DNA from: Rhodospirillales bacterium
GTDB lineage: Bacteria; Pseudomonadota; Alphaproteobacteria; Rhodospirillales; JASLLZ01
Direction: 5' to 3'
Assembly: GCA_030754885.1 (NCBI GenBank)
Contig: JASLZL010000086.1
Coordinates: 1 to 52,151 of the forward strand
DNA length: 52,151 bases
The position numbers and the translations under genes are program-made. This document shows, piece by piece, positions 1 to 52,151 of the stretch (positions within the stretch are counted from its first letter, which is position 1; each line of letters opens with the position of its first letter). The notes beneath the pieces are model-generated. The model was not told the DNA's origin. It was given only the letters and a program-made list of their open reading frames with translations, and did not search any database.

Positions 1-64
1 TGTTCGGAAGAAGAGGTTTGATGACCGACCATTCGAAGTCCGTCAGGTCGTAACGTCCACCCAT
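1..64 (-). CDS. IS5-family transposase, N-terminal fragment (runs off window)
   Basis: The minus strand opens with ATG at position 64 and reads MGGRYDLTDFEWSVIKPLLP before leaving the window. This matches the start of IS5-family (DUF4096-type) transposases, which usually begin M-x-RYDLTD-x-EW-x-x-I-x-PLLP. Only 21 codons are visible, so it cannot be judged whether the element is intact. It marks the window's left edge as the boundary of a mobile element beside the acyl-CoA gene block. Confidence 0.75.
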   Translation of the reverse strand, partial: MGGRYDLTDFEWSVIKPLLPN

Positions 65-91
65 GTGAAAGCTCCCACTGTTTGGAAGCTT

Positions 92-119
92 GAATCACAT
101 CGCGAGCGGTTTGTGAATC
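92..119. repeat. Imperfect inverted repeat upstream of the transposase, possible IS end
   Basis: GAATCACA (92-99) and TGTGAATC (112-119) form an inverted repeat with one mismatch, 28 bases upstream of the transposase start. An IS terminal repeat is expected about here, but the other end of the element is outside the window, so the boundary and any target duplication cannot be set. Confidence 0.3.
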
Positions 120-194
120 CCTTTTATGAGTACATGGCCTAAAATTGAACATGTCTCCCCCGCTACCTTAGGCGGATTCCGAGCCACCATCTCC

Positions 195-1316
195 TCACCC
201 CCCAAACTCCGCCCGAATGGCGATGCCATGCTCGTCGAGGGCGGGAACCGGGCGCACTTGGGCCGTCTCGTTGGCGAAGCGGGCCGGGGGGGCTACCATC
301 TCGACGGTGCCGCTTGGGCTTTCGGTGGTGAGGCGGCGCAGTTGCGGGTGTTGGGCCAGGTCGGCGACCGTGTTGACGGCGCCATAGGCGATGCCTCCCT
401 TGCGCAGGCGTTCGATCAGTTGGGCGCGGCTTAGGGCGCCGAATACGGCGTCGATCTCTGCATCCAGCGCCGGGCGGTTTTCAACCCGGGCCGGGTTGTC
501 ATGGAAGCGCTCATCGTCGGCGAGATCGGTTTGCTCCAGCACCTCGGCGCAGAAGTTGCGCCATTCGCGCTGGTTCTGGATCGACAGCACCACCTCGCCG
601 TCCTTCGCCCCATAGGCGCCGTAAGGCGCGATGGAGGGATGGGCGAGGCCGACCCGCGCCGGTGCCCGACCGCCATAGACCTGGTGCAACAGCGGCACGG
701 TCATCCAATCGGCCATGGCGTCGAACAGCGAAACCTGGATGCCCTTGCCGGTTCCGGTGCGGCTACGCTCGATGAGGGCTTCTAAGACGGCGGTTTGCGC
801 ATACATGCCGGCGCCGACGTCGCAGACCGAGACGCCGACGCGCCCCGGTCCTTCGGGCCGGCCGGTGACCGAGGCAAGGCCGCTTTCGGCCTGGACCAAA
901 AGGTCATAGGCCTTCATCTCGGCATAGGGCCCGTCTTCGCCGTAACCCGAGATGTCGCAGGTGATGAGGGCCGGATGACGCTGGCGCAACTCCTCGCTGG
1001 CGAAGCCCAACCGCCCGGTGGCGCCCGGCGCCAGGTTCTGGATGAAGACATCGGCCTCACTCACCATGCGCGTCAACAGGTCCCGGTCGGCGTTGTCCTT
1101 GAGGTTCAGCGCGATCGATTCCTTACCCCGGTTGAGCCATACGAAATAGGCGCTCTCGCCCCCCACCACCCGGTCGTAGCCGCGCGCGAAATCGCCCTCG
1201 GGCCGCTCGACCTTGATCACCCGGGCCCCGGCGTCAGCCAGGCGCGACGAGCAATAGGGCGCCGCCACCGCCTGTTCGACGGTGATGACCAGCAATCCCT
1301 TGAGTGTTTCGCGCAC
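195..1316 (-). CDS. CaiB/BaiF family (class III) acyl-CoA transferase
   Basis: The 373-residue product belongs to the class III CoA transferases, which move CoA between carboxylic acids through an enzyme-bound aspartyl anhydride. The N-terminus has the family pattern (VEQAVAAPYCSSRLADAGA followed by VIKVE). The segment KAYDLLVQAESGL, near residue 140, carries the expected catalytic Asp. Length is close to the usual 380-410. The start is GTG, one base after the TAA of the upstream acyl-CoA dehydrogenase, so the two are probably co-transcribed and coupled. The pairing suggests that a carboxylic acid is activated with CoA and then oxidised. The substrate cannot be named from sequence. Confidence 0.88.
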   Translation of the reverse strand: MRETLKGLLVITVEQAVAAPYCSSRLADAGARVIKVERPEGDFARGYDRVVGGESAYFVWLNRGKESIALNLKDNADRDLLTRMVSEADVFIQNLAPGATGRLGFASEELRQRHPALITCDISGYGEDGPYAEMKAYDLLVQAESGLASVTGRPEGPGRVGVSVCDVGAGMYAQTAVLEALIERSRTGTGKGIQVSLFDAMADWMTVPLLHQVYGGRAPARVGLAHPSIAPYGAYGAKDGEVVLSIQNQREWRNFCAEVLEQTDLADDERFHDNPARVENRPALDAEIDAVFGALSRAQLIERLRKGGIAYGAVNTVADLAQHPQLRRLTTESPSGTVEMVAPPARFANETAQVRPVPALDEHGIAIRAEFGG

Positions 1317-1317
1317 C

Positions 1318-2481
1318 TTAGTAGGACCTTGGCAGGCCGAGCACGTGCTCGGCCACGTAGGCCAGGATCAGGTTGGTGGAGATTGGCGCGATTTGATAAA
1401 GCCTGGTCTCGCGGAACTTGCGCTCGACATCGTATTCCTCGGCAAAGCCATAGCCGCCGTGGGTTTGCAGGCAGCTTTCGGCCGCCGCCCACGAGGCCTC
1501 ACCGGCCAACAGCTTGGCCATGTTGGCCTCGGCGCCGCACGGCTCGCCGGCATCGAACAGGGCCGCCGCCCGGCGCACCATCAAGGCCGCCGCCTCGCCT
1601 TGGGCATAGGCGCGGGCGATGGGGAACTGGATGCCCTGGTTCTGGCCGATGGGGCGGCCGAAGACCTTGCGCTCGCCGGCGTAGGCGACGGATTTTTCGG
1701 TGAACCAGCGGCAATCGCCAATGCATTCGGCGGCGATCAGCACGCGCTCGGCATTCATGCCGTCGATAATATAGCGAAACCCCTTGTCGGCCTCGCCGAT
1801 CAGGTTGTCGGCGGGGATTCTCAAATCGTCGAAGAAGACCTCGGTGGTGGCGTGGTTGATCATGGCGCGGATGGGGCGGATGGTCACACCCTTGCCGAGG
1901 GCCTGGGCCAGATCGACCAGGAAGACCGAGAGCCCCTCGGAGCGTTTTTTGACCTGATCCTTGGCCGTGGTGCGTGCCAACAAGAGCATGAGGTCCGAGT
2001 GTTCGGCGCGGCTGGTCCAAACCTTCTGGCCGTTGACGACGTATGCGTCGCCATCCAGGACCGCCGTGGTGGCAAGGCTGAGGGTATCGGTGCCGCTGGT
2101 CGGTTCGGTAACGCCAAAGGCCTGCAGGCGCAGGCGCCCGGCGGCGATCTCGGGCAGATAGCGGTTCTTCTGTTCCTCGCTGCCGTGGCGCAGGATCGTA
2201 CCCATGGTGTACATCTGGGCATGGCACGCGGCGCCGTTGCCGCCCGAGGCGTGGATTTCCTCCAAAATCGCCGCCCCGGCGGCCAAGGGCAGGCCGCTGC
2301 CGCCGTATTGTTCGGGGATCAGGGCGGCGAGGTACCCGGCCTCGGTCAGGGCCTGGACGAACGCGGTCGGATAGGCCCTCTCACGGTCAAGCTCGCGCCA
2401 GTAGGGACCGGGAAAGCCCTCGCACAGCGCCCTGACGGCGTCCCGGATATCCTGAAAATCCGCCTCGTTCTCTTGGGTCAT
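1318..2481 (-). CDS. Acyl-CoA dehydrogenase (FAD flavoprotein)
   Basis: The 387-residue protein has full-length acyl-CoA dehydrogenase architecture: an N-terminal helical domain with IPEQYGGSGLP, a middle beta domain with QAFGVTEPTSGTDT and VNGQKVWTSRAEHSD, and a C-terminal helical domain ending QTHGGYGFAEEYDVERKFRE, where flavin and adenine contacts usually lie. It would catalyse alpha,beta-dehydrogenation of an acyl-CoA and pass electrons to ETF. It heads a two-gene operon with the CoA transferase. Its start faces the dehydratase gene (2549) across 67 bases, so the divergent units probably share regulation and a pathway in which the dehydratase-like protein hydrates the enoyl-CoA. Confidence 0.93.
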   Translation of the reverse strand: MTQENEADFQDIRDAVRALCEGFPGPYWRELDRERAYPTAFVQALTEAGYLAALIPEQYGGSGLPLAAGAAILEEIHASGGNGAACHAQMYTMGTILRHGSEEQKNRYLPEIAAGRLRLQAFGVTEPTSGTDTLSLATTAVLDGDAYVVNGQKVWTSRAEHSDLMLLLARTTAKDQVKKRSEGLSVFLVDLAQALGKGVTIRPIRAMINHATTEVFFDDLRIPADNLIGEADKGFRYIIDGMNAERVLIAAECIGDCRWFTEKSVAYAGERKVFGRPIGQNQGIQFPIARAYAQGEAAALMVRRAAALFDAGEPCGAEANMAKLLAGEASWAAAESCLQTHGGYGFAEEYDVERKFRETRLYQIAPISTNLILAYVAEHVLGLPRSY

Positions 2482-2548
2482 GGCCTATAGTGTTCCCCTT
2501 GCCGGTCGGACGGCCAGTCTACAGTGCGCCGCTACGGAAGGGAAAGCC

Positions 2549-3400
2549 ATGGGCGAGGAGAGTCTGCAAAGCTGGATCGGCCGCGAAGAAGTGGCCGACG
2601 ATATTGCCGCCGCCGCCCCCTTGGCCGGCCTGGCGGCGACCCTGGACCGCGCCGACGCGCCGGCCGCCGGCGATATGGTGCCGCCGGGCGGCCACTGGCT
2701 TTATTTTCTGCCCCGAGCGCCGCAATCGGGGCTGGGGCCCGACGGCCATGCCTTGCGCGGCGGTTTTTTACCGCCCGTGCCCCTGCCGAGGCGTATGTGG
2801 GCCGGCGGGCGGCTTGAATTTCCGGGCGCGCTGCGCCTCGGCGAGGCGATCAGGCGGCGCTCCGTGATCAAGGACGTGACGGAAAAGACAGGCAAAAGCG
2901 GCGCCCTGGCCTTTGTCGTCCTGCGCCACGAAATTTCAGGCCCCGACGGCCTTGCCGTGATTGAAGAACAAGACCTGGTCTATCGTCAGGCGCCGGACCC
3001 AAAGGCGCCCCCGCCGCCGCCCCGCCCGGCGCCCGACGGCGGGGCGTGGTCCAGGACCATCCATCCCGATGCGGTGATGCTGTTTCGTTATTCGGCACTT
3101 ACCTTCAACGGCCACCGCATCCACTATGACCGACCCTACGCAACGGAGGCCGAGGGCTATCCCGGCCTGGTCGTGCACGGACCCCTGATCGCGACGCTTT
3201 TGATGGAGTTGTGTCAAAACGAAAGGCCCGACGCTCGGCTTGCCGGTTTTGGCTTCCGCATGGTGGGCCCGCTCTTCGACACCGCCCCCTTCACCGTCCA
3301 CGGCCGGCCGACCGACGACGGCGCCGATCTGTGGGCCGCCAATGAGGACGGCGCACTGGCCGCGCAAGCGACGGCGACGTTTGATCGCGTAGTGTGCTAA
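2549..3400 (+). CDS. FAS1-like / MaoC-type acyl-CoA dehydratase (hotdog fold)
   Basis: The 283-residue product resembles the two-hotdog hydratases of the 3-methylfumaryl-CoA / mesaconyl-C4-CoA hydratase group. An N-terminal FAS1-like dehydratase region is followed by a MaoC-like C-terminal half with FRYSALTFNGHRIHYDRPYA and YPGLVVHGPLIATLLMEL, the hydratase signature with its catalytic His and Asp/Tyr environment. I chose the ATG at 2549, preceded by a GGAAGGGAAAG ribosome site, over an upstream in-frame ATG at 2480 that would overlap the divergent dehydrogenase start. hyuA follows after 33 bases. The likely role is reversible hydration of a branched or dicarboxylic enoyl-CoA; the substrate is inferred only from family resemblance. 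Confidence 0.82.
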   Translation: MGEESLQSWIGREEVADDIAAAAPLAGLAATLDRADAPAAGDMVPPGGHWLYFLPRAPQSGLGPDGHALRGGFLPPVPLPRRMWAGGRLEFPGALRLGEAIRRRSVIKDVTEKTGKSGALAFVVLRHEISGPDGLAVIEEQDLVYRQAPDPKAPPPPPRPAPDGGAWSRTIHPDAVMLFRYSALTFNGHRIHYDRPYATEAEGYPGLVVHGPLIATLLMELCQNERPDARLAGFGFRMVGPLFDTAPFTVHGRPTDDGADLWAANEDGALAAQATATFDRVVC

Positions 3401-3433
3401 GACCAAGGCCCCTGGCACCGGTTCGGGATTTTC

Positions 3434-5524
3434 ATGGCTGATCTTTCTCTCGGCATCGACATCGGCGGCACCTTCACCGACATCGTGATTTACGACCCCG
3501 GGGCCGGGCGTCACCACATCTGGAAAGAGCCGACGACGCCGGGCGACCCGGCTGAGGGCGTCATCGCCGGCACCAAGCGGCTGTTGGCGACGGGTACCGT
3601 CGCGGCCAAGGACATTGCCCGCGTCGTTCACGCGACGACGCTTTTCACCAACGCGCTGATTGAACGCAAGGGCGCCCGGACGGGCCTGATTACGACGGCG
3701 GGATTCCGCGACGTCCTTGAGATCGGGCGCGAGCGCAAGTTCGAACTCTACGACATCTTCATCGAAATGCCGGAACCCCTGGTGCCGCGCAGCCTGCGCC
3801 GCGAGGTGGCGGAGCGGCTCGACCAGAACGGCGCGCTCGAGGTGCCCCTGGATGAAACGGCGCTGATGGACGAGGTCGAAGACCTGGTGGAACGGGGTGT
3901 CGTTTCCATCGCCATCGTCTTTTTGCATTCCTATGCCAACCCGGCGCATGAGCACGCCGCCGCCCGGGCCGTTGCCGCCCGATACCCCGATGTCTCGCTC
4001 ACCACGTCGGCCGAGGTGGCGCCCGAAATTCGCGAGTTCGAACGGACCTCGACCACCGTCGTCAATGCCTTCGTCAAACCCTTGGCCGAAACCTATCTGG
4101 ACAGCCTGGTCGAGCGCATCCAGGGTTTGGAGATCGACGGCCCTTTTTCCCTGATGCTGTCCAATGGCGGCCTGACCCACCTTGACGAAGCCAAGCGCCG
4201 CCCGGTGCAACTGCTGGAATCCGGCCCCGCCGCCGGCGCCCTGGCTGGTGCCTTTTTCGGTAGTGCAAGCGGCGAGACCGAGGTCCTGGCCTTCGACATG
4301 GGCGGCACGACGGCCAAAATCAGCCTGATCGACGGCGGCGAGCCCTCCATCGCCTATAGCTTCGAGGCGGCCCGGACCAAGCGCTTCGCCGAGGGCAGCG
4401 GCCTGCCGATTATGATATCCACCATCGAATTGATCGAGGTCGGCGCCGGCGGCGGCTCCATCGCGCGGGTCGACGAGCTTGGTCTTCTCAAGGTGGGGCC
4501 GGAAAGTTCGGGCGCCGAACCGGGGCCGGCGTGCTACGCCAAGGGAGGCGACGCGCCGACCGTGACCGATGCCGATTTGCTGCTTGGTTACCTCAACGCG
4601 GATTACTTTCTCGGCGGTGCCATGGCCATTGACCGCACCGCCGCCGAGGCCGCCATGGGGCCCCTGATGGCGACCACGGGACTGGACCTCACCGAAGTCG
4701 CCTGGGGTATCCACGACGTGGTCAACGAGACCATGGCCGCCGCCGCCAGGGTCCAGATTACCCAGCGCGGCAAGGACCCGCGTGACTATGCCATGCTGGC
4801 GACCGGCGGCGCCGGCCCGGTGCATGCCTACAATGTGGCGCGCAAACTCAATCTCCGAACCCTGGTGTGTCCGCCGGCGGCGGGGGTCGGGTCGGTCATC
4901 GGCCTTCTTATGGCGCCGGCCCGGATCGACCGGGTGGGCTCCATGGTCAGCCGTCTCGACGGGCTCGACTGGGATGCCTTTGAGGCGCTTTACAAGGCCC
5001 TGGAAGACGACGCCCGGGCGGTGCTCAAAGGAACCGCTGCCGAACTTGACCGACTGCAAGTCCGCCGCCTGGCGGACATGCGCTATGTCGGTCAGGATTC
5101 AGAAGTCGTCGTCGGCCTGGGCCCGGGTCCCTTCACCCGGGCGTCAAACGAAACCCTGGTCGAGGCCTTCGAAGAAATCTACCGCCAGTTGTTTACCCGA
5201 ACCCGGCCCGGCGTCCCAATTCAGGTGGTTAATCTAAGGGTGTCGCTTTCGGCGCCAGTTAAGGGCGGCGGCATGGAGATGGCGCGCTCAGCCGATGGCG
5301 GCGAAGCGGCGTTGAAGGGCCGCCGCGCGATTTGCTTTGGCGATCCGCATCGATTCGTCGATACGGCCGTCTATGACCGCTACGAGGTGGCGCCCGGCGA
5401 GGTTATCGAAGGCCCTGCGGTATTCGAAGAGAAGGAATCGACCCTTATCGTCGGTCCCGGAGCACGCTGTCGCGTTCAGGCCGACAGCACCTTGATCGTC
5501 ACCCTTCCCGCCGACGGGGACTGA
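3434..5524 (+). CDS. hyuA: Hydantoinase/oxoprolinase subunit A (HyuA)
   Basis: The 696-residue protein has the HyuA layout: an N-terminal GIDIGGTFTDIVIYD phosphate-binding loop, an ASKHA-type second loop DMGGTTAKI near residue 290, and ATGGAGPVHAYNVAR near residue 455. Family members pair with HyuB to hydrolyse cyclic amides (hydantoins, 5-oxoproline) or carboxylate small ketones, using ATP. The subunit B start follows the stop by two bases, the standard AB order. The CoA genes nearby suggest the hydrolysis product enters acyl-CoA catabolism, but the actual ring substrate is unknown. Length is normal and no defects were seen. Confidence 0.94.
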   Translation: MADLSLGIDIGGTFTDIVIYDPGAGRHHIWKEPTTPGDPAEGVIAGTKRLLATGTVAAKDIARVVHATTLFTNALIERKGARTGLITTAGFRDVLEIGRERKFELYDIFIEMPEPLVPRSLRREVAERLDQNGALEVPLDETALMDEVEDLVERGVVSIAIVFLHSYANPAHEHAAARAVAARYPDVSLTTSAEVAPEIREFERTSTTVVNAFVKPLAETYLDSLVERIQGLEIDGPFSLMLSNGGLTHLDEAKRRPVQLLESGPAAGALAGAFFGSASGETEVLAFDMGGTTAKISLIDGGEPSIAYSFEAARTKRFAEGSGLPIMISTIELIEVGAGGGSIARVDELGLLKVGPESSGAEPGPACYAKGGDAPTVTDADLLLGYLNADYFLGGAMAIDRTAAEAAMGPLMATTGLDLTEVAWGIHDVVNETMAAAARVQITQRGKDPRDYAMLATGGAGPVHAYNVARKLNLRTLVCPPAAGVGSVIGLLMAPARIDRVGSMVSRLDGLDWDAFEALYKALEDDARAVLKGTAAELDRLQVRRLADMRYVGQDSEVVVGLGPGPFTRASNETLVEAFEEIYRQLFTRTRPGVPIQVVNLRVSLSAPVKGGGMEMARSADGGEAALKGRRAICFGDPHRFVDTAVYDRYEVAPGEVIEGPAVFEEKESTLIVGPGARCRVQADSTLIVTLPADGD

Positions 5525-5526
5525 GC

Positions 5527-7158
5527 ATGGCCAAGAACCAACTATCCTTCGATTCCGTCACGCTTGAGATCATCTGGACCCGTCTCATATCGGCCGTCGA
5601 CGAGGCGGCGGCGGCCCTCATCCGCACGTCGTTCTCGACCCTGGTGCGCGAGTCCCACGATTTTTCGTGCATCCTGACCGATGCCCATGGCCGATCCCTG
5701 GTTCAGGCCACCAAGAGCATCCCGTCGTTTATCGGCACCTTGCCGGCGACGGTGAAGCATTTCCTCCGCGAATTTCCGCCCGAAACATTGTTCCCGGGCG
5801 ACGTCCTGATCACCAACGACATTCACCAGGGCACCGGGCACCTGCCCGACATCTCGGTGGCCAAGCCCATCTTCGTGCGTGACCGGCTGGTCGGCTTTGC
5901 CGCCAGCACGGCACATGCGCCCGACATCGGCGGCAAGATCCGCTCACCCGAACCGCGCGAGGTATTCGAGGAGGGCTTCCAGATCCCCATCATGAAGTTC
6001 CACGAGCGCGGTGTGACCGATGCGTCTCTGGAAAGGCTGTTGCGCAAGAATGTGCGCACCCCCGACCAGACTATGGGCGATCTGTGGGCCCAGGTCGTGG
6101 CGCTGGACCTGATGGAACAGCGCCTGATGGCGCTCATGGAACACTATGGCCTCGACGAACTGGGCGCGCTGGCGGCCGAGATCCAAGGGCGCAGCGAACG
6201 GGCCATGCGCGCCGCTATTACCGAGCTGCCCGACGGCGTCTACCAGAGCGAACTGATGACTGACGGGGTGTCGGAGACGCCGATCCACCTTGCCATGACG
6301 CTCACCGTCGATGGCGACGCCATCGACGTCGACTATGCCGGTTCCCACCCCCAGGTCGACCGCGCCATCAACGTTGCCATGTGCTACACCTACGCGCTCA
6401 CAGCCTATGGCGTGAAGTGCTGCACCAGCCCCAATCTGCCCAATAACGAAGGCGCCTTTGTGCCGATTACCGTTCGCGGACCGGAAGGATGCATCGTCAA
6501 TCCGGTGTTCCCGGCACCGGGCGGCTCGCGCATGCTGATCGGTCATTATCTTCCGGTGCTGGTCTTCGGCTGCCTCGGCGACGTGGTGCCGGAGCGCGTC
6601 ATGGCCGCCTCGGGCTCGCCCATGTGGGGCATGAACCAATCAGGCGTCGATGGCGCCGGCAAGCCCTATGCCAACATGTTCTTCTTCAACGGCGGCATGG
6701 GCGCCACCCATCGCGGCGACGGGCCGACCTGCCTAAGCTGGCCGGGCAACGTCTCGTCGACGCCGGTCGAGCTTTCCGAACGGATCGCGCCTTTGCGCTT
6801 TCATTACAAGCGTCTGCGGCCCGATTCCGGCGGGCCGGGTAAGTACAGGGGCGGCCTGGGCCAAGAGATCTCCCTGGAAAGCCGCTCCGCGAGCCCGATC
6901 GCGGTTTCGTTCCTGGCCGAACGCTCGGTCTACCCCGCTTTCGGCATCAAGGGCGGCCAAGCGGGGACCACCGGGGCGCTGGCCATCAATGGCCAACCGA
7001 CCGACCCCAAGCGCCAGTACGTCCTGGATCACGGCGATACCGTCAGCCTGACGACCCCCGGCGGCGGCGGCCACGGCAACCCGGCGGAGCGCGACCGGGA
7101 CAGCCTGCAAAGCGACCTCGACGAAGGCTACGTCACCGATCCCAAGGCTTACGACTAG
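5527..7158 (+). CDS. hyuB: Hydantoinase/oxoprolinase subunit B (HyuB)
   Basis: The 543-residue partner of HyuA shows family landmarks: RESHDFSCILTDAHGRSLVQ near residue 40, GDVLITNDIHQGTGHLPDI near residue 92, and the glycine-rich C-terminal LTTPGGGGHGNP. It begins two bases after hyuA, so translation is probably coupled to give equal subunits. The stop overlaps the convergent stop of cbiX by three bases, so two unrelated operons meet tail to tail with no room for a terminator. Substrate specificity (N-methylhydantoin, 5-oxoproline or other) cannot be read from the sequence. Confidence 0.94.
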   Translation: MAKNQLSFDSVTLEIIWTRLISAVDEAAAALIRTSFSTLVRESHDFSCILTDAHGRSLVQATKSIPSFIGTLPATVKHFLREFPPETLFPGDVLITNDIHQGTGHLPDISVAKPIFVRDRLVGFAASTAHAPDIGGKIRSPEPREVFEEGFQIPIMKFHERGVTDASLERLLRKNVRTPDQTMGDLWAQVVALDLMEQRLMALMEHYGLDELGALAAEIQGRSERAMRAAITELPDGVYQSELMTDGVSETPIHLAMTLTVDGDAIDVDYAGSHPQVDRAINVAMCYTYALTAYGVKCCTSPNLPNNEGAFVPITVRGPEGCIVNPVFPAPGGSRMLIGHYLPVLVFGCLGDVVPERVMAASGSPMWGMNQSGVDGAGKPYANMFFFNGGMGATHRGDGPTCLSWPGNVSSTPVELSERIAPLRFHYKRLRPDSGGPGKYRGGLGQEISLESRSASPIAVSFLAERSVYPAFGIKGGQAGTTGALAINGQPTDPKRQYVLDHGDTVSLTTPGGGGHGNPAERDRDSLQSDLDEGYVTDPKAYD

Positions 7159-7928
7159 GTGTCGGCGGACTTCACCTGATCGATGATCAAATCGGCCATC
7201 TCTGGGTCGGAGCCGATGGCGCCGAGGTAGGGGACGGCTGGCTTGCGGGCGGCGAGGATGGGCGGGACGTCGTGGCTGGCGTGCAGCCCGTCCTTGCTGA
7301 ACAGCCCGACCGCCACGGCCGGGCCGACGAGGGACGCCACGGACTGGGCCAGGATCGGCTGCTCGTCCAGGTATGCCGTCGCGACGGCTGCGAAGATATG
7401 GCCCTTTCGGGTCCGCGTCGCGTGGGCTTCAGTGGTGCGGCGCGAAGCCGGGTTGCGGGTCGAGCCGTGACCGATGAGAAGGAGCGTTGCCGTCTCAGGA
7501 ATGATTGCGCGTTCGCGGGACAGGGCCTGGGCACGGCGCACGATCAGCTTGGAAAGGCGTGGGTTGAGGCCGACCGGCGCCGAGAGCACGATGCGCCGCC
7601 CGCCGCGCTCGGTCACCGGACCCGTGAGGCCGAGACGGCGGTGCAGGATGTCATGCACAGCGCTCCCGTCTGTCATGAAGAAGGGCACGACGTAGGTCTC
7701 GGGCGCCTTGATCGCGTCCAGGACCTTTTCCGGGTCGGCACCGCCGGTCAGGGTCGCGCCCGCCACCTGGGCGAACAGGCGGCGCGCCTCCAAGGCCTTC
7801 ACATGGCTGTTCAGCGCCGCGTTGCCGCCCTCGCCCGTACCATGGGCGACAAGGACCAGCGCTGCCCGCTGCCAGGCACCGAGCTCAGTGGCTGGTGCCG
7901 GCCGAGAGCGTGATCTTGTTGAAGACAT
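7155..7928 (-). CDS. cbiX: CbiX/SirB-type sirohydrochlorin chelatase, last gene of the heme d1 operon
   Basis: The 257-residue protein consists of two CbiX-like halves. The first has LVLVAHGTG, VPFFMTDGSAVHDILH; the second has LLLIGHGST and VGLFSKDGLHASHDVP. The HG and G-x-x-x-H residues are the usual metal and tetrapyrrole ligands of class II chelatases. In this operon the likely job is Fe insertion into sirohydrochlorin to give siroheme, the substrate of NirDLGH. The ATG at 7928 lies inside the nirN 3' end (44-base overlap), so it is probably translated by coupling. A cobalt role cannot be excluded from sequence alone. Confidence 0.82.
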   Translation of the reverse strand: MSSTRSRSRPAPATELGAWQRAALVLVAHGTGEGGNAALNSHVKALEARRLFAQVAGATLTGGADPEKVLDAIKAPETYVVPFFMTDGSAVHDILHRRLGLTGPVTERGGRRIVLSAPVGLNPRLSKLIVRRAQALSRERAIIPETATLLLIGHGSTRNPASRRTTEAHATRTRKGHIFAAVATAYLDEQPILAQSVASLVGPAVAVGLFSKDGLHASHDVPPILAARKPAVPYLGAIGSDPEMADLIIDQVKSADT

Positions 7929-9447
7929 TGTATTTGCCGGATGGTTTGTTCATTGGGATGCGCTTGACCTCTTCCAAGGTGGCGGCGTCGTAGACGACGA
8001 TGGCGCCGTCGGCCTCCCAGATGCTAACCAGCGCATAGCGTCCGTCGCGGGTGAATTCGACGTGAGCGGCGGTCTTGCCGGGTGCCGGACGCAAGGTCTT
8101 GACGATCTCAAGCGTCCCCTTGTCGATGACGTGGAGCGCGTCCTTGTGGGGCCCGAAGAAAACATCGGTCCAGGCGTAGGGGGTATTTTCGTGGCTGCGC
8201 ATGAAAAATCCCGGCCCCAGAGTGTCGATGCGCTTGACCGTCTTCCAGGTTTTCATGTCGATGACGCTGATGGCGGCGTCCTTCAGGTGCGGTGTCGCCA
8301 GCACCTTAGCGCCCCGGTATTCGAAGGTGATTCCCGAGCCCAGATGCGGCATGCCGGTAAGCGCGATGTCGGCCACCTTGCGCCCGACGGTCAGGTTGAC
8401 CACCTGGCCGTTTTTCGCATTGCGCGCCGCGCCGACCAGGTTGGTGTAAGCTTGGTCGAAGAAAAAGTCGTCGAGATAGTCGTCGAGTTTAATGCGGCGT
8501 ACCGGGAAGGGGCCGCGGTCGAAATAGCCTTCTTCCTTACCGGCACGGTAGTCGTGGATGAAGCCCTGCGCCACCGGTTTTGGGTTCTTCTCATAAGACA
8601 TCTCCCAAATTTCGGGGATGTCCTTGAGTGCGGCGATGAAGCTGTTGCGCGGCGCCGCCGTATAGACGGCGCTGACCCGCGATGATTTGCCCCCCTTGCC
8701 GGTCACCTCGATGATCTTGATCGGCTTGAGGGTGCGGGCGTCAAAGGCGACCAGGGTGTGGGGCAGCATGTTGGCCGCCATCAACGTGCGTCCGTCAGCC
8801 GCGACCGCGATGTTGCGCATGTTGATGCCGGCTCGCACCTCGGCCACTAGCGTGAGGCCATGCAGGTCGAACATGGATATTCAGCCGTCCCTGGAACCCA
8901 GGTAGACGAAGCGCCCGTCGGGTGAATACTTGGCGCCGCCGTGGAGCGCGAAGCGGGTGGGAAAGCGGGCGAGGGGTTGGAAGCGGTCGCCATCAAGGAT
9001 GGTGACGTGGTGATCACCGGTCTCGACCACGGTAAAGAGGTTGAGGGGATCGGCGCCGTGTTGGGGCCCTTCGGGCAAGCTGTCGGGGTCGTTGTGAACG
9101 ACCCAGGATTCGGTGATCTGGGCCAGGCCCCAATCGGGGATAGCGGGAAGCGGCGTATAGATCATGTCGACAACGGCGGCGATCTGGGGTTCCGTCAGAA
9201 CCTCGGCGAAGCCCGCCATCTGGGTCGCCGGGCGGCCTTCGGAGACGACACGGCGGGTCTGGCTGGGCTTGAGACGGCCCAGGTTCTCGGGGATTAGCGC
9301 CGGACCGATGGCGCCGAGGCGGTCGCCGCCGTGGCAGGCGGCGCAGTGAATGCTGAAAAGGGCCGAAGCGTCGGGTGCCGGGGCGTCACTCGCCGCCGCT
9401 GGAAAAGAGGCCAGGACGCCGAACAGGAACATCGCCAGGCGCGCCAT
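7885..9447 (-). pseudogene. nirN: nirN, cytochrome c / d1-domain protein, interrupted by one in-frame UGA
   Basis: Read through position 8881-8883 this is a 520-codon gene of normal NirN length. It has a signal peptide, a class I cytochrome c domain (CAACH at residues 35-39) and an eight-bladed d1-type propeller. The frame stops at codon 189 (UGA) after LGSRDG and resumes in frame with ISMFDLHGLTLVAEVRAGIN, a conserved propeller segment. From memory, NirN proteins carry Trp at this point. No frameshift is present and the following 330 codons remain intact and family-like. NirN oxidises dihydro-heme d1 or hands over heme d1 in the periplasm. Either the gene is a recent pseudogene, the UGA is read through as Trp, the base is an error, or two polypeptides are made with restart at ATG 8874. 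Confidence 0.85.
8881..8883 (-). other. nirN: In-frame UGA at an expected Trp codon of nirN
   Basis: The codon reads TGA on the minus strand in the context GAC GGC TGA ATA TCC ATG. One G-to-A change from TGG would explain it. The base after the stop is A, which in E. coli is known to favour misreading of UGA by tRNA-Trp. Confidence 0.9.
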
Positions 9448-9450
9448 CGT

Positions 9451-10653
9451 TCAGCCCGCCTGCCCGGCGCGCCGCCCGGCCGAGAAGGGTGTCAACTGGA
9501 CGCGCTCGCCGCCGGCGACGCCGATTTCCTCGTCGCTTAGGTAACACGCCGGGTCCTCGGCCCAAAAATCGCCCGTCATCTGATGGGCGCGCACGCGGGT
9601 GTTGCCGGCGCAGATGTCGAGGTAGCGGCACGCCCCGCACCGTCCCGTCACCGGGCGCGGACGTTGTTTGAGGCCGGCCATGAGGGGATCGCTGGTGTCG
9701 CTCCAGATCTCGGAAAAGGGGCGCTGACGCAGGTTGCCGAGCGAATAGTGCCACCACATGGTATCGGGGTGGACGTCGCCGACATTATCGATATTGGCGA
9801 CATTGATGCCCGATGCGTTGCCGCCCCATTGGCGCAGCTTGGCCTCAATGTGCGCGGCCTTGTCAGGGAAGTGCCGGCGGACCCAAAGAAGCAGATAAAC
9901 ACCGTCGGTATCGTTGTTGCCGCTGACGAAATCCCGCTGTCGGCCGTTCTGCTCGTCGGCCAGGCAATGCTCGAACAGCGTGTCCATGGTGTGCCGCGTA
10001 CTGTTGAGGTGGGCATCGTCCTTGCGGTTGTGGTTGCCCCGCCCGGCGTAGTTGAGGTGCGAGAAATAGAAACGCTCCACCCCTTCGTGTTCCAAAAGCT
10101 CAAGCATGGCGGGCAGCTGGTCGGCGTTGTCCTGGGTCATGGTGAAGCGGAGCCCCACCTTGAGGCCCCTCTCGCGGCACAGGCGCACGGCCGCTATCGA
10201 GGCGTCGAAGGCGCCTTCACGGCGGCGAAAGGCGTCATGCACGGCACCGATGCCGTCCAGGCCGATGCCGACATAGTCGTACCCCGCCTCGGCTATGGGG
10301 CCGATGGTGTCGGCGTCGATCAAGGTGCCATTGGTCGACAGGCCGACGAAGAAGCCCATTTCCTTGGCGTGACGGGATATCTCAAAGATATCGGGGCGCA
10401 GCAGTGGCTCGCCGCCCGACAGGATGAGTGCCGGGACGCGGAAACGCTTGAGGTCTTTCATAACGGAAAAAACCTCATCGGTCGTCAACTCGCCGGGGAA
10501 ATCGGTATCGGCCGAGATGGAATAGCAATGCTTGCAGGTCAGGTTGCAGCGCCGGATCAGATTCCAAATGACTACCGGACCCGGCGCGTCGCGGCGTTGT
10601 CCCACCGGCGTCGGGTGGACCAACTCACGTATAAACTTGGAAATCCTGAACAT
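9451..10653 (-). CDS. nirJ: Heme d1 biosynthesis radical SAM protein NirJ
   Basis: The 400-residue protein carries the radical SAM motif CNLTCKHC (Cys36, Cys40, Cys43), the SAM-contact segment ILSGGEPLLRPDIF, and a C-terminal SPASM-like cluster region with CGACRYLDICAGN and a later Cys. NirJ replaces two propionate side chains of didecarboxysiroheme with oxo groups in heme d1 synthesis. It lies 12 bases after nirH and 3 bases before nirN in a continuous operon. Length and motifs are complete and no disruption was seen, in contrast to its neighbour nirN. Confidence 0.95.
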   Translation of the reverse strand: MFRISKFIRELVHPTPVGQRRDAPGPVVIWNLIRRCNLTCKHCYSISADTDFPGELTTDEVFSVMKDLKRFRVPALILSGGEPLLRPDIFEISRHAKEMGFFVGLSTNGTLIDADTIGPIAEAGYDYVGIGLDGIGAVHDAFRRREGAFDASIAAVRLCRERGLKVGLRFTMTQDNADQLPAMLELLEHEGVERFYFSHLNYAGRGNHNRKDDAHLNSTRHTMDTLFEHCLADEQNGRQRDFVSGNNDTDGVYLLLWVRRHFPDKAAHIEAKLRQWGGNASGINVANIDNVGDVHPDTMWWHYSLGNLRQRPFSEIWSDTSDPLMAGLKQRPRPVTGRCGACRYLDICAGNTRVRAHQMTGDFWAEDPACYLSDEEIGVAGGERVQLTPFSAGRRAGQAG

Positions 10654-10665
10654 CGCCGCCTCGTT

Positions 10666-11154
10666 TCACGCTACCAGGCGCAGCCCCGTCTTTTTGAGGA
10701 TGCGCGTACTATACAACACTTGGTGTCCCAGGGCGTCCATGCCCAACAGGCGAGTAAGGGCGTCGATATGGCGCTCCACCACCGGGCGGTCACGCCCGTG
10801 AACCATCGCGAACAGATTGTAAGGCCATTCGGGCAGGTGGCGCGGCCGGTGATAGCAGTGGCTGACGAAATCGAGCGCGCCGACCTTTGTGCCCAATGCC
10901 TCGATCCGCTCGTCGGCGACATCCCATACCGTCATGGCGTTGGCACGGTAGCCAAGGGCGTAATGGTTGGGCACGGCGCCGATGCGCCGGATGACGCCGT
11001 CGGCCAGCATGCGCTTCAGGCGTTTGATGACCTCGGCTTCGGGGATTCCGACGTGGCGGGCGACGGCGGCGTAGGGTCTGGACACCAGTTCCAGGCCGCC
11101 CTGGGTGGCAACGACAATGCGTCGGTCCATCGCGTCGAGGGGGGTGGCGTTCAT
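10666..11154 (-). CDS. nirH: Siroheme decarboxylase subunit NirH (Lrp/AsnC-like)
   Basis: The 162-residue protein has an N-terminal AsnC/Lrp-type helix-turn-helix region and the NirH/NirL landmark CYHRPRHLPEWPYNLFAMVH. It forms part of the NirDLGH complex, which decarboxylates siroheme to 12,18-didecarboxysiroheme; DNA-binding function is not expected. Its ATG overlaps the nirG stop in an ATGA arrangement, so translation is coupled. Assignment as NirH rather than NirL rests on the gene order D-L-G-H-J shared with Pseudomonas operons. Confidence 0.88.
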   Translation of the reverse strand: MNATPLDAMDRRIVVATQGGLELVSRPYAAVARHVGIPEAEVIKRLKRMLADGVIRRIGAVPNHYALGYRANAMTVWDVADERIEALGTKVGALDFVSHCYHRPRHLPEWPYNLFAMVHGRDRPVVERHIDALTRLLGMDALGHQVLYSTRILKKTGLRLVA

Positions 11155-11612
11155 GCCTCAAACCTCAGGCCGACAAAAAATTCTCGGCGCTTGGGCATGT
11201 CGTGGACCGTGAGCCCGGTTGCCGTCTCGATCTCGGCTATCACGCCGGCGATGCGCTCGGGCGTCTCGGTGGCGATCACGAACCACATGTTAAAGGCATG
11301 GTCGCGGGCATAGTTGTGCGCCACCTCGGGCTGGGCATTGACCGCCTCAGCGACGGCGTCGAAGTCGTCATCGGGCACTTTCATCGCCGCCAGGGTAAGT
11401 CCGCCGCCCAAGCGCTCGGCGTGGTACATAGGGCCGAAGCGGGTCAATACACCGCGTGCCAGCAGATCGCTGAGGCGCCGCGTTACCTCTTCTTCGTCCA
11501 TATCGAGGTGCTTGGCGACCTCGGCGAAGGGCTCCTCGACGATGGGAAAGCCGCCTTGCAGATGGTTGATAAGGGCGCGGTCCGCCGCGTCCAGGTTGCT
11601 CTCGGCGTTCAT
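11151..11612 (-). CDS. nirG: Siroheme decarboxylase subunit NirG (Lrp/AsnC-like)
   Basis: I chose the ATG at 11612, which overlaps the nirL stop (ATGA), giving 153 residues; a longer upstream extension would be antisense-like, low-complexity sequence inside nirL. The body has the helix-turn-helix-like start LINHLQGGFPIVEEPFAEVA and the D/G-type signature VAHNYARDHAFNMWFVIAT, with His and Tyr near the proposed decarboxylase site. It acts with NirD, NirL and NirH on siroheme. All four subunits are separate genes here, rather than the fused NirDL or NirGH seen in some organisms. Confidence 0.88.
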   Translation of the reverse strand: MNAESNLDAADRALINHLQGGFPIVEEPFAEVAKHLDMDEEEVTRRLSDLLARGVLTRFGPMYHAERLGGGLTLAAMKVPDDDFDAVAEAVNAQPEVAHNYARDHAFNMWFVIATETPERIAGVIAEIETATGLTVHDMPKRREFFVGLRFEA

Positions 11613-12097
11613 GCCGGTACCGGGGGGCGAGCATAGCGGGCGCCACGCTGCTTGAAGCGCCGGCTGCTGAACAGCACGCTGCGCGGTACATCGGTGAGGC
11701 CGGGGAGGCGGGTCAGTTCGTCGACTTGAGCCAGCACCGTCGCCCGGTCGCGGCCGTGGATCATGGAAAAAAGATTGTAGGGCCAGTCGGGTGGCCGCCG
11801 GGTGCGCCGGTAACAAAGGGTCACGAAATCAACCGCACCCATGCGCTGGCCAACTGCATCGACGAGTTCGTCGGCCACGTCCCACACGACCATGGCGTTG
11901 GCCCGGTAACCGAGTTCGCGGTGGCGCGCGACCAGGCCCAGGCGCTTGATGGTGCCGCTTTCAAGCATGTCGGAGAGCATCGCGATCACGGTTTCCTCAT
12001 CGACCCCCACCTGGCGGCCGATGTCGGCATAGGGGCTGGGGCTGAACGGAAGGCCGTCGGCGACGGCGGCAAGCACGCATTGGTGGGTCTCGGTCAT
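11609..12097 (-). CDS. nirL: Siroheme decarboxylase subunit NirL (Lrp/AsnC-like)
   Basis: The product is 162 residues from the ATG at 12097, which overlaps the nirD stop (ATGA); an in-frame ATG at 12103 is the alternative. The signature CYRRTRRPPDWPYNLFSMIH matches the L/H type of subunit, and PFSPSPYADIGRQVGVDEE is the Lrp-like N-terminal part. It is a paralogue of NirH. It lies between nirD and nirG, with coupled translation on both sides. Its role is siroheme decarboxylation as part of NirDLGH. Confidence 0.87.
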   Translation of the reverse strand: MTETHQCVLAAVADGLPFSPSPYADIGRQVGVDEETVIAMLSDMLESGTIKRLGLVARHRELGYRANAMVVWDVADELVDAVGQRMGAVDFVTLCYRRTRRPPDWPYNLFSMIHGRDRATVLAQVDELTRLPGLTDVPRSVLFSSRRFKQRGARYARPPVPA

Positions 12098-12549
12098 GTC
12101 CATTTCAGCGCGAATCCCAAATCCAGGTGGTATTCCTTTTCCATCGGCAGGTCGATGACGTCGAGGCCGGTGCACTGTTTGATGTCGGCCAACACCGCGT
12201 CCAAGCGCGCCCGGTCGGCGGCGATAACCACGAACCATAGGTTCAGGCGGTGCTCGCGTTCGTAGTTGTGGTTGACCTCATGGTATCCGTTGACCAGGGC
12301 GGTCACCTCATCGATGCGTTCGTCGGGGACGGCCATGGCAGCCAGGGTCCCCGCGCCCATGGCGCCCGGTCGGACGACAGCGCCGAGGCGTGCGATGGCG
12401 CCCTCACGGCTGAGCGTCTCCAGAGCGCCGATGACGTCTTCTTCGGTCACCCCGAGATGCTGCGCCACTTCGGCATAGGGGCGCGGTGAAAGCGGGAAGC
12501 CGCGTTGGTAGTGGTCAAGCAGGTGCCGGCCCAGATCTTCCATGCTCAC
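12094..12549 (-). CDS. nirD: Siroheme decarboxylase subunit NirD (Lrp/AsnC-like)
   Basis: The 151-residue protein has the D/G-type signature VNHNYEREHRLNLWFVVIA and a C-terminus IDLPMEKEYHLDLGF. The GTG at 12549 overlaps the nirF stop (GTGA), which matches the overlap pattern of the other genes; an ATG two codons later (12543) is possible. It would act with NirL, NirG and NirH on siroheme. If nirF translation ends early at its internal UGA, coupling to nirD could fall, so the UGA may matter for the whole downstream series. Confidence 0.88.
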   Translation of the reverse strand: MSMEDLGRHLLDHYQRGFPLSPRPYAEVAQHLGVTEEDVIGALETLSREGAIARLGAVVRPGAMGAGTLAAMAVPDERIDEVTALVNGYHEVNHNYEREHRLNLWFVVIAADRARLDAVLADIKQCTGLDVIDLPMEKEYHLDLGFALKWT

Positions 12550-13736
12550 AGCCCTATGCGGTGGGCGCGCGCCGTGAAGAAGATGCCGCTTGGCTTGTCG
12601 GCCTGAATCATGCCGACGGTGGCGTAGGTTTTTGTATCGTAGACAATGACGCGGTCGGCGTCGCGCACCGACACCCAGACTTCTTCACCGCGCGGCGCGA
12701 ACTCCATGTGCAGTACCGCGGTGCCCGGCTTCAAGGTCTTGACGATACGCCGCGTTGGAACGTCGATGACCTGTACCGTATCGTTGTTGGGAAGCGCGAA
12801 GTTGACCCATACCTGGCGCCCGTCGGGCCGCCCCATGACGAACACCGGCTGGCCGTGGACCGGGATGCGCCCGACCTCGGTTCAGGTCTCGGCATCAACC
12901 ACCAAGACCTCGTGGCGCCCGACGGCGGGGATGAAAGCAAGACCGCCGGCCATCGCCCAGCCTTCCAGATGGGGCATCTTGTAGACCGGCAGCGGTTCCT
13001 CGCCCTTGCCATAGCCGTCCAAAATCCGCCGCACGCCTGTGTCCAGATTCCACAGATCCAAGAGCGCCAAACCGTCATCACCGAACAGTCCGGCGATGTA
13101 ATGGCGGCCATCGGGGGTGATCAGGCCGTCATAGGGTTGAAGACCGATGTCTTCGAACTTTTGGATCTTGGGTTCGCCCGGAGCGCTGAAGTCGGCCACC
13201 CAGATTTCGCCGGCGTCATAAAGGCTGAAGACGAAGCGCTGGCCCGGCGCATCGACCAAGCCGATTACCTTGGACAGCGCGCCGTCAGAACCGTGAAAGG
13301 CGGGGATATCGGCCACCATTTTCAAGGTGTCGCTGTCGAAGACGCGCACGCCGCCGGGTTTGTAGTTGGAGACGGCGACCAGCTTACCGTCCTGGGAGAT
13401 GGCGCCGCCTATGCTGTTGCCGGCCTGCACCACGCGCTTTGTCACCCGGCCCTTGAGCAGGTCGACCTTGGTCAGCCCGCCGTCGCGTCCGAAGACAAAG
13501 GCGTAACGGCCATCACGGGAATAGACCGCCGAGGCGTGGCTGAGGTCGCCGAGGCCCGGTACCCGGGCAAGGCGGGTGCGCTTCGTCGTATCGATAATGA
13601 GCACCGAACCGGCGGCCCGTTCGACAACGATACCAAGATCGCCGGAACCCCTGATTTCGGCACAGCCCGCCAAGGCGGCGGCCAGCACCAGGGCGGCGGC
13701 CAGCACCCGGGCAGGGTGGTGGTGACCGGCATTCAT
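12546..13736 (-). pseudogene. nirF: nirF, heme d1 biosynthesis propeller lipoprotein, interrupted by one in-frame UGA
   Basis: With the stop at 12882-12884 read through, the gene has 396 codons, the usual NirF size. It starts at an ATG that overlaps the nirC stop and encodes a lipoprotein signal with lipobox AALAGC. It continues with the NirF propeller (FGRDGGLTKVDLLKGRV, GGAISQDGKLVAVSNY, PVYKMPHLEGW). The frame ends at codon 285 (UGA) after VLVVDAET and resumes with TEVGRIPVHGQPVFVMGRPD, typical NirF sequence up to the C-terminal HRIGL. As I recall it, Pseudomonas NirF reads LDARDW just here, so UGA replaces Trp. NirF is reported to dehydrogenate the heme d1 precursor. Truncation would remove the last 112 residues. 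Confidence 0.87.
12882..12884 (-). other. nirF: In-frame UGA at an expected Trp codon of nirF
   Basis: The minus strand reads GCC GAG ACC TGA ACC GAG GTC. A single G-to-A change from TGG accounts for it, and the 3' neighbour is again A. This is the second such site in the operon; the first is in nirN. Confidence 0.9.
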
Positions 13737-14071
13737 TGGTCGACCCCGCCACGGCGCAGTGTTTGCACCAGCCAAGTCGCCTCCGCGGCCGTCAGCAAGG
13801 GGTGCCAGCGCGGCATGGGGGTTCCCGGCCTGCCGTCCAGAATGACCGCCACCAGTTCGTCATCGGACTTACCGGCCAGGGCTTCCGGCAGAAGGGGCGA
13901 TCCCAACCCGCCCTTCATGGTCATGCCGTGGCACGAGCCGCAATCATGTTTCAGCATGTGGCGAAGCTGTTCTTGGCGTTGCGCTGCAATAGGGGTGTCG
14001 GCTGGCGCTTCGAAGACAGGCGCTGCCACCCAGACGATGCCGAGCAGCAGGACTAGAATATACCTAGCCAT
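13733..14071 (-). CDS. nirC: NirC-like periplasmic cytochrome c
   Basis: The 112-residue product starts with a hydrophobic signal (residues 1-18) and has one heme c site, CGSCH at residues 44-48, with a likely distal Met86 in GTPMPRW. It is the size of NirC, a small electron carrier for nitrite reductase or for the final heme d1 oxidation step. It overlaps the nirE stop by eight bases and its own stop overlaps the nirF start, so it sits inside the coupled operon. Confidence 0.88.
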   Translation of the reverse strand: MARYILVLLLGIVWVAAPVFEAPADTPIAAQRQEQLRHMLKHDCGSCHGMTMKGGLGSPLLPEALAGKSDDELVAVILDGRPGTPMPRWHPLLTAAEATWLVQTLRRGGVDQ

Positions 14072-14870
14072 GGGATGACGTGTCCTTGGTCCCCCCCTCG
14101 TTGGCCTCGTCGTAGGCCAGTCCCTGCCAGTTCAAGCGCGCCGCCAAATTAACGACACGGCCAATGATGATCAGTGTCGGGGCGCCGTAGCCCGCCTCGG
14201 CAACCGTCGCCGGCAGATGGGCAAGGGTGGTCACGCATTGGCGCTGATCGACCATGTTGCCCCGGGTCACCGCCGCCGCCGGCGTGTCGGGTGCGAGGCC
14301 CGCCGCCAACAGCTTGCCGACGATCTGTTCCAGGTTGGCCAATCCCATGTAGACCACCAGCGTGGTGTCGGGATCGGCCAGACCCTGCCAATCGAGATCA
14401 AGTTCGACGTCTTGGCGGCAGTGGCCGGTAACGAATCGCACGCTGGTCGAAAGCGAACGGTGGGTAAGGGGAATGCCCAATCCGGCGCTGATCCCCGAGG
14501 CGGCGGTGATGCCCGGTACCACCTCGAAGGGGATGCCTTCTTCGGTCAGGCGCACCGCCTCTTCGCTGCCGCGCCCGAAGACGAACGGATCGCCGCCCTT
14601 GAGGCGTACCACCCGGTGGCCGGCGCGTGCCAGACGCACCAGAAGGTCGTTGATCTCGTCCTGGGGCATGTGGTGGCGGGCTTTGGCCTTGCCGACGTAG
14701 ATGCGTGTCGTGCCGGGCGAAATGAGGTCAAGGATTTCGGCCGACACCAGGCGGTCGTAGACCACCACGTCGGCCTCGCTAAGCAAGCGTTGGGCCTTGA
14801 CCGTCAATAACTCTGGGTCTCCGGGACCGGCGCCGACGAGAAAGATTGGCTGAACGTTTCTCACCTTCAT
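14064..14870 (-). CDS. nirE: Uroporphyrinogen-III C-methyltransferase (NirE/CobA type)
   Basis: The 268-residue protein has the SUMT signatures: FLVGAGPGDPELLTVKA (N-terminal glycine loop), VVVYDRLVS, RLKGGDPFVFGRG and VVPGITAASG. It adds two methyl groups from SAM to uroporphyrinogen III, giving precorrin-2, the first step towards siroheme, heme d1 and cobalamin. It lacks the CysG dehydrogenase/chelatase domain. It is the first gene of the nir operon and lies 76 bases downstream of a perfect FNR-type box, so the d1 pathway is probably induced at low oxygen. NirE is preferred over CobA because of context; sequence alone does not separate them. Confidence 0.92.
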   Translation of the reverse strand: MKVRNVQPIFLVGAGPGDPELLTVKAQRLLSEADVVVYDRLVSAEILDLISPGTTRIYVGKAKARHHMPQDEINDLLVRLARAGHRVVRLKGGDPFVFGRGSEEAVRLTEEGIPFEVVPGITAASGISAGLGIPLTHRSLSTSVRFVTGHCRQDVELDLDWQGLADPDTTLVVYMGLANLEQIVGKLLAAGLAPDTPAAAVTRGNMVDQRQCVTTLAHLPATVAEAGYGAPTLIIIGRVVNLAARLNWQGLAYDEANEGGTKDTSSHG

Positions 14871-14946
14871 CTCCCGGCCCGAACGCTGCCGCGCCGCGCC
14901 AATGCTGTAACCGTTCTTAAGAAATCACAGGGCCGGGAAAGTCTCA

Positions 14947-14960
14947 TTGACGAAGGTCAA
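14947..14960. promoter_or_regulatory. FNR/NNR/DNR-type box upstream of nirE
   Basis: TTGACGAAGGTCAA is an exact 5-4-5 inverted repeat, close to the Crp/FNR-family consensus TTGAT-N4-ATCAA, with the C/G variant found in some NNR-type sites. Its centre is about 83 bases upstream of the nirE ATG. If placed at -41.5, transcription would start near 14912 and leave a leader of about 40 bases. A short palindrome, TTCTTAAGAA (14914-14923), lies just upstream of that point. The regulator gene is not in the window. Confidence 0.75.
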
Positions 14961-15008
14961 AAGTCGGCCAGCCCAACCGGGCCGACCGCCGCAGGTGTCC
15001 CGCATTAT

Positions 15009-16151
15009 CTACTTGTGGATCAGATCGCGGGGATAGGGGGTGAGTATCTCGTGGCCGGTCTCGGTGACGGCGACGGTTTCGCTGAAGATCACCGAGCCTT
15101 CGCCGGCGAGCCGCAGGTTGGGCACGATATGGAACACCATACCGGGGACCAGCACCGTCTCGTCGCCCTGGTTTATGCTCTGGGTACGACCCTCGCCCCA
15201 GTCCGGCGGAAAGCCGATGCCGATGGAATATCCGGCCCGCTTGTCGAAGGGATAGCCCTGATCGCGGATGTGCTTGCGGCACTGGGCATCGACCTCGTGG
15301 GAGGTAACGCCAGGCTTGATCGCCTCGGCGGCGGCAATGAAACCGTCGCGGCAGGCTTCGTACATCGGTGTCCACTTTTCGTCCGGGCGGCCGATGGCGA
15401 CGGTGCGTGACAGACCGACGTTGTAACGCTCATAGGTGCCACCGGCCTCGATGAAGAGGATGTCGTTGGTGTCGATCGGGCGGCGCCGATAGGTCTCCAT
15501 GCCAAGCCCGGCGGCAGGGCCCGTGACGATGAGCGGCGGATGGCCCAGGTATTCGCTTCCCGACGAAATAAGGCCGTGGTGCAGCGCCGCCGCAACGTCG
15601 TTTTCGGTGGCACCGGGCTTAACCGCCGCGACGCCGGCGTCGATGGAAGCGGCGCAGCAGCGGCCGGCTTCGCGCATATAGGCCAGTTCCTGCGGCGACT
15701 TGATCAGGCGCACCTTTTCGATAAGGCCCGATCCGTCGATGGGCTCCTTGCCGAGGCGCGCTACCAGCTTCTTATACTGGGTGACGGTGAAGAAAAAGGC
15801 GTTGTCCTGATTGCCCAGGCGCTTGTCGGCCAGGCCGTATTTGGCCAAGGAATCATAGACCCAGTCGTTGACGTCTTGGGTATCGGAATAGCCTTCGACA
15901 TCGTCGATCCACGAAGCCTGGGCCTGGGTCACGTTGAGGCCGCGCGCCAGCATGATGGGGTTGCGGTCGATGGGGACGACCAGCATCTGGAACGAAAAAT
16001 ACCCCACCGTGTGATAGCCCGTCAGATAGAAGATGTTCTCGGGCGCCGTGACCAACAAGACCTCGATGTCCGCCGCCGCCATGTTGGCTTGGACGTTCTT
16101 AAGGCGGGTCCGGTATTCCTCAACGGTGAATGGCAGATCACCTTGGCTCAT
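15009..16151 (-). CDS. M24-family (pita-bread fold) hydrolase lacking the usual metal ligands
   Basis: The 380-residue product has the creatinase N-domain (ENIFYLTGYHTVGYFSFQ near residue 38) and an M24 C-domain. The five dinuclear-metal ligands of aminopeptidase P-type enzymes are largely absent: the first Asp aligns with Glu235 (FIEAGG), the second with Gly246 (YNVGLSRT), the His with Ser in GYSIGIG, and one Glu with Val in HIVPN. This points to the metal-free branch that includes creatinase and ectoine hydrolase (DoeA), so a small amide substrate is likelier than a peptide. The ATG at 16151 follows GAGGAGG. A RidA-family gene lies upstream on the same strand, possibly in one operon. Confidence 0.8.
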   Translation of the reverse strand: MSQGDLPFTVEEYRTRLKNVQANMAAADIEVLLVTAPENIFYLTGYHTVGYFSFQMLVVPIDRNPIMLARGLNVTQAQASWIDDVEGYSDTQDVNDWVYDSLAKYGLADKRLGNQDNAFFFTVTQYKKLVARLGKEPIDGSGLIEKVRLIKSPQELAYMREAGRCCAASIDAGVAAVKPGATENDVAAALHHGLISSGSEYLGHPPLIVTGPAAGLGMETYRRRPIDTNDILFIEAGGTYERYNVGLSRTVAIGRPDEKWTPMYEACRDGFIAAAEAIKPGVTSHEVDAQCRKHIRDQGYPFDKRAGYSIGIGFPPDWGEGRTQSINQGDETVLVPGMVFHIVPNLRLAGEGSVIFSETVAVTETGHEILTPYPRDLIHK

Positions 16152-16215
16152 AGCGTCGTTTCCTCCTCGATTGTTCGTGCCGGCTCTATGGTGGCCGGCC
16201 CGGGTGTGAATTTCT

Positions 16216-16683
16216 TTATGCGATCTCGAAGACGGCATCGACCTCGACCGCCGCGCCAATTGGCAGCGAGGTAGCGCCGACGGCAAAGCGGGCGTGGCGT
16301 CCGTCATCGCCAAACACTTCAACCATTAGGTCCGAGGCGCCGTTAACGACCTTTGGCTGATCGACGAACTCGGGCGGGCAGCGAACGAATCCGCCCAGCT
16401 TGACAACACGCTTGACCCGGTCCAGGTCGCCGCCGCACGCGGCTTTTACCTGAGCCAGCAGGTTGAGCCCGCACAGACGCGCTGCTTGATAGCCCTCATC
16501 AACGGAAAAGTCCTTACCCACGATACCAACGAACTTGATCTCTCCATCTAGCAAAGTGACCTGTCCGGAGACGAAAACCAGATTGCCGGTCACAACAAAG
16601 GGAACATAGTTGGCCACCGGTGCCGCGGCTGCGGGAAGCTCGATGCCAAGTTCCGCCAGGCGTGTGTCGATTTTTCCAGCCAT
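16216..16683 (-). CDS. RidA (YjgF/YER057c/UK114) family protein
   Basis: The 155-residue protein carries NLVFVSGQVTLLDGEI near residue 34 and the C-terminal RFAVGATSLPIGAAVEVDAV, where the family's active-site Arg lies. RidA proteins hydrolyse reactive enamines and imines formed from amino acids, or process related intermediates in catabolic operons. It precedes the M24 hydrolase gene by 64 bases on the same strand, which suggests clean-up of a nitrogen-containing intermediate. It differs clearly from the second RidA gene at 51265, so the two are not recent duplicates. Confidence 0.9.
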   Translation of the reverse strand: MAGKIDTRLAELGIELPAAAAPVANYVPFVVTGNLVFVSGQVTLLDGEIKFVGIVGKDFSVDEGYQAARLCGLNLLAQVKAACGGDLDRVKRVVKLGGFVRCPPEFVDQPKVVNGASDLMVEVFGDDGRHARFAVGATSLPIGAAVEVDAVFEIA

Positions 16684-16792
16684 TGGGTATATTTCCCCCT
16701 ATTGATTCGTGCCGAGATGGTCGTGGAGCGCCGCCGACAATAGCCGCCGCCAACCCGCCCGCCAATCCCTAACTGGTGTCACGGGTACCATT

Positions 16793-17926
16793 TTACTTGC
16801 CAGGCCGTAACGGCGCCGCGTCGAGAGCTGCCGCGAGGGCGTACCAAGCGGGCTTGCGTCTGTAGTCCGCGTCATAGGGAAGCCCCCGAACGATACCGCC
16901 GTCGGGGCGCGGAAAGTGACCGGTCAGCCAGGTATGGCGGTCCGTCACGCCCCAGGTCAGCACCGCTTCGGTGGCCGGGCGGGCCAGCACCACATCCAGG
17001 AAACGGGCGTAGGCGTCGGCGACCAGGCGATCGCGGGTTTCAATGCTGCCACGGAGGGACGTATCGCGGGCGTCCAGCTCGGTTACCTGAAGGGCCAGGC
17101 CCAGGTCCGCCGCCTCGTCGCAGAATTGGCCAAGGGCGCGTGTATCCATGGAACCTTCGCTGCCCGGGTCCAAGTGGCCTTGGATGCCGAGGGCATGGAT
17201 GGGCACGCCCTTGCTCAACAAGTTTTCGAGCAGACGGAGCGTTGCGTATCGGCGCTGCCGTCCGATGTCCCAACCCCATTCGCAGCCATATTCGTTAAAC
17301 ACAAGCCGGGCGCCGGGATCGGCCTCGGCGGCGGCCTCGAAGGCGAGGGCCAGGTAGTCGGGGCCGAGGGCTTTGAGGAAAAGGCTGTTTCGCAGGCCGT
17401 CCGGCCGGCCGTCTTTCGGCTCGATGGCCTCGTTGACGACGTCCCAACTGTGCATTCTTCCCCGGTAGCGCCCGGCCACCGTTTGGATGTGGTATCGGAT
17501 GAGTTTTGCCGCATCCTTACGCGGATCGGCCAGGTGCTTGGGCAGCCACTTTGGGTTCATGTCGTGCCAAAGAAGCGTGTGGCCGCGCATCATCATGCCG
17601 TGATTGGTGGCGAAATCGGCGATCGCATCGGCGTTGTGGAAATCAGGTGCCTTTTTCCTGCGTTCCAACGGTCCCCATTTGAGAGCATTCCCGGGTACCA
17701 CCATTTCGAAATCGCGGGTCAAGGTGGCCGCGAACATGGGGTCGGTGAGAAGAGGCGCGCTCACCTCCGCGCCGATTATCAAACCCTTGCGCTGGGCGCG
17801 TTCCTTCAACGGTGTCATATCAACGACGTCGGGATCCCGATTTGGCGTCGAAACGCAACCGGCGAGCGCCATGGCGGCGCTACCAGCCAAAAACCTGCGC
17901 CGCGATAGGGGAGGGGACGTCGTCAT
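16793..17926 (-). CDS. GH10 endo-1,4-beta-xylanase, Tat-exported lipoprotein
   Basis: The 377-residue product is a single GH10 catalytic domain. The N-terminus has a twin-arginine signal (SRRRFLAG) followed by a lipobox (ALAGC, Cys24), so it is probably exported folded and lipid-anchored. Family landmarks are present: RGHTLLWHDMNPKWL, WDVVNEA with acid/base Glu166, IQGHLDPG, and VTELDARD with nucleophile Glu283. No carbohydrate-binding module is attached. No other glycan gene is near, so it may act on xylan-like or algal polymers encountered by the cell. The start was set at the ATG before the Tat signal; upstream frame is without protein character. Confidence 0.93.
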   Translation of the reverse strand: MTTSPPLSRRRFLAGSAAMALAGCVSTPNRDPDVVDMTPLKERAQRKGLIIGAEVSAPLLTDPMFAATLTRDFEMVVPGNALKWGPLERRKKAPDFHNADAIADFATNHGMMMRGHTLLWHDMNPKWLPKHLADPRKDAAKLIRYHIQTVAGRYRGRMHSWDVVNEAIEPKDGRPDGLRNSLFLKALGPDYLALAFEAAAEADPGARLVFNEYGCEWGWDIGRQRRYATLRLLENLLSKGVPIHALGIQGHLDPGSEGSMDTRALGQFCDEAADLGLALQVTELDARDTSLRGSIETRDRLVADAYARFLDVVLARPATEAVLTWGVTDRHTWLTGHFPRPDGGIVRGLPYDADYRRKPAWYALAAALDAAPLRPGK

Positions 17927-18114
17927 GGATAGAGCATAGAGGAAGATTCCCGAAACCGTGACCAGGAACGATTTACCATCCGCAAAGCACTTGCCGGCGG
18001 GGCGGGCTGTCTTGACTGTCTCGCCCGGGCCGCGTTCAATTGGGCCATGCCAAGCATCAGCGCGACCCTCCGTCGCCACGAATCCCAAACCTTTTTCCCG
18101 CCAAGCCGCCACCG

Positions 18115-19329
18115 ATGAGCAGGCCGTTTGCCAATCCCGTCGCCCTTTTACGGGAACACGACTACCGCAGCCTGTGGTTCGCCGGGGGCTGCTTTTGGAC
18201 GGTCCGCTGGATTGAGGTTCTGGCCGTCAGCGTGTTTGTGTTCGAGTTCACGGGCTCGGCGACGGCGGTGGCTCTGGTCATGTTTGCGCGCACGGTACCG
18301 ATGATTCTGTTCGGGGCTGTCATCGGTGCATTGGCCCAGCACTTTCAAGGCAGGACATTGATGCTCTTCGGTCTTGCGGTCCTGTCGCTGATTTCGGCCG
18401 GTCTCAGCGCGCTTGTCGCATTCGGCGCCGTAGAGGTCTGGCATATCGCGCTCGGAGCATTCTTAAACGGCACCTACGGGACGATGGAGTTTTCGGTCCG
18501 CCGCATCATGCTTGGCGAGATCGTGGGCACCGAACGCGCCGGTTCGGCGCTGGCGCTCGATTCCGTGACCATGAACGGCACCCGGATCCTTGGTCCCGTC
18601 GTGGGCGGTCTGTTGTACGAACTCATCGGGCTCGAAGGGGCCTACGCCGCCAGCGCCCTACTTCACGGCTCCGCGGTCCTTCTTGTCGTCGGCCTTCGCT
18701 ATCGGCAAAGCGCACGCATTGCGCCGAAGGTCCTGTTCACGGCAGATCTGTTCGAGGGCTTTCGGTATGCGGGCACCAACAAACTGCTGATCGGCATGTT
18801 CATTGTTACCGTGACGATGAACTTCTTTTCCTTTCCGTTCGTATCAATGGTCCCCGTCATCGGTAAGGAAGTATTGCTCCTGAGCGCCTTGCCGATCGGG
18901 CTGTTGATTACGTCCAATGGTCTCGGCTCCTTGGTAGGAGCTGTCTTCATCTCCCTCTATCAGCCACGCGACCGCGTGCGGGTCTTCTTCTTCGGCTCGG
19001 CTCTCAATCTTGTCGCGATCTTTGCCTTTTCGTTTTCGCAAAGTTTCAAAGTCGCGATGGTCATACTTCTCATCGCCGGCCTGTGCGACGCGTGCTTCAG
19101 CGCCAATCAGGCGGCAATCGTCTTCTTGTCCACGATTCCAGCCATGCGTTCGCGCATGATGGGTGCCTTGACCATGTGTATCGGCATGGGGCATTTCGGA
19201 CTCCTTCACATCGGATTCATGGCCAGCCTTTACGGTGGTGCGACGGCCGTCGCGGTGATGACCGTCGAAGGGTTCTTGGTGATGGTCGCGATTTACCTGT
19301 TCTGGCCGGCGCTGCGCAAAAAACAGTGA
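18115..19329 (+). CDS. Major facilitator superfamily transporter (MFS_3/EntS-like)
   Basis: The 404-residue membrane protein is rich in hydrophobic segments, consistent with about twelve helices, and starts SRPFANPVALLREHDYRSLW, the N-terminal pattern of exporters related to EntS. FSVRRIMLGEIVGTERAGSA and LDSVTMNGTRILGPVVGGLL are typical loops of this group. I chose the ATG at 18115; an earlier ATG at 18040 would add non-hydrophobic sequence. It is divergent from the xylanase gene across 188 bases. Its base composition looks less GC-rich than its neighbours. The substrate, perhaps a siderophore or drug, is unknown. Confidence 0.85.
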   Translation: MSRPFANPVALLREHDYRSLWFAGGCFWTVRWIEVLAVSVFVFEFTGSATAVALVMFARTVPMILFGAVIGALAQHFQGRTLMLFGLAVLSLISAGLSALVAFGAVEVWHIALGAFLNGTYGTMEFSVRRIMLGEIVGTERAGSALALDSVTMNGTRILGPVVGGLLYELIGLEGAYAASALLHGSAVLLVVGLRYRQSARIAPKVLFTADLFEGFRYAGTNKLLIGMFIVTVTMNFFSFPFVSMVPVIGKEVLLLSALPIGLLITSNGLGSLVGAVFISLYQPRDRVRVFFFGSALNLVAIFAFSFSQSFKVAMVILLIAGLCDACFSANQAAIVFLSTIPAMRSRMMGALTMCIGMGHFGLLHIGFMASLYGGATAVAVMTVEGFLVMVAIYLFWPALRKKQ

Positions 19330-19347
19330 CGCTGCGCCCCCGCTTCC

Positions 19348-20367
19348 CTAATCGTCGAGGCGGAAGCCCTCGGGGAAGGGATCGGAGGGATCGTAGCCGT
19401 ACTGGATGAGACCTGAGAGCCAGGCACGCCCGGCGATGGTCGGGATGACGGCGGGGCGTTCGCCGACCATGGTTTTCTCAATCACCCGGCCATGGAAGCG
19501 GGTATCGATGATGGAGCGGTTGTCGAAGCGTTCGCCCATGGCGATCTGGCCGCGGGCGCGCATCACGGCAAGGCGCGCGCAGGTGCCGGTGCCCGTCGGG
19601 CTGCGATCGATGCGCCCGGGCTGCACGACACAGGCGTTGCGCGATGTCTTGCCGCCGTCGGGCGAATCCGTTATCGGGCAGGCGATTTGGGACAGCGAGA
19701 CGCCTTTGAACTCGGGCTCGGTCGGATGGGTGGCCTCAATCTGATCGATTGCCGCCATGGCAATCCGCATGCCCATGGCGACAATGTCGCGCCCTTCGTC
19801 GGGGGTCACCGAAAAGCCCAGCCCATGGGCGTCGGCGATGGCAAAGAACATGCCGCCATAGCTCACGTCCACGGTGATCGTGCCGAGGCCTTCCACCTCC
19901 AGCGGATGATCAAGCGCAATCACGAAGGCCGGTTGGTTGGTGAACTCTATCTCAAGCGCGCCCTTCTCATCGCGTCGTGCCTGGATGCCGATGAGCCCGG
20001 CGGGTGATTCGAGAATAAAGCGCGTCTCGTCGCCCTCCATCGGCACGATGCCAAGTTCGATCAAGGCGGCCGACGTGGAGATGGTGTTGGATCCCGACAT
20101 GGGCGGGTATTCAACCGATTCCATGATGATGTAGCCGGCCGCCGCCTCTGGGTGCTTAGGCGGAACGATCAGGTTGGCCGAACTGATGCCGGCGCCGCGC
20201 GGTTCGTTCAAAAGGAAGCGGCGCAGCCAGTCGTCGTGGTCGCGCATATGAACCATCTGCTGCTGCACGGTGTCACCGGGCGGCGGGACGACGCCGCCGG
20301 TTACGATCCTGGCGGGCGTGCCCTCGCAATGCATATCGGCCACCGTGATGGTGCGCGACCAGCGCAT
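19348..20367 (-). CDS. Proline racemase superfamily protein with Ser91/Thr258 active-site pair
   Basis: The 339-residue protein aligns with proline racemase, 4-hydroxyproline epimerase and trans-3-hydroxyproline dehydratase. The first catalytic position reads PPMSGSNTIS, with Ser91 where Cys is usual. The second reads DRSPTGTGTCAR, with Thr258 where racemases have Cys and 3-hydroxyproline dehydratases have Thr. A Cys follows at 263. The Thr favours dehydratase over epimerase chemistry, with Ser replacing the general acid/base Cys; this is inference. A strong AAGGAGG site precedes ATG 20367. The CD-NTase-like gene ends 47 bases upstream on the same strand. Confidence 0.85.
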   Translation of the reverse strand: MRWSRTITVADMHCEGTPARIVTGGVVPPPGDTVQQQMVHMRDHDDWLRRFLLNEPRGAGISSANLIVPPKHPEAAAGYIIMESVEYPPMSGSNTISTSAALIELGIVPMEGDETRFILESPAGLIGIQARRDEKGALEIEFTNQPAFVIALDHPLEVEGLGTITVDVSYGGMFFAIADAHGLGFSVTPDEGRDIVAMGMRIAMAAIDQIEATHPTEPEFKGVSLSQIACPITDSPDGGKTSRNACVVQPGRIDRSPTGTGTCARLAVMRARGQIAMGERFDNRSIIDTRFHGRVIEKTMVGERPAVIPTIAGRAWLSGLIQYGYDPSDPFPEGFRLDD

Positions 20368-20414
20368 GGTTTTTCCTCCTTTATGATTTCGGGGTTGGGC
20401 ACCCGAATACGGCT

Positions 20415-21419
20415 TTAGCCTGCCGCCGCCAGTCCGATGCGTGGCACCTGGGCCGGTGGTTCGTCGGCGGCAGGTGGACCCTGGCTCTCTATAAAGGCGG
20501 CACCGAAGATGCCTTCCCAATAGGCTAGGGCGTCGTCGCCGGCGTTGTCGCGTTCCAAAAGGCAGGCCGTCTTGGCGGCGCCGTAGGCTTCGTTGGCCGC
20601 CGCCAGCCACGACCCGCCCACCGCCAGAAGCTCGGAGCTGCCGGGAATGGGAACGGCGCGGTCGCGCTGGAAACGCAGCCAGAAGAAGAAATCGCGGACC
20701 ATCCAGTCGTAGAAAAGGAGACCGCGTCGGTGATAGGTCCAGACCGAAACGAAATCGGTAACCAGCAATTCCAGCGCCAGGGCGCCAATGTCGATACGCC
20801 GTGCCTGGCGCCAGGCCTTAAGCATGAGGATCAGGTGGCTTGCCTTGTTTCCGCTGGCGGCGTCGGCGGCCTCCAGGCGGGCCATTTCCGCCGTCGGGTC
20901 AATGACACGCCAGGCGGCCGATGAGCCGGGATCGGCAACCAGGAAACCCGAGCGATTCTCCTCTGGGTGACGCGGGAAGCATGGGATCAGCCGGACCGTC
21001 GCGCAGTGCCGGGCAACGTCGCCACCGGGACGGACGGCAAGCCAGCCTTCCGGTGCATGGGTGATGTCAGGTAACCGTTCTCTAAGCACGGCCGCCAGCT
21101 CAAGGCCGAGCGACTGGCCGCCGGTCGCTTGACGGTTTTCCGACCTGATGTTGACGGGCAGTACATAAAGGATGTCGATTATATCGGCCGGGCGGATGGC
21201 GGTTCCCTTTCCATGGCCGCCAATAATCAGGTAATCGCTCTCACCGGCTCCCGGAAATCCGCCCGATAGAAGCTCGTCCAGGGGGCGGAAATGGGACCTC
21301 AGGCAACGCGCCACATCGGTCGCCGCCGCCAGGGTGTCGCACCTTTCGCTTTCGGTGGGCCGCAGATGTTCGATAAATCCGCCAAACCGCGCAAAGACGT
21401 GTCGCCACGCGTCGGTCAT
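20415..21419 (-). CDS. CD-NTase/SMODS-like nucleotidyltransferase-fold protein with degenerate active site
   Basis: The 334-residue product follows the SMODS layout: an N-terminal helix, a glycine loop GGHGKGTAIRP (67-77) running into DIIDILYVLP, a central VRLIPCF strand (142-148), a C-terminal helical core with MLKAWRQARRIDIGALALEL, and the end ALAYWEGIFGAAF. Remembered cGAS/DncV-type enzymes have GS in the loop, D-x-D, and a third Asp before x-x-P. Here those positions read Gly67-Gly68, Ile80/Asp82 and Arg143, so synthesis of a cyclic oligonucleotide looks unlikely. No CBASS effector (phospholipase, nuclease, TM protein, HORMA) is nearby. The start was set at ATG 21419; one 13 codons upstream lies in the tandem repeat. 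Confidence 0.72.
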   Translation of the reverse strand: MTDAWRHVFARFGGFIEHLRPTESERCDTLAAATDVARCLRSHFRPLDELLSGGFPGAGESDYLIIGGHGKGTAIRPADIIDILYVLPVNIRSENRQATGGQSLGLELAAVLRERLPDITHAPEGWLAVRPGGDVARHCATVRLIPCFPRHPEENRSGFLVADPGSSAAWRVIDPTAEMARLEAADAASGNKASHLILMLKAWRQARRIDIGALALELLVTDFVSVWTYHRRGLLFYDWMVRDFFFWLRFQRDRAVPIPGSSELLAVGGSWLAAANEAYGAAKTACLLERDNAGDDALAYWEGIFGAAFIESQGPPAADEPPAQVPRIGLAAAG

Positions 21420-21456
21420 CGGCCGCTGGCTCCCTCCTTGCCCTCGCTTGAGAGGC

Positions 21457-21517
21457 AAAAAAGTGGGGCGGCCCCGGGGCAGAGCCCCGAAACACGCCCC
21501 AAGTTTTCCAGGGAGGA
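21457..21517. repeat. Copy 1 of a 61-bp tandem structured repeat
   Basis: This copy is 61 bases and recurs 96 bases downstream with five differences, all transitions. An outer arm TGGGGCG pairs with CGCCCCA around a CGGGGC/GCCCCG inner stem, so the transcript or single strand would fold into a two-stem hairpin. It ends in CCAGGGAGGA. It lies between nrdJ and the CD-NTase-like gene. Confidence 0.9.
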
Positions 21518-21552
21518 ACTGTGGAAGACGCTACGATTTCCTCCGGGAAAAG

Positions 21553-21613
21553 AAAAAAATGGGGTGGCCCCGGGGCAGAACCCCGAAACACACCCCAAGT
21601 TTCCCAGGGAGGA
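21553..21613. repeat. Copy 2 of the 61-bp tandem structured repeat
   Basis: This copy differs from the first at five positions. Two of these are paired changes in the outer stem (TGGGGTG with CACCCCA instead of TGGGGCG with CGCCCCA), so pairing is kept. The inner stem loses one closing pair. It starts 20 bases after the nrdJ stop, read on the minus strand. Confidence 0.9.
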
Positions 21614-21633
21614 TCGGTGGAAACTGTCGTTCA

Positions 21634-24600
21634 TCACGAGCACCCGCTGGTTGATCCGCAGGTCACGCACTTCAGGCAGGTGCCGTTGCGAACCAGGGTA
21701 AAATTGCCGCATTCAGAGCACGAATCGCCCTCATAGCCCTTGAGCTTGGCCTCCAGGGACGAATCGGCGCGTTGATCGGACGCCGGCACGGCCATGGCCG
21801 TCACCGAGGCGCCGAGGGTGGCCTCCATGGTTTGGGTGGTGGCCATGGCCTGGTGTGGGGGGGTGGCGGCGCCAAGGCTTCGGGCCTCGGTGGCGCGGTC
21901 TGCGCCCCCGTCGAGGACCAAGAGCTGATTGCGGACGTATCCGGTGGAGGTATAGCGGCGCACCGTGGCCGCTACCGCGTCGTGTTCGGTGGCCGGCAGG
22001 TCACCCTCATCGTCGCCCCGGCCCAGGCTGTCGGGCCGCACGTCGGCTGGCTCCACATGGGCAAGGTCGTTGCGCCCGAGATAGGAAACCGCCAGTTCGC
22101 GGAAGATGTAATCGAGGATTGAGGTGGCCATCTTGATGGTGTCGTTGCCCTCGACGATGCCGGAGGGCTCGAAGCGTGTGAAGGTGAAGGCCTCGACGAA
22201 TTCCTCCAGCGGAACGCCGTATTGGAAGCCGATGGAAATGGCGATGGCGAAGTTGTTCATCAGGCTGCGGAAGGCGGCGCCCTCCTTGTGCATGTCGATG
22301 AATATCTCGCCGACGCCGCCGTCCTCGTATTCGCCGGTGCGCAGGTAGACCTTATGGCCGCCGACGATGGCCTTCTGGGTGTAGCCCTTGCGCCGCTGGG
22401 GCAGGCGTCGCCGGTGGGCGACGGCGCGACGCTCGATGACCCGTTCGATCACCCGCTCAGCGACCACACCGGCACGTGCCGCGGCAGGCTGGTCGGCGAT
22501 GTCGGTGTCAAAATCGTCTTCGTCGCCGTCCAGCAGCGACGCCTGCAAGGGTTGGGACAACTTGGAGCCGTCCCGGTAGAGCGCGTTGGCTTTGAGGCCG
22601 AGGCGCCACGACAGCATATAGGCTTCCAGGCATTCCTCGACAGCCGCCCCGTTGGGCATGTTGATGGTCTTTGATATGGCTCCCGAGATGAACGGCTGCG
22701 CCGCTGCCATCATGCGAATGTGGCTGGCGGCGGAGAGAAAGCGCTTGCCCAGTCGGCCGCACGGGTTGGCGCAGTCGAATACGGGCAGGTGCGCGTCGTC
22801 GAGATGCGGCGCGCCTTCGAGAGTCATGGCGCCGCAGACGTAGGTGTTGGCGGCCTCAATGTCGGACTTCGAAAAACCGAGGTTGGCCAGTACGTCAAAG
22901 CCCACGTCGTTGATCTCAGCGGCGTCGAGGCCCAGGGTCTCGACGCAAAATTCTTCGCCCAGGGTCCATTTGTTGAAGACGAACTTGATATCGAAGGCTT
23001 CGGCCAGGGCGTTCTCCACCGTCTCAATGGCGGTGTCGGTGAAGCCCTTTTCCCGCAGTGCCGCGTGGTCGATTCCAGGAGCGCCCTGCAGTGTCCCGTT
23101 GCCGACCGCGTAACTCGTCATTTCCTCGATCTGTTCAGGGCTATATCCCAGGTATTGTAGGGCCTGGGGCACCATGCGATTGATGATCTTGAAATAACCG
23201 CCGCCGGCCAGCTTCTTGAACTTGACGATGGCGAAGTCGGGTTCGACGCCCGTGGTGTCGCAGTCCATGACCAGCCCGATGGTACCGGTAGGCGCGATCA
23301 CCGAGACCTGGGCGTTGCGATAGCCGTGAGCCTGGCCAAGGGTCAACGCCTGGTCCCAGGCTTCGCGGGCCGCCTCGGAGAGTGCCTCGTCGGGGCAGTC
23401 TTCGCGGTTTAACGGCACTGGCAGGACCGACAGGCTGTCGTAGCCGTCGCTCTCGCCGTGGGCAGCGCGGTAGTGGTTGCCGATGACCCGCAGCATCGCC
23501 TCGCGGTTTTCGGCGAAGTGGGGGAAAGCGCCCATCTCGCCCGCCATCTCGGCCGAGGTGGCGTAGGCGGTGCCGGTCATCAAAGCCGTCACGGCGCCGC
23601 AGATCGCCCGTCCGGCATCCGAATCGTAAGAGATGCCGGAGGCCATCAGGTAACCGCCGATGTTGGCATAGCCCAGGCCCAGGGTGCGGAACTCATAGGA
23701 CAACTGGGCGATACGTGCCGACGGGTACTGGGCCATCAGGACGGAGATCTCAAGCACGACGGTCCACAGGCGAACGGCGTGGACGAAGGTGGGGACGTCA
23801 AGCCCGCCGTCATCGCGGCGGAAGGCCATCAGGTTAAGAGACGCCAGATTGCACGCCGTGTCGTCCAGGAACATGTACTCAGAACATGGATTAGAGGCGT
23901 TGATGCGGCCGCTCTCGGGACAGGTGTGCCAGTCGTTTACCGTGGTGTCGAATTGGATGCCCGGATCAGCGCAGGCCCAGGCGGCGTGACCGATCTGATC
24001 CCACAAATCGCGCGCCCGGACGCGCTTGGAGACGGCGCCGTCGGTGCGCCGGATGAGCTCCCAATCGCCGTCGCCGATGACCTTTTCAAGGAAGGCGTTG
24101 GTGACCCGCACTGAGTTGTTGGAGTTTTGTCCGGCGACGGTGAGATACGCTTCTGAATCCCAATCTGTGTTGAAGACGGGGAACTCGATTTCGGTGAAGC
24201 CCTGGCGCGCGAACTGGATGATCCTCTGGATGTAGTTTTCCGGAATCATCGCCTTGCGGGCGCCGATGATGGCCTTCTTCAGGCGCTTGTTGCGCCGTGG
24301 GTCGAACCGCTCTTCACCCTCGTCTTCGACCTCGTGGCAGGCGCGCATGACCAAGTTGAGGTGGACGTTGGCAAGTCTGGATCCGGCGACCAGGGCGGCC
24401 ACCTTCTGTTCTTCGCGGGTCTTCCAGTTGATGTATTCCTCGACGTCCGGATGGTCGATGTCGATCACCACCATCTTGGCGGCGCGCCGTGTCGTGCCGC
24501 CCGACTTGATGGCGGCGGCGGCGCGGTCGCCAATGCGCAGGAAACTCATTAGCCCCGAGGATTTCCCGCCGCCCGATAGCGGCTCGTCGGCGCCGCGCAG

Positions 24601-25311
24601 GCGTGAGAAATTGGTCCCCGTGCCCGAGCCGTACTTGAACAGGCGCGCCTCACGCACCCACAGGTCCATGATGCCGCCTTCGTTGACCAGATCGTCGTTG
24701 ATGCCTTGGATGAAACAGGCATGGGGCTGGGGATGTTCATAGCTTGACTTTGAAGCCACCAATTCGCCGCTTTGGTAGTCCACGTAATGGTGACCCTGGG
24801 CCGGCCCGTCGATGCCGTAGGCCCAGTGCAGACCGGTGTTGAACCACTGCGGTGAGTTGGGCGCCGCCGCCTGGGCGCAGAGCATGTGGCGCATCTCGTC
24901 GTAATAGGCCCGAGCGTCGTCCTCGGAATCGAAATAGCCGCCTTTCCAGCCCCAATAGGTCCAGGTGCCGGCCAGCCGGTCGAGCACTTGGCAGACGCTG
25001 CTCTCGCCGATGTAGCGTTCGTCAGCCGCAAGCTTGGGCAGGGCTTGGTCGTCTCCGGCTCGGCGCCACAGCCATTGCGGCACGCCGTCCTCTTCCACCG
25101 GTTTCAGGCAAGCCGGTACGCCGGCCTTGCGGAAATACTTCTGGGCCAAGATGTCGCACGCCACCTGCGACCAATGGACAGGGACTTCAATATCGTCGGC
25201 ATGAAAGACGATGGAGCCGTCTGGATTCTTGATTTCGCTCGATGTCTTGCGAAACTCGAACGAATGATAGGGCGAGACGTCCTTTTTGGTAAAATAGCGA
25301 GCGATCCGCAT
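21634..25311 (-). CDS. nrdJ: Class II (adenosylcobalamin-dependent) ribonucleotide reductase
   Basis: The 1225-residue protein is a full-length NrdJ of the large alphaproteobacterial type. It has the N-terminal [32 protein letters not shown], the substrate region [40 protein letters not shown], and a C-terminal zinc-ribbon-like tail with [18 protein letters not shown] and CGSTSGCS that probably holds the redox-active cysteines. It reduces ribonucleotides with or without oxygen, using coenzyme B12. It is monocistronic or leads into the repeat and CD-NTase-like gene. Three NrdR-like boxes lie upstream; I saw no cobalamin riboswitch. Confidence 0.97.
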
Positions 25312-25383
25312 GTTGCCCCCCCTTTTTGCGCCACATAACCGGTTGGCTTTTTATGGGCACGTGCCCCCCTCGGCCCCGTGATC

Positions 25384-25435
25384 CCACAACATATCGTTCC
25401 CAGACACAACAGATTGTGGATACTATAAATTGTGT
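25384..25435. promoter_or_regulatory. Three NrdR-box-like 16-mers upstream of nrdJ
   Basis: Read on the minus strand towards nrdJ, three near-palindromic 16-mers follow one another: ACACAATTTATAGTAT (25420-25435), CCACAATCTGTTGTGT (25404-25419) and GAACGATATGTTGTGG (25384-25399). Against the consensus ACACWATATATWGTGT they match at about 14, 13 and 11 positions. The first also contains a TATAGT that could be a -10 element, so NrdR binding would cover the promoter. Known NrdR sites usually occur as pairs; box spacing here is tighter than the usual pair. Confidence 0.55.
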
Positions 25436-25786
25436 CCCTGTTACGCTGAAGGCACAAAATGTAGCCAATCCCGTCCCCTATGGCAACATAATTTCGCCAC
25501 ATTTGGTGGATCGTCCGCCAAATCACCACAAAATATGGGAGAAATCAGCGGCTTGGGTTGAGGGATGATGCCCGGTAAGTCCAGTGTGGGCTTCGTCACC
25601 CAGTTGACTAATCAGGATTAGCTTGAACCAACATCGGGAGAATTTAATACCTGAACCAAGGCACTTAAACGGGAAGCGTGGGGCGGCTGAACGGGTCGTC
25701 GAAAGCCCGCTTTCCGAAAGCTTGAGGGCTACTACGGTGACAATTTCGCGCCAGGCCCTGGACACGAAGGGCGAGGCAAACCACAG
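25436..25786. other. Intergenic stretch without a recognisable gene
   Basis: This 351-base stretch lies between the nrdJ control region and the end of the MFS gene, which runs the same way. It is less GC-rich than its surroundings. Short open frames cross it on both strands, but none shows family motifs or a convincing ribosome site. I saw no tRNA cloverleaf, riboswitch core or clear terminator. Confidence 0.5.
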
Positions 25787-26986
25787 CTAGGTCGGACTGC
25801 GAACAGCTTGTTCTGCGATCGGCAGGTGGAGTAGCGCCGCGCCGATACCAAGTACGATAGAGGCCATCCATATCGGATCGTAAGAGCCCAGGACATCGAA
25901 GGCGTAGCCGCCCAACCAGACGCCGAGCGAGCTGCCCATCTGATGGCTGAAGAAGACGATGCCAAACAGCGTCGAAAGATAACGGACGCCGAAGATCTGC
26001 CCCACCAGTCCGCTGGTCAGGGGTACGGTGCCGAGCCACAAAAATCCGATGGCGGCGGCGAAGACAAGAACCGTGGCCTCCGTCTTCGGTGCCAGCAGGA
26101 AGGTGGTGATGACCAGGGCGCGCAGCAGATAAAGAAGGCTGAGAAGGTATTTCTTGCTGTAAAGGCCGCCAAGCGCGCCACAGGCGAAGGTGCCGAGGAT
26201 GTTGAAAAATCCGATCAAGGCGAGGGCCAGCGCCGCCGTCTCCCCGGTCAGTCCGACGTCGCCCAGATAGGCCGGCAGATGGACGGCGATGAAGGCCACC
26301 TGGAAGCCGCAGACAAAGAAACCCAAGGAGAGATAGCGGTAGCCGCTGTGACCGGCGGCTTCGCGGATGGCCTGAATGAGGGTAATCGCCGGCACTTCGG
26401 TCTGGCCTTGCCCGCCTGGGCGTCCGGCTAACGCCAGGGCCAGCGGCGCCATGAGGGCGGCAAACAGCGCCAAGGTGATCAATGCCCCCGGCCAGCCCTG
26501 GGCGGCGATCAGCGCCTGGCCCGCCGGTGCGATGACGAACTGACCGAAAGAGCCGCCGGCGCTGACGACGCCAAGCGCCATGCTTCGCCGCTCAACCGCC
26601 ACCAGCCGGCCGACCGCACCGAGGACGACGGCAAAGCCGGTGGCGGCGGTGCCGAACCCGACCAGCAGACCGGCGCCAAGGTTGAGGTCGACAATCGTGG
26701 CGGCACCCGACATGTGGGTCAGGCCAAGGGCGTATACGGCGGCCCCGGCAACCACCACCCGTCCAGCGCCGAAACGGTCGGCGACCATGCCGGTCAGGGG
26801 CTGGAATAGACCCCACAGGAGGTTTTGTAAGGCAAGCGCGAACGCAAAGGCCTCGCGGCCGATGCCCAGATCCAGGGTCATGGGTGGCAAGAAAAGACCG
26901 AAGCTTTGTCGCACCCCCATGCACACACTAAGGATAAGGGCGCCGCAAAGAATGACCGCGCTGGCGGGACGTTTCAGGGCTGTCAT
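25787..26986 (-). CDS. Major facilitator superfamily transporter
   Basis: The 399-residue protein has the hydrophobic pattern of about twelve membrane helices. GMVADRFGAGRVVVAGA, after helix 2, corresponds to the MFS loop 2-3 motif (D-R-x-G-R), and VRQSFGLFLPPM near the N-terminus resembles oxalate/formate-antiporter and monocarboxylate-type members. The ATG at 26986 shares one base with the TGA of the upstream EamA gene, so the two transporters are translationally coupled. The substrate cannot be told. Confidence 0.87.
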   Translation of the reverse strand: MTALKRPASAVILCGALILSVCMGVRQSFGLFLPPMTLDLGIGREAFAFALALQNLLWGLFQPLTGMVADRFGAGRVVVAGAAVYALGLTHMSGAATIVDLNLGAGLLVGFGTAATGFAVVLGAVGRLVAVERRSMALGVVSAGGSFGQFVIAPAGQALIAAQGWPGALITLALFAALMAPLALALAGRPGGQGQTEVPAITLIQAIREAAGHSGYRYLSLGFFVCGFQVAFIAVHLPAYLGDVGLTGETAALALALIGFFNILGTFACGALGGLYSKKYLLSLLYLLRALVITTFLLAPKTEATVLVFAAAIGFLWLGTVPLTSGLVGQIFGVRYLSTLFGIVFFSHQMGSSLGVWLGGYAFDVLGSYDPIWMASIVLGIGAALLHLPIAEQAVRSPT

Positions 26987-27894
26987 CAGTCCGCGTCCCT
27001 CGTCATTCTCTCCCGCCCAAGGATGGGACCCCGGGTCAGGATAAGGGCGTTGCCGACGAGCACCATGACAAGTCCGAGCGCCGCCGACAAGGTCCATTGG
27101 TAGCCTTCGAAAACCGTCGAAAGCGCCAGCGCGACAATGGGAAACAGCACCGAGGCATAAGCCGCCCGGTCGGCGCCGATGCGCCCCAAAAGCGTCAGGT
27201 AGCAGCCGAAAGCCAGCACCGTTGCGAAGAAGGCCAAATAGAACAGCGAGGCGACGTAAGGGAACGACGTATCGAAATTAAGCGGCCGGTCCAGGCCCAG
27301 GGCGAGGGCGACCAGGGCGAGGGCGCCATACGTCATGCCGAAGGCATTGGACTGCACAATCGGCAGGCCCTGCTTCTGATTGCGCGCCGAGGTCAGCATG
27401 CCGAGCGACGCCAGAAATGTGCCGGCCATTACCAGTGCCAGTCCAATCGTGCCATCGCGCGCCACATCGAAGGCGCGTATCTCGGGCCAGAAGACCAGCG
27501 TCAGCCCAGCGATGCCGGCCGCCGCCCCCAATACCACCCGGGCCCGAATGGGTTCGGCGAATAGCAGCGCGGTGCCGGCGATGTTCATCACGACGATTGA
27601 GGAGAAGGCAACGGCCACCAGACCGCTGGTCAGATATTGGCTGCCCAGGTAGATGAGGACGTAGTTGCCAGAAAACAAGAACAGACCCTGTAGGGCCATA
27701 AAGCCGTGGTCACGCAGCGAGAAGCGCATCGGTCGGCGTGCAAGCACGCAATAAGCAGTAAGAATTGCCGCCGCCCCGGCCATGCGGTAGAGAACGGAAA
27801 CCTCGGGCGCCACGACGCCCAACTGGAACTTGATCGCCAACCACGACGTGCCCCAAAAGAAGACGGTGAGCACATAGAGCAAGACGTTGGTCAT
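26986..27894 (-). CDS. EamA-type (DMT superfamily) transporter
   Basis: The 302-residue product consists of two EamA repeats, about ten membrane helices, with YLGSQYLTSGLVAVAFSSIVV near the end of the first repeat. DMT proteins of this type export amino acids or other metabolites, but specificity is not predictable. The ATG at 27894 is preferred over a GTG two codons upstream. It is followed directly by the MFS gene (TGATG overlap), giving a two-transporter operon. Confidence 0.88.
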   Translation of the reverse strand: MTNVLLYVLTVFFWGTSWLAIKFQLGVVAPEVSVLYRMAGAAAILTAYCVLARRPMRFSLRDHGFMALQGLFLFSGNYVLIYLGSQYLTSGLVAVAFSSIVVMNIAGTALLFAEPIRARVVLGAAAGIAGLTLVFWPEIRAFDVARDGTIGLALVMAGTFLASLGMLTSARNQKQGLPIVQSNAFGMTYGALALVALALGLDRPLNFDTSFPYVASLFYLAFFATVLAFGCYLTLLGRIGADRAAYASVLFPIVALALSTVFEGYQWTLSAALGLVMVLVGNALILTRGPILGRERMTRDAD

Positions 27895-27979
27895 GGGCAC
27901 CCCAGCGCGCGGTTCGACCGCCTGGCGGGGTCATCCTATAAAGAGTTTGCGGCGCTTCGGCAAACGCCAGTGGCCCGTA

Positions 27980-28231
27980 TCACGTACGCCAGAACGGCTT
28001 GGCATATTCGGCGGCCGCGTCTGCCTTGGTCAACCCGGCGTTCCGTAGAAGCCGCGCGTCCAGTTTCATCAGGTGGCGGCGTTCCATGGTGCGTCCCTGC
28101 CACTCGGCCAGAGTGTCGAACAGACGCACCATCGCGTCCCGCGCGGCGCCAAGAATGCCTTGGGCGGCGAGCCGGATCCGGTCGTCCCGCAATGGGTCGC
28201 TAACATGAGGCTTCATAATAGAAATGTTCAT
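27980..28231 (-). CDS. DUF1127 (YjiS-like) small protein
   Basis: The 83-residue protein ends with the DUF1127 core: a Trp/Arg-rich helix (LFDTLAEWQGRTMERRHLMKLDARLLRNAGLT) shown here in part as RRHLMKLDARLLRNAGL, followed by an acidic-aliphatic tail. Proteins with this domain in alphaproteobacteria are often small regulators, some linked to RNA turnover or phosphate and carbon metabolism. Start at ATG 28231 was chosen over an upstream ATG at 28267, because the family is short. It is divergent from the LysR gene across 138 bases. Confidence 0.85.
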   Translation of the reverse strand: MNISIMKPHVSDPLRDDRIRLAAQGILGAARDAMVRLFDTLAEWQGRTMERRHLMKLDARLLRNAGLTKADAAAEYAKPFWRT

Positions 28232-28327
28232 GGCTTGGCCTTTCGAACCAAAGGGGTTAATCGGCATCGTCCGGGCTTTTAATACGCCATATCCAAGCTC
28301 TCGACAAACGAGAGTTGTTCATGTAAT

Positions 28328-28346
28328 AGATTAGAAATTCTTATCT
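28328..28346. promoter_or_regulatory. AT-rich dyad upstream of the LysR gene, possible operator
   Basis: AGATTAGAAATTCTTATCT is an inverted repeat with one mismatch in nine-base arms, ending 23 bases before the LysR ATG. It lies between two divergent genes, the usual place for LysR autoregulation, and is AT-rich in a GC-rich setting. Assignment to this regulator is by position only. Confidence 0.5.
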
Positions 28347-28369
28347 ATAATTGAAGTCCGCCGATACCC

Positions 28370-29254
28370 ATGGCCCGCCGTCTACCGCCGCTCAATGCGC
28401 TCCGCGTCTTCGAGGCTGCGGCGCGCCATCTTTCGTTCACGCGCGCCGCCCAAGAGTTAAACGTCACCCAGGCGGCGGTCAGCCACCAGATTAAGGGACT
28501 GGAGGAGCACCTGGAGCTAAAGCTCTTTCGTCGCCTCAACCGGGCGCTGCTTCTGACCGACCAAGGCCAGGCCTATTTCCCGCCGGTGCGCGACGCCCTT
28601 GAGACTCTGGCCCAAGCCACTAAGCGCCTTGAGGTCCAGGACGCTGGCGGGACGATCACGGTCAGCACCTTGACGTCGTTCGCCGCCAACTGGCTGGTGC
28701 CGCGTCTCAGGCGTTTCCGCACGCTGTGCCCCGACGTCGATGTCCACATCTCGACTACCGATGACGTGGTTGACTTTGGGCGTGATAACATCGACATGGC
28801 GGTCCGCTACGGCAGCGGTGAGTGGCGTGGCCTCGACGCCCAACGCCTGATGACAGAAGAGGTGTTTCCGGTGTGTAGCCCGAGCCTGCTGGAGGACGGG
28901 CCGCCGCTTCGCACTCCGGCGGACCTCGGCCGTTACACGCTGCTGCATGACGAGATGCGCGAGGACTGGCGCATGTGGCTGTTGGCGGCGGGCGCCGACC
29001 ACCTGAACGCGACGCGCGGCCCCGGGTTCCAACATTCCAATCTGGTTGTTCAGGCTGCCATCGCCGGCGAGGGCGTGGCGCTCGGGCGCAGCGTCCTGGT
29101 CGCCGACGACCTGGCCGCGGGGCGTCTCATAAAGCCCTTCGATATCAGCTTGCCGGCCGAGTTTGCTTATTACGTCGTCTGCCCCGAGGCCGACGCCAAG
29201 CGCCCCAAGGTCGCCGCCTTCCGCGAATGGCTGCTCGACGAGGCGGCGGGCTGA
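28370..29254 (+). CDS. LysR-type transcriptional regulator, GcvA-like
   Basis: The 294-residue protein starts with the GcvA-group pattern RLPPLNALRVFEAAARHLSF and a winged helix-turn-helix (TRAAQELNVTQAAVSHQIKG, residues 25-44). The effector domain follows from about residue 90. GcvA-like members control amino-acid or beta-lactamase genes, but the target here is not obvious. Likely targets are itself and the divergent DUF1127 gene. Its end faces the acetoacetyl-CoA synthetase gene with 15 bases between. Confidence 0.93.
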   Translation: MARRLPPLNALRVFEAAARHLSFTRAAQELNVTQAAVSHQIKGLEEHLELKLFRRLNRALLLTDQGQAYFPPVRDALETLAQATKRLEVQDAGGTITVSTLTSFAANWLVPRLRRFRTLCPDVDVHISTTDDVVDFGRDNIDMAVRYGSGEWRGLDAQRLMTEEVFPVCSPSLLEDGPPLRTPADLGRYTLLHDEMREDWRMWLLAAGADHLNATRGPGFQHSNLVVQAAIAGEGVALGRSVLVADDLAAGRLIKPFDISLPAEFAYYVVCPEADAKRPKVAAFREWLLDEAAG

Positions 29255-29269
29255 TTATTGGTTGCTATC

Positions 29270-31222
29270 CTATTCGCGCAACGCCGCCAGGTCTTTGTAA
29301 TGCTCCAGGGCCTCGGGATTGGCCAGCGCGTCGGTGTTCTTAACCGCTCGGTCATGGATCACGTTGCCGACGGCAAGCTCGGTGATCTTGCCCGATTTGG
29401 TGCGCGGGATATCGGCCACCTGGAGAATCTTGGCCGGCACGTGGCGTGGTGAGCAGTTGGCGCGGATACGTTTGCGGATCCTGTCCTCCAGGGCATCGTC
29501 GAGGGACAGCCCTTGGCGCAGGACGACGAACAGCACGACCCTGACGTCGCCGTCCCACTCCTGGCCGACGACGATGCTTTCCATTACCTCGTCCAGTTGT
29601 TCGACCTGGCGGTAGATCTCAGACGTTCCGATGCGAACGCCGCCCGGGTTAAGGGTCGCGTCCGAGCGGCCGTAAATGACGATGCCGTCGTGTTCGGTCA
29701 GCTCGACATAGTCGCCGTGGGTCCAGACGCCGGGGAAAAACTCGAAATAGGCGGCCCGGTACTTGGCGCCGTCGTCATCGTCCCAGAAGGCGACCGGCAT
29801 GGAGGGGAAGGGTTGGGTGCACACCAATTCCCCCTTCTCGGCCCGAAGCGGTTTGGCATCGTCGTCGAAAACGTCGACCGCCAGGCCCAGTGCCCGGGTC
29901 TGTATTTCTCCGCGCCACACCGGGCCGGTGGGATCGCCCAGTATGAAACAGCCGACGATATCGGTGCCGCCGGCGATGGACGCCAAGTGAAGGTCGCTCT
30001 TGATGGCGCGGTAGACGTAATCGAAGCTCTCGGCGGCCAACGGCGAGCCGGTCGAGGTCAGGGTCCGGATCGAGCCCAGGTCGTGGGTCTCCTTGGGCTT
30101 CAGACCCGCCTTGTTGAGGGCGTCGATGTACTTGGCCGAGGTGCCGAACAGTGTCATCGCCTCGGCGTCGGCGAAATCGAACAAGACGTTGCCGTCGGGG
30201 TGAAAGGGCGATCCGTCGTACAACAGAACGGTCGCCTGGCAAGCCAGCGCCGAGACCAGCCAGTTCCACATCATCCAGCCGGTTGTGGTGAAATAGCACA
30301 CCCGGTCGCCGGGCTTGATGTCGCAATGAAGCACATGTTCGGTGGCGTGTTTCAAAAGGGTGCCGCCAGCGCCGTGGACAATGCACTTGGGCGCCCCCGT
30401 GGTGCCCGACGAATAGAGGATATAGGCGGGATGGTTGAAGGCCAGGCGCGCGAAATCGATGTCGCCGGCCTCAAAACCCTCGATGAAGGTGTCCCACATC
30501 CGGGCGCCTGGCACACTGTCGAGGGGCGGGTCCCGGCGCAGATAGGGGACGACTATCGTCGCCTGTAGGGGGGGCAGCCGAGAGACGATCTCGGCTAGTT
30601 TTTCCAAGCAATCGTGGGTCTTGCCGTTGTAGGCGTAGCCCTCGGCTGCGAACAGAACCTTGGGCGCGATCTGGCCGAAGCGGTCGAGCACACCGGCGGC
30701 GCCAAAGTCGGGCGAGCACGATGACCAAATCGCGCCAAGGGCGTTGGCGGCGAGCATGGCGATGACGGCCTCGGGCATGTTGGGAAGATAGCCGCCAACC
30801 CGGTCGCCGGGGCCGACGCCGGCGTCCCGAAGCGCCTGGGTCAGGCGCGACACTTGATCGTAAAGTGCGCCCCACGAGAGGCGGCGGCGCACCCGGTCCT
30901 CGCCCCAAAAGACGATGGCGTCGGCTTCGTCGCGCCGGCGCAACAGGTTTTCGGCGAGGTTGAGCCGGGCATCGGGGAACCACCGGGCACCGGGCATCTT
31001 GTCACCGTCGACCAGAACGTCGGTGCCCCAGGTCTCGGCGATGACGCCGGTGAAATCCTTGACCGAGGTCCAGAACTTTTCCTTTTCGGCGACGGAGAAT
31101 CGGTAGAGCTCGGCGAAATCGCGGATGACGACGTTCCAGTCGTCCTCAACCGTTTCCATGAAGGCGGTTACGTTGGACTGCCCGATGCGGTCGTCGGTGG
31201 GTCGCCAGAGGGGTTCGGCCAC
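29270..31222 (-). CDS. aacS: Acetoacetyl-CoA synthetase
   Basis: The 650-residue product is an ANL-superfamily ligase with [18 protein letters not shown] as the P-loop-like adenylation motif. It starts with LWRPTDDRI and has the AacS-typical [17 protein letters not shown] and [19 protein letters not shown]. It activates acetoacetate to acetoacetyl-CoA with ATP, feeding ketone bodies or PHB breakdown products back to central metabolism or PHA. The GTG at 31222 gives the usual family length; upstream ATGs would run into the YciI gene, whose stop lies 13 bases before. The pair form a small operon. Confidence 0.95.
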
Positions 31223-31235
31223 GGTGCGGTTCCGT

Positions 31236-31520
31236 TCAGAGGGCGACGCGGAAGGGATGGACCTCAATGCGGCGCCAAACATCTCCGGTGACATAGGGGT
31301 CCGAGGCCAGCCAGCCATCGAGCGCCGCGCGCGATTCAAAGTCGACGATGACCACCGAACCGGTCATGGCGCCGGCCTCGTCCAACATGGCGCCGCCGGT
31401 CAGGATGGCGCCCGTGTCCTTAAGCCGCCGGGCTCCCTCAAGGTGATTCGCGCGCGCGCTTTGGCGGCGCTCGGGCGCCTCGGCGTCGGTGCCGTCATGG
31501 GCGATGACAACGAATTGCAT
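31236..31520 (-). CDS. YciI-like protein
   Basis: The 94-residue protein has the YciI ferredoxin-like fold pattern: a [10 protein letters not shown] start, [21 protein letters not shown] with the conserved His, and the end [20 protein letters not shown] with the D-P-Y/F motif and a C-terminal His. Family members have weak dehalogenase-like or hydrolytic roles and are rarely assigned. It precedes aacS by 13 bases, and a GAGGAGGAATT site precedes its ATG at 31520. A role in acetoacetate metabolism is only suggested by this pairing. Confidence 0.87.
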
Positions 31521-31639
31521 GGCGAATTCCTCCTCCGCGCTAGGCCGGCGAAGTATGAGGGTGCCCAGGGCGCGGCGCAACCCGGCCCTGTTCTTAGCGG
31601 TCTGGTTTTCAGGGTGCGAACGTCGTAACTTGTCGATCG

Positions 31640-32563
31640 ATGCTCCGACTGCGCTTTCTCTTCGCCGCCGCCGCCGCCATCCCAGCACCCCTTCGCGGGG
31701 GCCTGTGGATCGTCGTCTCGACCATCTTTTTTGCCCTCACCGCGGTCATTATCCGCCACGTCTCGGCCGAGGTGGATTCCTTCGAGATCGCCTTCTTTCG
31801 CAACCTCTTCGGCGTCCTCTTTATGATGCCGTGGCTGATGAAGGCCGGGGTGATCCGGATGAGAACGCGGCGTCTCGGTCACTATGGCCTGCGCGCCCTA
31901 GCGGCGACCGGTGCCCAGTTGTGCTGGTTTACCGCCGTCACCATTATGCCCCTGGCCGATGCGACAGCGCTCAACTTTACCTCGCCGTTGTTCGCCGTCA
32001 TCGGTGCCGCCTTGATCTTGGGCGAGACCGTCGGGCCGCGCCGCGCGGCGGCTGTGTTCATCGGGTTCGTCGGTGCCGCGATCATCCTCAGGCCGGGGAT
32101 AGAGGCCTTCACTCCGGCCGCCGCAATCGTTCTTGCCGCGTCGCTCTTTCAGGCCCTGGCGCAATTGGCGGCGCGGTCATTGTCGTCCACCGAATTGCCC
32201 AACCTCATCGTGCTTTATTTGAGTTTGATGATGACGCCGTTGACCGGCATCGCGGCGTCCTTGGTGTGGGTGACTCCGTCGTGGCAGGCGCTTGGCTGGC
32301 TGGCCGTCATGGGCTTCATCTCGACCCTTGGCCAACAGGCCCTGGTGCGCGGCTTTCGGGCCGCGGAAGCCTCGGTGGTGGCGCCCTTCAACTATGGCCG
32401 GATGGTCTTTGCCGCGGTGCTTGCCTACATCTTTTTTGGTGAGGTGGCGGATATCTGGACCTGGGTCGGGGCGACGGTGATTTTCGGAGCGACCGTCTAC
32501 ACGGCGCGGCGCGAGACCCAGGTGCGCCGCTCGAAGGCCGCATCCGGCCCGGCGGAGGAGTGA
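31640..32563 (+). CDS. EamA-type (DMT superfamily) transporter, first of a tandem pair
   Basis: The 307-residue product has two EamA repeats, about ten membrane helices, with IRHVSAEVDSFEIAFFRNLF near the start and WFTAVTIMPLADATALNFTS at the end of helices 3-4. A six-base gap separates its stop from the ATG of the next gene, which encodes a clear paralogue with the same landmarks, so this is a tandem duplication. It could form homodimers or heterodimers with its neighbour. The substrate is unknown. Confidence 0.9.
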   Translation: MLRLRFLFAAAAAIPAPLRGGLWIVVSTIFFALTAVIIRHVSAEVDSFEIAFFRNLFGVLFMMPWLMKAGVIRMRTRRLGHYGLRALAATGAQLCWFTAVTIMPLADATALNFTSPLFAVIGAALILGETVGPRRAAAVFIGFVGAAIILRPGIEAFTPAAAIVLAASLFQALAQLAARSLSSTELPNLIVLYLSLMMTPLTGIAASLVWVTPSWQALGWLAVMGFISTLGQQALVRGFRAAEASVVAPFNYGRMVFAAVLAYIFFGEVADIWTWVGATVIFGATVYTARRETQVRRSKAASGPAEE

Positions 32564-32569
32564 TCGATC

Positions 32570-33466
32570 ATGGCTGACTCGACTGTTCCTCCTCGCCCCA
32601 GGATTTCGGCCCCGTTGCGGGGCGTGCTGTGGATGGTGGCGTCGTGTGCCTGTTTTGCCTTGATGGCAACGATGGTGCGGCGCGCCTCCTTCGACGTCCA
32701 TCCCGTCGAGATCGTCTTCTTCCGTTATCTGTTCGGGCTTCTCTTCCTGGCACCCTGGCTCCTGCGCGCCGGCCTGGCCCCATTACGCACGCGGCGCCTG
32801 GGCATGCATCTCTTTCGCGCCCTGGCCGGCATGGGGGTGGTCCTCACCTGGTTCACCGCCGTTTCGTTGATGCCGCTTGCCGAAGCGACGGCGCTGGCCT
32901 TTACGGCGCCCCTGTTCGCCACCTTGGGCGCGGCACTTTTTTTGGGCGAGAGTGTGCGCCTGCGCCGCTGGTCGGCCATCGCCATCGGTTTCGCCGGCGC
33001 CATGATCATCTTAAGGCCGGGCCTGCAGGCGATAAGCTGGCCGGCGCTGCTGGCCCTCGCCAGTTCGGCCTTCCTGGGCACCGCGGCGCTGGTCATCAAG
33101 TCGCTGTCGCGCACCGAGGAATCGAACACAATCGTCCTTTATCTGTGCCTTCTGACAACGCCGCTGACGGCCATAGGGGCCTTTTTCGTGTGGACGACGC
33201 CGTCGCTGGAGTCCCTGGCCTGGATGGCCGGTATCGGGGTCGTGGCAACCATCGGCCAACTGGCCTACACCCGCGCTTTTGCCGCCACCGAGACGTCGAT
33301 CGTCATGCCGCTTACGTTCTTCAAGCTGATTTTCGCGGCACTATTGGGCTATTTCTTTTTCGCCGAGGTGGCGGACTCGTGGACCTGGATCGGGGCGGCG
33401 GTGATCTTCGGGTCCGCCGTCTACACGGCGCGCCGCGAAGCCCAACTGGCAACGAACACCCCCTAG
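32570..33466 (+). CDS. EamA-type (DMT superfamily) transporter, second of a tandem pair
   Basis: The 298-residue paralogue of the preceding gene has matching landmarks (FDVHPVEIVFFRYLFGLLFL; WFTAVSLMPLAEATALAFTA; the end VIFGSAVYTARREAQL). A GGAGGAGTGATCGATC ribosome site inside the end of the first gene precedes its ATG, so the pair is one operon. The copies have clearly diverged, so the duplication is not recent. A 33-bp perfect hairpin follows 17 bases after the stop and probably ends the transcript. Confidence 0.9.
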   Translation: MADSTVPPRPRISAPLRGVLWMVASCACFALMATMVRRASFDVHPVEIVFFRYLFGLLFLAPWLLRAGLAPLRTRRLGMHLFRALAGMGVVLTWFTAVSLMPLAEATALAFTAPLFATLGAALFLGESVRLRRWSAIAIGFAGAMIILRPGLQAISWPALLALASSAFLGTAALVIKSLSRTEESNTIVLYLCLLTTPLTAIGAFFVWTTPSLESLAWMAGIGVVATIGQLAYTRAFAATETSIVMPLTFFKLIFAALLGYFFFAEVADSWTWIGAAVIFGSAVYTARREAQLATNTP

Positions 33467-33483
33467 GGCATTTCAAGTTTGTT

Positions 33484-33565
33484 CGGCACCAGCCCGCACC
33501 CCCACCCGGCCACCCACAGCGCACAATGCCATTGGGTGGCCGGGTGGGGGTGCGGGCTGGTGCCG
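33484..33565. terminator. 33-bp perfect inverted repeat between convergent genes, probable bidirectional terminator
   Basis: Bases 33484-33516 are the exact reverse complement of 33533-33565, with a 16-base loop. It lies between the stops of an EamA transporter (plus strand) and lsrF (minus strand), where a shared terminator is expected. Its stem is two to three times longer than usual intrinsic terminators, very GC-rich, and lacks a T-run on the right. It may be a transcript barrier or a mobile palindrome. Confidence 0.7.
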
Positions 33566-33577
33566 TAACTTAATTCC

Positions 33578-34462
33578 CTAGGCCAACGCGTCCTTGAGCG
33601 TTTGATAGAGATCGAAGGCCTTGTCCGGCTTTTCATCCTCATGCACGACGGCGCCGACGGCCTGAATCATGGCCAGCGGGCTGTCGGACTGGAAGATGTT
33701 GCGCCCCATGTCGACGCCCAAGGCGCCTTGATCGATGGCGCGCGAAGCCATGGTCAGCGCTTCCAGTTCGGGCAACTTCTTGCCGCCGGCGATGACGATG
33801 GGCACAGGGCAGCCGGCGGTGACGCGCTCGAAGCCTTCGTCGATGTAATAGGTCTTTATGTAATGAGCGCCGATCTCGGCGGCGAGGCGAGTCGCCAGGC
33901 CGAAATAGCGGGCATCGCGCACCATGTCCTTGCCCACGCCGGTGACGGCCAGGGTCGGGATTCCATAGCGGGTGCCGGTGTCGATCAGCTTGACCAGGTT
34001 GGCGATGGATTTGTGCTCGAACTCGGCACCGATATAAACCTGGGCCGCCATGGCGGCGGCGTTGAGGCGGATGGCATCCTCGATCTCGACGGCGACAAGC
34101 TCGTTCGAAAGTTCGGTCAGAATGCTCTGCCCGCCGCTGCACCTAAGGGCCACCGGCTTGTCGGTCGCCGCCGGGATACAGCTGCGGAGTGCGCCGCGCG
34201 TGCACATAAGGACATCGGCATAGGGCATCAGGGGTACAATTGAGAGGTCGATGCGCTCTATCCCGGTGGTCGGTCCCTGGAAATAGCCGTGATCGAAGGC
34301 CAGCATCACCGTGCGCCCGGTCTTCGGGTTGAAGATACGCCCCAGGCGGTTCTGCATGCCCCAGTCGAGGGCGTTTGAGCCCTTGAGGAAGAAGGGCTCA
34401 TTGACAGCCGGGGTATCGGTGCCGAAATCCTTGCCGTCCTTTATGTCGTCCAAATCCGTCAT
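33578..34462 (-). CDS. lsrF: LsrF-like 3-hydroxy-5-phosphonooxypentane-2,4-dione thiolase
   Basis: The 294-residue protein closely follows E. coli LsrF as I remember it: [12 protein letters not shown] at the start, [70 protein letters not shown] with the Schiff-base Lys, and [18 protein letters not shown]. LsrF is the last enzyme of phospho-AI-2 breakdown, a class I aldolase-like fold that transfers an acetyl group to CoA. None of lsrK, R, A, C, D, B or G is nearby, so it is orphaned. It may work with distant lsr genes or on another C5 phosphodione. Confidence 0.9.
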
Positions 34463-34538
34463 CGTTCCGCTCCTGCCGATTGGGGGCCCGCCACCGGGTG
34501 CGCTATGATGGCGCCTCTAATATAGAGAATGCGCGCCG

Positions 34539-35372
34539 ATGGGAAAGAGACAAGAAGATTCCTCCGTGACCAATGCCATTACCGGCATTGATCACATCTT
34601 GATTGGTGTCGCCGACCTGGAAGGGGCGAGGCGCACCTGGGAGGGCCTGGGCTTCACCCTGACGCCGTGCGGTCGCCACAAGGGTTGGGGCACGGCTAAC
34701 TACTGCGTTATGTTTGACGTTGGCTATATCGAGCTCCTCGGCATCGTCGATGCCGGGCTATTCACCAACAACCTGGACCGGTTTTTGGATGAGAACGGCG
34801 AGGGATTGCTTGGCCTCGCCTTGGCCACCGCCGACGCCGAAACGGCCTATCGGGGTCTGTGCCGGGCCGGCATCGGTGCCGAGGCGCCAAAGACCCTGGG
34901 GCGCCTGTTGGAACTGCCCGAAGGCACCGTCGAGCCCAGCTTTTCGCTGGTTCACCTGCCGCCGGCGGCGACGCCGGGGCTTAGGGCCTTCGTTTGTCAA
35001 CATCTGACGCCGGTTCTGGTGCGCCGCCCGTCGTGGCTGGTCCATGCCAACGGCGCACAGGACATCGCAGGCGCGTCGGTGGTCACCGAGGATCCCAGCT
35101 CGGCCGCCCCAGCTTACGAAAAGCTCTTGGGAGCCGACCGCATCGCGCGCCATAAAGCCGGGTTTTCGGTGTGTCTCGGCGGTGCCGTCATCCACTTCGG
35201 GGCTCCGGGCACCGGCAAGGTGTCGCTTTCGGTCCGGGTCGCCGACGCCGAAACGACGGCGCGATGCCTGAACGCCCGGGGAATTCCCTTCGCCCGTCCC
35301 GACGACGGAAGTCTCCGCGTGTCTCCCGAGGCCGCCACCGGCGTCGCGCTGACGTTCGTGCCCTCTTCTTAA
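34539..35372 (+). CDS. VOC-superfamily (glyoxalase-like) protein
   Basis: The 277-residue protein has two vicinal-oxygen-chelate modules. ITGIDHILIGVADLEGARRT opens the first with a metal-ligand His, and MFDVGYIELLGIVD supplies its acidic strand; the second begins near residue 170 and is more diverged. Similar proteins are annotated as glyoxalase-like or PF13468-type, without assigned substrate. ATG 34539 was used; a GTG at 34566 nearer the domain start is possible. The stop overlaps the convergent stop of the dienelactone hydrolase gene. Confidence 0.8.
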   Translation: MGKRQEDSSVTNAITGIDHILIGVADLEGARRTWEGLGFTLTPCGRHKGWGTANYCVMFDVGYIELLGIVDAGLFTNNLDRFLDENGEGLLGLALATADAETAYRGLCRAGIGAEAPKTLGRLLELPEGTVEPSFSLVHLPPAATPGLRAFVCQHLTPVLVRRPSWLVHANGAQDIAGASVVTEDPSSAAPAYEKLLGADRIARHKAGFSVCLGGAVIHFGAPGTGKVSLSVRVADAETTARCLNARGIPFARPDDGSLRVSPEAATGVALTFVPSS

Positions 35373-36034
35373 ACCAATGCGGTGGTCAAGAAGCTCAAGG
35401 TCCTTTCCAGGGCCAGTTTGGCGCTCTCGGCGTCGTAGCTGCCGCGGTGGTCGCAATTGAAGCCGTGACCGGCGGGATAGATGTGGATCGGCACATCGGG
35501 CTGCGCGGCGCGGACGGTATCGACGTCGGAAAGCGGAATGCCGGCGTCGGTCTCGCCGAAATGGAGCATCACCGGGCAGTTGGCCTTTTCATCCTTGAAG
35601 TCGATGACCTGACCGCCGTAATAGCCGACGGCGGCGGCCAAGTTGAGCCGGCAGGCGGCCAGCCAGGCCACCGAGCCGCCCCAGCAGTAGCCAACGACAC
35701 CAATCTTGCCGGCCGGTTCGAGGGCATCGGCGGCGGCCACCACGTCGAGGATCGTTTCATCCCATCCGAGCTCGGCGCGGAGCGTTCGGCCACGGGTCAG
35801 GTCGGGCTCTTCGTAGCCCAGCTCGACACCGGTCTCGGTGCGGTCGAAAAAGGCCGGGGCGATGGCGGCGTAGCCCTGGGCGGCGAAGCTGTCGGTGACG
35901 GCGCGGATATGCGCGTTGACGCCGAAAATCTCCTGCACGACGACCAGGCCGGCTTTCGGCGGCGTCGCGGGATCGGCACGGTAGGCGTCGAAGGTGTGAC
36001 CGTCCGATGCCGTCAGCTTGATATGGGTTCCCAT
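35369..36034 (-). CDS. Dienelactone hydrolase family protein
   Basis: The 221-residue alpha/beta hydrolase has VVVQEIFGVNAHIRAVTD near residue 33 (with the family's regulatory Glu), the nucleophile elbow GYCWGG, an Asp in HFGETDAGIPL, and the catalytic His in AGHGFNCDHRG. Cys-Asp-His is the dienelactone hydrolase triad. Members hydrolyse dienelactone in chlorocatechol degradation or other small esters and lactones; no aromatic pathway is nearby, so the substrate is open. ATG 36034 after a GGGAGG site gives the usual length. Confidence 0.93.
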   Translation of the reverse strand: MGTHIKLTASDGHTFDAYRADPATPPKAGLVVVQEIFGVNAHIRAVTDSFAAQGYAAIAPAFFDRTETGVELGYEEPDLTRGRTLRAELGWDETILDVVAAADALEPAGKIGVVGYCWGGSVAWLAACRLNLAAAVGYYGGQVIDFKDEKANCPVMLHFGETDAGIPLSDVDTVRAAQPDVPIHIYPAGHGFNCDHRGSYDAESAKLALERTLSFLTTALV

Positions 36035-36183
36035 ATTATCCTCCCTTGGTTGTTTGTATATTATCATAAATCGAGGCCGACCCACCAAGGCTTGCCAGTC
36101 GAGAGGAGGCGGGGCATATTTCCAGTCTGGAAGCGAGAGCGGGCCACCCACGAGCTTCGCCGCGATTTCGAGGAGACGTTGGT

Positions 36184-36489
36184 ATGACCGATGCGCCCGA
36201 ATTTGAAGAAAAACTCCAGTTCGAACGCTATCCCCTGATGCTCGACGCCGAGGTTGAAATGGGCGGCGAAGCCCTTGGAATCACGATCTTCGACATCTCG
36301 TCCGGTGGAGTCAAAAGTCGTTTCAAAGAAGATCCGCTGAAGCGCATCATCTTGAAGATTCCCCCTTTCGGCGAATTCGAAGGAGAGGTCGTGTGGAAGG
36401 ACGAAGAATACGTCGGCATGAAGTTTCACGAAGACCAGCAAAAGATGGCAGACGTCATCCTTGAGATGACTCGCAGGTTACGCCGCTAG
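36184..36489 (+). CDS. PilZ-domain protein with incomplete c-di-GMP motif
   Basis: The 101-residue protein is a single PilZ-like barrel. The second c-di-GMP motif, D-x-S-x-x-G, is present as DISSGG followed by VKSRF. The first, R-x-x-x-R, is not: the sequence is KLQFERYPLML, with Arg15 but Leu11 where the first Arg should be. The end VVWKDEEYVGMKFHED matches PilZ. Either it binds c-di-GMP weakly or acts by protein contact. It lies between unconnected genes and converges with ychF. Confidence 0.8.
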   Translation: MTDAPEFEEKLQFERYPLMLDAEVEMGGEALGITIFDISSGGVKSRFKEDPLKRIILKIPPFGEFEGEVVWKDEEYVGMKFHEDQQKMADVILEMTRRLRR

Positions 36490-36508
36490 CACCGTTAAAA
36501 AATATTAC

Positions 36509-37600
36509 CTAGACGTTGAAGCGAATGCGGATGACGTCGCCGTCGGCAACCGGGTAGTCGCGGCCTTCCTGGCGCATTTTGCCCGCATCGCGCGCGCCCG
36601 TCTCGCCGCCGCAGGCGACATAATCATCGAAGGCAATTGTCTCGGCGCAAATGAAGCCGCGCTCGAAGTCACCGTGGATGGTCCCCGCCGCCCCGGGCGC
36701 CAGAGTGCCCTGGCGCACTGTCCAGGCGCGGGCCTCGGTGATGCTGGCGGTGAAGAAGGTGATCAGGTCCAAGAGGCCGTAGCCGGCCCGAACGACCCGA
36801 TCCAGTCCCGACTCATTCAGACCCATCTGGGCCAGATATTCGCGCCGCTCCTCGGCTTCCGACAGCAGCGCCACCTCCGCTTCGATCTTGGCCGAGATGA
36901 CCACCGACGCCGCCCCTTCGGCGGCTGCCATGGCGGCCACGGCTTCGGTCTCCGCGTTGCCCGCCGCCGCGTCGGCCTCGTCCACGTTGCAGACATAGAG
37001 CATCGGCTTGTCGGTGAGCAGATGAAGCCCGCGCTTGCCCCCTTCTGGCTTGGCGATGGTGCGCGCCGGCCGACCTTGACGCAGCGCCTCCAGGACCGGC
37101 TCAATGACAGCCAGTTCGGCCTTGGCGTCGCGCTCTCCGGTGCGCGCTTTCTTGGTCAGTGGTAGGGCTCGCCGTTCCAATGACTCCAGATCGGCCAGCA
37201 TCAGTTCGGTGGCGACGATGTCGGCGTCACGCGACGCATCGACGGTTTCTTCGACGTGGGTCACGTTGTCGTCGGCGAAACAGCGAAGAACCTGGACGAC
37301 GGCACCGACCTCGCGGATGTGGGCCAGAAATTTGTTGCCCAGTCCCTCGCCGCGGCTGGCGCCACGTACCAGTCCGGCGATATCGACGAATTCTTGCTGG
37401 GTCGGCACGGTGCGTGCCGCGTTGGCCAGGGTAGTAATCTGGTCAAGGCGCCCGTCGGGCACCGCGACGCGGCCCACATTGGGCTCGATGGTGCAAAAAG
37501 GGTAATTGGCGGCCTCCGCCGCCTGGGTCGCCGTCAGGGCGTTGAACAGTGTCGACTTGCCGACATTGGGAAGTCCGACGATGCCGCAGCTAAAGCCCAT
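36509..37600 (-). CDS. ychF: Redox-regulated ATPase YchF (Obg-related)
   Basis: The 363-residue protein begins [18 protein letters not shown] with the P-loop and has the specificity motif NVDEAD, where YchF favours ATP over GTP, and the C-terminal TGS-type domain ending [13 protein letters not shown]. YchF binds ribosomes and responds to oxidative stress. The start overlaps the end of pth by 11 bases, the common pth-ychF arrangement, so the genes are co-translated. Confidence 0.97.
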
Positions 37601-38237
37601 CGGATGGGTCCGAGCTATCTTTTTCTGGGCTTGGCTCCGCCGGCGGGCGTTTGTCCGGCTTCGGCCTTGGCGGATTGACGGCTAACGCCACCTTGCTCAT
37701 GAAGGCCGCGTCGTCGCCTTCGACAAGAAGGCCGAAGCTATCGGCAATCGCCTCAAAGATCGTCTCCAGCCACGCCTGATCGGCCTTGGCGAAGTTCTTG
37801 AGAACGTGGCCAGCGACCCGGTCCTTGTCGCCGGGGTGGCCGACGCCCAGGCGAACGCGGCGAAAGCCCGCGCCCAAATGGGCCTGGATGCTCCGCAATC
37901 CGTTGTGTCCGGCATGTCCGCCGCCGGTCTTTACCCTGAGGCGCCCGGACGCCAGGTCAATCTCATCGTGCAGAACGATGACGTCGGCGGGTGGCACCCG
38001 ATAGAAGGCGGCTGCGGCGGCGAGGGAACGCCCGGAATCGTTCATGAAGGTGAGGGGTTTAAGGGCGACCACCTTGTGCCCGGTGATGGTGCCCTCGGCG
38101 GCAGAGCCATGGAAGCGGGCGCGGAACCGGGCGAAGGCGTGGCGCCGGGCGATGGCGTCGATGGCCATGAACCCGATATTGTGGCGGTTGCGGGAATGGC
38201 CGGAACCGGGATTGCCAAGGCCGGCAACAAGCAGCAT
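37590..38237 (-). CDS. pth: Peptidyl-tRNA hydrolase
   Basis: The 215-residue product has the Pth core: [19 protein letters not shown] with the catalytic His, [12 protein letters not shown] with the substrate-binding Asn, VLHDEIDL with the catalytic Asp, and [14 protein letters not shown] Pro/Lys-rich tail of about 25 residues follows. It frees tRNA from prematurely released peptidyl-tRNA. The ATG at 38237 is preferred over a TTG three codons upstream. It sits between rplY and ychF in the usual order. Confidence 0.97.
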
Positions 38238-38263
38238 GGCGTCCAACTTCTGATCCAGGGTAC

Positions 38264-38305
38264 TAGGGCATTTTCCGATTGCTCGCGCTCACGGAAAATG
38301 CCCTA
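38264..38305. repeat. 14-bp perfect inverted repeat between rplY and pth
   Basis: TAGGGCATTTTCCG (38264-38277) is exactly complementary to CGGAAAATGCCCTA (38292-38305), with a 14-base loop. It lies just upstream of pth. The opening TAGGGCATTT recurs at 33464-33473, after the tandem EamA genes. This suggests a dispersed palindrome family rather than a gene-specific site. Confidence 0.75.
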
Positions 38306-38334
38306 ACATATTGATTCTAAGCAAATTCGTCGTC

Positions 38335-38352
38335 GCAAACGAACCCGTTTGC
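38335..38352. terminator. Small hairpin downstream of rplY
   Basis: GCAAACG and CGTTTGC form a 7-bp perfect stem with a four-base loop, 12 bases beyond the rplY stop. There is no T-run, so it may be a weak terminator, an RNA processing site or a 3' end stabiliser. Confidence 0.4.
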
Positions 38353-38364
38353 TCGGGATTTGCA

Positions 38365-39063
38365 CTAGTCCTTGGAGTCTTTCTCCGCCTTCTCCTCGCC
38401 TTCCTCGACCTCGCCTTCCTCGCCCTCTTCGCCCTCTTCGCCTTCCTCGCCTTCGATTTCCTCGCCCTCTTCTTCTTCCTCCTCATCGACCGGCATCAGG
38501 GTCGGCGAGGCGATGGTGGCGATGGTGAAGTCGCGGTCGGTGACCACCGGAGTCACGCCGTCCGGTAGCGAGACGGCGCTGATGTGCACGCTGTCGCCGA
38601 TGTCGAGATCGGTCAAATCGGCGGTGAGGAACTGTGGGATATTGTCGGCCGAACAAATCAGCTCAATGGTGCGGCGCACCACGTTGAGCACACCGCCGCG
38701 CGTGATCCCTGGGCATTCCTCTTCGTTCTCGAACACCATCTCGACCTCGATGTTGAGCTTGGTGTCGGCGCCGAAGCGCATGAAGTCCACGTGAATGGCC
38801 CGGTCGGAGACCGGATCAAATTGCACGTCACGGGCCAGGACCCGATGGGATTCGCCGTCCACCGTGACCTCGAAAACGCGCGAGAAGAAACCCGTTTTGG
38901 CAAGCTGCTGGCGCAGGCCCTGAGGATCGATGGAGATCATCACGGGCTCTATTTCCTTGCCGTAGATGATACCCGGCACGCGGCCTTCACGGCGCGTTGC
39001 GCGGGCGGTTCCCGTGCCGGTGCTTTGTCGCGCCTCGGCGGGGATGGTCGTTGTTTCAGCCAT
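38365..39063 (-). CDS. rplY: 50S ribosomal protein bL25 (Ctc form) with long acidic tail
   Basis: The 232-residue protein has the two-domain Ctc form: an N-terminal 5S rRNA-binding domain (TARATRREGRVPGIIYG) and a TL5-like second domain with PVSDRAIHVDFMRFG. The last 45 or so residues are almost only Glu and Gly, followed by a Lys-rich end, encoded by a short-period tract around 38385-38490. It binds 5S rRNA and is induced by stress in some bacteria. It leads the rplY-pth-ychF block. Confidence 0.95.
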   Translation of the reverse strand: MAETTTIPAEARQSTGTGTARATRREGRVPGIIYGKEIEPVMISIDPQGLRQQLAKTGFFSRVFEVTVDGESHRVLARDVQFDPVSDRAIHVDFMRFGADTKLNIEVEMVFENEEECPGITRGGVLNVVRRTIELICSADNIPQFLTADLTDLDIGDSVHISAVSLPDGVTPVVTDRDFTIATIASPTLMPVDEEEEEEGEEIEGEEGEEGEEGEEGEVEEGEEKAEKDSKD

Positions 39064-39133
39064 TGTCGGTCTCTCCTTCTCGGGCTCTGGACGCCCGGGT
39101 AGTGGCGGTGTTTCTATTCTACGTCAACCCGCT

Positions 39134-40066
39134 TCAGTCGAACAGGCTGGATACCGAAGTTTCCTCGGAGATGCGCCGGATGGCTTCCGCCATCAGGGGC
39201 GCGATGGTCAGTTGTTCGATGTTGTGTGATACGCGCATGGCCTCGGTGGCCATGATGCTGTCGGTTATGACCAGCTTTTCCATCGGCGACGACGTTACTC
39301 GCGCTACGGCGCCGCCTGACAGCACACCGTGGGTGACATAGGCCGAAACCGAAGTGGCGCCGGCCTTCATAAGGGCTTCGGCCGCATTGCAGAGCGTGCC
39401 CGCCGAATCGACGATGTCATCGACCAGGATGCAGCGGCGATCCTTGACATCGCCAATGATGTTCATCACCTCGGAGACGCCGGCCTGTTCGCGCCGCTTG
39501 TCGATAATGGCGAGGTCGGTATTCAGCCGCTTGGCGTAAGCGCGTGCCCGCACGACTCCGCCGACATCGGGCGAGACGATCATCAATTGTTCGCTGTCGA
39601 AACGCTCCGCCATGTCCTTGGTCATTACCGGGGCGGCGAAAAGATTGTCCAGCGGGATATCGAAGAAACCCTGGATCTGGCCGGCATGAAGGTCGATGGT
39701 CAGGACCCGGTCGGCCCCCGCCACGGCGATCAGGTTGGCGACCAGCTTGGCCGAGATGGGTGTGCGCGGTCCCGACTTACGGTCTTGGCGGGCATAGCCG
39801 AAATAGGGCAGGACGGCTGTGATGCGCCGCGCCGATCCACGGCGCAACGCGTCCAGCGTCACCAGCAATTCCATCAGGTGGTCGTTGGCCGGGTAAGAGG
39901 TCGGCTGGATGACAAAGGCGTCCTCGCCGCGCACGTTCTCATGGATCTCGACGAATACTTCCATGTCCGAGAAGCGGCGGATACTGGCCCGCGTCAACGG
40001 CAGGTTCAGATATGCCGAGATCGCCTCCGCCAAGGGAGGATTGCTGTTGCCGGCAAGAATTTTCAT
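39134..40066 (-). CDS. prs: Ribose-phosphate pyrophosphokinase
   Basis: The 310-residue enzyme starts [16 protein letters not shown] and has [18 protein letters not shown], the [16 protein letters not shown] loop and the PRPP-binding [18 protein letters not shown]. It makes PRPP from ribose 5-phosphate and ATP for nucleotide, His and Trp synthesis. The ATG at 40066 gives the usual start and length. rplY follows after 70 bases on the same strand. Confidence 0.97.
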
Positions 40067-40197
40067 CGAAATTAACACCTGGGGAGTTTTGAACGCAGCA
40101 CCGGATACGGGTTGACGCAACGCACCCGTTCAGGCTCTGGGCGGGGCGGACTGTATCAGTGCATCAAGGGCCTGTAAACGCCCTACCTGACGGGTCG

Positions 40198-41058
40198 CTA
40201 ACGCGGGGCGCCGGCGGCGGCCAGGATATTGGCGATATCGTCGGCGGCGGCCGCCGCGATGATTGCCGCCACCCGGCCCCAGGCCCCGTCCAGGCTATGC
40301 GCCGGTACCCTGTTCTCTTGGGTGACGCGACCCACGTCTCGGCCGTCGTTGCGGCTGATTGTCCAGACGACCCGGACGCTTTGGCGGTTTCCGGTCGGGG
40401 CGCCGACAGCGACCGACCCGGCGACGGCGTAGCCGGCCTTGGCGATGTCATCGGTCAGGCGTACGCCGCGTGCCTCCATGGCTTGGCGGATGGCGCGGCT
40501 CAGGGCGACATCGCCGTCACCCGGCGCGCCCTCTACGGGCTTGAACATCACGGCGGGCAGCGGAAGGTCGGCCGGCGCCAAAACTTCGTCGCCTACCAGG
40601 AGGGCGGCGATGGCGGCGGCGGCGGCTTTGCCGATGGCGCCGATCAGTCTCGGATCGCCATACTCCCACTGCTCTTTGGCTCCGTCGTCGCCCTGGGTGT
40701 GCAGTGCAATGACGTCGCCGTCGGCATCGGTGAGCGACCACTCGATGAGGGCGATGAAGGGCTCGTCAGGATTGTCCAGGTTGACGCCGGCCCGTCCGCC
40801 AAGCACGTAGGCGCTGGTTGCGTGATCACGAGCCGCGGCGGCGATGCCCAATTCTCCTAAACTCTCGGCCACTGAGCGGGCCAGAAGCCGGGCCAAGGGC
40901 AACGGGGGGCCATCCACGGCGGCGACGCGGATAACCAGACTTTCGCGGGGCTCGACGAGAGGATTGGCTGCCTCTCCCGGTGCCGCCTGAAAGGGACGCG
41001 GCAGGTCGCCGCAGGCGGCCGCGGAGAGGATCAGAAGGGCGGCGGCAAGCCGGAACAC
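40198..41058 (-). CDS. Predicted lipoprotein of unknown function
   Basis: The 286-residue protein has a signal peptide ending in a lipobox, LSAAAC (Cys16), and no domain I recognise. The body is Ala-rich, with SLVIRVAAVDGPPLPLARLL near residue 40 and VRVVWTISRNDGRDVGRVTQ near residue 225, resembling a two-part periplasmic domain. The start is GTG at 41058, two bases after the stop of a candidate 22-residue peptide gene and downstream of pgeF. The conserved lgt-midA-pgeF context suggests a cell-envelope role. Confidence 0.75.
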   Translation of the reverse strand: MFRLAAALLILSAAACGDLPRPFQAAPGEAANPLVEPRESLVIRVAAVDGPPLPLARLLARSVAESLGELGIAAAARDHATSAYVLGGRAGVNLDNPDEPFIALIEWSLTDADGDVIALHTQGDDGAKEQWEYGDPRLIGAIGKAAAAAIAALLVGDEVLAPADLPLPAVMFKPVEGAPGDGDVALSRAIRQAMEARGVRLTDDIAKAGYAVAGSVAVGAPTGNRQSVRVVWTISRNDGRDVGRVTQENRVPAHSLDGAWGRVAAIIAAAAADDIANILAAAGAPR

Positions 41059-41060
41059 TG

Positions 41061-41129
41061 CTACGCCAGAACGCAGGTGCCGAGGAGAGCAAGGACCAGG
41101 GCGATAACCAAGATGATCATGTAGGGCAC
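41061..41129 (-). CDS. Candidate 22-residue hydrophobic membrane peptide
   Basis: A GTG at 41129 (or ATG at 41120) opens a frame that would read MPYMIILVIALVLALLGTCV plus two residues, ending with TAG two bases before the lipoprotein start. It is preceded by GGAGGG with 8 bases of spacing, formed by the 3' end of pgeF. The product would be one membrane helix. It may be a real microprotein, or a leader whose translation couples pgeF to the lipoprotein gene. Confidence 0.45.
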   Translation of the reverse strand: MPYMIILVIALVLALLGTCVLA

Positions 41130-41133
41130 GGGT

Positions 41134-41907
41134 TCAACCCTCCAGGACGATGGCCGAAAGGCCGCGTCCATAGTCTTGTTCCCCTCCCAAGGAATTGCGC
41201 CGGTAGCTGAAGAACCGCGCGTCATCGCTTAGGGTGTCGAAGGGCAGGGCCTCGACCGCCGCTAGGCTCATGCGCTCCAGGCGCCGGGCCACGTAACCGG
41301 GCAGATCGAAGAGAAAATGGCCGGGCCGGCTGGCGGAGACAAAGAAATCCTCATTCCCCGCCCTCTCGGCTATGAAATCGGCGTGGAACTCGGGTCCCAC
41401 TTCGTAAGAGTGCGGTTGGATGCAGGGCCCGATTGCGGCCACGATACTGGTCGGGCGCGCGCCCAGGTTCGTCATCTGGGCGACGGTGGCCTCCAGAACC
41501 CCGGCGCGGGCGCCGCGCCATCCCGCGTGGGCGGCGCCGATGACTCCGGCCTCGCCGTCGGCCAACAGGACCGGCGCGCAGTCGGCGGCGAGCACGCCCA
41601 GCGCCACCCCGGGGACCTTGGTCGCCATGCCGTCGGCGCGCGGTGACTTATCCGCCGCCCAGCCGCCGGCAGCCTCGATGACCAGGGCGTCGGCGGAATG
41701 GACCTGATAGAGGGTGACCAGATCGTCGCCCGACCGCCCCAGGCGGGCAAGCGCGCGGTGACGGTTGTCGGCGACCTTTCCGCCGTCGTCGCCCGAGCCG
41801 TAACCGCAGTTGAGCGAGGCGTAGAGCCCTTCGCTGACCCCGCCCTGGCGGGTGAAGAACCCGTGGCTAAGGCCGGCGATGGATCCCATGGTGTCGGCGG
41901 TGATCAT
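41134..41907 (-). CDS. pgeF: Purine nucleoside phosphorylase / peptidoglycan editing factor PgeF (laccase-domain)
   Basis: The 257-residue protein has the DUF152/YfiH fold with SHGFFTRQGGVSEGLYASLN near the start, and the metal ligands in TLYQVHSADALV, AADCAPVLLADGE and GAAHAGWRGARAG. Related enzymes act on purine nucleosides; E. coli PgeF prevents mis-incorporation of amino acids into peptidoglycan. It follows midA and lgt in the order typical of alphaproteobacteria and precedes the small peptide and lipoprotein. Confidence 0.93.
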   Translation of the reverse strand: MITADTMGSIAGLSHGFFTRQGGVSEGLYASLNCGYGSGDDGGKVADNRHRALARLGRSGDDLVTLYQVHSADALVIEAAGGWAADKSPRADGMATKVPGVALGVLAADCAPVLLADGEAGVIGAAHAGWRGARAGVLEATVAQMTNLGARPTSIVAAIGPCIQPHSYEVGPEFHADFIAERAGNEDFFVSASRPGHFLFDLPGYVARRLERMSLAAVEALPFDTLSDDARFFSYRRNSLGGEQDYGRGLSAIVLEG

Positions 41908-41954
41908 GAGGCCATTATGGGACCAACGTCGGGGACGGGCAAACGCCTAGCCCC

Positions 41955-43043
41955 TCACGCGAAACCGGGTGGCGGCGGCATCCCCGGCGACGTCACCGCC
42001 ATGACCTTGAAGAGCGTCCCCATCTCCGCCGGGTCAACCAGGCGGCGGTGGGCGGTGGCGACCTCGCGGCTTTGCTCGTGTGTGGCGCCGGCAAGCAGGG
42101 CGGTGGCACGCGCCGCGATACCCAGGCTTTCGAGGAAGGACCCCTGGAGTACCGGTCCATGGACAACGGCGCCACCTTCGATTGCGGCCCGGCCGAGGGC
42201 GGCAAAATCGACGTGGGCCGTAATGTCGGCCGCCCCCGGTTCGTCCAAAGGGTCGTGAAAGCGATGGCGTCGGAGCGCCTGAAGGGTGTCTCCGGTGGCG
42301 CTCTCGATATGTCCGTAATCGACGATCAACGCAGCACCACCGCGTTGCGCCAGGCGCTTGCCAAGGGTGTGGGCGATGGAGATGGCCGACGGGGACACCT
42401 CGAATACGCTGTCCGGGGCCGACATTTGGAGAGACGCGGGAACCAGGGTTTGGGCCGCCGCGGAGGGCGCCAGCACAAAGCCGAACCCGCCCTCATCGTC
42501 GATGTCGATCAGGCGTTCGCGCCAGCCTTGCGCCGTCTGTTGGAACTGGCGTACGGGAAGGGCGTCGAAGAACTCATTGGCCACTACCAGCACCGCGTCG
42601 TCCGGAACTTCGTCCAAAGTATCGTGCCATGCGGGCGGGCGTTCAAGATCGGCTTGGACCAGGGCTTCGCGCTGACGGTCGCGCAGGCGGCGGCTGGTTT
42701 CCACCAGATGAAGGCGTGCCGCGCCGCGGAACGGTACCTCGCCCCGCGTCGCGCGCAACGCATCGGCGATCAGCGTTCCCCGACCCGGCCCCAGTTCCAC
42801 CAGGGCGACGGGATCGGGGCCGCCCATGGCCTGCCAGACGACAGCGCACCACAGCCCGATAAGTTCGCCGAACATCTGCGAGATTTCGGGCGCCGTGATG
42901 AAATCACCGCCGGCTCCGAAAGGGTCGCGGCTCGCATAAACGCCATGCTGGGGATGGGTGAGCACAGCTTCCATATAGGCGGCGACGGTGATCGGGCCAT
43001 GGTGCGCAATGGTGCGGCGTAATTCGTCGGCGAGACCGCCCAT
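41955..43043 (-). CDS. Class I SAM-dependent methyltransferase, MidA/NDUFAF7 family
   Basis: The 362-residue protein has the MidA pattern: ELRRTIAHHGPITVAAYMEA near the start, PEISQMFGELIGLWCA, the SAM loop LVELGPGRGTLIADALR, and VVANEFFDALPVRQF. The mitochondrial orthologue NDUFAF7 dimethylates an Arg of the complex I subunit NDUFS2, so the bacterial role is probably in NADH dehydrogenase assembly. ATG 43043 is five bases after the lgt stop; an earlier ATG at 43115 would overlap lgt. Confidence 0.93.
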   Translation of the reverse strand: MGGLADELRRTIAHHGPITVAAYMEAVLTHPQHGVYASRDPFGAGGDFITAPEISQMFGELIGLWCAVVWQAMGGPDPVALVELGPGRGTLIADALRATRGEVPFRGAARLHLVETSRRLRDRQREALVQADLERPPAWHDTLDEVPDDAVLVVANEFFDALPVRQFQQTAQGWRERLIDIDDEGGFGFVLAPSAAAQTLVPASLQMSAPDSVFEVSPSAISIAHTLGKRLAQRGGAALIVDYGHIESATGDTLQALRRHRFHDPLDEPGAADITAHVDFAALGRAAIEGGAVVHGPVLQGSFLESLGIAARATALLAGATHEQSREVATAHRRLVDPAEMGTLFKVMAVTSPGMPPPPGFA

Positions 43044-43048
43044 TGTTC

Positions 43049-43843
43049 TTATCCCGGGCGTCGGCGGCGCACGATCAGGTAGAGCCCGAGAACCAGCATG
43101 GGGATAGACAGCCACTGGCCCATGGTGGTGCCGCCGAGGAGAAATCCGAGGTGGGTATCGGGCTGGCGGAAAAGCTCGGCAATGCCCCGCGCCACGGAGT
43201 ATCCGGCCAGGAAGACACCGGTCAGAAATCCGGCACGCTGGCGTAGGCTTTCACGGCGGCCTAAGAAGAATAAGACGATGAAGAGGACGGCCCCTTCAAG
43301 CACGGCTTCGTAAAGCTGGCTTGGGTGCCGTGCCAGCGGGCCGCCACGAGGAAAGACCATGGCCCAAGGAACGTCACTGGCCCGGCCATAAAGCTCGCCG
43401 TTGATGAAGTTGGCGATGCGCCCGAGAAAAAGCCCGATGGGCGAGGCCGAGGCCAGCAAGTCGGAGAAATGAAAGAGTGGAATGGCGCGCTGGCGGGCGA
43501 ACAGGAACGTGGCGACGGCGACGCCGATCATCCCGCCGTGGAAGGACATGCCGCCCAGCCAGACCTGTGGGATAGCCAGCGGGTTGTCGAAAAAATACTC
43601 CGGTTTGTAGAACACAACGTAGCCCAGTCGGCCACCCAGGATGACGCCGAACGTCGCCCAGACCAGAAAATCGTCAATATGCAGCGCCGTCGCCACTTGC
43701 GGCGGGCGGCGGGCGAGAACAAGCAGATAGCGCCAGCCCAACAAGAGCCCCGCCACGTAGGCCAGGGCGTACCAGCGGATAACCAGGGGGCCCCAAGCGA
43801 ATAGCACCGGATCGATGGCGGGATAAGGGATGACGAAGGTCAT
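43049..43843 (-). CDS. lgt: Prolipoprotein diacylglyceryl transferase
   Basis: The 264-residue integral membrane enzyme shows the Lgt signature GRIANFINGELYGRASDVPW with its conserved Arg and Asn/Glu, the LGGMSFHGGMIGV segment with the H-G-G motif, and HPSQLYEAVLEG. Seven membrane helices are expected. It attaches diacylglycerol to lipobox cysteines, as in the xylanase, NirF and the predicted lipoprotein encoded here. It leads the lgt-midA-pgeF unit and follows hldD by 13 bases. Confidence 0.97.
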   Translation of the reverse strand: MTFVIPYPAIDPVLFAWGPLVIRWYALAYVAGLLLGWRYLLVLARRPPQVATALHIDDFLVWATFGVILGGRLGYVVFYKPEYFFDNPLAIPQVWLGGMSFHGGMIGVAVATFLFARQRAIPLFHFSDLLASASPIGLFLGRIANFINGELYGRASDVPWAMVFPRGGPLARHPSQLYEAVLEGAVLFIVLFFLGRRESLRQRAGFLTGVFLAGYSVARGIAELFRQPDTHLGFLLGGTTMGQWLSIPMLVLGLYLIVRRRRPG

Positions 43844-43856
43844 GGCCGCCCGCGGG

Positions 43857-44846
43857 TCATCGGTAGGGGTCTGGACCGCTCAGGTAGCCCTGCACGTACT
43901 GGGTGACGCCGTGCTCAAGGGAGGTTATGCGGTCACGGGGATAACCGGCGGCGAACAGGCGGTCCATGGCGGCTTCGGTGAAATACTGATAGCGCTCGCG
44001 AAGGGCTTCGGGCGTCGGGCGGTATTCGATCAGCGGTTCCTTGCCGAGCGCGTGGTAGACGGCGGAGGCCAGATCAACGAAGGTTCGCGCCTCGCCGGTG
44101 CCGCAGTTGAAGAGCCCCAAAACTTGCGGGTTGTCCATGAACCACAGGGCTATATCAACGCAGTCCTCAATCCACACGAAGTCACGCATCTGGCCGCCGT
44201 CGGTGTAATCGGGGTGATGCGATTTAAACAGACGCGCCGCCTTGCCGTCCGCCGCTCCGGGATAGATCTGGGCGACGACGCTTTTCATGTCGTCCTTGTG
44301 GTATTCGTTGGGTCCGTAAACATTGAAGAACTTAAGTCCGACCCATTGCGGCGGCGCGGCGGCCCCATCGGCGGCAAGTCGCGCGATACGACGGTCAAAC
44401 AGGTGCTTGGACCAACCATAGGGATTGAGGGGGCGCAGCAGGGACAAGGCGGCGGGCGAGGCGTCGTCGTCGAAGCCCTGGCCTCCATCGCCGTAGGTAG
44501 CGGCCGAGGAGGCGTAGACAAGCCTGACGCCATGGGCCGCGCACCACGACCAGATGGCGAGCGACAGCTTGAAGTTAGCATCGACAATAAGGTCGGCGTC
44601 GGTCTCGGTAGTCGACGAGACGGCGCCCATGTGGAAGACCATTTCGATGGCATCGCGGTTGGCGTCGAGAAAGGCCATCAGATTTTCAGGCGCCACGATG
44701 TCGGTCAGTTCGCGCTTGGCAATGTTGCGCCACTTGTCGCCGTTGCCCAGGCGATCACAGACGACCACTGCTCCGGACCGCTTCTCGTCCAGGGCCGCCA
44801 CGATGTTGGATCCAATGAATCCCGCGCCGCCGGTTACTACGAACAT
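43857..44846 (-). CDS. hldD: ADP-L-glycero-D-manno-heptose 6-epimerase
   Basis: The 329-residue SDR enzyme starts MFVVTGGAGFIGSNIV with the Rossmann loop, has YASSAATYGDGGQGFDDD with the Tyr-x-x-x-Lys environment continuing at NPYGWSKHLFD, and GLKFFNVYGPNEYHKDDMKS typical of HldD. It makes ADP-L-glycero-D-manno-heptose for the lipopolysaccharide inner core, so the organism probably has heptose-containing LPS. It lies upstream of lgt on the same strand and divergent from ubiK. Confidence 0.95.
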   Translation of the reverse strand: MFVVTGGAGFIGSNIVAALDEKRSGAVVVCDRLGNGDKWRNIAKRELTDIVAPENLMAFLDANRDAIEMVFHMGAVSSTTETDADLIVDANFKLSLAIWSWCAAHGVRLVYASSAATYGDGGQGFDDDASPAALSLLRPLNPYGWSKHLFDRRIARLAADGAAAPPQWVGLKFFNVYGPNEYHKDDMKSVVAQIYPGAADGKAARLFKSHHPDYTDGGQMRDFVWIEDCVDIALWFMDNPQVLGLFNCGTGEARTFVDLASAVYHALGKEPLIEYRPTPEALRERYQYFTEAAMDRLFAAGYPRDRITSLEHGVTQYVQGYLSGPDPYR

Positions 44847-45003
44847 GGCTCGTTCCCTCGTTCAGGGAGACTCTTATAGGACCGCCTGTCCGGCCCGGCA
44901 AGTTGCCAACGCCGATGCGGCGCCGCCGGGCGCGGTTGCCAGCCCCGGGCCCGGGTCCCATAATGGGGACCGCGACGACCCTACTCGACCGGAAGCCAAG
45001 CCC

Positions 45004-45357
45004 ATGCAAAGCCGCGCCCGCATCCTGGAAGACCTTGCCAAAGTAACCACCGGCGCTGTTTCCACCCTGGCCGGAATCAAGAGCGAGATCGAGGGTCTGG
45101 TGCGCCAGCAGTTGGAGCGCTTGTTGGCGGACATGGATCTGGTGCCGCGCGACGAGTTCGACGCCGTCAAGGCGATGGCGGCCAAGGCCCGCGGCGAACA
45201 AGAAGCGTTGCATAAGCGCGTCAAGGCCTTGGAAGGGCGGGCCAAGACCAAATCGCCCGGCCGCGCCGCCAGTGCCAAGAAATCAGGCCGCGCCGCCGGC
45301 GCCAAACCGGCGCGGCCCCGGACGACGAAACGCCAACGTCCCGCCCCCAAGGCCTGA
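45004..45357 (+). CDS. ubiK: UbiK-type accessory factor (BMFP domain)
   Basis: The 117-residue protein consists of a short N-terminal helix (ILEDLAKVTTGAVSTLAGIK), a coiled-coil region (EFDAVKAMAAKARGEQEALHKRVKALE) shown in part as AKARGEQEALHKRVKALE, and a basic Ala/Lys/Arg tail of some 40 residues. BMFP proteins trimerise; UbiK supports aerobic ubiquinone synthesis. The tail is longer and more basic than in E. coli and may contact membrane or nucleic acid. Confidence 0.82.
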   Translation: MQSRARILEDLAKVTTGAVSTLAGIKSEIEGLVRQQLERLLADMDLVPRDEFDAVKAMAAKARGEQEALHKRVKALEGRAKTKSPGRAASAKKSGRAAGAKPARPRTTKRQRPAPKA

Positions 45358-45500
45358 TCACCCGAAAAATCCGGCCCGATTTTGCCCCACGGCGGCGCCG
45401 TTTGGGGAAATTGTCCACAGGAAATCGCGACACCGACCATTTCCGCCCTTGCGCCCCGGCGCCCCTTTTGGCAGGCTACATTTAGTACGTAATGGGGATG

Positions 45501-45522
45501 AAACCCACAATATATTGGGTTT
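45501..45522. promoter_or_regulatory. Inverted repeat ahead of the YbjN-like gene
   Basis: AAACCCA and TGGGTTT flank an eight-base AT-rich loop, 27 bases upstream of the start codon. It could be an operator or a 5' leader hairpin controlling access to the ribosome site. No regulator is assigned. Confidence 0.4.
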
Positions 45523-45549
45523 ACATGGTTGCCTCAAGGAGGTGCGGAA

Positions 45550-46053
45550 GTGGGATTCAGCGACAGGTTGGGCGACATTGCGTCTCATAATCCCCTCGAC
45601 GTCATCGAACACATCGTCAACGCCAACGACTGGTCATTTGACCGCCGCAACGACCAGGAAATGGCGGTTCAGGTGCCGGGGCGGTGGTGCGATTACAGCC
45701 TCTATTTCGCCTGGAACGCCGACGCCAACGCCATGCATTTCACCTGCGCCTTCGACATGCGAGTGCCAGCCGAGCGCCGCCCGCCGATATACGAGCTCCT
45801 GGCCCTGGTCAACGAGAAGATGTGGCTCGGCTGTTTCGGCATGTGGGACGATGAAGGATTGCCCATGTTCCGCCATGCCCTGCCGCTGCGCGGCGCCGGA
45901 GCCCCCAGCATTGAGCAACTGGAGGACCTTCTGGACACGGGAATTTGCGAGTGCGAGCGGTTCTATCCCGCCTTCCAATACGTCATCTGGGGTGGCAAAT
46001 CGGCGACCGACGCTGTAAAGCTGGCGATGATCGAGACTGCCGGCGAGGCATAA
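45550..46053 (+). CDS. YbjN domain-containing protein
   Basis: The 167-residue protein matches the alphaproteobacterial YbjN-type family: NPLDVIEHIVNANDWSFDRR at the start, WCDYSLYFAWNADANAMHFT in the middle, and ELLALVNEKMWLGCFGMWDD. YbjN proteins resemble type III secretion chaperones and are linked to stress and motility in enterobacteria. The GTG at 45550 is chosen because AAGGAGG lies seven bases upstream. proC follows after three bases, a pairing often seen in this class, so they are co-expressed. Confidence 0.88.
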   Translation: MGFSDRLGDIASHNPLDVIEHIVNANDWSFDRRNDQEMAVQVPGRWCDYSLYFAWNADANAMHFTCAFDMRVPAERRPPIYELLALVNEKMWLGCFGMWDDEGLPMFRHALPLRGAGAPSIEQLEDLLDTGICECERFYPAFQYVIWGGKSATDAVKLAMIETAGEA

Positions 46054-46056
46054 ACA

Positions 46057-46878
46057 ATGCTGACGGCCAAATTGGTTCTGGTGGGCTGCGGACACATGGG
46101 CAGCCCCCTTCTTGACGGCTGGCTTGAACGCGGTGTCGAGGCCCGCCACATTACCGTGGTCGAACCCGATGCCGACATCGGCGCCGCCCTTAAGCAAGAG
46201 CACGGTATTATCGTCCACGCGAGCCCCGAAACCATCCCATCGGACCTCGACCCCGATGCCGTGGTGCTCGCCGTCAAGCCCCAGATCATGGACTCGGTGG
46301 CGCCTGCCTATCGGCGCTTCGCCGATCCCCACACAGTCTTTCTTTCGATCGCCGCCGGCCGCACTTTGGACTATTTCAAGGGGCATCTGGGTGATCAAGC
46401 GGGGGTCGTGCGTTCCATGCCCAACACGCCGGCGACTGTGCGCCGCGGCGTCACCGTGGCCTGTCTCAACGCCCGCGTTCAGCCCGAACAGCAACGCCTG
46501 TGTCACGATCTCTTGGAATCGGTGGGCGAGGTGGCCTGGGTCGAGGACGAAACGCTTCTCGACGCGGTGACGGCGCTATCCGGCAACGGTCCGGCCTATG
46601 TGTTTTTGCTGGTCGAAAGCCTGGCCGGTGCCGGCATCGCGGCGGGCTTGCCCAAGGACTTGGCTTGGCACCTGGCGCGCGATACCGTGACGGGGACTGG
46701 CGAGCTGTTGCGCCGCTCGCCGCACTCGGCCGCGGTGCTGCGCGAGCAAGTCGCCACGCCGGGCGGCACCACCGCCGCCGCCATGGAGGTGCTGATGGCG
46801 GAAGACGGCCTTGAGGCCCTGATGACCCGGGCCGTCGCCATCGCCGCCCGCCGCTCGCGGGATCTCGGCAAAGGTTAG
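46057..46878 (+). CDS. proC: Pyrroline-5-carboxylate reductase
   Basis: The 273-residue enzyme has the dinucleotide loop LVLVGCGHMGSPLLDGWL, AVKPQIMDSV, VRSMPNTPATVRRGVT, and the C-terminal ALSGNGPAYVFLLVESLAG plus ATPGGTTAAAMEVL, which are the ProC signatures. It reduces P5C to proline with NADPH. It ends 64 bases from the convergent stop of a P5C dehydrogenase gene, so synthetic and catabolic enzymes on the same intermediate are neighbours. Confidence 0.96.
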   Translation: MLTAKLVLVGCGHMGSPLLDGWLERGVEARHITVVEPDADIGAALKQEHGIIVHASPETIPSDLDPDAVVLAVKPQIMDSVAPAYRRFADPHTVFLSIAAGRTLDYFKGHLGDQAGVVRSMPNTPATVRRGVTVACLNARVQPEQQRLCHDLLESVGEVAWVEDETLLDAVTALSGNGPAYVFLLVESLAGAGIAAGLPKDLAWHLARDTVTGTGELLRRSPHSAAVLREQVATPGGTTAAAMEVLMAEDGLEALMTRAVAIAARRSRDLGKG

Positions 46879-46942
46879 AGAGGTTTTATTTTATTCGCCA
46901 CCGGCCCGGGGTGCGGCCCGGTGCCGCGCAAACGGATAACCC

Positions 46943-48523
46943 TTAGTCCAACTTGATGAGGGTGTGGCTCTGCTCGCGCATGAAAAGCGGTGGGTAGTGA
47001 GGACCAAGACCACTTTTTCCCGATAGGCCCGAGCCCTTCCAGCCGCCGAAGCTCTGATACCCGGGCCAGGCGCCGGCGGTGGCGTTGGTGCGCCGGTTGG
47101 CGTAGAGCACGCCGGCCTCGGCGGTGGTGAAAAAGAGATCCACGTCCTCGGGGCGGCTTGAATAGACGCCGGCGGTCAGGCCATAGACCACGTCGTTGCC
47201 GCGTGCGATAGCCGAGGCAAGGTCGCCTTCGTAGCGGGCAACGGCGACGAAGGGCGCGAAGAGTTCATCTTTGAACAGCCGGTGATCAGCGGGCAGTCCG
47301 TCGACGATGGTCGGTTCGATGTAGTAGCCACGGTCAAAAATGCCGCCGCTCAGCCGGTTGCCGCCGAAGGCGACGCGTCCATCGGCGCGAGACTCCTCGA
47401 CCGCCTTGGCAAAGATATCGTAAGCCGCCTGATTGACGATCGGGCCCATGAAGACGTCTTTCTCCTCAGGGTTGCCGACCTTGAGTTTCCCCGTCATCTC
47501 GACCAGCTTATCCATAAAGGCGTCGTAGACCGAAGCATGGACGTAGGCTGACGAACAGGCGCTGCACTTCTCGCCGGTAAGGCCGTAGGCTGAGCGCATG
47601 ACGCCCTCAGCCGCCATGTCGGGGTCGGCGAACTCGGAGACATAAGCCGGGTTCTTGCCGCCCATCTCGGCGATAAGCGGGCGCCCGAAGGGTGAGGCGG
47701 CCATCTTGCGGTGGATGCCCATGCCGACGTCATAAGAGCCCGTGAAAGCGATGCCGTCGATGCCCGGCGCGTCGACCAGCTTGGGTCCGACGCCACTTCC
47801 GTTGACTATGTTGACGACGCCGGCGGGCAGGCCCGCCTCCTTGAATGCGTCGATGATTATGGTGCCGGTCAGGGCGCCGTTGGTGGTCGGGTGGAAGACG
47901 ACCGTGTTGCCGCCAATCAAGGCGGCGGACATCATGTTGGTCGACAGAGCGACGGGGAAGTTGAACGGCGAGATAACGGCGAAGACGCCATACGGGCGCA
48001 TGACGCTACGCGTCTCTTCGGCCGGGGTCGCACCCTTCATGGCGACGGTATAGCCCTTGTTGCGTTCCGTCTCATCGCAGTAGTAATTGATCAGGTCGAC
48101 CGCTTCCTCGGCCTCGCCAACTCCTTCGAGGCGCGACTTGCCGACCTCAAGAACGGACGCGATGCCAAGATCGTACTTGCGCGCCGCCAGTGTCTCGGCG
48201 GCGCGGCGCATCACCGTTAGGCGCTCGTCCCAGGGCATGCCCGACCACGCCGGATAGGCCTTCCGGGCCGCCGCGACGGCACGGTCGACGGAGTCCTGGG
48301 TGCCGGTGATGAATGAGCCCAGCGAGAGGTCGCTGTCGGCGGGGCTTACGATCTCGTAAGGCTCGCCGTTATTGTCGTCAGCCCCGTCGATGTAGTTAGG
48401 CGTCGTCCCGCCGAGATTAGCCTTGAAGGCCGGTATCGCCGTGTCCAGCATGTCGTGGACGGGTGTGAAATCGGCGGATACATTCGAATAGGTGACGCGG
48501 GGCAAATTGGACTGGCTGGACAT
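46943..48523 (-). CDS. pruA: L-glutamate gamma-semialdehyde (P5C) dehydrogenase, aldehyde dehydrogenase family
   Basis: The 526-residue enzyme has the ALDH core: VISPFNFPVALSTNMMSAAL, FTGSYDVGMGIHRKMAA, LIAEMGGKNPAYVSEFAD with the general base Glu, and GLTGEKCSACSSAYVHASVY with the catalytic Cys in the K-C-S-A-C-S context typical of P5C dehydrogenases. It oxidises glutamate semialdehyde to glutamate with NAD. The ATG at 48523 follows GGAGGAACAG. Because there is no PRODH domain, proline oxidation must start elsewhere. Another semialdehyde substrate cannot be excluded. Confidence 0.88.
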   Translation of the reverse strand: MSSQSNLPRVTYSNVSADFTPVHDMLDTAIPAFKANLGGTTPNYIDGADDNNGEPYEIVSPADSDLSLGSFITGTQDSVDRAVAAARKAYPAWSGMPWDERLTVMRRAAETLAARKYDLGIASVLEVGKSRLEGVGEAEEAVDLINYYCDETERNKGYTVAMKGATPAEETRSVMRPYGVFAVISPFNFPVALSTNMMSAALIGGNTVVFHPTTNGALTGTIIIDAFKEAGLPAGVVNIVNGSGVGPKLVDAPGIDGIAFTGSYDVGMGIHRKMAASPFGRPLIAEMGGKNPAYVSEFADPDMAAEGVMRSAYGLTGEKCSACSSAYVHASVYDAFMDKLVEMTGKLKVGNPEEKDVFMGPIVNQAAYDIFAKAVEESRADGRVAFGGNRLSGGIFDRGYYIEPTIVDGLPADHRLFKDELFAPFVAVARYEGDLASAIARGNDVVYGLTAGVYSSRPEDVDLFFTTAEAGVLYANRRTNATAGAWPGYQSFGGWKGSGLSGKSGLGPHYPPLFMREQSHTLIKLD

Positions 48524-48616
48524 CTGTTCCTCCACTGGGATTGAGTGGGATTTCGCGCGACATTGGTACAGAGGGCGTGTTCCGTCAACCCCCCCGAGCC
48601 GCCCCCCGGCGGGCCG

Positions 48617-49471
48617 TCACCGCTGTCCGGCGAGGGCGGGTCGCAAGACGTCGCGCAGCTTTTCCAGGGCCCGTGCCTCAAGCTGGCGGACCCGGTCTTT
48701 CGACAGGCCGATCTCGCGGCCGATGGCCTCGAATGTCTGGCGTGCTTCTTCGAAGTAGCGCTGGCGAATGATGAATTCCTCACGCGGCGGTAACATGGCC
48801 AGAGCCTTGCCAATGGTCTCGCTGATGAACGAGTGCTCACTGGCTGCCACCACCGTTTCCTCGGGCGTTGGGGCATCGCTGGCCATGTGATCGAGAAGCG
48901 TCGGCCCTACCTCATCGGCATTCCCAGACAGAGTTTGGTCGAGGGACTGGTCGCCGCCCGCCATGCGCCGCGCAACCGCGGCCACCTCGGCGGCGGTGGT
49001 TCCCAGGCGCTCCGCCAACTTGCCGACGATTTCGTCGCTCAGGTCCTCCGCCCCACTGATCAACTCGGCTCTAATCTGGCGCAGGCGCAGAAAAACCGCC
49101 TTCTGGGTATTCGTGGTGCCAATGCGCACCAATGACCATGACCGTACCACGTGATCTTGGATGGCGGCGCGGATCCACCACATGGCATAGGTCGAGAGGC
49201 GGACGCCACGGTCGGGGTTGAAGCGCCGCACCGCCTGGATCAGCCCGACCGTTCCCTCCTGGATGAGGTCGCTCATGGGCAGGCCCGAATTTCGGTAGGT
49301 GCGCGCGATCTTGATGACGAAGCGTAGGTGGCTGGCGATCAGCCGGCCGGCGGCGGCAGTGTCGCCGGCGGCCGAATGACGTGCCAGGCGCCGTTCTTCC
49401 TCATTGCCCAACATGGGATGACGCGCCGCCGCGCGGACCATGGTGGTGCTCAGGGGTGTTTTGCGCTCCAT
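48617..49471 (-). CDS. rpoH: RNA polymerase sigma factor RpoH (sigma-32)
   Basis: The 284-residue sigma-70 family protein has region 1.2/2 with LRFVIKIARTYRNSGLPMSD and LIQEGTVGLIQAVRRFNPDR, region 2.4 with STYAMWWIRAAIQDHVVRSW, an RpoH-box-like QKAVFLRLRQIR, and region 4 with EIGLSKDRVRQLEARALEKL. It directs heat-shock transcription. The RpoH box is less conserved than in E. coli, resembling RpoH2-type alphaproteobacterial factors. ATG 49471 is used. It is divergent from the TetR-type gene and upstream of the P5C dehydrogenase gene. Confidence 0.9.
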   Translation of the reverse strand: MERKTPLSTTMVRAAARHPMLGNEEERRLARHSAAGDTAAAGRLIASHLRFVIKIARTYRNSGLPMSDLIQEGTVGLIQAVRRFNPDRGVRLSTYAMWWIRAAIQDHVVRSWSLVRIGTTNTQKAVFLRLRQIRAELISGAEDLSDEIVGKLAERLGTTAAEVAAVARRMAGGDQSLDQTLSGNADEVGPTLLDHMASDAPTPEETVVAASEHSFISETIGKALAMLPPREEFIIRQRYFEEARQTFEAIGREIGLSKDRVRQLEARALEKLRDVLRPALAGQR

Positions 49472-49540
49472 CGCCTTGCCCGCCAATCGACGTCCCGCCG
49501 CTTCCGGCCGCGACCCGGTACCGGTCGGCAACAATTAGCA

Positions 49541-49555
49541 CTATATTTAATATAG
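49541..49555. promoter_or_regulatory. AT-rich palindrome between rpoH and the TetR-type gene
   Basis: CTATATTTAATATAG is a perfect inverted repeat with 7-base arms and one central base, 43 bases ahead of the TetR-type start and 69 ahead of rpoH. TetR-family regulators often bind such a site beside their own gene. It also holds -10-like sequences, so binding could control both genes. Confidence 0.5.
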
Positions 49556-49598
49556 GCGAAAGGGTGAAGCACTGGATTATGAAAGGAACCCTCAGGCC

Positions 49599-50240
49599 AT
49601 GGCACGCAAGGAACCGCCGAAATCCCGCCGCAAAACCCCGGACGCATCCGCTCAAGCCATCATTGACGCCGCCCTTGCCCTCGCCCGGGAGGAGGCTTGG
49701 CAAACCGTTTCTCTAAGCGACATAGCCGATAAGGCTGGGATTTCCCTGGCCCAGGTTTACGCCGCCTTCCCGTCCAAGGCGGCGATCGTCGGCGGTTTCA
49801 TGAAGCGGATCGACCAGCAGGTTCTGGACGGCGGCGTCATCGACATCACCGAGCCGGCCCGCGATCGCTTGTTCGAAGTTCTCATGCGGCGCTTTGATGC
49901 GCTGGCGCCGCACAAGGTTGCGGTGGCGGCCATCCTTGATGGTTTGTGCGCCAAACCGACGGCGGCGCTGGCCCAAGCCCCCCGCGTGCTGTGCTCCATG
50001 GCATGGATGCTGGAGGCCGCCCGTCTGCCCGCCGATGGGCTGATTGGCTTGGTCCGGATCAAGGGACTGACCTTGATATATGCCAATGCGTTGCGCGTGT
50101 GGCTGGCTGACGACACCCAGGACATGGCAAGGACCATGGCTGCCCTCGACCAGGGACTGGGTCGGGCGGAGCGTCTCGCCCATCTATGCTGCCCGCGTCG
50201 TCGAAAAGGCGAAGAGAACCGGGACCCCGCCCCCGCCTGA
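49599..50240 (+). CDS. TetR-family regulator (COQ9-like C-terminal region possible)
   Basis: The 213-residue protein has a TetR helix-turn-helix near residues 20-65 (AIIDAALALAREEAWQTVSL, then ISLAQVYAAFPSKAAIVGGF). The C-terminal half, with MARTMAALDQGLGRAERLAHL, recalls the COQ9/TetR-like proteins of alphaproteobacteria. It is divergent from rpoH, with a palindrome between, and 128 bases ahead of the phasin gene. It may regulate rpoH, itself, or lipid metabolism. The ligand is unknown. Confidence 0.82.
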   Translation: MARKEPPKSRRKTPDASAQAIIDAALALAREEAWQTVSLSDIADKAGISLAQVYAAFPSKAAIVGGFMKRIDQQVLDGGVIDITEPARDRLFEVLMRRFDALAPHKVAVAAILDGLCAKPTAALAQAPRVLCSMAWMLEAARLPADGLIGLVRIKGLTLIYANALRVWLADDTQDMARTMAALDQGLGRAERLAHLCCPRRRKGEENRDPAPA

Positions 50241-50267
50241 GCGCCGCGCCCGTAGACTAGCCAAATA

Positions 50268-50341
50268 TTGTGCACTGCAACATAAAGGTTGACAGCGTGG
50301 CTCTCTGCCTCCATATTCACCTTGTTGTGCAGTGCAGCACA
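50268..50341 (+). promoter_or_regulatory. Phasin promoter flanked by two PhaR-like boxes
   Basis: TTGTGCACTGCAACA (50268-50282) and TGTTGTGCAGTGCAGCACA (50323-50341) carry TGCA-rich dyads in inverted orientation, like the TGC-rich PhaR operators of PHA genes. Between them lies TTGACA (50289-50294), a 17-base spacer and CATATT (50312-50317). Transcription would start near 50324, inside the second box, so a repressor bound at both would block the promoter. Confidence 0.7.
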
Positions 50342-50368
50342 CTTTGAATTTTTTACGGAGCGAAGCCA

Positions 50369-50803
50369 ATGACGAAGAATGCAGAAACCTTTTTCGATTT
50401 CGATTTCTCCAAGATGATGGCGGGCTACGCCCAACTGCCGGGTGTCGACGTGGAAGCCCTTGTGGAAAGTCAGCGCAAGACCGTGGCGGCGTTCGGTGCC
50501 GCCAATTGGGCTGCCTTCGAAGGGGCCCAAAAAGTCGTCCGGCGTCAGGCCGAGATGGTCCAAGAAAGCCTGGGCGGCATCGCCCCCGGTTTTAGCGAGC
50601 TGGCCACGTCGGCGACGCCCGCCGCCGCCGCCGCGAAGCAGGCTCGCATGTGCAAGGACGCCTATCAGAAAGCGGCGGCCGATGGTCGCGAGCTGGTCGA
50701 CCTGGTGACCAAGTCCGGCCGCGCCGCCACTGCCCCGATCCAAAAGCGCGTCGTCGAGAGCCTGGACGAGATCAAAACCCAGGCGGATAAATTCGCCGCC
50801 TGA
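50369..50803 (+). CDS. Phasin family protein
   Basis: The 144-residue protein has the phasin pattern: a short polar start, amphipathic helices (EALVESQRKTVAAFGAANWA; QVVRR replaced here by KVVRRQAEMVQESLGG) and an Ala-rich C-terminus with KRVVESLDEIKTQADKF. Phasins coat polyhydroxyalkanoate granules and set their size. The promoter carries two PhaR-like boxes, which fits release of repression when polymer is present. An intrinsic terminator follows at 50825. No PHA synthase gene is in the window. Confidence 0.9.
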   Translation: MTKNAETFFDFDFSKMMAGYAQLPGVDVEALVESQRKTVAAFGAANWAAFEGAQKVVRRQAEMVQESLGGIAPGFSELATSATPAAAAAKQARMCKDAYQKAAADGRELVDLVTKSGRAATAPIQKRVVESLDEIKTQADKFAA

Positions 50804-50824
50804 CAAAAACATGCTATTGCGTTG

Positions 50825-50856
50825 AAGAGCCGTCCCACGCGGGCGGCTCTTTTTTT
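50825..50856 (+). terminator. Intrinsic terminator after the phasin gene
   Basis: AAGAGCCG pairs with CGGCTCTT, with an inner CCC/GGG pairing around ACGC and one bulged T. A run of T follows to 50856. It lies 22 bases after the phasin stop and is the clearest Rho-independent terminator in the window. Confidence 0.92.
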
Positions 50857-50918
50857 GGACGCTTCCCAGGACCGGCTAAACCGTGTAGCACGGATATAGA
50901 TACGAAGAAGGGCGTGTC

Positions 50919-51254
50919 ATGGAAATTTCCTACAACGACTTCGCCAAGATCGACATCCGCGTCGGTACCGTGAGCCGGGTCGAGCCCTATCCCGAGGCAC
51001 GCAAGCCGGCCTATAAGCTGTGGGTCGATTTTGGACCTGAGGTGGGGGAAAAAAAATCTTCGGTCCAGGTCACCGAACATTATACAGTCGAAAGCCTGAT
51101 TGGTCGCCAGGTCGCCGCCGTGGTCAACTTCCCACCCAAGCAGATAGGAAAGTTCATGTCGGAATGTCTGGTGCTTGGCTTTCCCGATGCTGATGGCCGG
51201 GTGGTCCTGATCGGCACCGATCAAAAAATCCCCGACGGCGGCAAGCTATTTTGA
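50919..51254 (+). CDS. csaA: tRNA-binding domain protein CsaA
   Basis: The 111-residue protein is a stand-alone OB-fold tRNA-binding domain: YNDFAKIDIRVGTVSRVEPY at the start, SVQVTEHYTVESLIGRQVAA, VVNFPPKQIGKFMSECLVLG. CsaA-type proteins have chaperone-like activity and bind tRNA. It ends 10 bases ahead of a RidA gene, so the two may be co-transcribed. Length is standard. Confidence 0.93.
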   Translation: MEISYNDFAKIDIRVGTVSRVEPYPEARKPAYKLWVDFGPEVGEKKSSVQVTEHYTVESLIGRQVAAVVNFPPKQIGKFMSECLVLGFPDADGRVVLIGTDQKIPDGGKLF

Positions 51255-51264
51255 GGAGACGATC

Positions 51265-51642
51265 ATGAGACGCGCGGTAAAGACCGGCTTGCCCCCATCC
51301 AGCCAACCCCTGGAATTCGCCACCCTTGCCGATGGCATCCTCTATACCGCCCAGGTCCCGGTCCGTCCCGACAACACGGTGGAGCCCGGTGACACCACGG
51401 CTCAGGTTGAACGGACCTTGTCTAATCTGAAGATGACCGTGGAGGCGGCAGGCGGCACCTTGGACGACGTGACCCAGGTTTTGGTCTATCTCACCGGCCC
51501 AGAACACGTGGCACCGATGAACGAGGTCTGGAAGCGCGTCTTCAATCAACCCTATCCGCAACGCGCGACGGCCATCGTTGCCGGCTTGGTCCGCCCTGGC
51601 ATCGTCATTGAGATCGTCGCGACCGCCCACGTCGGCGGGTGA
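51265..51642 (+). CDS. RidA family protein
   Basis: The 125-residue protein has EFATLADGILYTAQVPVRPD, VERTLSNLKMTVEAAGGTLD and the end RATAIVAGLVRPGIVIEIVA with an Arg at the position of the family's active-site residue. Family members hydrolyse enamine/imine intermediates. GAGGAGACG precedes its ATG. The nearby flavoprotein at the right edge might yield imines, but no operon link can be shown. Confidence 0.9.
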   Translation: MRRAVKTGLPPSSQPLEFATLADGILYTAQVPVRPDNTVEPGDTTAQVERTLSNLKMTVEAAGGTLDDVTQVLVYLTGPEHVAPMNEVWKRVFNQPYPQRATAIVAGLVRPGIVIEIVATAHVGG

Positions 51643-51651
51643 TCGCAACGC

Positions 51652-51873
51652 TCATTCTTCAACATGGCGCAGGCTGTCGGAGCGCTGCTTTTCGTCGAGC
51701 GCCAGGATCATGAACGCCAGATTGGCCGCGTTGGTGTTCGACCAACCGGCGGTCACTGTCCCGTCTCGCCACTGGACTGATATCGCCACCGCGTCGATAT
51801 CGCCCAAATTCTCGATCCCACTTTGAAATATCTCGGCGGGCGTCGTTCCGTGCAGGCTTTCAACCTTTGCCAT
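51652..51873 (-). CDS. Small conserved-looking hypothetical protein
   Basis: The 73-residue product (MAKVESLHGTTPAEIFQSGI at the start, then an apparent beta strand-turn AISVQWRDGTVTAGWSN) matches no family I know. It has a good GAAGGAGGTG ribosome site ahead of ATG 51873. It converges with the RidA gene; the stops are nine bases apart. The composition looks like a small soluble alpha/beta domain. Function is unknown. Confidence 0.7.
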   Translation of the reverse strand: MAKVESLHGTTPAEIFQSGIENLGDIDAVAISVQWRDGTVTAGWSNTNAANLAFMILALDEKQRSDSLRHVEE

Positions 51874-51983
51874 ACACACCTCCTTCACTGAGCCAGACGT
51901 GTTCACATTACGCCAAGAGTAACACGGTTTAGGTCCGCGTTGACGCCACTGGTCCGTCCACCTACGATCACCGGCCGAAAACA

Positions 51984-52151
51984 TTGCGGAGGGTCACTGG
52001 CGGGAGTGGGGACGCAGAAGGCCGGGCGTTTGAGCTTCTGGTATTGGGATCGGGCCCTGCGGGGATCGGTGCAGCGGTTGAGGCGAGCCGGTGCGGGGTC
52101 GAGACGGTTATCTTGGACGAACAGCCGGTTGCGGGGGGCCAGATCTACCGG
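51984..52151 (+). CDS. FAD/NAD(P)-dependent oxidoreductase, N-terminal part (runs off window)
   Basis: The frame that contains FELLVLGSGPAGIGAAVEAS and DEQPVAGGQIYR is open to the window end. The G-x-G-x-x-G loop and the D-E-x-x-x-x-G-G-Q-I-Y-R stretch are typical of the HcnB/OoxA-type amino-acid and opine dehydrogenase alpha subunits. The start codon is uncertain: an in-frame TTG at 51984 is the earliest candidate and no in-frame ATG or GTG is close. The substrate is not visible in this fragment. Confidence 0.8.
   Translation, partial: MRRVTGGSGDAEGRAFELLVLGSGPAGIGAAVEASRCGVETVILDEQPVAGGQIYR

Follow-up and report, generated by a model that had tools for sequence, protein, structure and literature searches.

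The perfect hairpin lying between two convergent genes in the window (the whole stretch of 52,151 nucleotides of a Rhodospirillales bacterium analysed here) is the core of a dispersed, mobile palindromic repeat that resembles a MITE. The repeat moves, as it is missing from exact sites in congeners. The tests made here set it apart from both standard REPs and intrinsic terminators. The explanation that I favor, and regard as probable, is that a MITE-like palindromic repeat is tolerated at stop codons and that replication template switching has flipped its loop and partly re-matched its arms. The original prediction treated the hairpin singly; it is in fact one copy of a family with about 30 sites in its own genome.

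The hairpin in the window and its repeat family

An inverted-repeat search (arms of at least 16 nt, spacing of up to 400 nt) revealed a perfect pair with arms of 33 nt each at 33484–33516 and 33533–33565, which are 100% complementary and enclose a 16-nt loop (33517–33532). The 14 other inverted pairs listed have arms of 16–29 nt and a complementarity of 77–94%. The RNA fold of 33464–33585 has an energy of −96.7 kcal/mol, compared with −50.3 (sd 3.9) for shuffled sequences (z −11.8; 0 of 200 shuffles equaled it). Thus, the predicted 33-bp perfect hairpin with a 16-nt loop between convergent genes was borne out in all 33 pairs. The predicted lack of a terminator U-run was also confirmed: a scan of 33200–33800 gave no terminator-like site (a stem followed by a T-run), which rules out an intrinsic terminator, and no promoter-like site either. 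No known RNA family was matched at the gathering score, all 13 Rfam matches at E ≤1 being below it. They were mostly to miRNA models, as is expected from any long hairpin.

According to the ORF list and protein matches, the 3′ ends of an EamA-family transporter gene (32570–33466, plus strand) and of an LsrF-type thiolase gene (33578–34462, minus strand), which matches a 3-hydroxy-5-phosphonooxypentane-2,4-dione thiolase model, lie at the element. The TAG stop codons of both genes fall inside the flanking CTAGs: that of the EamA gene (33464–33466) inside the left CTAG (33463–33466), and that of the thiolase gene (CTA on the plus strand, 33578–33580) inside the right CTAG (33578–33581). The two CTAGs are candidate copies of a target repeat, as suggested by the sequence and the ORF list together with the empty sites of the family (left) or the presence of CCCTAGGCC at this gene end in a congener (right). 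The element proper is then 33467–33577 (111 bp). Copy alignment places a left outer end of type A at 33467–33483 (GGCATTTCAAGTTTGTT), which a pattern search matches with three mismatches, and a right outer end at 33566–33577, which is shorter than the type B end of other copies.

The genome search that had been proposed for the hairpin was run with a 171-nt query, which matched the window's own genome (G000) 57 times counting both strands, or at about 30 related sites on 21 contigs. Among 60 genomes searched as relatives, of which G001 is the only one of the same genus, seven including G000 gave matches at E ≤ 0.001. The others are G001, G051, G016, G020, G040, and G008; the match in G008 is single and short, and those in G020 and G040 have a lower identity. 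The G020 and G040 copies (L038, L039, L045, L049, and L050) form a diverged subfamily with 74–81% identity and other outer ends, several of them starting with CTAG. An exact core pattern was found in 21 stretches of a species-genome collection, in four MAGs that all belong to Alphaproteobacteria. With up to two mismatches, the arm core is present in 22 of 385 genomes sampled across the class (16 of 277 genera), while the controls gave 0 matches. Plasmids of Sphingopyxis sp. FD7, Sphingomonas sanguinis, and Novosphingobium resinovorum also have copies; the Sphingopyxis copy, in a complete plasmid, has CTAG at either end, and the annotated gene upstream stops 23 nt before the stem. Six of the 33 plasmid and class loci read have no hairpin at the threshold used. 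A phage collection gave no match to the repeat, and a phage origin was rejected.

Outside the stem, alignment of the copies defined two outer ends, A (GAGCATTTCAAGTTTAGT) and B (GAGCATATCCATGTTGATAAGAA, read inward), with TA outside both ends in well-kept copies. A full copy may be represented as TA (in YTAR or YCAR), outer end A, a GC-rich arm of 31–33 nt, a loop of 16–19 nt, the other arm, outer end B, and TA. Full copies are about 110–155 bp long between their outer ends. Well-kept copies (L087, L090, and L091) have terminal inverted repeats GAGCAT...ATGCTC, which are worn in many older copies. Copies across the class share the core hairpin but have quite unlike outer ends, some of which carry small hairpins of their own. 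In L207, L208, L219, and L238 of other alphaproteobacteria, the core hairpin is flanked by one or two small hairpins that differ in sequence. In L090 and L091 of G051 and L188 of its congener G061, the loop is about 26–27 nt longer, and its inner stretch CATTTGGCATGGGCCAAAATG could self-pair. Half hairpins fused to another repeat (GCGGACATAAATCATG...AATGTCCGC) were seen in L025, L028, and L029 of G000 and L080 of G001; composite elements therefore exist. Copies also lie at or near contig ends (G000:C44, C52, C129, and C131; G001:C18, C21, C39, C130, C146, and C157), and thus the repeat seems to break short-read assemblies, which makes the copy counts lower bounds.

Mobility, target site, and placement at stop codons

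Empty sites were found in congeners, and filled sites have TA or CA (within YTAR or YCAR) at both ends. Between G051 and G061, six of the ten queried flanks were located, and four are clean empty sites (L085/L200, L087/L198, L089/L196, and L092/L199). In the exact case, L087/L198, GGCTA[element]TAAAACC is matched by GGCTAAAACC at the empty site; each of the remaining three pairs has a TA versus CA difference among its two ends and the empty site. In L119/L197, a collapsed copy is absent, with an extra small difference, and L091/L201 aligns on one side only. Between G000 and G001, further flanks were located for nine of ten and six of six queries. Three of these 15 flanks are clean empty sites (L062/L161, L060/L162, and L010/L171). 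Another five hold remnants that are collapsed or partial (L170, L172, L168, L163, and, with less certainty, L167), and the remaining seven are unclassed. Target duplication and empty sites, as expected of a MITE, are thus present, and target repeats of 2 and 4 bp are not separable from the sites compared.

The suspected target duplication is supported for the family, but for the site in the window the congener offers no clean empty counterpart. The thiolase gene of G001 ends at the same CCCTAGGCC without the element, and the sequence to its left matches the end of a first EamA gene and the start of a second. The window has tandem EamA transporter genes at 31640–32563 and 32570–33466; in G001 (L052), the second is mostly missing beside the thiolase gene, and thus this place in G001 is not a clean empty site. 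The two loci were rejected as a clean empty/filled pair since the G001 gene beside the thiolase is not orthologous to the left gene of the window. The last bases of the short spacer beside the thiolase gene in L052, CTTGAACAGCCCTAG, look like an A end read outward.

Where do the copies lie relative to genes? Gene context was assigned with a simple and crude codon-usage gene caller for 52 near-full copies, after 16 of the 68 profile matches were dropped for a short model span. In 41 of the 52, the distance between a stop codon and the stem is 10–25 nt, and it peaks at 17 and 23 nt. These peaks are close to the lengths of the two outer ends, that is, the stops are at the element ends. A gene end lies at 10–25 nt on 47 of 63 3′-facing sides, compared with 8 of 30 5′-facing sides. 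Among the 38 copies with both neighbors placed, 23 are between unidirectional genes, 14 between convergent genes (six with both stops at the element ends), and 1 between divergent genes. The crude caller flagged six of the 52 copies as lying within genes.

The window has 110 YTAR sites, of which 17 are stop codons, 68 are in genes, and 25 elsewhere; for the 19 CTAG sites the numbers are 8, 8, and 3. From these counts, the stop-codon preference can arise from a TA-type target plus the purging of harmful insertions, without any active recognition of stops. At L062/L161, the empty site already holds the stop codon. Insertion at the TA within a stop codon would rebuild the stop, so that the element would land without harm and settle behind a gene or between convergent genes. 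In the transcript, the stem 17–23 nt past the stop would be strong, and it might perhaps shield mRNA 3′ ends.

Loop inversion and arm matching

Six orthologous pairs in which both members are full hairpins can be compared. Five of these have the loop inverted in place, as expected from template switching, and three are exact reverse complements: L016/L061 (18 identities inverted versus 8 direct), L021/L071 (17 versus 6), and L209/L210 (19 versus 8). The last pair (G669 and G592) belongs to another family of the class, with flanks 83–90% identical and one stem position altered in both arms. L019/L076 and L020/L057 each have 15 inverted versus 7 direct identities. L022/L063 is not inverted (5 versus 13). 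Independently of these pairs, the loop is not fixed relative to the outer ends, as it lies 8 times one way and 16 times the other in the 24 readable of 48 scored copies (20 of the 68 profile matches were dropped for span or a missing flank). The count left out L012/L072 (a damaged arm and another loop type), L013/L079 (a garbled contig end), L029/L080 (composite, no full hairpin), and L009/L117 (collapsed). From the inversion pattern, I infer template switching as the mechanism: the flips and the re-matching would arise when replication switches template between the arms. Several observations stand against the favored explanation as a whole: the orthology of L020/L057 covers a single flank, L022/L063 is not inverted, the loci scanned have no transposase with matching ends, the crude gene caller places six copies within genes, and three of the four clean G051/G061 sites have a TA/CA change.

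The arms were compared in 44 copies, after 24 of the 68 profile matches were dropped for span or length. Within a copy, they differ at a mean of 1.8 of 32 positions, and 12 copies are perfect; some orthologues have lost the hairpin. Thus, the check for decayed arms in relatives that had been proposed gave a mixed answer, and the window copy is at the perfect end of a range of arm matching. Between copies, the arms differ at a mean of 3.6 positions, or 1.4 for the nearest other copy. Over the six orthologous pairs, both arms changed together at 7 positions (spread over three of the five inverted pairs) and a single arm at 24, while another 6 positions are mismatched in both genomes. The excess of one-arm over two-arm changes indicates that homogenization is incomplete, which weakens the idea of full arm homogenization. 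The original prediction reasoned that such a perfect stem implies recent origin or active maintenance. The reasoning itself is right, and the five inverted loops and the two-arm changes are positive evidence of a process acting on the palindrome, against which the 24 one-arm changes stand; the window copy may be either young or re-matched.

The main rival to template switching is ectopic gene conversion between copies, whose palindromic arms can pair either way and could give both inversions and joint arm changes without any in-place switching. Since the mismatch between the arms of a copy (1.8) exceeds the distance to the nearest other copy (1.4), some joint changes could come from conversion by other copies. 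In addition, the loops of L019/L076 and L020/L057 match inverted at only 15 of 18 positions, and L012/L072 hold different loop types at one site. However, three loop pairs are exact reverse complements over 17–19 nt, which a random other copy would seldom give. Conversion as the source of the whole pattern is therefore doubtful, and template switching remains the favored mechanism.

Hairpins are also lost at orthologous sites. L009 is a full copy in G000, while its orthologue L117 in G001 retains the two outer ends, with the stem reduced to CGGTGCCG. L011/L170 has a collapsed orthologue much like L009/L117, and further collapsed copies occur in G051 (e.g., L119, L125, L135, L136, and L141). 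The window itself has a second, degenerate copy (46875–46946) with TTAG at both ends and a short stem only, whose G001 orthologue, L074, is a full hairpin. These losses may represent deletion of the palindrome.

It is unlikely that the hairpin is a selected RNA device, either a bidirectional terminator or a 3′-end stabilizer, kept perfect by compensatory selection on RNA pairing. Such a device would fit the position of most copies 17–23 nt behind stops, the single divergent case among the 38 placed copies, the very stable fold, and the 7 positions changed in both arms. On the other hand, there is no T-run, the hairpin is lost at orthologous sites, and only 12 of 44 copies are perfect. The loop also flips, and its orientation has no bias to transcription (the same in 11 cases and opposite in 12), so that an orientation-dependent RNA role is not indicated.

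Another reading, which I hold to be improbable, is that the core hairpin is a conserved nucleic-acid signal, with both its movement and the flipping of its loop due to an activity dedicated to handling hairpins. It draws on the core being recognizable across the class between quite unlike outer ends. The loop would then be a frequently switching element at stop codons, where it cannot hurt genes.

Mobilizing enzymes and relation to known elements

Proteins with PF13358 and PF01609 occur in G000, G001, and G051. In their scanned loci and in the copy loci, no transposase with matching ends was convincing; ends common to an autonomous insertion sequence, as expected of a MITE, were thus not found in the loci scanned. 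The search looked for the element's ends at the listed loci only, so the parent may lie elsewhere, and the term "MITE-like" is used here for this reason. L127 and L141 have loosely matching, inward-facing ends 1.1–1.4 kb apart. L152 and L153 contain two-ORF elements with GGCTC ends, which I take to be IS427-like.

It is very doubtful that a REP-associated (Y1) tyrosine transposase moves the repeat as a REP-like element. The distribution of PF01797 matches would suit this (six each in G051 and G061, whose copies are young, but zero in G000 and in G001), although this pairing of genomes amounts to two lineages only. In both G051 and G061, one Y1 gene adjoins a remnant copy. However, this gene has different inverted repeats of its own, unlike the element ends, which weakens it as the mobilizer. 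It lies at L202:1337–2168 (G061:C138) and at the same place in L203 (G051:C150), resembles REP-associated tyrosine transposases (NF047646, 73 bits for a cut-off of 80), is bounded by ATTCGGTGACAGCATACTAATTT and AAATTAGTATACTGTCACCGAAT, and directly adjoins the hairpin-family remnant and a topoisomerase-like gene. A GTAG or CGTC tag was found at the stem foot, on either side, in 0 of 52 copies, and TA or CA stands at both ends of the element. The stem is also far beyond the 6–13 bp given, together with a GTAG or CGTC tag, for GTAG-family REPs in PMC3733652. According to the same paper, REP elements with a RAYT are likewise palindromic and numerous and lie 3′ of genes, between unidirectional and convergent genes; unlike them, the present repeat has a stem of 31–33 bp with an untagged foot and no clearly cognate RAYT.

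An assembly artefact at the palindrome, which the original prediction had named as a way in which it could fail, is very unlikely. Several copies do lie at contig ends, two of them with garbled arms (L026 and L079), but the copy in the window is internal to its 52-kb contig, independent assemblies share orthologous copies, one copy is in the complete Sphingopyxis plasmid, and related hairpins lie in contigs of at least 2.3–3.6 Mb (G344:C1, G511:C1, G638:C1, and G691:C1).

The MITE-like reading agrees best with the known elements. Like MITEs and bacterial palindromic intergenic repeats such as RUP and Bru-RS of Brucella, the element is short, non-coding, dispersed, palindromic, and intergenic, with terminal inverted repeats and a short repeated target. 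Bru-RS presumably has a TAGAGCAT-like end in common with it. Unlike these elements, the present repeat has perfect or near-perfect arms of 31–33 bp, placement at stop codons, in-place loop inversion, and no parent in the loci scanned. Bru-RS is described as a stem-loop family of 103–118 bp in PMC2267715, and the phrase "stop codon" is absent from the text of a MITE review (PMC10969869). The top-ranked literature matches included no published bacterial repeat placed at stop codons and no loop inversion in such repeats, and four arm strings had no match in literature text.

Template-switch mutations and minute inversions at hairpins, as described for yeast, rRNA, and chloroplasts, likewise involve loop inversion between perfect arms, and the arm re-matching that goes with it there may have a counterpart here in the positions changed in both arms. 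Template switching between inverted-repeat arms re-matches the arms and inverts the spacers, according to PMC8604942 and PMC8794818; minute inversions at hairpins appear in chloroplast papers, and a compensatory change with loop inversion is extremely rare in rRNA according to PMC8794818. The present case differs in being a mobile bacterial repeat with loops of 16–19 nt, inverted in five of the six comparable orthologous pairs.

What does this mean for these genomes? The template-switch model predicts loop inversion accompanied by re-matching of the arms, a footprint found to be very rare in rRNA. For measuring template switching in bacteria, the repeat provides tens of naturally occurring copies in a genome, along with orthologous pairs and empty sites. 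It also illustrates why a terminator should not be assumed wherever a gene ends at a long perfect palindrome, and how spread may proceed in compact genomes, where a mobile element lands in stop codons that its own insertion would rebuild.
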